Positions 1 through 34,909 of a DNA stretch of 34,909 bases are shown one piece after another. The translations under genes and the position numbers were made by a program. The first letter of the stretch is position 1. Each line of letters starts with the position of its first letter. Source of the DNA: an uncultured Ferrovum sp. (GTDB taxonomy: Bacteria; Pseudomonadota; Gammaproteobacteria; Burkholderiales; Ferrovaceae); NCBI GenBank assembly GCA_903863375.1, contig CAIPBT010000151.1, forward strand, positions 1 to 34,909. The letters run 5' to 3'. The notes under the pieces are model-generated. The model made no database searches. It saw only the letters and a program-made list of their open reading frames with translations, and was not told where the DNA came from.

Positions 1-747
1 AAACCGGTTCATGGGCACGTCCACACCGCGATCCGCCAGGGCTTGCAGGGTGGCCTGGTTGGCGAGCAGGTAGGGAAAGCCGTCGGCCAGACTGACAAGC
101 GGTGCTGCGGCGCTCGCCGGATCGGTTACCGGCCGATCGACTCCCATGCCCTGGACGGCCTGTATCGCGAGGGTCTGCGCCAGGATCGCCGCGGCGTAGC
201 CAGGCGCCACCCAGCGCAGATCCTCCGGGTGCTGGCAGACCAGCTGTACAGGGCGTTTGAGCACCTGGGTAAACCAGGCATCCGCGGCTGGCGTGCACGA
301 GCGCACCTGCACGGCCCGGCCGTGCAGGGTGACTTGGCGTGGCAAGCCTTCCTGCGCCGCCTCGCTGATACCCCTCGTCGTGTCGCCGATACCCTGTGTG
401 GTGTCACCGATCTCCTGCGCGGCGTCGTCGGTATCCCCGGGCGGGCCACGGCTGACAGTACCTTGTGGCGGGCACAGGTCGAGATCCGGCATGTCATCTG
501 CCATCAGGCGTACGCGGCGCGCCACGCCGGCGGAATCGGCGACCAGCGCCGTCCGGACCCGGGCCAACCTGCTGTGCTCGCGCTGGGTGACCATCTGACC
601 GTCGGCGTCCACCACCATCCAGCTGCGGTCAACAATGTCGCCACACTGCAGGCCACGTGGGCCGGCCTGCGCCTGCTGCAGGGGAATGCCTCTGCAGGAT
701 TTGATGGGATACAGGTATAGTCCCGCAAGAAACGGTGAGATTGGCAC
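1..747 (-). CDS. MOSC-domain protein, partial (C-terminus beyond the left edge)
   Basis: The minus strand is open without a stop from 747 to the window edge, giving 249 residues. The N-terminal part has the MOSC beta-barrel pattern LYLYPIKSCRGI (residues 10-21), PRGL (30-33) and WMVVDADGQMVTQREH (43-58). The last visible residues, LADGFPYLLANQ followed by VPMNRF, match the start of the MOSC core. MOSC proteins (YcbX-like) are molybdenum-cofactor-binding sulfur carriers or N-hydroxylated-base reductases; which activity applies here cannot be told, because the conserved cysteine region lies outside the window. The GTG at 747 is the best start since the family fold begins a few residues later, but no strong ribosome binding site precedes it. 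A low-complexity insertion around residues 105-130 is encoded by 21-bp tandem repeats. The gene follows acnB on the same strand. Confidence 0.85.
   Translation of the reverse strand, partial: MPISPFLAGLYLYPIKSCRGIPLQQAQAGPRGLQCGDIVDRSWMVVDADGQMVTQREHSRLARVRTALVADSAGVARRVRLMADDMPDLDLCPPQGTVSRGPPGDTDDAAQEIGDTTQGIGDTTRGISEAAQEGLPRQVTLHGRAVQVRSCTPAADAWFTQVLKRPVQLVCQHPEDLRWVAPGYAAAILAQTLAIQAVQGMGVDRPVTDPASAAAPLVSLADGFPYLLANQATLQALADRGVDVPMNRF
367..429. repeat. 21-bp imperfect tandem repeats inside the MOSC gene
   Basis: Three consecutive 21-bp units begin at 367, 388 and 409. The first two start GATACC and end GTCGCC or GTCACC; the third is more diverged. On the coding (minus) strand they encode seven-residue units, two of which are IGDTTQG and IGDTTRG. 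They lie in a polar segment between two MOSC beta-strand blocks, so they probably lengthen a surface loop. The unit length keeps the reading frame. Confidence 0.7.
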
Positions 748-761
748 GGTAACGCGCTGGC

Positions 762-956
762 CTAGGGTTGGTCGACGTGCAGGAAGGCATCGGAGGCCGC
801 TACCAACGCCGCCGCCTGACGGGCCAGTTCCGGGTCGCGAACTTTCATCAGCAAAGACAGGCCGGCATGAAGCCGGCCCGTGCCGAACAGCGCATCCGCC
901 ACCACGCCTGCAGGCGCTGTGGCGGCGGATGGCAGATCCCGCCCTGAATCAGGCAC
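762..956 (-). CDS. Doubtful small ORF overlapping the acnB stop
   Basis: This is a 64-codon frame starting with GTG at 956, whose start overlaps the acnB stop codon at 949-951. It ends 14 bases before the MOSC start. The predicted product has an alanine-rich amphipathic stretch ([18 protein letters not shown]) and third codon positions rich in G or C, as in a real gene of this genome. I recognise no family. Against it being a gene, a perfect 7-bp hairpin with a partly T-rich tail lies within it (851-878), which could instead be the acnB terminator. Its acnB-coupled start could allow translation without its own ribosome binding site. Treat it as hypothetical. Confidence 0.3.
851..878 (-). terminator. 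Possible intrinsic terminator after acnB
   Basis: On the minus strand a perfect stem GGCCGGC / GCCGGCC (872-878 with 860-866) encloses the five-base loop TTCAT. It is followed by TGTCTTTGC, a weak T-rich tail. It lies about 70 bases past the acnB stop, at a normal distance for a terminator. The short, interrupted T-run and the overlap with a 64-codon frame keep confidence moderate. Confidence 0.45.
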
Positions 957-3540
957 CCATCACCACGGTATCGGCCTGATCCTGGTATTCCGGGATCTGG
1001 TTGAAGTTCATGTAGCGGTAGACCTTGCTGCCATCGGCGTTGATCACACCCATGTCGGCGTGATACTCGGCCACAGTCGGAATGCGACCCAGGCGGGCTG
1101 CGATCGCTGCCAGTTCCGCCGAAGCCAGATAGACGTTCGATCCCTTGCCGAGACGGTTGGGGAAGTTGCGCGTCGAGGTCGACACCACCGTGGCACCTTC
1201 CTTGACCTGGGCCTGGTTGCCCATGCACAGCGAGCAGCCGGGCATCTCCATGCGGGCCCCGGCGGTGCCGAGGGTGCTGTAGTGACCCTCCTTGGTCAGT
1301 TCGTCCTTGTCCATCTTGGTGGGCGGCGCGACCCACAGTCGGGTGGGAATGTCGCGCTTGCCTTCGAGCAGCTTCGAGGCGGCGCGGAAGTGGCCGATGT
1401 TGGTCATGCAGCTGCCGATGAACACTTCGTCAATGGCCGCCCCCTGTACTTCGGACAGCACCCGCGCATCATCCGGATCGTTCGGGCAGCACAGAATCGG
1501 CTCGGTGATCTCGGCCAGGTCGATCTCGATGATCTCCGCGTATTCGGCATCCTTGTCGGCTTCAAGCAGCTGGGGATTGGCAATCCAGGCCTCCATCGCC
1601 TGGATACGGCGCTCCAGGCTGCGGCGGTCTTCGTAGCCGTTGGCAATCATCCACTTCAGCATCGTGATGTTGCTGGTCAGATACTCGATCACCGGTTCCT
1701 TGTTCAGGCGCACGGTACAACCCGCCGCCGAACGCTCGGCCGAGGCATCGGACAGCTCGAAGGCCTGTTCCACCTTCAGGTCGGGCAAGCCTTCGATTTC
1801 TAGGATACGGCCGGAGAAGGCGTTGATCTTGCCCTGCTTGGCCACGGTCAGCAGTCCCTGCTTGATGGCGTACAGGGGAATGGCATGCACCAGATCGCGC
1901 AGGGTGATGCCAGGCTGCATCTTGCCCTTGAACCGCACCAGCACTGATTCGGGCATGTCCAGCGGCATCACCCCGGTGGCGGCAGCGAAGGCGACCAGAC
2001 CAGAACCGGCCGGGAAGCTGATGCCGATCGGGAAGCGGGTATGGCTGTCGCCGCCGGTGCCCACGGTATCCGGCAGCAGCATGCGGTTCAGCCACGAGTG
2101 GATCACGCCATCGCCCGGGCGCAGGGCAACGCCGCCGCGGTTGCTGATGAAGGCCGGCAGCTCGCGATGGGTTTTCACATCCACCGGCTTGGGGTAGGCG
2201 GCGGTGTGGCAGAACGACTGCATCACGAGGTCGGCAGAAAAACCCAGGCAGGCCAGGTCTTTCAACTCATCACGGGTCATCGGCCCGGTGGTGTCCTGGC
2301 TGCCCACCGAGGTCATGCGCGGCTCGCAATAGGTGCCCGGGCGTACGCCCTGGCCTTCCGGCAGGCCACAGGCGCGCCCGACCATCTTTTGCGCCACGCT
2401 GAAACCCTTGCCGCTATCCTTCGGTGCCACCGGCAGGCGGAAGGTGGTGCTGGCCGACATGCCGAGGAATTCGCGCGAGCGCGCGGTCAGGCTGCGGCCA
2501 ATGATCAGGTTGATCCGTCCGCCGGCACGCACTTCATCCAGCAGCACGTCGCTGCGCAGGCTGAACTGGGCCACCACCGTGCCGTTCTTCTCGATCTTGC
2601 CAGCATACGGGTAGATGTCGATCACATCGCCCATGTCAAGTTTCGAGACGTCCACCTCGATCGGCAGCGCGCCACTGTCTTCCTGGGTGTTGAAGAAGAT
2701 CGGGGCAATCTTGCCGCCCAGGCTGACACCACCGAAGCGCTTGTTCGGCACATAGGGGATGTCTTCGCCGGTGTGCCAGATCACCGAGTTGGTGGCCGAC
2801 TTGCGCGAGGAGCCGGTGCCGACCACGTCGCCGACGTAGGCCACCAGGTGGCCCTTGGCCTTCAGCGACTCGATCAGCTTGAGCGGCCCGATCTTGCCGG
2901 GTTCGTCCGGCAAGATGCCGTCGCGGGCATTCTTCAGCATGGCAATCGCGTGCAGCGGGATGTCCGGGCGGCTCCAGGCGTCCGGCGCCGGCGACAGATC
3001 GTCGGTGTTGGTCTCGCCAGTCACCTTGAACACCGTGACGGTGATTTTCTGCGCCACTTCCGGGCGCGAGGTGAACCACTCGGCGGCAGCCCAGGAATTG
3101 ATCACGGCGCGGGCATGGCTGTTGCCAGCCTTGGCCAGTTCGGCGACATCGTGGAAGAAGTCGAACATCAGCAGGGTCTTCTTCAGGCCCTCGGCCGCCA
3201 CGGCTGCGACCGCCTCGTCCTTCAGCAGGTCGATCAGCGGCTTGACGTTGTAGCCACCCACCATGGTGCCGAGCAGTTCGGTGGCCTTGGCGCGCGAAAT
3301 CAGTGCCACCGGGAAGTCGCCGTGCGCCACGGCCGACAGGAAGCTGGCCTTGACCTTGGCCGCGTCATCCACGCCCGGGGGTACGCGGTGCGTCAGCAAG
3401 TCCAGCAAAAAGGCCTCTTCCCCGGCGGGTGGTGCCTTGATCAGTTCCACCAGGTCGGCCGTCTGTTCGGCGGTCAGCGGGAGGGGCGGGATGCCGTAGG
3501 TGGCGCGTTCGGCAACGTGTTGGCGGTAGGCTTGCAACAT
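949..3540 (-). CDS. acnB: Aconitate hydratase B / 2-methylisocitrate dehydratase AcnB
   Basis: The 863-residue product is close in length to E. coli AcnB (865). It interconverts citrate and isocitrate in the TCA cycle and hydrates 2-methyl-cis-aconitate to 2-methylisocitrate in the methylcitrate cycle; it is cytosolic. The [4Fe-4S] ligands are visible as C711 (in [12 protein letters not shown]) and C769/C772 (in [11 protein letters not shown]), almost the same numbering as in E. coli AcnB. The N-terminal HEAT-like domain starts [15 protein letters not shown] at 3540 is chosen because it begins the family N-terminus and has AGGTGA seven bases upstream; a longer in-frame reading to 3723 would run into prpF. 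It is the last recognisable metabolic gene of the prpB-prpC-acnD-prpF series, 94 bases after prpF, with no convincing promoter of its own in the gap. Confidence 0.98.
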
Positions 3541-3634
3541 GGGGATCACCTGCTGGAAAAAACGACGGATGGTTGGAAAAGATTGTGTCTCAACAGGAGG
3601 CACATGACTATGTGTGCGTGAAGCTTCGGCACCC

Positions 3635-4909
3635 TCAGGACCGCCTTGCGGCAGCAGACGGGCGGGGCTCCGGGGCGTCCGGGGTGGCGGCGCGCGAGCC
3701 AGTGTCGCCGCGGATGGCGGCACTGTCCGGCACCCGCACCCAGCCCTCCATCAGCACCCGGGCACTGCGACTCATGATGGCCTTGGTCACCGTCCATTGG
3801 CCGTCCCGCAGGATGGCCTGCGCCCCGACGCGCAGGGTGCCGGACGGGTGGCCGAAGCGGACCGCCTCGCGGGCCGCGCCACCGGCAGCCAGATTGACCA
3901 GGGTGCCAGGGATTGCCGCCGCCGTGCCGATCGCCACGGCGGCGGTTCCCATCATGGCGTGGTGCAGCTTGCCCATCGACAGGGCGCGCACCAGCAGGTC
4001 GATCTGGCTGGCGGCGACGGTCTTGCCGCTGGACGCGACGTAGTCTGCCGGGGGTGCGACAAAGGCGACCTTCGGCGTGTGCTGGCGGCTGGCGGCTTCC
4101 GCCAGATCGCCGATCAGTCCCATGCGCAAGGCCCCGTGGGCGCGGATGGTCTCGAAGCGGGCAAGGGCGGCCGGGTCGCCATTGATGGCGTCCTGCAGTT
4201 CGGTACCGCGATAGCCCAGGTCGGCCGCATTCAGGAAGATGGTCGGAATGCCGGCGTTGATCAGGGTGGCGGGGAAAGTGCCAAGGCCGGGCACGTCCAG
4301 GCGGTCGACCAGGTTGCCGGTGGGGAACATCGAGCCACCGGCCCCCTCTTCATCGGCTGCCGGGTCCAGGAATTCGAGTTGCACCTCGGCGGCCGTAAAG
4401 GTCACGCCGTCCAGTTCGAAGTCGCCGGTCTCCAGCACGGCACCGTCCTGCATGGGCACGTGCGCGATGATCGTCTTGCCGATGTTGGCCTGCCAGATGC
4501 GGACGGTGGCCTGGCCATCGCGCGGCACCCGGCTGGCGTCGAGCAGGCCCGAGGTGATGGCAAAGGCCCCGACGGCCGCCGACAGGTTGCCGCAGTTGCC
4601 ACTCCAGTCGACGAAAGCCCGGTCGATGGCCACCTGTCCGAACAGGTAGTCGACATCGTGCCCTGGCCGTTGGCTGGTCGACAGGATCACGGTCTTGCTG
4701 GTGCTGGAGGTGGCCCCGCCCATGCCGTCGATCTGCTTGCCGTAGGGGTCGGGACTGCCGATCACGCGCAGCAGCAGGGCATCCCGCGCCGGGCCGGGCA
4801 CCTGTGCCGCCAGCGGCAGGTCTTGCAGCCGGAAAAACACTCCCTTGCTGGTGCCTCCGCGCAGGTAGGTGGCGGGAATGCGCAGTTGCGGACCAAAGGC
4901 GTGGGTCAT
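3635..4909 (-). CDS. prpF: 2-methyl-aconitate cis-trans isomerase PrpF
   Basis: PrpF converts the AcnD product, 2-methyl-trans-aconitate, into the cis isomer that AcnB can hydrate. The 424-residue protein has the expected features: N-terminal [27 protein letters not shown] with K72, and DWSGNCGN with C106, corresponding to the active-site lysine and cysteine discussed for Shewanella PrpF (K73, C107). The usual family end, [12 protein letters not shown], is followed here by about 30 extra residues rich in Arg, Pro and Ala, so the protein is longer than the typical 390-400. The start is nine bases after the acnD stop with only a weak ribosome binding site, which suggests translational coupling. 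A prpF next to acnD is the hallmark of the PrpD-independent methylcitrate pathway. Confidence 0.97.
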
Positions 4910-4918
4910 GATGTCGAC

Positions 4919-7513
4919 TCAGGCAGCCTGGGAGGAAGCCAGGAAATCCTGGGCGAAGCGCTGCAGCACCCCACCCGCTTCATAGATCGAGACTTCTTCG
5001 GCGGTATCGAGGCGGCAGGTGACCGGCACCGCCACCCGTTCCCCATTGTTCCGGTGGATCACCAGCGTGAGCGTGCTGCGCGGTTCGCGCGCGCCCAGCA
5101 CATCGAAGGTTTCGGTGCCGTCGATAGCCAGGGTCAGGCGCGTGGTGCCGGGCAGGAATTCCAGCGGCAGCACCCCCATGCCGATCAGGTTGGTGCGGTG
5201 GATGCGCTCGAAGCCTTCGGCCACGATCGCCTCCACCCCCGCCAGACGCACGCCCTTGGCCGCCCAGTCGCGCGACGAGCCTTGGCCGTAATCGGCCCCC
5301 GCCACCACGATCAGGGGCTGCTTGCGTTCCATGTAGGTCTCGATCGCCTCCCACATGCGTGTCACGCGACCTTCTGGCTCGATCCGGGCGAGCGATCCCG
5401 CCTTGACCACGCCGTTCTCGCGCACCATCTCGTTCTTCAGGGTAGGGTTGGCGAAGGTGGCGCGCTGGGCGGTCAGATGATCGCCGCGGTGGGTGGCGTA
5501 GGAGTTGAAGTCTTCTTCGGGCAGGCCCATGCGGGCCAGGTATTCTCCGGCTGCACTTTCGGGCAGGATCGCGTTCGACGGCGACAGGTGATCGGTGGTG
5601 ATGTTGTCGCCCAGCACCGCTAGCGGCCGCAGGCCGCGCAGGGTACGCTCACCCGCCAGCGCTCCCTCCCAGTAGGGCGGACGGCGGATGTAGGTGCTCT
5701 GCGCGCGCCAGTCGTACAGGGGGCTCACCCGGGTGTCCTGGTCGGTTCGCGCCGCAAACATCGGGATGTAGACCCGCCGGAACTGCTCGGGCTTCACGCT
5801 GCGCGCGACGATGGCGTCGATCTCGGCATCGCTCGGCCACAGATCCTGCAGGCGGACCGGCTGCCCCTGGGCGTTCAGGCCGAGCACGTCCTTTTCAATG
5901 TCGAAGCGGATGGTGCCGGCAATGGCATAGGCCACTACCAGGGGCGGTGAGGCCAGGAAGGCCTGCTGGGCATAGGGATGAATCCGGCCGTCGAAGTTGC
6001 GGTTGCCCGACAGCACGGCGGTGGCGTACAGCTTGCGATCCACGATTTCCTGCTGGATCACCGGGTCGAGGGCACCAGACATGCCATTGCATGAGGTGCA
6101 GGCATAGGCCACCACGCCAAAGCCCAGGGCTTCCAGGTCGGGTAGCAGGCCGGCTTCTTCCAGATACAGGGTCACCGCCTTCGATCCGGGCGCCAGCGAG
6201 GTCTTCACCCAAGGCTTGCGCAGCAGTCCATGGCGGCGGGCGTTGCGCGCCAGCAGGCCGGCGGCGATCATGTTGCGGGGATTGTTGGTGTTGGTGCAGC
6301 TCGTGATGGCCGCGATGATCACGGCCCCATCCGGCATCTGCCCCGGCACGTTTTCCACCACCCCGCTGATGCCGCGGGCGGCGAGCTCGCTGGTCGGCAC
6401 GCGCTTGTGCGGATTCGACGGACCCGCGATGGTGCGCACCACGCTCGACAGGTCGAAGTGCAGCACCCGCGGATACTGCGCCGTGGTCAGGCTGTCGGCC
6501 CACAGGCCGGTGGCGCGCGCATAGGTCTCCACCAGGGCGACCTGGCTGTCTTCGCGCCCGGTCAGTCGCAGGTAGTTCAGCGTCTGCTCGTCGATGTAGA
6601 ACATCGCCGCCGTCGAGCCGAATTCCGGGGCCATGTTGGCGATGGTGGCGCGGTCACCCAGCGTCAGATGGGACGCACCGCTGCCGAAGAATTCCAGGTA
6701 AGCCGACACCACCTTCTGCTGGCGCAGGAACTCGGTGAGGGCGAGCACGATATCGGTGGCGGTGATGCCTTCCTGCGGCCGCCCACTCAGCTCGACGCCG
6801 ATGATGTCCGGCAGGCGCATCCACGAGGCGCGGCCCAGCATCACGCTCTCGGCTTCCAGCCCGCCCACGCCGATCGCGATCACGCCCAGCGCATCGACCA
6901 TCGGCGTGTGGCTGTCGGTGCCCACCAGGGTATCCGGGAACGCCACCCCGTCGCGCACCTGCACCACCGGTGACATGCGTTCCAGGTTGATTTGGTGCAG
7001 GATGCCATTGCCCGGCGGGATCACGTCCACATTGTTGAACGCGTGCTTGGTCCACTGGATGAAGTGGAAGCGGTCTTCATTGCGACGGTCTTCGATGGCC
7101 CGGTTCTTGGCAAAGGCATCGGGATCAAAGCCACCGCATTCGACGGCGAGCGAATGATCGACCACCAGCTGGGTGGGCACCACCGGGTTGACCAGTGCCG
7201 GGTCGCCACCCTGGGCAGCGATGGCGTCGCGCAGGCCGGCCAGGTCGACCAGCGCGGTCTGCCCCAGGATGTCATGACACACCACCCGGGCCGGATACCA
7301 GGGAAAGTCGAGATCCTGCCGGCGCTCGATCAGCTGGCGCAGCGAGGCGTCGAGCGTGGCCGGATCGCAGCGCCGCACCAGGTTTTCGGCCAGCACGCGC
7401 GAGGTGTAGGGCAGGGTGGCATAAGCCCCGGGCTGCAGCGCATCGACAGCAGCGCGGGCGTCATAAAAGTCCAGGGGGGTGCCGGGCAGCGGCTTGCGAT
7501 GCAGCAGGTTCAT
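4919..7513 (-). CDS. acnD: 2-methylcitrate dehydratase (Fe/S-dependent) AcnD
   Basis: AcnD is an aconitase-A-like enzyme that dehydrates 2-methylcitrate to 2-methyl-trans-aconitate and works together with PrpF in place of PrpD. The 864-residue product carries the [4Fe-4S] cysteines C406 (in AITSCTNTNNPRN) and C472/C475 (in ACTSCNGMSGAL). The CNGMSG form is the one I associate with AcnD, whereas AcnA enzymes usually have CIGNSG. Other aconitase blocks are present, such as VGTDSHTPM, PEFGSTAAMF and a C-terminal swivel domain with DYGQGSSRDWAAKG. ATG at 7513 is preferred because GAGGAC lies six bases upstream and the N-terminus fits; an in-frame extension to 7594 reads through an intergenic hairpin region. 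It lies between prpC (96-base gap) and prpF. Confidence 0.97.
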   Translation of the reverse strand: MNLLHRKPLPGTPLDFYDARAAVDALQPGAYATLPYTSRVLAENLVRRCDPATLDASLRQLIERRQDLDFPWYPARVVCHDILGQTALVDLAGLRDAIAAQGGDPALVNPVVPTQLVVDHSLAVECGGFDPDAFAKNRAIEDRRNEDRFHFIQWTKHAFNNVDVIPPGNGILHQINLERMSPVVQVRDGVAFPDTLVGTDSHTPMVDALGVIAIGVGGLEAESVMLGRASWMRLPDIIGVELSGRPQEGITATDIVLALTEFLRQQKVVSAYLEFFGSGASHLTLGDRATIANMAPEFGSTAAMFYIDEQTLNYLRLTGREDSQVALVETYARATGLWADSLTTAQYPRVLHFDLSSVVRTIAGPSNPHKRVPTSELAARGISGVVENVPGQMPDGAVIIAAITSCTNTNNPRNMIAAGLLARNARRHGLLRKPWVKTSLAPGSKAVTLYLEEAGLLPDLEALGFGVVAYACTSCNGMSGALDPVIQQEIVDRKLYATAVLSGNRNFDGRIHPYAQQAFLASPPLVVAYAIAGTIRFDIEKDVLGLNAQGQPVRLQDLWPSDAEIDAIVARSVKPEQFRRVYIPMFAARTDQDTRVSPLYDWRAQSTYIRRPPYWEGALAGERTLRGLRPLAVLGDNITTDHLSPSNAILPESAAGEYLARMGLPEEDFNSYATHRGDHLTAQRATFANPTLKNEMVRENGVVKAGSLARIEPEGRVTRMWEAIETYMERKQPLIVVAGADYGQGSSRDWAAKGVRLAGVEAIVAEGFERIHRTNLIGMGVLPLEFLPGTTRLTLAIDGTETFDVLGAREPRSTLTLVIHRNNGERVAVPVTCRLDTAEEVSIYEAGGVLQRFAQDFLASSQAA

Positions 7514-7550
7514 GCCTGTCCTCTTGGGCGCACCGGCACAGACCTGACGG

Positions 7551-7609
7551 CCCGTTGCCGGGATGGGGGGGCCGGGCACGCAGTCCCGGCGCATTCATGC
7601 GATGCCGGG
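7551..7609 (-). other. Structured prpC-acnD intergenic RNA
   Basis: Right after the prpC stop the sequence folds back: CCCGGC (7585-7590) pairs with GCCGGG (7604-7609), and inside it GCAT (7591-7594) pairs with ATGC (7597-7600), with a three-base bulge on one side. A smaller hairpin, CCCG-loop-CGGG at 7551-7562, has a GCAA loop on the minus strand. There is no T-run, so full termination is unlikely; partial attenuation or 3'-end protection of prpBC mRNA is possible. Confidence 0.45.
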
Positions 7610-8773
7610 TCAGCGCCGGTCCTGGATCGGCACGAAGACCTGGTCTTCCGGGCCGACATAGTTGGCGCTCGGGCGGATGATCTTGCCGTCAATGCGTTGC
7701 TCGATGACATGGGCCGACCAGCCACTGGTGCGCGACACCACGAACAGCGGCGTGAACATGGCGGTCGGTACCCCCATCATGTGGTAGCTGACCGCGCTGA
7801 ACCAGTCGAGGTTGGGGAACATCTTCTTCACCTCCCACATCACCGACTCCAGCCGTTCGGCAATGTCGTACATGCGGGTGTCGCCCTGTTCCACGCTCAG
7901 CGTGCGCGCCACTTCCTTGATCACCTGGTTGCGCGGGTCGCTCACGGTGTAGACCGGGTGGCCGAAGCCGATCACCACTTCCTTGCGCTCCACGCGCGCG
8001 CGGATATCCGCCTCGGCTTCGTCAGGACTGTCGTAGCGCTTCTGGATCTCGAATGCCACCTCGTTGGCACCACCGTGCTTCGGACCGCGCAGTGCGCCGA
8101 TACCGCCAGTGATGGCGGAGAACATGTCCGAGCCGGTGCCGGCTACCACGCGCGACGTGAAGGTCGAGGCATTGAACTCGTGTTCGGCGTACAGGATCAG
8201 CGAGGTGTGCATGGCACGCACCCAGCTGTCGCGCGGCTTTTCGCCATGCAGCAGGTGCAGGAAGTGGCCGCCGATCGAGTCATCGTCCGTTTCCACCTCG
8301 ATGCGCCGGCCGTTGTGACTGAAGTGATACCAGTACAGCAGCATCGAGCCCAGGCTCGCCATCAGCTTGTCGGCGATGTCGCGCGCGCCGGGGTGATTGT
8401 GGTCGTCCTTTTCAGGCGACAGGCAGCCCAGCACCGACACGCCGGTGCGCATCACGTCCATCGGATGGGCCGAAGGCGGCAGCTGCTCCAGGGCGGTCTT
8501 CAGGCCAGCCGGCAGCCCGCGCAGGGCGCGCAGCTTGTTCTTGTATGCCGCCAGCTGCGCGTGGGTGGGCAGCTTGCCGTGCACCAGCAGATGGGCAATC
8601 TCCTCGAATTCGCTGGTGGTGGCCAGATCGAGGATGTCATAGCCGCGATAGGCCAGATCATTGCCGGTGCGTCCCACCGTACACAGCGCGGTGTTGCCCG
8701 CCGCCGTGCCCGACAGGGCAACCGATTTCTTGGGTTTGAAGGGAACGGCGGTGACGGTGGATTCGGTGCTCAT
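7610..8773 (-). CDS. prpC: 2-methylcitrate synthase PrpC
   Basis: PrpC condenses propionyl-CoA with oxaloacetate to 2-methylcitrate, the entry step of the methylcitrate cycle in the cytosol. At 387 residues it has the short citrate-synthase form typical of PrpC, compared with 431 for the gltA product in this window. The catalytic triad can be read as H233 (GPKHGGANE), H272 (GFGHPVYT) and D323 (NLDWFSA). The N-terminus [19 protein letters not shown] is characteristic of PrpC. The start ATG at 8773 overlaps the prpB stop by four bases (ATGA) and has AAGGAGG upstream, so the two genes are translationally coupled. Confidence 0.98.
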
Positions 8774-9663
8774 TCAGCCTCCTTGCTGCCGGCGAACAGG
8801 GCATCGAGCTTCTGCTCGAAGCTGTGGTAATCGAGGAAGTCGTACAGCTCGGCGCGCGTCTGCATGATCGGTACCGCGGCCTTCTGGGTGCCGTCGCGCC
8901 GGATGGTTTCATAAACCTGTTTTGCGGCGGCATTCATGGCGCGGTAAGCCCCGCAGCAGTAAAGGGCGATGCCCACACCGGCATCGCGCAATTCGTCGAC
9001 GTGATACAGGGGCGTCGAGCCAAACTCGGTCAGGTTGGCCAGGATCGGAACCCCGACGGCGCGGGCGAACTGGCGGTACATAGGCAATTCGGTCATCGCT
9101 TCGGGAAAGATCATGTCCGCCCCGGCTTCGACGCATGCGCAGGCGCGGTCGATGGCGGACTGCAGGCCCTCTACGGCGAGGGCGTCGGTACGCGCCATGA
9201 TCACGAACTGGCTGTCCACCCGCGCGTCGACCGCAGCCTTCACGCGATCGACCATTTCCTGTTGCGACACGATGGCCTTGCCCGGCCGGTGCCCACAGCG
9301 TTTGGCCAGCACCTGATCCTCGATGTGCAGGCCAGCAGCGCCGGCCTTGGTCAGCGAACGCACGGTGCGGGCAATGTTGAAGGCGCCGCCGAAGCCCGTA
9401 TCGGCATCGACCAGCAGGGGCAGGGCGCTGGCATCCGTGATGCGGCGGACGTCAATCAGCACATCTTCCAGGCCGCTGATGCCAAGGTCTGGCACTCCGA
9501 GGGAGTTGGCTGCCACGCCGCCGCCGGACAGATAGATCGCCTGAAAGCCGATGCGTTCGGCCATGCGCGCGGTGTACGCGTTGATCGTTCCGACGGTCTG
9601 CAGCGGGCGTTCCTGCTGCACGGCAGCGCGCAGTCGCGCGCCGGGGCTGGTGTCTTTTTGCAC
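8770..9663 (-). CDS. prpB: 2-methylisocitrate lyase PrpB
   Basis: PrpB cleaves 2-methylisocitrate to pyruvate and succinate, the last step of the cycle. The 297-residue protein belongs to the isocitrate lyase/PEP mutase family and keeps the signature KRCGHRPGK with K121 and C123, at the same numbers as in Salmonella PrpB, and the metal-binding acidic residues D86 and D88 in VDADTGFGG. Translation starts at GTG (9661-9663), with GAGGA six bases upstream; no ATG fits better. It is the first gene of the minus-strand prp cluster, about 23 bases downstream of the predicted transcription start. Confidence 0.98.
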
Positions 9664-9692
9664 GCTTGTCCTCGCTCCTTTCTGACGGCTCG

Positions 9693-9721
9693 ATGTTAGT
9701 TTTCAGGAGCTTCCGTGTCAA
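9693..9721 (-). promoter_or_regulatory. Sigma70-type promoter of the prp operon
   Basis: On the minus strand a consensus -35 box TTGACA (9716-9721) is separated by exactly 17 bases from a -10 box TAACAT (9693-9698). Transcription would start near 9686, leaving a leader of about 22 bases before the prpB GTG. The near-palindrome at 9728-9749 lies just upstream of the -35 box. Confidence 0.75.
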
Positions 9722-9727
9722 TAGCAC

Positions 9728-9749
9728 TTATAACTTATATAAGATATAA
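9728..9749. promoter_or_regulatory. Candidate operator for the GntR-type regulator (22-bp near-palindrome)
   Basis: A 22-bp AT-only-rich inverted repeat with 20 of 22 positions symmetric; its core is the perfect 10-bp palindrome CTTATATAAG (9734-9743). It is the most AT-rich spot of the window and lies between the divergently transcribed prpB and regulator genes. HutC-subfamily GntR proteins are known to bind AT-rich palindromes of this general shape. Its centre is about 52 bases from both predicted transcription starts. Confidence 0.65.
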
Positions 9750-9775
9750 CACGCTGGATTTTACGCTGGCGCTGG

Positions 9776-9784
9776 TGGTATACT
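9776..9784 (+). promoter_or_regulatory. Extended -10 promoter of the GntR-type regulator gene
   Basis: TGG followed by TATACT (9779-9784) makes an extended -10 element; no good -35 box is placed 17 bases upstream. Transcription would start near 9791, only about seven bases before the ATG at 9798. No ribosome binding site is visible, which fits a very short or leaderless message. Confidence 0.5.
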
Positions 9785-9797
9785 GCACCGCACGATC

Positions 9798-10529
9798 ATG
9801 AAGACACTCGCTTCTCCAAGTTTCCGGCCGCTCTATGATCAGATCAAGATCCTGATCACCCAGAGCCTGATCGCCGGTGAGTGGCGCCCGGGGGATGCCA
9901 TCCCGAGCGAGATAGAACTCGCCAGCCGTTTTCACGTCAGCCAGGGCACGGTGCGCAAGGCGATCGACGCCTTGGCCGCCGAGAACATCCTGGTGCGGCG
10001 ACAGGGCAAGGGCACCTTTGTCGCATCACATGCCCAGGAGCGCCCAACCACCCGCTTCCTGCGGGTGTCGCCAGATGCCGGCGCCATCGAATTCCCCGGC
10101 AGCGAGCTGCTCAGCGTCTCCCGCGAGCGCGCACCCGAGCGCACACAGCGCCTGCTCGACCTGCGCGCCGGTGCAACCATTTTCGTGATCCGGCGTCTGC
10201 TCAAGTTCAGTGGCGTGGCGTCCATCCTCGATGAAATCCATCTGCCGTGCGCCCTGTTCAAAGGGCTGGAAGAAAACAGCCTGCGCAGTCACCGCGGTTC
10301 CTTCTACGGGTTTCTGGAGGGACATTTCGGCATCACCATGATCCGCGCGGAAGAACGCATCAAGGCGGTGGCGGCAACCGCCGACCAGGCAGCGCTGCTG
10401 AAGGTGGCGGCAGGTTCGCCTTTGCTGTGCGTGGACCGGGTTGCTTATACCTATGGCGACCGGCCGGTGGAGTGGCGGCGCGGGCTGTGCCTGACTGACA
10501 ACTGTTCTTACATCAATGAAGTGACCTGA
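9798..10529 (+). CDS. GntR-family transcriptional regulator (HutC/UTRA type), probable prp regulator
   Basis: The 243-residue protein has an N-terminal GntR winged helix (about residues 8-75), with the family pattern PLYDQIKILI, GEWRPGDAIPSE, SQGTVRKAIDAL and RRQGKGTFVA, and a C-terminal UTRA effector-binding domain (about 90-238). It is divergent from prpB and next to a palindromic site, so it most likely controls the methylcitrate genes and senses a pathway intermediate; this is inference from position. Many proteobacteria use a sigma54-dependent PrpR for this job, and none is present here. The ATG at 9798 matches the family N-terminus but lacks a ribosome binding site. sdhC follows 77 bases downstream on the same strand, so co-transcription with sdh cannot be excluded. 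Confidence 0.93.
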   Translation: MKTLASPSFRPLYDQIKILITQSLIAGEWRPGDAIPSEIELASRFHVSQGTVRKAIDALAAENILVRRQGKGTFVASHAQERPTTRFLRVSPDAGAIEFPGSELLSVSRERAPERTQRLLDLRAGATIFVIRRLLKFSGVASILDEIHLPCALFKGLEENSLRSHRGSFYGFLEGHFGITMIRAEERIKAVAATADQAALLKVAAGSPLLCVDRVAYTYGDRPVEWRRGLCLTDNCSYINEVT

Positions 10530-10571
10530 AGTCATCCCGCAACGCGGTCGGTAGTATCATCTGCCCCGTGT

Positions 10572-10595
10572 TTTGTCCGATCCCGTTTGTCCGAT
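10572..10595 (+). repeat. Direct repeat upstream of sdhC
   Basis: The 10-mer TTTGTCCGAT occurs twice, at 10572-10581 and 10586-10595, in the 77-base gap before sdhC. The spacing is 14 bases start to start. It ends a few bases before the GAGAGAG ribosome binding site. It may be a regulator or small-RNA target site, or chance. I see no convincing -35/-10 pair in the gap; TATCAT at 10555-10560 is the best -10-like hexamer. Confidence 0.35.
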
Positions 10596-10606
10596 TTGAG
10601 AGAGCC

Positions 10607-11002
10607 ATGGCAAACCCTAGCATCAGCAGCAAGAAGCGCCCGAAGCACCTGGAGTTATGGAAAATCCGCCTGCCGGTGCCGGGCATAGTCTCGATCCTGC
10701 ATCGGGTCAGTGGTGCCGTGATGTTCCTGGTACTGATTCCGGTGCTGCTGGCAGCGCTGGATGGTTCGCTGGCTTCCCAGGAGAGCTTCGAAGACCTGCG
10801 CTTCCAGCTGTCGGGGCCGCTGGTCAAGCTGGTGGTGCTCGGGCTCTCGTGGGCGTTTGCCCACCACGCACTGGCCGGCGTCCGTTACCTGCTGCTCGAC
10901 CTCCATATCGGCATCGACCTGGCCACCACGCGCCTGTGGAGCAAGGCCGTGCTGGTGGTCAGTGGCCTCCTTACCCTTCTCGTAGCGGTGGCACTATGGT
11001 AA
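10607..11002 (+). CDS. sdhC: Succinate dehydrogenase cytochrome b556 subunit SdhC
   Basis: SdhC is one of two membrane anchors of respiratory complex II and contributes to the ubiquinone site and haem b. The 131-residue protein has three hydrophobic segments (about 27-50, 70-93 and 110-131). The quinone-site motif LHRVSG (31-36) and the haem region AHHALAGVRYLLLD, with H86/H87, are both present. ATG at 10607 is used because the family N-terminus starts there and GAGAGAG lies just upstream; an upstream GTG at 10568 would add an unlikely 13 residues. The stop overlaps the sdhD start. It is the first gene of the sdhCDAB-sdhE-gltA-sucAB-lpdA series. Confidence 0.97.
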   Translation: MANPSISSKKRPKHLELWKIRLPVPGIVSILHRVSGAVMFLVLIPVLLAALDGSLASQESFEDLRFQLSGPLVKLVVLGLSWAFAHHALAGVRYLLLDLHIGIDLATTRLWSKAVLVVSGLLTLLVAVALW

Positions 11003-11343
11003 ATCGTGTGATTGTCGGAGCGCATTACGGGCTTCGTGACTGGTTGATGCAGCGGGTCACTGCGGTGGTCATGCTGCTGGTGACCTTGGTTTTTGCGGCC
11101 TTCTTCCTGACCCATGCCTCGCTGCAGTTCGAGGACTGGCAAGGGTTTTTCTCGTACCAGGCCGTACGGGTATTGTCGCTGTTGTTCTTCCTGAGTTTGT
11201 TCCTGCACGCCTGGGTTGGCGTACGGGACATCCTGATGGACTACATTCAGCCCGTCGGTGTGCGTCTGACCCTGCAGGTGGCGGTGATCGTCGCCCTGGT
11301 GTCGTACGCGCTGTGGACGGTCTCTATCCTCTGGAGAGTGTGA
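10996..11343 (+). CDS. sdhD: Succinate dehydrogenase membrane anchor subunit SdhD
   Basis: The second membrane anchor of complex II, 115 residues with three transmembrane helices (about 20-40, 55-78 and 90-112). H71 (in [10 protein letters not shown]) and D82/Y83 (in LMDYIQP) correspond to the haem ligand and quinone-site residues of E. coli SdhD at the same numbers. The ATG at 10996 lies inside the last codons of sdhC (ATGGTAA), a seven-base overlap that indicates translational coupling and probably fixed subunit stoichiometry. sdhA starts two bases after its stop. Confidence 0.97.
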
Positions 11344-11345
11344 TC

Positions 11346-13109
11346 ATGGCCCTGGTTCGCAGACAGTTTGATGCAATCGTGGTGGGTGGCGGCGGCTCCG
11401 GCCTGCGCTGCTCGCTGCAACTGGCCGAAGCCGGCCTAAAAGTTGCCGTCTTCTCGAAGGTGTTTCCCACGCGCAGCCACACGGTGGCGGCCCAGGGCGG
11501 CATCGGTGCCTCGCTTGGCAACATGTCGGAAGACAGCTGGCTCTGGCATATGTACGACACCATCAAGGGGTCGGATTACCTGGGCGACCAGGACGCCATC
11601 GAGTTCATGTGCCGCGAGGCGGCAAAATGCGTGTACGAGCTCGAGCATTTCGGCATGCCGTTCGACCGCAATCCCGATGGCACCATTTATCAGCGCCCGT
11701 TTGGCGGTCACTCGCAGAACTTTGGCGAAAAGCCGGTGCACCGCAGCTGCGCGGCAGCCGACCGCACCGGACATGCCATGCTGCATACCCTGTACCAGCG
11801 TAACGTGCGCGCCAATTGCCAGTTCTTCGTCGAGTGGATGGCGCTGGACCTGATCAAGGACCAGGAGGGTCGCATCCTGGGCGTGGTCGCCCTGGAGATG
11901 GAAACCGGCGAACCGATGATTTTCCAGGCCAAGGCAACGGTGCTCGCCACCGGTGGCGCGGGCCGCATCTTCCAGTCCAGCACCAATGCCTTCATCAATA
12001 CCGGCGACGGTCTGGGCATGGCTGCGCGTGCAGGCATTCCGCTGGAAGACATGGAATTCTGGCAGTTCCACCCCACCGGCGTGGCAGGGGCCGGGGTGCT
12101 GATCACCGAGGGCGTGCGCGGCGAGGGCGGTTATCTGCTGAACTCCGAGGGCGAGCGCTTCATGGAGCGTTATGCCCCGACCATGAAGGACCTGGCCAGC
12201 CGCGACGTGGTGTCGCGCTCGATGGACCAGGAGATCAAGGAAGGTCGCGGTGTCGGTCCGGAAAAGGACCACGTGCTGCTGAAGCTGGATCACCTCGGCG
12301 CGGAAACTATCAACAAGCGTCTGCCTGGCATCCGTGAGATCGCCATGAAGTTTGCCAACGTCGATGTGACCAAGCAGCCGATTCCAGTGGTGCCGACCTG
12401 CCATTACATGATGGGTGGGGTGCCCACCAACGTGCACGGCCAGGTGGTGGTGCCGCAGGGCGACAACCACAGTGCCGTGGTGCCGGGGCTGTATGCCGTG
12501 GGCGAAGTGGCGTGTGTGTCGGTGCACGGTGCCAACCGTCTTGGCACGAACTCCCTGCTCGACCTGGTGGTGTTTGGACGCGCTGCCGGCAACCACGTCA
12601 CCAAATTCATTCAGGATGATCCGAAGCAGCCTGACCTGCCGAAGGACGCAGCCGATTTCGCCCTGGCGCGGCTGGCCCGTCTGGATACCACGGTGACTGG
12701 CGAGAGCGTGTCGGAAGTGGGCGCTGCCATGCGCAAGACCGTACAGGTGCACAGCGGTGTGTTCCGCACCGGCAGCCTGCTGGCCGAGGGGGTGGCCAAG
12801 ATCCGCGAGATTGCCGCGCGTTCGCGCAACACCGCCATCAAGGACCGCAGCAAGACCTTCAACACGGCGCGCATCGAGGCGCTGGAGTTGGAAAATCTGG
12901 CCATCATCGCCGAATCCACCCTGGTGTCTGGCGAAGCGCGCCAGGAAAGCCGGGGTGCCCATTCGCGCGAGGATTTCAAGGATCGCGACGATAAGAACTG
13001 GCTGAAGCATAGCCTCTGGTACATGGACGGCAGCCGCATGGCGTACAAGCCGGTGAACCTGAAGCCGCTGACCGTCGAATCGTTCGAACCCAAGGTTCGT
13101 TCCTACTGA
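11346..13109 (+). CDS. sdhA: Succinate dehydrogenase flavoprotein subunit SdhA
   Basis: SdhA oxidises succinate to fumarate with covalently bound FAD on the cytoplasmic face of complex II. The 587-residue protein begins with the dinucleotide fold [11 protein letters not shown] and carries the flavinylated histidine H45 in [10 protein letters not shown]. The dicarboxylate-binding blocks [15 protein letters not shown] and [12 protein letters not shown], and the C-terminal RSRGAH-like segment (here [10 protein letters not shown]), are present. Of the in-frame starts, the ATG at 11346 has GGAGAG about nine bases upstream and gives the normal N-terminus. SdhE, encoded two genes downstream, is the expected FAD-attachment factor. 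Confidence 0.98.
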
Positions 13110-13124
13110 TCCAGGAGTGACGTC

Positions 13125-13820
13125 ATGAAATTCCGTGTCTATCGCTACAACCCCGAGAAAGACGCTAAGCCGTACATGCAGGACTTCGACATCGAGCTGA
13201 AGTCGACTGACCGCATGCTGCTGGATGCCATCCTGCGCATCAAGGAGCACGACGACACCTTGAGCCTGCGCAAGTCCTGCCGTGAAGGCGTGTGCGGTTC
13301 GGACGGCATGAACATCAATGGCAAGAACGGACTGGCCTGCATCACGCCCCTTCTCGGGCTTAAGGAGCCGGTCGAACTGCGGCCCCTGCCGGGCCTGCCG
13401 GTGATCCGCGACCTGATCGTCGACATGAGCCAGTTCTTCAAGCAGTACCACTCGGTCACGCCTTATCTGGTCAACGACACCGTGGCGCCGGAAAAGGAGC
13501 GTCTGCAGTCGCCGGAAGACCGTGAGGAACTGAACGGCCTGTACGAGTGCATTCTGTGCGCCTGCTGCAGCACCTCGTGCCCATCCTTCTGGTGGAACCC
13601 GGACAAATTCGTTGGCCCGGCTGGCCTGCTGCAGGCCTACCGCTTCATCGCCGACACCCGCGATCAGGCAACCAATGCCCGCCTCGACAACCTGGAAGAC
13701 CCCTACCGCCTGTTCCGCTGCCACAGCATCATGAACTGCGTGGATGTCTGCCCGAAGAGCCTCAACCCATCGCTTGCCATCGGCAAGATCAAGGAAGCCC
13801 TCGTCAAGCGGGCGGTCTGA
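13125..13820 (+). CDS. sdhB: Succinate dehydrogenase iron-sulfur subunit SdhB
   Basis: SdhB passes electrons from the flavin to the quinone site through three clusters. In the 231-residue protein the [2Fe-2S] ligands are C52, C57, D60 and C72 (SCREGVCGSDGMNINGKN... C), with aspartate as the third ligand as in E. coli. The [4Fe-4S] and [3Fe-4S] ligands lie in CILCACCSTSCPSFWW (C142, C145, C148, C152) and CHSIMNCVDVCPKSLNP. CAGGAG precedes the ATG. The gap after sdhA is 15 bases. Confidence 0.98.
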   Translation: MKFRVYRYNPEKDAKPYMQDFDIELKSTDRMLLDAILRIKEHDDTLSLRKSCREGVCGSDGMNINGKNGLACITPLLGLKEPVELRPLPGLPVIRDLIVDMSQFFKQYHSVTPYLVNDTVAPEKERLQSPEDREELNGLYECILCACCSTSCPSFWWNPDKFVGPAGLLQAYRFIADTRDQATNARLDNLEDPYRLFRCHSIMNCVDVCPKSLNPSLAIGKIKEALVKRAV

Positions 13821-13871
13821 TGCGGCACGCCCTGCGCCGGATCTCCGGGGCGGGTCGCCAGCGGAGCATGC

Positions 13872-14123
13872 ATGGATAAGGAAATGCTGGCGAAAGCCAG
13901 GGAACGGGCGCGCTGGCACAGCCGGCGCGGCCTTCTGGAACTGGATTTGCTCTTGGAGAAGTTCCTGGCCCAGCGCCTGGAGCACATGGATGCAAACGAG
14001 CTGCAGCTGTATGACGAAATGCTGCTGCTGCCGGATAACGAGCTGCTGGACATCGCCATGGGACGCAAGGCACCCCCGGACGATCGGACCGGGGCCATCT
14101 TCGCACTGTTGCGGGCCCTTTGA
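13872..14123 (+). CDS. sdhE: FAD assembly factor SdhE (CptB/YgfY family)
   Basis: An 83-residue helical protein of the SdhE/SDHAF2 family, which promotes covalent attachment of FAD to SdhA. The diagnostic motif RGLLE is at residues 19-23, followed by the helix LDLLLEKFL and the tail LPDNELLDIAMG. GGAG lies five bases before the ATG at 13872; an overlapping ATG four bases upstream is in another frame. Its position right after sdhB and before gltA fits the role and is common in proteobacteria. Confidence 0.95.
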   Translation: MDKEMLAKARERARWHSRRGLLELDLLLEKFLAQRLEHMDANELQLYDEMLLLPDNELLDIAMGRKAPPDDRTGAIFALLRAL

Positions 14124-14177
14124 GTCAAGGCCGGGCGCCGGGCAGTCCTACATCGGTTTTACTGGGAGAGTTACAAC

Positions 14178-15473
14178 ATGCAGAGCAAGGGCAACGCCAC
14201 CCTGACTTGGGGTGATGGACAGAGCATCGACCTGCCGATCTACGGCGCCACGATCGGTCCCGACGTGATCGACATCCGCAATCTGGGCAAGACGGGCATG
14301 TTCACCTACGACCCGGGTTTCCTGGCCACCGCCAGCTGTCAGTCACGCATCACCTTCATCGATGGCGACGTCGGCCTGCTCTACTACCGCGGTTATCCGA
14401 TCGAACAGCTGGCCGAACACTGCGACTTCCTGGAAGTCTGCTATCTGCTGCTGAACGGCGAGCTGCCGACGCCTACCCAGCGTGCCGAATTCCAGACCAA
14501 CGTCACGCACCACACCATGGTGCACGACCAGATGCTGTCGTTCTTCAAGGGCTTCCGGCGCGATGCCCACCCGATGGCCGTGATGGTCGGGGTGGTGGGA
14601 GCCTTGTCGGCGTTCTACCACGACAGCCTGGACATCACCGATCCGGCCCACCGCGCGATTTCGGCTAACCGCCTGATCGCCAAGGTGCCGACCATTGCCG
14701 CGATGTGCTATCGCTACAACACCGGCCTGCCGTTCATGTATCCGCGCAACGACATGAGCTATGCCGAAAACTTCCTGTACATGATGTTCGCCACGCCCTG
14801 CGAGACGTACGTGTCGAACCCAGTGCTGGTGCGCGCCTTTGACCGCATCCTGACCCTGCATGCTGACCACGAGCAGAATGCCTCGACCTCCACCGTGCGT
14901 CTGGCCGGCTCGTCGGGGGCAAATCCGTTCGCCTGTATCGCTGCCGGCATCGCCGCCCTGTGGGGCCCGGCGCACGGTGGTGCGAACGAGGCTGTGCTGA
15001 AGATGCTGGCCGAAATTGGTGACGTGTCCAATGTGCCGAAATTCATTGCCCGCGCCAAGGACAAGAACGACAGTTTCCGCCTGATGGGATTTGGTCATCG
15101 TGTGTACAAGAACATGGATCCGCGCGCTGAAGTGATGCGCCGCACCTGTCACGAGGTGCTGACCGAACTCGGCCTGCACGACGATCCGCTGTTCAAGCTG
15201 GCCATCGAGCTGGAGCGCATTGCGCTGGAAGATCCTTACTTCATCGAGAAGAAGCTCTACCCCAACGTCGACTTCTACTCCGGTATTGTGCTGCGCGCCC
15301 TGGGCATTCCCACCAGCATGTTCACGGCCGTGTTTGCGATGGGCCGGACGGTGGGCTGGATCTCGCAGTGGACGGAAATGATTTCCGACCCCGAGTACAA
15401 GATCGGTCGTCCGCGCCAGTCGTACCAGGGGGCGGTCAAGCGCGACGTGGTGCCAATGGCGAAGCGCGGCTGA
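14178..15473 (+). CDS. gltA: Citrate synthase GltA (type II)
   Basis: GltA condenses acetyl-CoA and oxaloacetate to citrate. The 431-residue protein is the long, Gram-negative hexameric form. The catalytic residues are H266 (GPAHGGANE), H307 (GFGHRVYK) and D365 (YPNVDFYSG), close to E. coli H264, H305 and D362. C208 in FATPCETY corresponds to E. coli C206 near the NADH allosteric site, so NADH inhibition is plausible. The start has GGGAGAG upstream. The C-terminal [14 protein letters not shown] block is typical. It lies 54 bases after sdhE and 160 bases before sucA. Confidence 0.98.
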
Positions 15474-15483
15474 CGCAGATACG

Positions 15484-15558
15484 GGCCTGCCTCCTGGCAG
15501 GCCGGCAGGGGGCCCGGGATGGGTCGCCTGCCGCAAGACCCCGGGCCGCCAGGCCTGG
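15484..15558 (+). other. Structured gltA-sucA intergenic region
   Basis: Three fold-back elements follow the gltA stop: a perfect 8-bp hairpin GGCCTGCC-TCCT-GGCAGGCC (15484-15503), a longer hairpin with arms GGCCCGGG (15511-15518) and CCCGGGCC (15540-15547), and the palindrome CCAGGCCTGG (15549-15558). None has a T-run, so they look like mRNA stabilising or processing structures or a partial attenuator rather than a full terminator. Confidence 0.6.
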
Positions 15559-15633
15559 GGGGCAGGACGGCGAGCACAAGAGCGCGGCTGACAAGAGATC
15601 CTTGAAACGGCGCTGAACAGGAGGAAATCCGCC

Positions 15634-18453
15634 ATGATGAAACGCGACTTCGAAACGTCTTACCTGTTCGGTGCCAATGCGCCGTTCATCGAAGAGCTCT
15701 ACGACGCCTATCTGCAGGATCCGGCTGCCGTACCCGCTGAATGGAAGTCCTGGTTTGACCAACTGGCACAGACCGCGGGCAGCGTGACGCGCGATGTGTC
15801 GCATCTGCCGACGATCCAGCAGTTCGAGTCGTTGGCCAAGCGCGGGCCGACCCTGGCCACCCAGGGCGATCCTGAGCTGCACCGCAAGCAGGTGGCCGTG
15901 CTGCAGCTGATCAATGCCCACCGCTTCCTGGGCAGCCGGCAGGCCAAACTCGATCCGCTCAGTCGTCGCGACCCCGCCCCGACGCCCGAGCTCGACCCGG
16001 CCTACCACGGCCTCAGCGAGGCGGATCTCGAGACGGTGTTCAGCACTGGTTCGCTGGTGGGGCCTGCGCGCGCAACGCTGCGGGAAATCCTGCAGGCAGT
16101 GCGCGCTACCTACTGCGGTCATGTCGGCATCGAGTACATGTACATGACCGATACGGAGCAAAAGCGCTGGATTCAGTCGCGCTTCGAGAGCGTGCGTTCC
16201 CAGCCCGACTTCGACGTGAAGACGCGCACTTGGCTGCTGGAGCAGATCACCGCCGCCGAGACGCTCGAGAAATATCTGCATACCCGCTACGTCGGCCAGA
16301 AGCGTTTCTCGCTCGAGGGCGGCGAGAGCATGATCCCGGTGGTCAATGACCTGATCCGCCAGGCCGGTGCTGCCGGGACGCAGGAAATCGTGATCGGCAT
16401 GGCCCACCGCGGCCGTCTCAACCTGCTGGTGAACTGCCTCGGCAAGCTGCCCTCCGACCTGTTCTCGGAATTCGAAGGCAAGCATCCTTCCGAGCTGTCT
16501 TCCGGCGACGTCAAGTATCACCAGGGCTTTTCGTCCGACGTGCAGTCCCCCGGTGGCCCGGTGCACCTGACGCTGGCCTTCAACCCGTCCCACCTGGAAA
16601 TCGTCAACCCGGTGGTGGAAGGGTCGGTACGTGCGCGCCAGCACCGTCGCGGCGACACCCAGCGCAAGCAGGTGATGGCCATCCTGGTGCACGGCGATGC
16701 CGCTTTTGCCGGTCAGGGCGTGGTGATGGAAACCATGGCGCTGTCGCAGACCCGCGGTTACTCGACGGGCGGAACGGTGCACATCGTGGTCAACAACCAG
16801 ATCGGTTTCACCACCTCCGACCCGCGGGACTCCCGCTCCACCGTGTACTGCACCGACATCGCCAAGATGGTCGAGGCGCCGGTGTTCCACGTCAACGCCG
16901 ATGACCCAGACAGCGTGCTGCTGGTCACCCGCGCGGCGCTGGACTACCGCAATACCTTCCACCGCGATGTGGTGATCGACCTGGTCTGCTACCGCCGGCT
17001 GGGCCACAACGAACAGGACGAGCCGCTGGTCACCCAGCCGCTGATGTACAAGAAGATCGCCCAGCTGCCCAGCACGCGCCGTCTGTATGCGCAGCGTCTG
17101 GCCCAGGCCGGCGTGCTGCCGGAAAGCGACAGCGAAGCGATGGTGGCGGCTTATCGCGAGGCCCTCGATGCCGGCCAGCTGCTGCACCGCACGGTGCTGC
17201 AGGGTTTCAATCCGCCGTTTGGGGTGGACTGGGCGCCGTACATGGGCATCCAGTGGCAGCACAAGGCCAAGACTGCCGTGGCCGAGAAGAACCTGAAGCG
17301 CCTGGCCAAGAAGCTGACCACCTTCCCGGAACACTTCAAGCTGCATTCCACCGTGGAGCGGGTGGTGGCCAACCGCCGCCTGATGGGCGAAGGCGAGCTG
17401 CCGCTCGACTGGGGCATGGCCGAGAACCTCGCGTATGCCACCCTGATTGAGGACGGGTTTGGCGTACGGCTCTCCGGCCAGGACTGCGGCCGCGGCACCT
17501 TCTCGCACCGTCACGCCGTGTTTCACGACCAGAATCGGGAAAAGTGGGATTCCGGCAGCTATACCCCGCTGGCCAACATCGCGGAGAACCAGCGCGAATT
17601 CCTGGTCATCGACTCCCTGCTGTCGGAAGAGGCCGTGTTGGGATTCGAATACGGGTATGCCAGCTCCGAGCCACGCGAACTGGTGATCTGGGAAGCGCAG
17701 TTCGGTGACTTCGCCAACGGCGCGCAGGTGGTGATCGACCAGTTCATCAGCTCGGGCGAAGCCAAGTGGGGCCGCATGTGCGGCCTGACCATGATGCTGC
17801 CGCACGGCTACGAAGGGCAGGGCCCGGAACACTCGTCGGCCCGCCTCGAGCGTTACCTGCAGCTGTGCGCCGAGCACAACATCCAGGTGGTGGTGCCGAG
17901 CACCCCGGCGCAGCTGTTCCACATGCTGCGGCGCCAGATGATCCGGCCGATGCGTCGGCCGCTGATCGTGATCATGCCGAAGAGCCTGCTGCGGCGGAAA
18001 GAATCCACGTCCGACCTCAGCGAACTGAGCAAGGGCGCTTTCCAGCCGGTGATCGCCGAGGCCGATGCCCTGAACGAAGGCAAGGTGCGGCGGGTGGTGG
18101 CCTGCAGCGGCAAGCTGTACTTCGACATCGTGGCCGAGCGCAAGGCACGCGGCATCGACGACATCGCCGTGATCCGCCTGGAACAGCTCTATCCCTTCCC
18201 GCACGAACAGTTCGCGGCAGAAATGCAGCGATACCCGAATGCCAGCGAACTGGTCTGGGCCCAGGAAGAACCGGCCAACCAGGGGGCGTGGCACCGCATC
18301 CAGCACTATCTGACCCGGCATCTGGTGAAGGGCCAGCATCTCGGTTACGCCATGCGGCCGTCCTCTGCCTCGCCCGCCGTGGGCTATCTGGCGAAACACA
18401 ATGAGCAACAAAAAGCGGTGATTGAAGCCGCTCTCAAGGCCGGCAAACAGTGA
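15634..18453 (+). CDS. sucA: 2-oxoglutarate dehydrogenase E1 component SucA
   Basis: SucA is the thiamine-diphosphate-dependent decarboxylase of the 2-oxoglutarate dehydrogenase complex. The 939-residue protein has the N-terminal segment that binds E2 (YLFGANAPFIEELYDAYL), a TPP-binding motif around residue 354 (HGDAAFAGQG, then NNQIGFTT) and the E1o pattern GMAHRGRLN near residue 255. The C-terminal half carries the transketolase-like domain with EAQFGDFANGAQ and LPHGYEGQGPEHSSARLER. AGGAGG stands in front of the ATG at 15634; a second ATG follows directly. sucB begins 37 bases after the stop. Confidence 0.98.
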   Translation: MMKRDFETSYLFGANAPFIEELYDAYLQDPAAVPAEWKSWFDQLAQTAGSVTRDVSHLPTIQQFESLAKRGPTLATQGDPELHRKQVAVLQLINAHRFLGSRQAKLDPLSRRDPAPTPELDPAYHGLSEADLETVFSTGSLVGPARATLREILQAVRATYCGHVGIEYMYMTDTEQKRWIQSRFESVRSQPDFDVKTRTWLLEQITAAETLEKYLHTRYVGQKRFSLEGGESMIPVVNDLIRQAGAAGTQEIVIGMAHRGRLNLLVNCLGKLPSDLFSEFEGKHPSELSSGDVKYHQGFSSDVQSPGGPVHLTLAFNPSHLEIVNPVVEGSVRARQHRRGDTQRKQVMAILVHGDAAFAGQGVVMETMALSQTRGYSTGGTVHIVVNNQIGFTTSDPRDSRSTVYCTDIAKMVEAPVFHVNADDPDSVLLVTRAALDYRNTFHRDVVIDLVCYRRLGHNEQDEPLVTQPLMYKKIAQLPSTRRLYAQRLAQAGVLPESDSEAMVAAYREALDAGQLLHRTVLQGFNPPFGVDWAPYMGIQWQHKAKTAVAEKNLKRLAKKLTTFPEHFKLHSTVERVVANRRLMGEGELPLDWGMAENLAYATLIEDGFGVRLSGQDCGRGTFSHRHAVFHDQNREKWDSGSYTPLANIAENQREFLVIDSLLSEEAVLGFEYGYASSEPRELVIWEAQFGDFANGAQVVIDQFISSGEAKWGRMCGLTMMLPHGYEGQGPEHSSARLERYLQLCAEHNIQVVVPSTPAQLFHMLRRQMIRPMRRPLIVIMPKSLLRRKESTSDLSELSKGAFQPVIAEADALNEGKVRRVVACSGKLYFDIVAERKARGIDDIAVIRLEQLYPFPHEQFAAEMQRYPNASELVWAQEEPANQGAWHRIQHYLTRHLVKGQHLGYAMRPSSASPAVGYLAKHNEQQKAVIEAALKAGKQ

Positions 18454-18489
18454 TCCTTCTGACGGCCCATCCATTTTCAGGAGTTACCC

Positions 18490-19755
18490 ATGCTAGTTGA
18501 GGTGAAAGTCCCCGCGCTGTCGGAATCGGTCTCTGAGGCCACCCTGCTGTCCTGGCACAAGCAGGCGGGCGAACGTGTCGAACGCGACGAGAATCTGATC
18601 GACATCGAGACCGACAAGGTCGTGATGGAACTGCCTGCCCCGGTCGCCGGGGTGCTGGTGGAAGTCATCAAGGGTAATGGCGGCATGGTGGCCAGCGAGG
18701 AAATCATCGCGCGCATCGACACCGAGGCGGTTGCCACCAAGGGCGCGGCGCCCGTAGCCCCGGTGGCCAGCGCAGCCCCGGCTGCCAGCACGGCCCCGGC
18801 CGCAGCGGCCCCGGCAGCAGGGGATGCCATTGCCCTCCCGGCTGCGCGGAAGGCGCTGGCCGAGGCCGGGTTGGACGCGAACGACGTGACCGGTACCGGT
18901 CGGGGCGGGCGTGTGACCAAGGGGGATGTGCAGGAGCATTTGGCCAAGCCCGCCGCCGCGCTAGCGGCGGCGCCTGCCGCGCCGGCACGTGCAACCTCGC
19001 TCGCCAGCACGCCCACGCCGGCTGCCGTGACCGGCCTGCAGCGTGCCATGGCGCAACGCCCGGAAGAGCGGGTACCGATGTCGCGGCTGCGTCAGCGTGT
19101 GGCCGAGCGTCTGGTGGAAAGCCAGTCGACGGCGGCCATCCTGACCACTTTCAACGAGGTCAACATGGCCCCGGTGATGGATCTTCGCAACCGCTACAAG
19201 GATGCCTTCGAGAAGGCCCATGGCGTGAAACTCGGGTTCATGTCCTTTTTTGTGCGGGCCGCCGTGCACGCCCTGAAAAAATATCCGATCGTGAATGCGT
19301 CGGTGGATGGCAATGACATCGTCTACCACGGGTACTTCGACATTGGCATTGCCGTGGGTTCGCCACGCGGACTGGTGGTGCCGGTGCTGCGCGACGCCGA
19401 TCAGATGTCGATCGCGCAGATCGAGAAGACCATCAATGACTTCGGCCAGCGGGCCAAGAACGGCAAGCTGGGCATCGAGGAACTGACTGGCGGCACCTTC
19501 TCGATCTCCAACGGCGGCACCTTCGGTTCGATGCTGTCCACGCCGATCATCAACCCGCCGCAATCAGCCATCCTGGGCGTGCATGCCACCAAGGAGCGCC
19601 CGGTGGTCGAGAATGGCCAGATCGTGATCCGGCCGATGAACTACCTCGCCATGTCGTATGACCATCGCATCATCGATGGTCGTGAGGCGGTGCTGACGCT
19701 CGTCGCCATCAAGGAAGCGCTGGAAGACCCGGCGCGCCTGCTGCTCGACCTGTAA
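18490..19755 (+). CDS. sucB: Dihydrolipoyllysine succinyltransferase (E2) SucB
   Basis: SucB forms the core of the 2-oxoglutarate dehydrogenase complex and transfers the succinyl group to CoA. The 421-residue protein has one lipoyl domain (1-75) with lipoyl-lysine K43 in [12 protein letters not shown], an Ala/Pro-rich flexible linker, a peripheral-subunit-binding domain (about 110-148, [19 protein letters not shown]), a second Ala-rich linker and the catalytic domain from about 190. The active-site motif is DHRIIDG with H392 and D396. CAGGAG lies upstream of the ATG. sucA precedes and lpdA follows, giving the complete E1-E2-E3 set. Confidence 0.98.
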
Positions 19756-19759
19756 ACAA

Positions 19760-19821
19760 CCGCGCCCGCCGGAAGCGGCAATCCCCGTCCTGCGGCAACG
19801 CGGGACGGACCCGCGCCCGCC
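19760..19821 (+). other. GNRA-type hairpin flanked by 11-bp direct repeats in the sucB-lpdA gap
   Basis: A 10-bp stem, CCGTCCTGCG (19785-19794) with CGCGGGACGG (19799-19808), has one U-G pair and closes on a GCAA tetraloop. It is flanked by two exact copies of CCGCGCCCGCC at 19760-19770 and 19811-19821. No T-run follows, and the lpdA ribosome binding site lies about 20 bases further on. An RNA structural role is likely; the flanking repeats resemble the layout of a small repeat element. Confidence 0.6.
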
Positions 19822-19854
19822 AGTCCGGCAGGCGTCGTTTTCAAGGAGCAAAAC

Positions 19855-21276
19855 ATGTTTGATCTCGTCGTCGTCGGTGGTGGCCCCGGCGGTTACATTG
19901 CGGCGGTGCGTGCAGCGCAACTTGGCATGAAGGTGGCCTGCATCGATGCGTGGAAGAATGCCAAGGGCAAACCCAGCCTCGGCGGCACCTGCCTGAACGT
20001 TGGCTGCATTCCGTCGAAAGCGCTGCTCGAATCGTCGGAAAACTACGAGCGCGCCGTTCACAAGTTTGCGGATCACGGCATCAAGGTGGGCGCGGTGACG
20101 ATCGACATGGCCACCATGCAGAAGCGCAAGGACAAGATCGTCGACCAGCTGACCGGCGGGGTTGCCTACCTGTTCAAGAAGAACAAGATCACGTCGATCC
20201 ATGGGCTGGGCCGCTTCGTGGGGCGCGAAGGCGAAGCGATCGTGCTGGAGGCGGTGGACGGAGAGTCGGTCACCCGGGTGGAAGGACGCCAGGTGATCAT
20301 TGCCACGGGTTCGGTGCCGCGGGCGATACCGGCTGCCCCTGTCGACCAGATCAACATTCTCGACAATGCCGGGGCCCTGGCGCTGGCAGAAGTGCCGAAG
20401 CGTCTGGGCGTGATCGGTTCCGGCGTGATTGGCCTGGAGATGGGCAGCGTCTGGGGCCGGCTCGGTGCCGAAGTCACGCTGCTGGAAGCCATGGACGGTT
20501 TCCTGCTGGCAGCCGATGAGCAGGTGGCGAAGGAAGCGCACAAGATCTTCACCAAGGAACAGGGCATGCGCCTGGAACTCGGCGCCAAGGTTACCGGCGT
20601 GAAGCAGGGCAAGAAGGGCCTGACGGTGAGCTATGAGCAGGGCGGCAAGACCAGCACGCTCGAGGTCGACAAACTGATCGTGGCGGTTGGCCGGGTGCCG
20701 TTCACCGATGGCCTGCAGCTGGACCGCATTGGTCTGGCCGTCGACAGCCGTGGTTACGTTCCGGTGGATGACCACTGCCGCACGACGGTCCCGGGTGTGT
20801 GGGCCTTGGGTGATGTGGTGCGCGGACCGATGCTCGCGCACAAGGCCGAGGAAGAGGGCGTTGCCGTGGCCGAGCAGATCGCCGGGCAGAAGACGCACAT
20901 CGACTTCAACACGATTCCCTGGGTGATCTATACCGCGCCGGAAATCGCCTGGGTGGGACAGAACGAGCAGCAGCTCAAAGCCGCCGGGGTGGACTATCGT
21001 GCCGGTAGTTTCCCGTTTGCTGCCAATGGTCGGGCCAAGGGCCTGGGCGAGACCGCCGGTTTCGTCAAGATGCTGGCCGACCGCAAGACCGACCGCATCC
21101 TCGGCGTGCACATCATCGGCCCGTTTGCTTCGGAGCTGATCAGCGAGGCCGTGGTGGCGATGGAATTTGGTGCCAGCAGCGAAGACATCGCCCGCATCGT
21201 GCACGCCCATCCTTCGTTGGGTGAGGTGTTTCACGAGGCTGCCCTCGCCGTCGATGGTCGCGCGCTGAACATGTGA
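19855..21276 (+). CDS. lpdA: Dihydrolipoamide dehydrogenase (E3) LpdA
   Basis: E3 re-oxidises the dihydrolipoyl groups of E2 with FAD and NAD+. The 473-residue protein has the FAD fold [13 protein letters not shown], the redox-active disulfide C46/C51 in [15 protein letters not shown], an NAD-binding [13 protein letters not shown] segment and the C-terminal dimer-interface pair H452/E457 in [16 protein letters not shown] precedes the ATG. It directly follows sucB, so it probably serves the 2-oxoglutarate dehydrogenase complex. Unlike some neisserial E3 proteins it has no lipoyl domain of its own at the N-terminus. Its stop overlaps the next start. Confidence 0.98.
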
Positions 21277-22409
21277 TGGCGGGGCTGGCTCCTCCCTTGG
21301 CTCCGGCAGAGGCCGCCCTGGCCTCGGGTCCGGAGCCGGCGCGCTGGTACGCGGAATTCCGGCAGACCGCCGGTTTTGAGCCCGACGCGGCACAGGCCAA
21401 CGCCGTGGAGCGGCTGCAGGCCCTGCATCTGGCGTTGATTGCCTTCAAGCGCCGCCCGCGCGGCCTGATCGCGCGTACGTTGCAGCGGCATCAGCAGCAA
21501 CCGCCGCGAGGGTTGTATCTGTGGGGCGGGGTTGGCCGTGGCAAGTCGGCGCTGATGGACGCGTTTTTTGCCGGCCTGCCGTACCGGCGCAAGTGCCGGG
21601 TGCACTTTCACGTCTTCATGCGCGACGTGCATGCGGCGCTGCGTGCCCGTGCGGACGAGGCCGACCCCCTGGCCGGGGTGGCGGCCGACATTGCGCGCGC
21701 CAACCGTGTGCTGTGTTTTGACGAATTCCACGTCAGCGACATTGCTGATGCCATGATCCTGGCACGCCTGCTGGCCGGTCTTGCGGCGCATGGTGTGGTG
21801 CTGGTGATCACCAGCAACTATCCCCCCTCTGGCTTGTACCCCGATGGGCTGCAGCGTGAACGCTTCCTGCCGGCGATTGCGCTGCTGGAAGGGCAGGTGG
21901 ATGTCCTCTGCGTGGATGGCGGCGTGGATCACCGGCGCCGGGTCCTCGACCGCGACCAGGTATTTTTTGCGCCGCTGGATGTCTGGGCCGACGTCGCCCT
22001 GGGGGAACTGTTCCTGCAGGCCGCCGGGCGCCATGCCGTGAGTGGCACGGTCACCGTGCTCGGTCGCACCCTGGCGTGCCGGGGGCAGGCGGCCGGCGTG
22101 ATATGGTTTGATTTCGCGACCCTGTGCGGTACGGCGCGCAGTCAGCTCGACTACCTGCAACTGGCCGAGCAGCATGTCCTGGTGATCGTCTCCGGGGTGC
22201 CGCGCATGACGCCGGCCATGGCGGCCGAGGCTCGCCGTTTCACCTGGCTGATCGACATCCTGTACGACCATCACGTGCCCCTCGCCCTCTCGGCTGAGTG
22301 CGCGCTTGAGCAGCTCTATCCGGAAGGCCGGATGAGCGGTGAATTTGTGCGTACGGTGAGCCGCCTGCAGGAAATGCAGTCGGTCACCTGGCGCGAAGCA
22401 GCAGCCTGA
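21276..22409 (+). CDS. zapE: ZapE/AFG1-like ATPase
   Basis: A 377-residue P-loop ATPase of the ZapE/AFG1 family. E. coli ZapE acts at the division septum and the eukaryotic homologue in mitochondrial quality control. Walker A is GGVGRGKS (84-91) and Walker B is LCFDE (146-150), followed by the family pattern FHVSDIADAMIL and ITSNYPPSGLYPDGLQRERFLPAI. The ATG at 21276 shares its A with the lpdA stop (TGATG), which suggests re-initiation; a GTG at 21273 in the same frame is an alternative. No strong ribosome binding site is needed given the overlap. Linkage to the sdh-suc genes is common in betaproteobacteria, but a functional link is not shown. Confidence 0.95.
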   Translation: MAGLAPPLAPAEAALASGPEPARWYAEFRQTAGFEPDAAQANAVERLQALHLALIAFKRRPRGLIARTLQRHQQQPPRGLYLWGGVGRGKSALMDAFFAGLPYRRKCRVHFHVFMRDVHAALRARADEADPLAGVAADIARANRVLCFDEFHVSDIADAMILARLLAGLAAHGVVLVITSNYPPSGLYPDGLQRERFLPAIALLEGQVDVLCVDGGVDHRRRVLDRDQVFFAPLDVWADVALGELFLQAAGRHAVSGTVTVLGRTLACRGQAAGVIWFDFATLCGTARSQLDYLQLAEQHVLVIVSGVPRMTPAMAAEARRFTWLIDILYDHHVPLALSAECALEQLYPEGRMSGEFVRTVSRLQEMQSVTWREAAA

Positions 22410-22462
22410 GCGGAGGCGGACGCAGAGCCGCCCCGTGCCATCCGGAGAGAGGAGATCGACCC

Positions 22463-24364
22463 ATGAGTACAGCGGCCGTCCGCGCCTTCCACCAACGTTC
22501 GATTGAAGATCGTGAGGCGTTCTGGCTGGAACAGGCCAGTCTGATCGACTGGCAGACCCCGCCCACGCGGGCGTTGGACGACAGTCGCCTGCCCTTCGCC
22601 CGCTGGTACCCCGAAGGCCGCACCAACCTGTGCCACAACGCGGTGGACCGGCATCTGGCCACCCGGGGTGACCAGGCCGCCCTGGCCTATGTCTCCACCG
22701 AAACCGGGCGGGAGTTCACCTGGACCTACCGCGAATTGCATGCTGAGGTGCAGCGCTGCGCTGGCGTGCTGCAGGATCTGGGGGTGCGCACCGGCGACCG
22801 GGTGATCCTGTACCTGCCGATGATTGCCGAAGCCCTGGTGGCGATGCTGGCGTGTGCCCGCATCGGCGCGATCCATTCGGTGGTGTTCGGGGGGTTTGCG
22901 TCGGCCAGCCTGGCGACGCGGATCGATGATGCCCGGCCGACCGTGCTCGTTACCGCCGACGCCGGCATGCGCGGTGGTCGCATGATTCCCTACAAGCCGC
23001 TGGTGGATGCCGCACTGGCTGCGGCAGCGCATCCCCCGGCCAAGGTACTGGTGATCGATCGCGGACTGGATGCGGACAGCAGCCGGGTGGCAGGCCGGGA
23101 CGTCGATTATGCCGAAGCGATGGCCAGCGTCGGACAGCGCGAGGTGCCGGTGGTCTGGCTGCCCGGCGATGCCCCGTCCTACATCCTCTACACGTCGGGC
23201 ACCACCGGCCGGCCCAAAGGGGTACAGCGCGATACGGCAGGGTACGCGGTCGCCCTGGCAGCCTCGATGAAGTACATCTATGGCGGGCAGCCGGGCGAGG
23301 CTATGTTCACCACCTCCGACATCGGCTGGGTGGTCGGGCATTCCTACATCGTCTACGCGCCGCTGATCCATGGCATGACCACGGTGGTCTACGAAGGACT
23401 GCCGATCCGCCCCGATGCCGGCATCCTGTGGCGCCTGGTGGAGCGCTTCAAGGTGACTGTGATGTTCAGTTCGCCGACCGCCATCCGGGTGCTCAAGAAG
23501 CAGGATCCGGCCTGGTTGTCACGCTACGACACGTCGTCGCTGCGCGGCCTGTATCTGGCCGGCGAGCCACTCGATGAGCCGACCGCGCGCTGGATTTCCG
23601 ACAGCCTGCAGGTGCCGGTCACGGACAATTACTGGCAGACCGAAACCGGCTGGCCGATCCTCTCGGCCATGCCCGGGGTGGCCGACACCCCACGCAAGTT
23701 CGGCAGTCCCAGTTTTCCGGTGTATGGCTTCGACGTGCAACTGCTCGATCCCGATGGTCATCCGGTGCCGGTGGGCCAGAAGGGCGTGGTGGCCATCCGG
23801 CCGCCGCTGCCACCCGGCTGCCTGTCCACCGTCTGGGGCGATGATGCGCGCTTCGTGTCGACGTATTTCTCGTCGTTTTCCGGCCAGCAGGTCTATTCGT
23901 CCTTCGATTGGGGCGTGGCCGATGAAGACGGGTATTACTTCATCCTCGGGCGCACCGACGATGTGATCAATACCGCCGGACACCGGCTCGGCACCCGGGA
24001 AATCGAGGAGGCCGTCAGCGGCCATCCGGCCATTGCGGAGGTTGCTGTGGTCGGTGTGCAGGATGCGGTGAAGGGCCAGGTCCCCGTGGCCTTTGCCGTC
24101 CTGCGCGATGCCGCTGGTGCGGCCACGCCGGCAGCGGCTGAGGCGCTGGAGCGCGAAGTATTCCTGGCCGTGGATCAGGCACTGGGGGCCATCGGCCGGC
24201 CCGCCCGGGTGCATTTCGTCACCGTGCTGCCAAAGACCCGATCGGGCAAGCTGCTGCGGCGAAGCATCCAGGCGCTGGCCGAAGGGCGCGACCCCGGGGA
24301 CATGACCACGCTGGAAGATCCCGCTGCCCTGGAGCAGATCCGTCTTGCCCTGTTGGACCGATGA
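22463..24364 (+). CDS. prpE: Propionate-CoA ligase PrpE
   Basis: PrpE activates propionate to propionyl-CoA via propionyl-AMP, supplying the methylcitrate cycle. The 633-residue acyl-CoA synthetase has the ATP loop YTSGTTGRPKG (243-253) followed by VQRDTAGYAVAL, which distinguishes PrpE from acetyl-CoA synthetases, then NYWQTETGWPI and the C-terminal hinge FILGRTDDVINTAGHRLGT. The catalytic lysine is K596 in TRSGKLLRRS, the residue that is acetylated or propionylated in related enzymes. GAGAGAGGAG precedes the ATG. It is separated from the other prp genes by the whole sdh-suc block and has no visible copy of the prp operator upstream. Confidence 0.96.
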   Translation: MSTAAVRAFHQRSIEDREAFWLEQASLIDWQTPPTRALDDSRLPFARWYPEGRTNLCHNAVDRHLATRGDQAALAYVSTETGREFTWTYRELHAEVQRCAGVLQDLGVRTGDRVILYLPMIAEALVAMLACARIGAIHSVVFGGFASASLATRIDDARPTVLVTADAGMRGGRMIPYKPLVDAALAAAAHPPAKVLVIDRGLDADSSRVAGRDVDYAEAMASVGQREVPVVWLPGDAPSYILYTSGTTGRPKGVQRDTAGYAVALAASMKYIYGGQPGEAMFTTSDIGWVVGHSYIVYAPLIHGMTTVVYEGLPIRPDAGILWRLVERFKVTVMFSSPTAIRVLKKQDPAWLSRYDTSSLRGLYLAGEPLDEPTARWISDSLQVPVTDNYWQTETGWPILSAMPGVADTPRKFGSPSFPVYGFDVQLLDPDGHPVPVGQKGVVAIRPPLPPGCLSTVWGDDARFVSTYFSSFSGQQVYSSFDWGVADEDGYYFILGRTDDVINTAGHRLGTREIEEAVSGHPAIAEVAVVGVQDAVKGQVPVAFAVLRDAAGAATPAAAEALEREVFLAVDQALGAIGRPARVHFVTVLPKTRSGKLLRRSIQALAEGRDPGDMTTLEDPAALEQIRLALLDR

Positions 24365-24969
24365 TGGACCAGGCCGCCAACAAGGCCGCCCTGCGCGCCA
24401 CCGTGATCGGGCGGCGCGACGGCATGGCGGCCTCGCACCGCGCCGACGCCAGCGCAGCGCTGGACCGGCAGCTGCAGTCGCTGCCGGAATGGCAGGCAGC
24501 GCGTACCGTACTGCTCTATCTCGGGATTCGCAGTGAATACGATCCGCGACCGCTGGCTGCCATGGCACTTGCCTCCGGTCGTACCTTGGTCCTGCCCCGC
24601 ATGCTGCGCGCCGAGCATCGCCTGGAGGTGCGTCGGGTGAGCAATCTGACCACCGACCTGCTGGCCGGCGTCTGGGATTTGCAGGAACCCGATCCACAGT
24701 GCTGCCCGCTTGTCCCGCTGGCGGACATTGATCTGGTGCTGGTGCCTGGGGTTGCCTTCGACCTGGCCGGCGGACGGATGGGCTACGGCGCCGGATTCTA
24801 CGATCGCTTGCTTGCCCTGCCCGAGCTGGGCGCGGTCCGCGTCGCAGCGTTGTTTCGTGAACAGCTGGTGGCCGCCGTGCCGCGGGATTCGCACGACCTG
24901 CCGGTCGACCTGCTGGTGCTGCCCGATGGGCTGTGGCGTCTGCCGCCGCGATCCGGAGCCGAGACATGA
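24361..24969 (+). CDS. ygfA: 5-formyltetrahydrofolate cyclo-ligase
   Basis: The enzyme converts 5-formyltetrahydrofolate to 5,10-methenyltetrahydrofolate with ATP, returning a storage folate to the one-carbon pool. The 202-residue length is normal. The family signature is clear: VLPRML near residue 78, VLVPGVAFD (127-134) and GGRMGYGAGFYDRLL (137-151). It starts with ATGATG overlapping the prpE stop by four bases and lacks a ribosome binding site, so translation is coupled. The next gene again overlaps by four bases, so prpE, this gene and the hydrolase form one unit. Confidence 0.95.
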   Translation: MMDQAANKAALRATVIGRRDGMAASHRADASAALDRQLQSLPEWQAARTVLLYLGIRSEYDPRPLAAMALASGRTLVLPRMLRAEHRLEVRRVSNLTTDLLAGVWDLQEPDPQCCPLVPLADIDLVLVPGVAFDLAGGRMGYGAGFYDRLLALPELGAVRVAALFREQLVAAVPRDSHDLPVDLLVLPDGLWRLPPRSGAET

Positions 24970-25838
24970 TGCCCGTAGCCGAGCCTCGCCTGCACACCGT
25001 CGCGGTGCCAGCCACCGGACGGTGGCTGCAGATGGCCTACGCCGAATGGGGCGCCGCCGACAATCCCGAGGTGGTGCTATGCGTTCATGGCCTGACCCGC
25101 TGCGGCCGGGATTTTGACGCGCTGGCGCGCTATCTGGCGCCCCGCTTCCGGGTGATCTGTCCGGACATGCCGGGGCGGGGCCGGTCCGACTGGCTGCCGG
25201 CAGCCAGCGATTACAGCTATCCGCGGTATCTAAACGACATCTCGGTACTGCTCGCCCGCCTGCAGGTGGCCCGGGTGCATTGGGTCGGCACGTCGATGGG
25301 CGGCATACTGGGCATGATGGCGGCCGCCATGCAGGGTCATCCCCTGCGCAGCCTGGTGCTCAACGACGTCGGCATGCGTATTCCTGCCGCCGCCCTGCAG
25401 CAACTGGCCACTTACGTGGGCAAGGCCCCGACCTTCGACAGCTTTGCTGCGATCACGGAATACCTGGCCCGGGTGAACGCCGGGTTTGGCCGTCTCGACG
25501 CCATGCAGTGGGCCGAACTGGCCCGTCATACGACGCGCGAGGATGCGGCAGGGCGCTGGCAGGTTTGTTACGACCCGGCGATTGGCGCTGCCCTGCAGGA
25601 TATCCGCCAGGATATCGACCTGGAGCCGCTCTGGCGGTCGACACGGCTGCCTGCGCTGATCGTGCGTGGTGTCGAGTCAACCCTGCTCACCGCCGAGATC
25701 GTCAGCGGCATGCAGGCAATCCGGCCCGACGTCCAGGCCATCACGTTTTCCGGTTGCGGTCACGCGCCGGCCCTGCAGTCCCTGGAGCAGCTGGCGGTGG
25801 TGGCCGGCTTCCTCAGCGGACAGCGCTCGGTCGCCTGA
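24966..25838 (+). CDS. Alpha/beta-fold hydrolase
   Basis: A 290-residue single-domain alpha/beta hydrolase with no signal peptide, so cytosolic. The oxyanion-hole HG is at 41-42 (CVHGLTR), DMPGRGRSD at 67-75, the nucleophile S110 in GTSMGG, and the catalytic histidine H266 in GCGHAP. The usual acid after strand 7 (normally S-D in this context) reads S238-T239 in RGVESTLL, so the acid may be E237 or D134 (VLNDVG) instead. The substrate cannot be predicted. ATG at 24966 overlaps the cyclo-ligase stop and has CCGGAGCC upstream; a second ATG follows at once, and an in-frame start at 24933 would sit inside the previous gene without support. Confidence 0.9.
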   Translation: MMPVAEPRLHTVAVPATGRWLQMAYAEWGAADNPEVVLCVHGLTRCGRDFDALARYLAPRFRVICPDMPGRGRSDWLPAASDYSYPRYLNDISVLLARLQVARVHWVGTSMGGILGMMAAAMQGHPLRSLVLNDVGMRIPAAALQQLATYVGKAPTFDSFAAITEYLARVNAGFGRLDAMQWAELARHTTREDAAGRWQVCYDPAIGAALQDIRQDIDLEPLWRSTRLPALIVRGVESTLLTAEIVSGMQAIRPDVQAITFSGCGHAPALQSLEQLAVVAGFLSGQRSVA

Positions 25839-25842
25839 AGGT

Positions 25843-25858
25843 CCCCCCTTCCGGGGGG
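25843..25858 (+). terminator. Hairpin after the hydrolase gene, possible terminator
   Basis: Six C residues (25843-25848), loop TTCC and six G residues form a very stable hairpin just four bases past the hydrolase stop. There is no T-run after it, so it could be a weak intrinsic terminator or a 3'-end stabiliser for the zapE-prpE-ygfA-hydrolase message. Confidence 0.45.
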
Positions 25859-25900
25859 GAGCGAGTTGCGCCCGGGCTGGGTACACTGTGGGTCAGGTAA

Positions 25901-25948
25901 GCTGCCAAGCAGCGCGTGACCGGACCAGACGGGATGCCGTGGTCCGGT
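25901..25948 (+). promoter_or_regulatory. Hairpins in the etfB leader
   Basis: GCTGC-CAA-GCAGC (25901-25913) is followed by a long hairpin with arms ACCGGACCA (25919-25927) and TGGTCCGGT (25940-25948), extended by CGG/CCG around a GATG loop. The tail ATCATTTCT is followed directly by the GAGGAG ribosome binding site of etfB. The position allows control of etfB by attenuation or by masking, but no ligand or partner is evident. I see no good sigma70 promoter in the 133-base gap. Confidence 0.5.
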
Positions 25949-25971
25949 ACCATCATTTCTGAGGAGCCCGC

Positions 25972-26721
25972 ATGAAAATCATCGTCGCCGTCAAGCGCGT
26001 GGTGGATTACAACGTCAAAATCCGGGTGAAGGCCGACGGGTCGGGCGTCGAGACGGCCAACGTCAAGATGTCCATGAACCCCTTCGACGAAATCGCCGTG
26101 GAGGAAGCGGTCAAGCTGAAGGAGGCCGGGATTGCCAGCGAGGTGATCGCCGTGTCGCTTGGCAGCAGTGCCAGCCAGGAGACGCTGCGCAGCGCGCTGG
26201 CGATGGGGGTGGATCGTGCCATCCTGGTGGAAACCGAGGTCGATCTGCAGCCCCTGGCCGTTGCCAAACTGCTCGCCGCGCTGGCGCGGCGCGAACAGCC
26301 GCAGCTGATGATCCTGGGCAAGCAGGCAATTGATGACGATGCCAACCAGACCGGTCAGATGACGGCCGCGCTGCTGGGCTGGGCACAGGTCACCAATGCC
26401 TCGAAAGTCGAGATCGGCGCTGGCCGGGCGCGCGTCACCCGGGAGATTGACGGCGGCCTGGAAACCCTGACCGCGGCGCTGCCAGTGATCATCACCACCG
26501 ACTTGCGGCTGAACACGCCGCGCTATGCCACCCTGCCGAACATCATGAAAGCCAAGAAAAAGCCGCTCGAGACCCTGGCGCCGGCCGACCTGGGTGTTGA
26601 TCCGGCCCCGCGCCTGCGCGTGCTGGGGGTGGCCGAACCGGCCCGTCGCCAGGCGGGCGTGATGGTGAAGGATGTGGCCGAACTCCTGACCAAGCTGCGC
26701 AACGAAGCCAAGGTGATCTGA
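25972..26721 (+). CDS. etfB: Electron transfer flavoprotein beta subunit EtfB
   Basis: EtfB with EtfA takes electrons from acyl-CoA and related dehydrogenases and passes them to ETF-ubiquinone oxidoreductase. The 249-residue protein shows the family start [19 protein letters not shown], the segment [32 protein letters not shown] (AMP/dehydrogenase-contact region) and the C-terminal [19 protein letters not shown] precedes the ATG. Its stop overlaps the etfA start by one base (TGATG). Confidence 0.97.
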
Positions 26722-27650
26722 TGACAACCCTCGTGATTGCGGAACATTCCAACGGCGCCCTACGCGCCTCGACGCTCAACACCATCACTGCCGCCGCGCG
26801 CTTTGGTGCTGCCGTGACCGTGCTGGTGGCCGGCAGCGGTGCCGGCCCTGCTGCTGCCGCCGCCGCCAAGGTGCTGGGGGTGAGCCGGGTGCTGCACGCC
26901 GATGCGCCCCACCTGGCAGAGCAACTGGCCGAGGATCTGGCCAGTGTCGTGCTGGCTGCTGCCCCCGGCTTCAGCCAGATCGTGGCTCCGGCCACCGTGT
27001 TCGGCCGCAATGTGCTGCCGCGCGTGGCGGCCCTGCTCGATGTGGCGCAGATTTCCGATGTGGTGGCCATCGAAAGCCCGGACACCTTCGTGCGGCCGAT
27101 TTACGCTGGCAATGCGATGGCGCGCGTGCAGTCCACGGATCCGGTCCGGGTTCTGACCGTACGCCCGACCGCCTTTGATGCGGCGCCTGCGGAGGGCGGG
27201 ACGGCCACCGTCGACGTGCTCGCCGCGCCGCCCGCACTGGGGCTGACGCAGTTCGAGGGACGTGAGCTGACCGTTTCGGCACGGCCGGAACTGGCAGGGG
27301 CCCGGGTGGTGGTCTCGGGTGGGCGTGGCCTGCAAAGCGGCGACAATTTCCGGCTGCTCGAGGCGCTGGCCGACAAGCTCGGTGCCGCCATCGGTGCATC
27401 GCGCGCAGCCGTAGACTCGGGTTTTGTGCCCAACGATTACCAGGTCGGCCAGACCGGCAAGATCGTGGCGCCGCAGCTCTACATCGCCGTCGGTATTTCC
27501 GGCGCGATCCAGCATCTGGCCGGCATGAAGGACAGCAAGGTGATCGTGGCCATCAACAAGGATGCCGATGCGCCAATCTTTCAGGTTGCCGATTACGGCC
27601 TGGTGGCTGACCTGTTCGAGGCCGTTCCCGCATTGACCCAAGCCCTGTGA
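26721..27650 (+). CDS. etfA: Electron transfer flavoprotein alpha subunit EtfA
   Basis: The 309-residue alpha subunit carries the FAD domain in its C-terminal third: [46 protein letters not shown] and [16 protein letters not shown]. The N-terminal domain begins [13 protein letters not shown]. The start codon shares its A with the etfB stop, so the two subunits are translationally coupled. The acyl-CoA dehydrogenase gene that follows after 13 bases is the likely electron donor partner. Confidence 0.97.
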
Positions 27651-27663
27651 GACCGCAACAGCC

Positions 27664-29460
27664 ATGAGCGAATATCACGCCCCCCTGAAAGACATGCAGT
27701 TCCTGATCCACGAAGTGGTGGGCCTGGAGCAGATCACCGCGCTGCCCGGCTTTGGCGAGATCAGTGGCGAACTGGTCAACCAGATCCTGGAGGAGGCCGC
27801 GCGGTTTGCCAATGGCGTGCTCTCGCCCCTGAACTGGGTCGGAGACCGGCAGGGCGCCCGGCTGGACGGTACCGGGGGCGTGATCACGCCGCCCGGATTC
27901 CGCGATGCTTACCACCAGTTTGTCGGCGCCGGCTGGAATGGTCTGACGGCCGAGGTGGAATACGAAGGGCAGGGCCTGCCGCGCGCGGTCGGCACGCCGG
28001 TGAGCGAGATGTGGCACAGCGCCAACATGGCGTTCACCCTGTGTCCCCTGCTGACGCAGGGTGCCATCGAAGCGATCCGCCTGTGTGGCAGCCCGGCGCT
28101 GCGGGAACGCTACCTGCCCCGCATGATCAGCGGCGAATGGACGGGCACGATGAATCTGACCGAGCCGCAGGCCGGATCGGATCTGGCCGCCTTGCGGTCG
28201 CGTGCCGTACCGGAGGGCGACCACTACCGCATCCACGGCCAGAAAATCTTCATCACCTACGGTGATCACGATTACACCGACAACATCATCCATCTGGTGC
28301 TGGCGCGCACGCCCGACGCCCCGGAGGGTGTGAAGGGCATTTCCCTGTTCGTGGTGCCCAAGGTGCTGGTCAATGACGACGGTTCGCTCGGGGCACCGAA
28401 TGATGTGCGCTGTGTCTCGATCGAGCACAAGCTGGGCATTCACGGCAGTCCCACCTGCGTGATGGCCTATGGCGACCGCGAGGGTGCCATCGGCTATCTG
28501 GTGGGCGAAGAGAACCGGGGTCTGGAGTACATGTTCATCATGATGAACGCCGCCCGGTTCGCGGTTGGTCTGGAAGGGATTGGTATCGCGGAGCGTGCCT
28601 ACCAGCAGGCGCTCGGCTACGCCCGTGACCGCGTGCAGGGCACCCCGGCGGGCGGATCCCCTGCCAATCGCCAGCCAATCCTGTTCCACCCGGATGTGCG
28701 ACGCATGCTCATGAACATGCGCGCGCGCACCGAAGGCGCGCGTGCGCTCGCCTATTACGCCGGCAGCCTGATGGATCTGGCGGAATTCCACCCGGACGAG
28801 GCGGTGCGTCGCGGGCACCAGGCGCGCGTCGACCTGCTGATTCCGGTGGTGAAAGGCTGGAGTACCGAAATGGCTGTCGAAATGGCCTCGCTTGGGGTGC
28901 AGGTGCATGGCGGCATGGGCTTTGTTGAGGAGACCGGCGCTGCGCAGCATCTGCGGGACGCGCGGATCACCACCATTTACGAAGGCACCACCGGCATCCA
29001 GGCAAATGACCTGGTGGGGCGCAAATTCCTGCGTGACCGGGGTGCCGCCATGCAGGCCCTGCTGGCGGAACTCGATGAAGAGATGCAGGCCCTTGCCAGC
29101 CACGACCACCCGGAGGTTGCTGCCATCGCCAACCGCCAGCTCGCCGCGCAGCACGATCTGGGCTGCGCCGCACGCTGGGTGCTGGCCACCGGCTCGACCC
29201 AGCCAGCCACCGTCTACGCCGGCGCCTGGCCCTTCCTCAAGCTCACCGGCAATGTACTGTGTGGCGCATTGATGGCGCGCTCGGCGGCGGTCGCTGCCGC
29301 CGGCCTCGCCGCAGGGACCGGAGATCCGATCTTTTATGATGCCAAGATCAAGACGGCCCGGTTTTTTGCCGAGCACGTGCTGGCCGAATGCGCTGGTCTG
29401 GCCCAGGCAATCACGGAGGGCGGCGACAGTGTGGTGGCGCTGACGGAGGCCCAGTTCTGA
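27664..29460 (+). CDS. Acyl-CoA dehydrogenase, large (about 600 aa) subfamily
   Basis: A 598-residue flavoprotein dehydrogenase, longer than the usual 380-400 because of an N-terminal extension (YHAPLKDMQFLIHEV) and an extra C-terminal domain after about residue 460. Members of this subfamily include DmdC-type 3-methylmercaptopropionyl-CoA dehydrogenases and long-chain acyl-CoA dehydrogenases, and automatic names in it are unreliable. The FAD/substrate region TMNLTEPQAGSDL (162-174), GVQVHGGMGFVEE (411-423) and the probable catalytic base E440 in TTIYEGTTGIQ are present. It should feed electrons to the adjacent EtfBA. Acyl chain preference cannot be read from sequence. No strong ribosome binding site is visible before the ATG. 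An intrinsic terminator follows. Confidence 0.93.
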   Translation: MSEYHAPLKDMQFLIHEVVGLEQITALPGFGEISGELVNQILEEAARFANGVLSPLNWVGDRQGARLDGTGGVITPPGFRDAYHQFVGAGWNGLTAEVEYEGQGLPRAVGTPVSEMWHSANMAFTLCPLLTQGAIEAIRLCGSPALRERYLPRMISGEWTGTMNLTEPQAGSDLAALRSRAVPEGDHYRIHGQKIFITYGDHDYTDNIIHLVLARTPDAPEGVKGISLFVVPKVLVNDDGSLGAPNDVRCVSIEHKLGIHGSPTCVMAYGDREGAIGYLVGEENRGLEYMFIMMNAARFAVGLEGIGIAERAYQQALGYARDRVQGTPAGGSPANRQPILFHPDVRRMLMNMRARTEGARALAYYAGSLMDLAEFHPDEAVRRGHQARVDLLIPVVKGWSTEMAVEMASLGVQVHGGMGFVEETGAAQHLRDARITTIYEGTTGIQANDLVGRKFLRDRGAAMQALLAELDEEMQALASHDHPEVAAIANRQLAAQHDLGCAARWVLATGSTQPATVYAGAWPFLKLTGNVLCGALMARSAAVAAAGLAAGTGDPIFYDAKIKTARFFAEHVLAECAGLAQAITEGGDSVVALTEAQF

Positions 29461-29504
29461 CGTTAAGAAACCTGCCGAACCAGTGGACTATCATTGAACC
29501 ACGA

Positions 29505-29518
29505 CTAGAAACTAGAAA
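29505..29518 (+). repeat. Two tandem copies of CTAGAAA
   Basis: The heptamer CTAGAAA is repeated back to back at 29505-29511 and 29512-29518 in the gap after the acyl-CoA dehydrogenase gene. A short hairpin, AGGGGG with CCCCCT around a CGTGA loop, follows directly. No promoter could be assigned with confidence in this gap. Confidence 0.3.
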
Positions 29519-29563
29519 AGGGGGCGTGACCCCCTGACCGATCGCCCGACTTGATGTGCTGTT

Positions 29564-29600
29564 CCCGCCCTGGCTTGCGCCGGGCGGGCATTTACTTTTA
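29564..29600 (+). terminator. Intrinsic terminator of the etfBA-acyl-CoA dehydrogenase unit
   Basis: The arms CCCGCCCTGGC (29564-29574) and GCCGGGCGGG (29579-29588) pair over 10 bp with one bulged base around a TTGC loop. The tail CATTTACTTTTA is T-rich. This is the best intrinsic terminator of the window. It ends only about ten bases before the next ATG, so it could also lie in the leader of the downstream gene. Confidence 0.75.
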
Positions 29601-29609
29601 GGCACGAAC

Positions 29610-32264
29610 ATGGCTTCATTTACCCCGCGACGGTCTGCCGGACCGAAGCGGATGTGGTCATCAGTGGAACGCCTGATCGGTCAGGTGTGGGGTCGTGGCC
29701 AGCCCGAGCCGGTGCCCGGGGCGCCGCCTGCCGACAGCCTGTATCAGACGCAGCAGGCGCTGCTGCAGGAACGTCAGCGGCTGCTCTACATCCTCGAGGG
29801 AACCCAGGCGGGAACCTGGGAGTGGAACATCCGCACCGGGCAGGTCATCGTCAATGCCCGCTTCGCGAGCCTGCTGGGCTATACCCTGGAAGAGATGGGG
29901 CCACTCACGGCAGACTCGATGGTCGAGCTGATCCATCCCGAGGAGCGGGAGATGGCGGTTCGTCATCGCGATCGCTACGTGGCCGGGCTGGAACCCCGTT
30001 ACGAGATGGAGACCCGCCGGCGGCATCGCGATGGATCCTATGTCTGGCTGCTCACACGTGGGCAGATCAACACGCGCACGCCGGATGGGAAACCGGAATG
30101 GATGTTCGGCACCCACCTCGACATCACGGCCCTGCGGACACGCGAGCAGACCCTGCGCGAGACCGAGACCATCCTGCATCGCGTGGAGCTGTTGGCCCGG
30201 GTGGGTGGCTGGGAACGCGACATTCCGTCTGGGCGGGTCACGACCAGTGCGGGCTACCGCCGGATCACCGGCCTGCCCGACGGCGTCGAGCCCACCCTGG
30301 AACACTCGCTCAGCTTGTACCTGCCGGGGTATCGCGAGGAGATGCGCCAGGTGGCGCACGAGGCGATGACCAACAACGGTCAGTGGGATCGCACGGCACC
30401 CATCCGGACGTATGACGGACGCCTGCTCTGGGTACGCAATATCGGCAGTGTCAGTCCCGGACCGGACGGCCGCCCCATGCGCATGGTGGGGGCCATCAAG
30501 GACATCACCGAACTGGTCATGCAACGCGAAGCGCTGGAGCGGTCGAATCAGGAACTGCAGACCCAGAAGGAACTGTTGCGGGTGACCCTGGCGTCGATTG
30601 GCGATGGGGTGATCACCACCGATGGCGACAGTCGCGTGACCTGGCTCAATCCGGCAGCCGAGCGCCTGACCGGATGGAGTCTGGCCGAGGTGCAGGCCCT
30701 GCCACTGGCCGAGGTCTTCCGCACCCTGGATGCCGTGACCGGCGAGCCGGTGGCCCATCCCTTTACCCTGGGACTAGACCATCGCCGGGCGGCGATCCAG
30801 CAGGACCACACCGTGCTCGAGTCACGCTCCGGCGCGAAGATTGCCATCGAGGATTCCGCTGCCCCGATCCTGGACCAGCAAGGCAATGTGCTGGGTATCG
30901 TGCTGGTGTTTCACGATGTCAGCGAACGTCGCCGGCTCAGCCAGGAAATGCAGTACCGCGCCACCTACGATCAGCTGACCGGGCTGCTCAACCGTACCGA
31001 GTTTGAAAGCCGGCTGAATCAGGCCCTGGTGCAGGCGCAGGAGACCGGCTGCGTGCATGCCCTGCTGTATATCGACCTGGACCAGTTCAAGCTGGTGAAT
31101 GACACGTGCGGCTACCTGGTCGGAGATGAGCTGCTGGTGCACATCGCCCGCCTGTTGCAGGACGCGGTACGCAACCGCGACGCCCTGGCCCGGCTGGGCG
31201 GGGATGAATTTGCGGTGATCCTGGATTATTGCACCACCGAGCAAGCCTACCGGGTGGCGGGGCAGATCTGTGCCGCGATGGAGGAATTCCGCTTCGCGAA
31301 GGGCGAGCACCGGTTCCGGATGGGGGCCAGCATCGGCCTGGTGGCGATCGATCGGCGCTGGCCCTCGCTCACCGAACTGTTCCAGGCTGCCGACGCCTGC
31401 TGCCATGCCGCCAAGGCGATGGGGCGCAACCGGGTGCACGTCTGGGTGGACAGCGACCGGGTGCTGCTGTCGCACAAGGCCGAGACGCAATGGGCGGCCC
31501 GCATCCAGCAGGCGCTCGAATCTGATCAGTTCACCCTGCACGCCCAGCGCATCACGTCCTTCGACAAGCAGGGTCACGCCGATGAGGTCGAGGTGCTGCT
31601 GCGTCTGCAGGATGTCGGTGGCCAGCTGATCGCGCCAGCTGCCTTTCTGCCAGCGGCCGAGCGCTTCCATTTGGCACCACGGATTGACCGCTGGGTGCTG
31701 CAGCGGGTGCTGGCACTCCTGATGCGGCAGCCACCTTCATCTCTGCCGGGCTTGCTGTGCATCAACGTGTCGGCACGTTCGCTGGCCGACCGCAATTTCC
31801 ATGCATTCGTGCTGGATGCCCTTCAGTCCCTCGATCCGGTCCTGCGCAACTGCCTGTGTTTCGAGCTCAACGAGACGGTGGCCGTGACCAACCTGATCGA
31901 TTCCGCCAGTTTCATCCGGCAGGTACGGGAGCTGGGGGTGCGTATCGCCCTGGATGACTTCGGGTCTGGCATGTCGTCGTTCGGATACCTCAAGAACCTG
32001 CCGGTGGATGTGCTCAAGATTGACAGCAAGTTCGTGGCCGGGCTGATCGACAATCCCCTGGATGTGGCAGCGGTGCGTAGCTTTGTCGAGGTCGCCCGCG
32101 TGCTTGGCGTGCGTACCGTGGCGGAAGCCGTGGAGAGTGATCAGGTCATGCAGGCGCTGCGCGATCTCGGCGTGGGTGCCGTTCAGGGCTATCTGCTGCA
32201 TACCCCGGTGCCGCTGGAAGACCTGCTGGCTAGCCTGCACGTGTCGGTGACGCCGTCCGGCTAG
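29610..32264 (+). CDS. PAS-PAS-PAS-GGDEF-EAL cyclic-di-GMP signalling protein
   Basis: The 884-residue protein has three PAS-type domains (about 57-175, 190-303 and 322-438), a GGDEF domain (450-612) and an EAL domain (625-878). No membrane segment or signal peptide is seen, so it is probably cytosolic. The cyclase site GGDEF (530-534) and the inhibitory I-site RNRD (521-524) are intact. In the EAL domain the signature reads EVL (E661), while N719, E752, D782/D783 (DDFGSG), K803, E839/E842 and Q859 are kept, so phosphodiesterase activity is likely. The second PAS is the most diverged. The ATG at 29610 is chosen because an in-frame GTG at 29556 would place the upstream terminator inside the gene; the ribosome binding site is weak. 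Confidence 0.93.
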   Translation: MASFTPRRSAGPKRMWSSVERLIGQVWGRGQPEPVPGAPPADSLYQTQQALLQERQRLLYILEGTQAGTWEWNIRTGQVIVNARFASLLGYTLEEMGPLTADSMVELIHPEEREMAVRHRDRYVAGLEPRYEMETRRRHRDGSYVWLLTRGQINTRTPDGKPEWMFGTHLDITALRTREQTLRETETILHRVELLARVGGWERDIPSGRVTTSAGYRRITGLPDGVEPTLEHSLSLYLPGYREEMRQVAHEAMTNNGQWDRTAPIRTYDGRLLWVRNIGSVSPGPDGRPMRMVGAIKDITELVMQREALERSNQELQTQKELLRVTLASIGDGVITTDGDSRVTWLNPAAERLTGWSLAEVQALPLAEVFRTLDAVTGEPVAHPFTLGLDHRRAAIQQDHTVLESRSGAKIAIEDSAAPILDQQGNVLGIVLVFHDVSERRRLSQEMQYRATYDQLTGLLNRTEFESRLNQALVQAQETGCVHALLYIDLDQFKLVNDTCGYLVGDELLVHIARLLQDAVRNRDALARLGGDEFAVILDYCTTEQAYRVAGQICAAMEEFRFAKGEHRFRMGASIGLVAIDRRWPSLTELFQAADACCHAAKAMGRNRVHVWVDSDRVLLSHKAETQWAARIQQALESDQFTLHAQRITSFDKQGHADEVEVLLRLQDVGGQLIAPAAFLPAAERFHLAPRIDRWVLQRVLALLMRQPPSSLPGLLCINVSARSLADRNFHAFVLDALQSLDPVLRNCLCFELNETVAVTNLIDSASFIRQVRELGVRIALDDFGSGMSSFGYLKNLPVDVLKIDSKFVAGLIDNPLDVAAVRSFVEVARVLGVRTVAEAVESDQVMQALRDLGVGAVQGYLLHTPVPLEDLLASLHVSVTPSG

Positions 32265-32283
32265 TCCTCCCCGCCGTCCGGCT
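32252..32283. repeat. Direct repeat spanning the stop codon of the GGDEF-EAL gene
   Basis: GCCGTCCGGCT occurs at 32252-32262 and 32273-32283, 21 bases apart, so the copies are in the same frame. The first copy includes the start of the TAG stop (32262-32264); the second reads TGG in that position. Another in-frame TAG follows at 32304. This looks like a small in-frame duplication at the gene end. Confidence 0.5.
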
Positions 32284-32302
32284 GGTATTCCTCGACGTCT
32301 AG

Positions 32303-32779
32303 CTAGGACCCCCCGCCGTCCTCCAGCGACCGCTCCAGGAACATACTGAGCGGATCCGGCTGATACTGTCCGAACGGCGGGCGCAGGGTGTATCCCAGCC
32401 GTTGGTAGAGCGCCAGCGCTTCGGGTTGGTGGATGCCCGTTTCGAGTCTGGCCAGGCGAATGTCCTGTTGCCGCAGATGGTGCTCCAGGGCCGCCATCAG
32501 CCGGCGGGCGACGCCCCGACCACGCGCTGCCGGCGTCACGAACAGGCGCTTCAGTTCCCCATAACTCCCGTCGTCGTGCAGGATCTTGACGGCGCCACAG
32601 CCACAGACCTGTCCGTCCACGCGCGTGCCCAGGAACAGCACATGGGCTTGCTGCAGGCCCGCCACCGACTCGAGATGGTTGCTTTCGGCCGGATACAGCG
32701 CCCCCAGATAGGCATCCGAGGCGGCCAGCAGGGCGGCGGCGGCGTCACTCGCCGGATCGAGGGGGCCGATCTCGATCAT
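32303..32779 (-). CDS. GNAT-family N-acetyltransferase
   Basis: A 158-residue single-domain acetyltransferase. The acetyl-CoA-binding motif is visible as LKRLFVTPAARGRGVARRLM (77-95, with RGRGVA as the pyrophosphate loop), followed by ARLETGIHQPEALALYQRLGY, the usual C-terminal motif. The substrate is unknown. The ATG at 32779 overlaps the oligopeptidase B stop by four bases, so it is the second gene of a two-gene unit. It converges with the GGDEF-EAL gene, with 38 bases between the stops and no clear terminator hairpin there. Confidence 0.92.
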   Translation of the reverse strand: MIEIGPLDPASDAAAALLAASDAYLGALYPAESNHLESVAGLQQAHVLFLGTRVDGQVCGCGAVKILHDDGSYGELKRLFVTPAARGRGVARRLMAALEHHLRQQDIRLARLETGIHQPEALALYQRLGYTLRPPFGQYQPDPLSMFLERSLEDGGGS

Positions 32780-34869
32780 GGCGCAACCGTTAGCGCATTC
32801 CGCCCCAGGCTGTGCAGCACGAAGGCGTAATCGGTGGCGATTTCCCGCAGGCGCGCATAGCGGCCGGCCGGTCCGCCGTGGCCGGCATCCAGGTCGAGAT
32901 GCAGCAGCACGGGGTGGGGATCGGTCTTGACATCACGCAGCCGCGCCACCCATTTCACTGGTTCCCAATACTGCACCTGCGAGTCGTGCAGACCGCTCGT
33001 CACCAGCATGCGCGGATAGGCCTGTGGCCGCAGGTTGTCGTAAGGACTCCAGCGCCCCATGGCGCGGTAGTGGTGGGCCTTGGCGGGATTGCCCCATTCG
33101 TCATATTCGTTGGTGGTCAGCGGCAGCGAGGCATCTTCCATCGTGCTCAGGCAGTCCAGGAAAGGCACCTGCAGCAACATGGCATGGTAGAGATCCGGGC
33201 GCAGGTTGGCCACGGCGCCCATCAGCAGGCCGCCGGCACTGCCGCCCTCGGCACACACCTGTCCGGGCGCGGCCCAGCCTGCGGAGATCAGATATTCCGT
33301 GGCAGCGATGAAGTCGGTGAAGGTGTTGGTCTTCGCGAGCAGCCGGCCCTGGTCGTACCAGCGCTTGCCCAGGTCTTCGCCGCCCCGCACATGGAGCAGG
33401 GCGAAGGCCACCCCGCGGTCCACCAGCGACAGCGCGCTGACACGGAATTCGGGATCGATGGTGTGCCCGTAGGCACCGTAGCCGTAGGCCAGCAGGGCGC
33501 CCTTGCCATCGGGCTGATGATCGGCCCGGGTGAGAAGGGTGATCGGAATCTGCGCGCCATCCGCTGCCGGTGCCCACAGCCGGCGTACCGCGTACTGTGT
33601 CGGGTCGAAACCGGATGGCAGCACCTGCTGCTTGAGCACGGTGTCGATACCGGTATCGAGGTCCCGTTCACGTACCTGGTCGGGTGTCACTGGCGAGGAA
33701 TAGCTGTATCGCAGCACCCGGCTGTTCTGGTCCGGATTCGATTCCAGGGCCAGCGTTCCGGCAGCATCGCGAGGATCGATCCGCAGCAGTTCCTGCATCT
33801 GCCAGTCGAGCACGCGCAGTCGCGTGATACCGGCGGAGCGCTCCTCCACGGCCAGGAAACTGCGGAACAGCTCGAAGCTCTCCAGCATCTCGCCCGGACG
33901 GCCGGGCAGCAATTCCTGCCAGTGCCAGCGGTCGCCGATCGCCCATTCCGGCACCATCATCAGACGACCGTCCGGGGCCCGCCAGTCGGTCCGCACGATC
34001 CAGGCCTGGCCGATGTGGTCGGCCTCGTAGTGCACATCGCGATGGCGCTTGGCGAGCAGACGCGGTCGGGCTCGCGGATTGCGCGCCGGCAGCACGCGCA
34101 CCTCGTCGCTGACCGTGCTAGAGACGGCAATCATTAGATAGCGTTCCGAGGTCGACAGTTGCACATCGGTGTAAAAGGCCTCGTCGGCCTCTTCGTAAAT
34201 CAGCCGGTCGCGCGCCGGTCGGGCGCCACGCACGTGGGCACGCACCTGGTAGCTGCGCAGGGTCTCGGGATGGTTCTGCACGTAGAGCAGGGTCTGGCAG
34301 TCGTTCGCCCAGGCGAGGCTGCCGCTGCAACGCTCCAGCCGGTCCGGCAGGTCAGTGCCGGTATGCAGGTCGCGCAGCCGCACCACGTACTGACGACGGC
34401 CGGTCAGGTCTTCGGCCCACGCCAGCCAGCGCCCGTCCCGGCTCACGCTCCAGTTGCCGATGTCGTAGTAGGGCAGGCCGGCACCCCGCTGGTTGGCATC
34501 GAGCAGGATTTCCTCCGGTCCGTCCAGGCTGCCACGCCGGCGCATCTCGATCGGATGCGCCAATCCTTTGCGGGTCACGCTGTAGTACCAGTCCCCATGC
34601 CAGCACACCGGCGGGCTGCTGTCATCTTCCTCGATCCGCCCGAGCATCTCCACGTACAGGGCATCTTCCAGGGGCTGGAAGGCCTCCCGGTGCGCAGCGA
34701 AATACGCATTCTCGTTCGCCAGGTGGGCCAGTACCTCCGGGGCGCTGCGCGTGTCGTCGCGCAGCCAGTGGTACGGGTCATGCCGGGTGCCAAACGCCGA
34801 CACATGCAGATGATCGCGTCGCTCCGGAGCAGGGGCGGCGGGCGGGACAGGGACAGCGGCAAGGCTCAT
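32776..34869 (-). CDS. ptrB: Oligopeptidase B (S9A serine peptidase)
   Basis: The 697-residue protein is an S9 prolyl-oligopeptidase-family enzyme that cleaves short peptides after basic residues in the cytosol. An N-terminal seven-bladed propeller (about 70-410) covers a C-terminal alpha/beta-hydrolase domain. The triad is S544 (GGSAGGLLMG), D629 (GLHDSQVQYWEP) and H664 (DAGHGGPAGR), in the same arrangement as E. coli PtrB. YGYGAYG and RGGEDLGKRWYDQGR are further family blocks. ATG at 34869 gives the usual start just before the PHDPYHWLRDD-like segment (here RHDPYHWLRDD); an ATG at 34899 in the same frame would add ten residues. AGGA lies about ten bases before 34869. No signal peptide is visible. 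Confidence 0.95.
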   Translation of the reverse strand: MSLAAVPVPPAAPAPERRDHLHVSAFGTRHDPYHWLRDDTRSAPEVLAHLANENAYFAAHREAFQPLEDALYVEMLGRIEEDDSSPPVCWHGDWYYSVTRKGLAHPIEMRRRGSLDGPEEILLDANQRGAGLPYYDIGNWSVSRDGRWLAWAEDLTGRRQYVVRLRDLHTGTDLPDRLERCSGSLAWANDCQTLLYVQNHPETLRSYQVRAHVRGARPARDRLIYEEADEAFYTDVQLSTSERYLMIAVSSTVSDEVRVLPARNPRARPRLLAKRHRDVHYEADHIGQAWIVRTDWRAPDGRLMMVPEWAIGDRWHWQELLPGRPGEMLESFELFRSFLAVEERSAGITRLRVLDWQMQELLRIDPRDAAGTLALESNPDQNSRVLRYSYSSPVTPDQVRERDLDTGIDTVLKQQVLPSGFDPTQYAVRRLWAPAADGAQIPITLLTRADHQPDGKGALLAYGYGAYGHTIDPEFRVSALSLVDRGVAFALLHVRGGEDLGKRWYDQGRLLAKTNTFTDFIAATEYLISAGWAAPGQVCAEGGSAGGLLMGAVANLRPDLYHAMLLQVPFLDCLSTMEDASLPLTTNEYDEWGNPAKAHHYRAMGRWSPYDNLRPQAYPRMLVTSGLHDSQVQYWEPVKWVARLRDVKTDPHPVLLHLDLDAGHGGPAGRYARLREIATDYAFVLHSLGRNALTVAP

Positions 34870-34909
34870 GCGCAGGATTTCCTCAGGACAGCCTGCCATT
34901 GTGCCACCG

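Follow-up and report, generated by a model that had tools for sequence, protein, structure and literature searches.

The near-palindrome between prpB and the divergently oriented gene of a GntR-family regulator is very probably the shared predicted operator of that regulator, SdhR, a HutC/UTRA-type protein encoded alongside it. The intergenic region (9664-9797) is best understood as a shared divergon under autoregulation. Taken as a whole, sign included, a model in which SdhR represses both divergent promoters, is released by a TCA or propionate effector and governs a small regulon is on balance probable. Positions refer to the window, the whole stretch of 34,909 nucleotides analysed, from an uncultured Ferrovum sp.; all promoters named here and below are hexamer matches. 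The features are:

949..3723, minus strand: acnB open reading frame (profile match)
3635..4909, minus strand: prpF (profile match)
4919..7594, minus strand: acnD (profile match)
7610..8773, minus strand: prpC, 2-methylcitrate synthase (profile match)
8770..9663, minus strand: prpB, methylisocitrate lyase (NF008455 and TIGR02317 above cut-off)
9693..9698, minus strand: prp promoter -10 TAACAT, spacer 17
9716..9721, minus strand: prp promoter -35 TTGACA, separated from the core by 12 bp; matched exactly in all 21 distinct family loci that have the core
9726..9751, no strand: predicted SdhR operator with four half-sites; 21 of 26 positions agree, by eye, with the SdhR motif in the matching passage of PMC4494728
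9728..9749, no strand: 22-bp near-palindrome of the sequence-only reading (sequence symmetry)
9734-9743, no strand: inner core CTTATATAAG, within the predicted operator
9755..9760, plus strand: regulator promoter, weak -35 TGGATT, 11 bp from the core; spacer 18 to the -10
9776..9784, plus strand: regulator promoter, extended -10 TGG-TATACT (sequence match)
9798..10529, plus strand: sdhR, GntR-family regulator with UTRA domain, 243 aa (domain matches)
10607..11002, plus strand: sdhC, which opens the sdh-gltA-odh cluster downstream of sdhR (TIGR02970 above cut-off)
22463-24364, strand not given: prpE, located in the window

On the prp side, acnB is possibly the last gene of the operon. Its open reading frame overlaps prpF, and the true start probably lies near 3540, as the profile match begins at residue 62.

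The regulator and its predicted operator

The regulator combines a GntR helix-turn-helix (PF00392, 74.2 bits) with a UTRA domain (PF07702, 111.1 bits), the domain pair of the HutC subfamily. The putative name SdhR rests on motif and context. The core CTTATATAAG is present with flanking half-sites, the right outer one imperfect; the orthologues in 101 other rows are 52-84% identical over nearly their full length and share the context; and sdh genes, the context assumed from the name, adjoin the regulator in the order sdhC, sdhA, sdhB, gltA, odhA, odhB, lpd. The protein falls below the cut-off of 24 of 24 NCBIfam models among the matches listed and receives no equivalog name. Identity as the HutC histidine-utilisation repressor was rejected (TIGR02018, 109.8 bits vs. 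a cut-off of 220), as was a FadR-type identity like that of PrpR of Pseudomonas aeruginosa (PA0797), which we take to be PmiR, since the FCD effector domain is absent and UTRA is present. The PrpR/PmiR operator ATTGTCGACAAT was not found by eye in 9664-9797, where CTTATATAAG is present instead. The effector-domain structure 3cnv, which presumably originates from Bordetella, matches residues 86-241 (E 1e-37), and the solved structures of DasR and YvoA, likewise of the HutC-UTRA type, match over the helix-turn-helix and effector domain (E 4e-23 and 2e-21). DasR and YvoA are amino-sugar regulators with other motifs. The recognition-helix residues SQGTVRKA are 98-100% kept in the 102 orthologue rows.

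This regulator type and its motif are already in print as predictions. The matching passage of PMC4494728, citing Suvorova et al. (2012, J Bacteriol), gives the predicted motif of SdhR, a HutC-subfamily GntR regulator, as TCTTATGTCTTATATAAGACATAAGA, a 'palindrome with additional symmetry'. Compared by motif alone with that passage, the system described here has the same regulator subfamily and the same core with extra symmetric half-sites, and differs in its divergent prpB and its weaker outer half-sites. Among the 20 matches listed, of 22 papers with the core string, PMC4494728 alone shows the 26-mer in its matching passage and alone is titled on bacterial transcription-factor motifs; no SdhR binding or mutant study was noticed among the open-licence papers in the matches listed.

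The sequence-only reading had picked out a 22-bp near-palindrome, which is borne out by TTATAACTTATATAAGATATAA at 9728-9749: 10 of its 11 pairs are complementary and one is mismatched, and arms of 12 nt are 92% complementary. A 26-bp span (9726-9751) delimits the site better, taking in the outer half-sites of the series ACTTAT/ACTTAT/ATAAGA/ATAACA, spaced ~7 bp. An equally good palindrome arose in 1 of 5000 shuffles of 9664-9797; across the whole window, three 22-bp windows are equally palindromic, against a shuffle mean of 0.85 and a maximum of 4 (100 shuffles), so rarity alone was dropped as evidence. Conservation, rather than rarity, is strong evidence for the predicted site.

An orthologous regulator was found in 22 of 32 family genomes (search, E up to 1e-20); in 21 of these, the 400 bp preceding its gene contain the core with no more than one mismatch. 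By the same measure the core is present at 75 of 78 wider loci; these are the best 80 of a longer list, less L030 and L031, which duplicate L007 and L018, are excluded from the family counts of 22 and 21, and are included in the 102-row sets used for divergent-gene clustering and helix comparison. The family exception, G014, has a weaker relative, GTCTTCTATATGATAA, at the core's place, and a good core is missing upstream of the regulator in L049, L069 and L082. The 22-mer is unchanged in L002-L006. In eight genomes of one genus neither regulator nor prpB was found, and one of them (G006) has the core elsewhere in its genome; in G015, no regulator was found, prpB is present and the core lies near a contig end. 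The predicted divergon arrangement is widely conserved.

The form of the site is also kept. Seventy-three unique sites were aligned from the 79 of 102 loci that lie within two mismatches of a 14-mer, a limit outside which the window's own form falls; over 26 bp, the window site shows the same four half-sites as this alignment. Inner TCTTATATAAGA is nearly invariant, C at -5 and G at +5 are invariant, and the dyad is kept across families. On the divergent side an outer TCTTAT-like half-site stands out clearly, together with an additional TA at -15/-14; its counterpart on the other side is weaker.

A paralogue of the regulator, 37-39% identical, occurs in five of the five genus genomes searched, with two copies in G004 (L024-L029, comprising G000:C36:10408-11103 and its relatives). 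The six paralogue rows form their own clade with an altered recognition helix, SVGTLRKA, and the upstream motif TCATATAAATGA is exact in four of the six, with TCATCTAAATGA and TCAACTAAATGA in the other two.

Promoter geometry and further predicted sites

The claim of a consensus-like prp promoter stands: TTGACA-17-TAACAT on the minus strand (9721-9693) has 10 of 12 matches (one found vs. 0.2 expected) and is the only sigma-70 scan match in 9500-9950. The extended -10 promoter proposed for the regulator was likewise found. With +1 set 7 nt past each -10, the predicted starts fall at ~9686 (prp side) and ~9791 (regulator side), and the palindrome centre, 9738.5, lies 52.5 bp from each, in line with the ~52 bases first noted. 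The placement upstream of both core promoters was also read correctly, and is conserved in the family.

On the divergent side, all 21 distinct family loci that have the core show TGTCAA (the reversed -35) at a distance of 11 or 12 bp from it. Among the 75 wider loci with the core (best of a longer list), 64 have a TTGACA-like -35 (no more than one mismatch, and none in 43) 10-14 bp away from the core, and 11 lack it in this interval; because the -35 keeps this distance in most loci, the geometry looks selected. Of 85 loci, 80 continue with TAnnnT at a spacing of 17 (56 loci) or 18 (24 loci); no other spacing between 5 and 39 accounts for more than 6. These spacing counts are strong evidence that the predicted divergent promoter is real and selected. 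On the regulator side the gap within the family is 11 in 17 of 21 loci, 10 in three and 13 in one; in the 56 of 75 wider loci (best of a longer list) with a regulator-side promoter scoring at least 10, it is 11-12 in five, 15 in 11, 21-25 in 35, and otherwise 19, 29 (two), 37 or 77. Mirror symmetry of the two promoters is therefore largely a family feature, and what holds more generally is the position relative to the divergent promoter: the symmetric control region of the sequence-only reading is real in the window and does not extend beyond the family as a rule.

In 51 of these 56 loci (L032-L109, scored promoters), the extended -10 (often TGnTGAAAT) is followed after 6-8 nt by an in-frame ATG, which predicts a regulator mRNA with little or no leader at the wider loci. 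For the window itself (9779-9798), the predicted regulator leader is ~7 nt, without a clear Shine-Dalgarno sequence.

Within the window, no second match exists within three mismatches of a 16-bp pattern (14 specified bases), so the earlier statement that prpE, acnB, sdhC and etfB lack a similar site holds there; a genome scan with the 22-mer, run as had been proposed, also gave no second match within three mismatches. Elsewhere in the genome, however, shorter and weaker sites, which recur in relatives, lie at icd/rraA-aceA and actP. Twenty-one of 32 family genomes contain an exact copy of the icd/rraA-aceA site, GTCTTATATATGATAT. The eight genomes of the genus without the regulator lack it even at two mismatches; all eight retain icd, and their fetched DNA is nowhere under three mismatches to the site. 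Eleven of 12 fetched loci carry icd and/or rraA-aceA, ten of them icd (L187 without an rraA match); the eleventh, L188, lies at the end of a contig. Neither was found at the remaining locus, L190, which is a two-mismatch hit. G015 and G023 (70% and 89% complete) have the site and no regulator match, and G017, G018 and G021 (57-76% complete) have the regulator and lack the exact site. On the aceA side, the site lies between the -35 and -10 of a plausible promoter (by eye; the hexamers are weak in several genomes). The paralogue is unlikely to own this site, because the site occurs in genera in which no paralogue was found and the paralogues have their own motif.

Upstream of yjcH-actP, a site with one, one and two mismatches of 12 occurs in G000, G001 and G003 (three of five genus genomes), its core beginning 12, 18 and 12 nt past the -10 TACAGT; in G002 and G004, the actP upstream region holds nothing under four mismatches. 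Genome-wide motif counts do not exceed a reversed-pattern control (10-mer, one mismatch, 7 vs. 7; 12-mer, two mismatches, 5/7, 5/6, 37/105, 8/10 and 45/95 in G000-G004), so single extra hits are claimed only where they recur at orthologous places, and the actP site rests on its recurrence in three related genomes. Single extra cores in G002, G005, G006, G028 and G029, viewed as sequence only, were set aside. So was a pair of SdhR-like sites, 35 bp from each other, that separates ppsA from ppsR in G001 only (L139:1499-1545) and was not found in G000 or G003; a ppsR-like match in the source genome (L169, G000:C214:19452-20288) is reported with one internal TAG. G002 and G004, which lack the SdhR-like site before actP, carry the paralogue motif TCATCTAAATGA upstream of that gene; this possibly marks an exchange of regulators.

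Twenty-nine order-wide loci, one per genome, comprise 15 with a regulator match (L204 at 36% identity only), six at acnB, two at icd/rraA-aceA (both family members), one at aceB and five (L203, L216, L226, L229, L231) without a match to any query gene. Of the six acnB loci (L205, L206, L207, L208, L214 and L220), the first three could be assigned a geometry by eye: the site lies over the -35 position in L206 and 11-12 bp upstream of the weak -35s TTGCTT and TTGCGC in L205 and L207.

Repression, activation or both

From the site, its conservation, its geometry and its co-occurrence with the regulator, we infer binding, repression, an effector and the extents of the operons. An SdhR dimer would read the inner half-site pair, the outer pair probably serving a second dimer or extra contacts. 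Bound SdhR would cover ~-40 to -65 of both divergent promoters, adjoining the -35 and occupying the UP-element position, and would thereby lower prpBC-acnD-prpF-acnB and sdhR, and probably also the sdh genes behind sdhR. A TCA or propionate metabolite would bind the UTRA domain and release SdhR; because partner genes are exchanged under an unchanged recognition helix, the probable effector is a metabolite that the TCA and methylcitrate cycles share. The small regulon would add icd/rraA-aceA and, in some relatives, actP, acnB or aceB.

Repression is our first choice over activation because the prp -35 is consensus and because the site lies after or over the core promoter at actP, aceA and acnB of L206. 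By analogy, the named repressors DasR and YvoA would support the same sign. Against it, the -52 position is conserved more strictly than repression by steric hindrance would require. Activation or dual action is a less likely alternative, which draws on the conservation of this position and on its recurrence, by eye, at the two acnB promoters with weak -35s.

An SdhR that contacts RNA polymerase from -52 at prp, mdh and acnB, and acts as a repressor only at promoters whose core is covered by its site, is possible but rather unlikely. The -52 position is about one helical turn from -41.5, and the contrast between the narrow divergent gap (10-14 bp in 64 of 75 wider loci, best of a longer list) and the loose regulator-side gap (11-37, once 77, in 56 loci) favours such contacts, as does the repeated geometry, by eye, at L205 and L207. 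However, an exact consensus -35 is unusual at activator-dependent promoters, and here all 21 family loci with the core and, at a gap of 10-14, 43 of the 75 wider ones (best of a longer list) have TTGACA unaltered; the gap also drifts from 11 to 14, ~100 degrees of helix, and the actP, rraA-aceA and L206 acnB sites fit repression. The hint of activation drawn from placement in the sequence-only reading thus keeps the conserved and recurring -52 position and loses ground to the consensus promoter and to these three sites. A fixed cassette with an exchanged gene (mdh, prpB, acnB or citE-like), in which position-dependent SdhR would activate the divergent TCA/methylcitrate promoter from -52 and repress glyoxylate-shunt and acetate-uptake promoters whose core the site covers, is in our estimation unlikely.

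Exchanged partner genes and the likely signal

The gene divergent to the regulator varies, which makes the regulator look TCA-wide rather than specific to 2-methylcitrate. An mdh cluster takes this place in 55 of the 102 rows (NCBIfam check of two members; the rows include the best 80 of a longer list), prpB in 19 of the 22 distinct family loci, a citE-like gene in eight rows (three checked, under the citE cut-off), acnA in L021, and acnB, directly behind the same promoter, in L005 and L006 (L005 checked). A regulator-prpB divergon also occurs in another family of the order (L225). In G002 and G004, prpB was not found, the regulator is retained and acnB stands behind the same promoter and operator, an arrangement that would arise by loss of the prp genes, given that acnB ends the prp cluster in the window. 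The prpB count omits L060, L062, L068, L082, L087 and L103, probably wrong-frame open reading frames that clustered with prpB. The divergent frames of L075, L077, L081, L083, L090, L091 and L094 are short and probably spurious; L015 has a short, probably spurious frame as well, its prpB, truncated by the contig end, having been recovered by tblastn; L041 has an unrelated divergent frame and L045 none.

A repressor dedicated to the methylcitrate cycle, with 2-methylcitrate or 2-methylisocitrate as its sole signal and comparable to PrpR/PmiR of Pseudomonas (FadR-type), is accordingly improbable. The prevalence of divergent prpB within the family and the joint absence of prpB and regulator from eight genomes of one genus agree with it, but regulator and site persist facing acnB in the prpB-less G002 and G004, the regulator faces mdh in more than half of the rows just given, the effector domain is UTRA rather than FCD, and the motif differs. 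The signal first suggested, 2-methylcitrate or 2-methylisocitrate, is weakened by the mdh loci in particular. In the matching passage of PMC9765439, P. aeruginosa PrpR (PA0797) is likewise a GntR-family regulator, there a repressor of the methylcitrate operon, and unlike the present protein it has a FadR-type FCD domain and the motif ATTGTCGACAAT. According to the matching passage of PMC4423775, deletion of the GntR regulator NMB1563 of Neisseria meningitidis raises the prpB-prpC operon, for which its authors propose a small-RNA route; this is a GntR-type regulator tied to prp genes, likened here by function. That the palindrome is an AT-rich UP element or unrelated symmetry and no operator of the neighbouring regulator is highly improbable: its AT-rich position just upstream of two -35s and the roughly one such palindrome expected per window would allow it, but the C/G pair at -5/+5 is invariant in the 73 unique sites, the dyad is kept across families, and the site stays with the regulator in G002 and G004 without prpB.

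With SdhR as its predicted owner, an apparently propionate-specific control region becomes one outlet of a TCA-wide betaproteobacterial regulator. The kept -52 geometry and the exchanged targets pose the question of whether a HutC-type regulator placed upstream of consensus promoters represses or activates them. The icd/aceA and actP sites would extend the reach of SdhR to the branch between the TCA cycle and the glyoxylate shunt.
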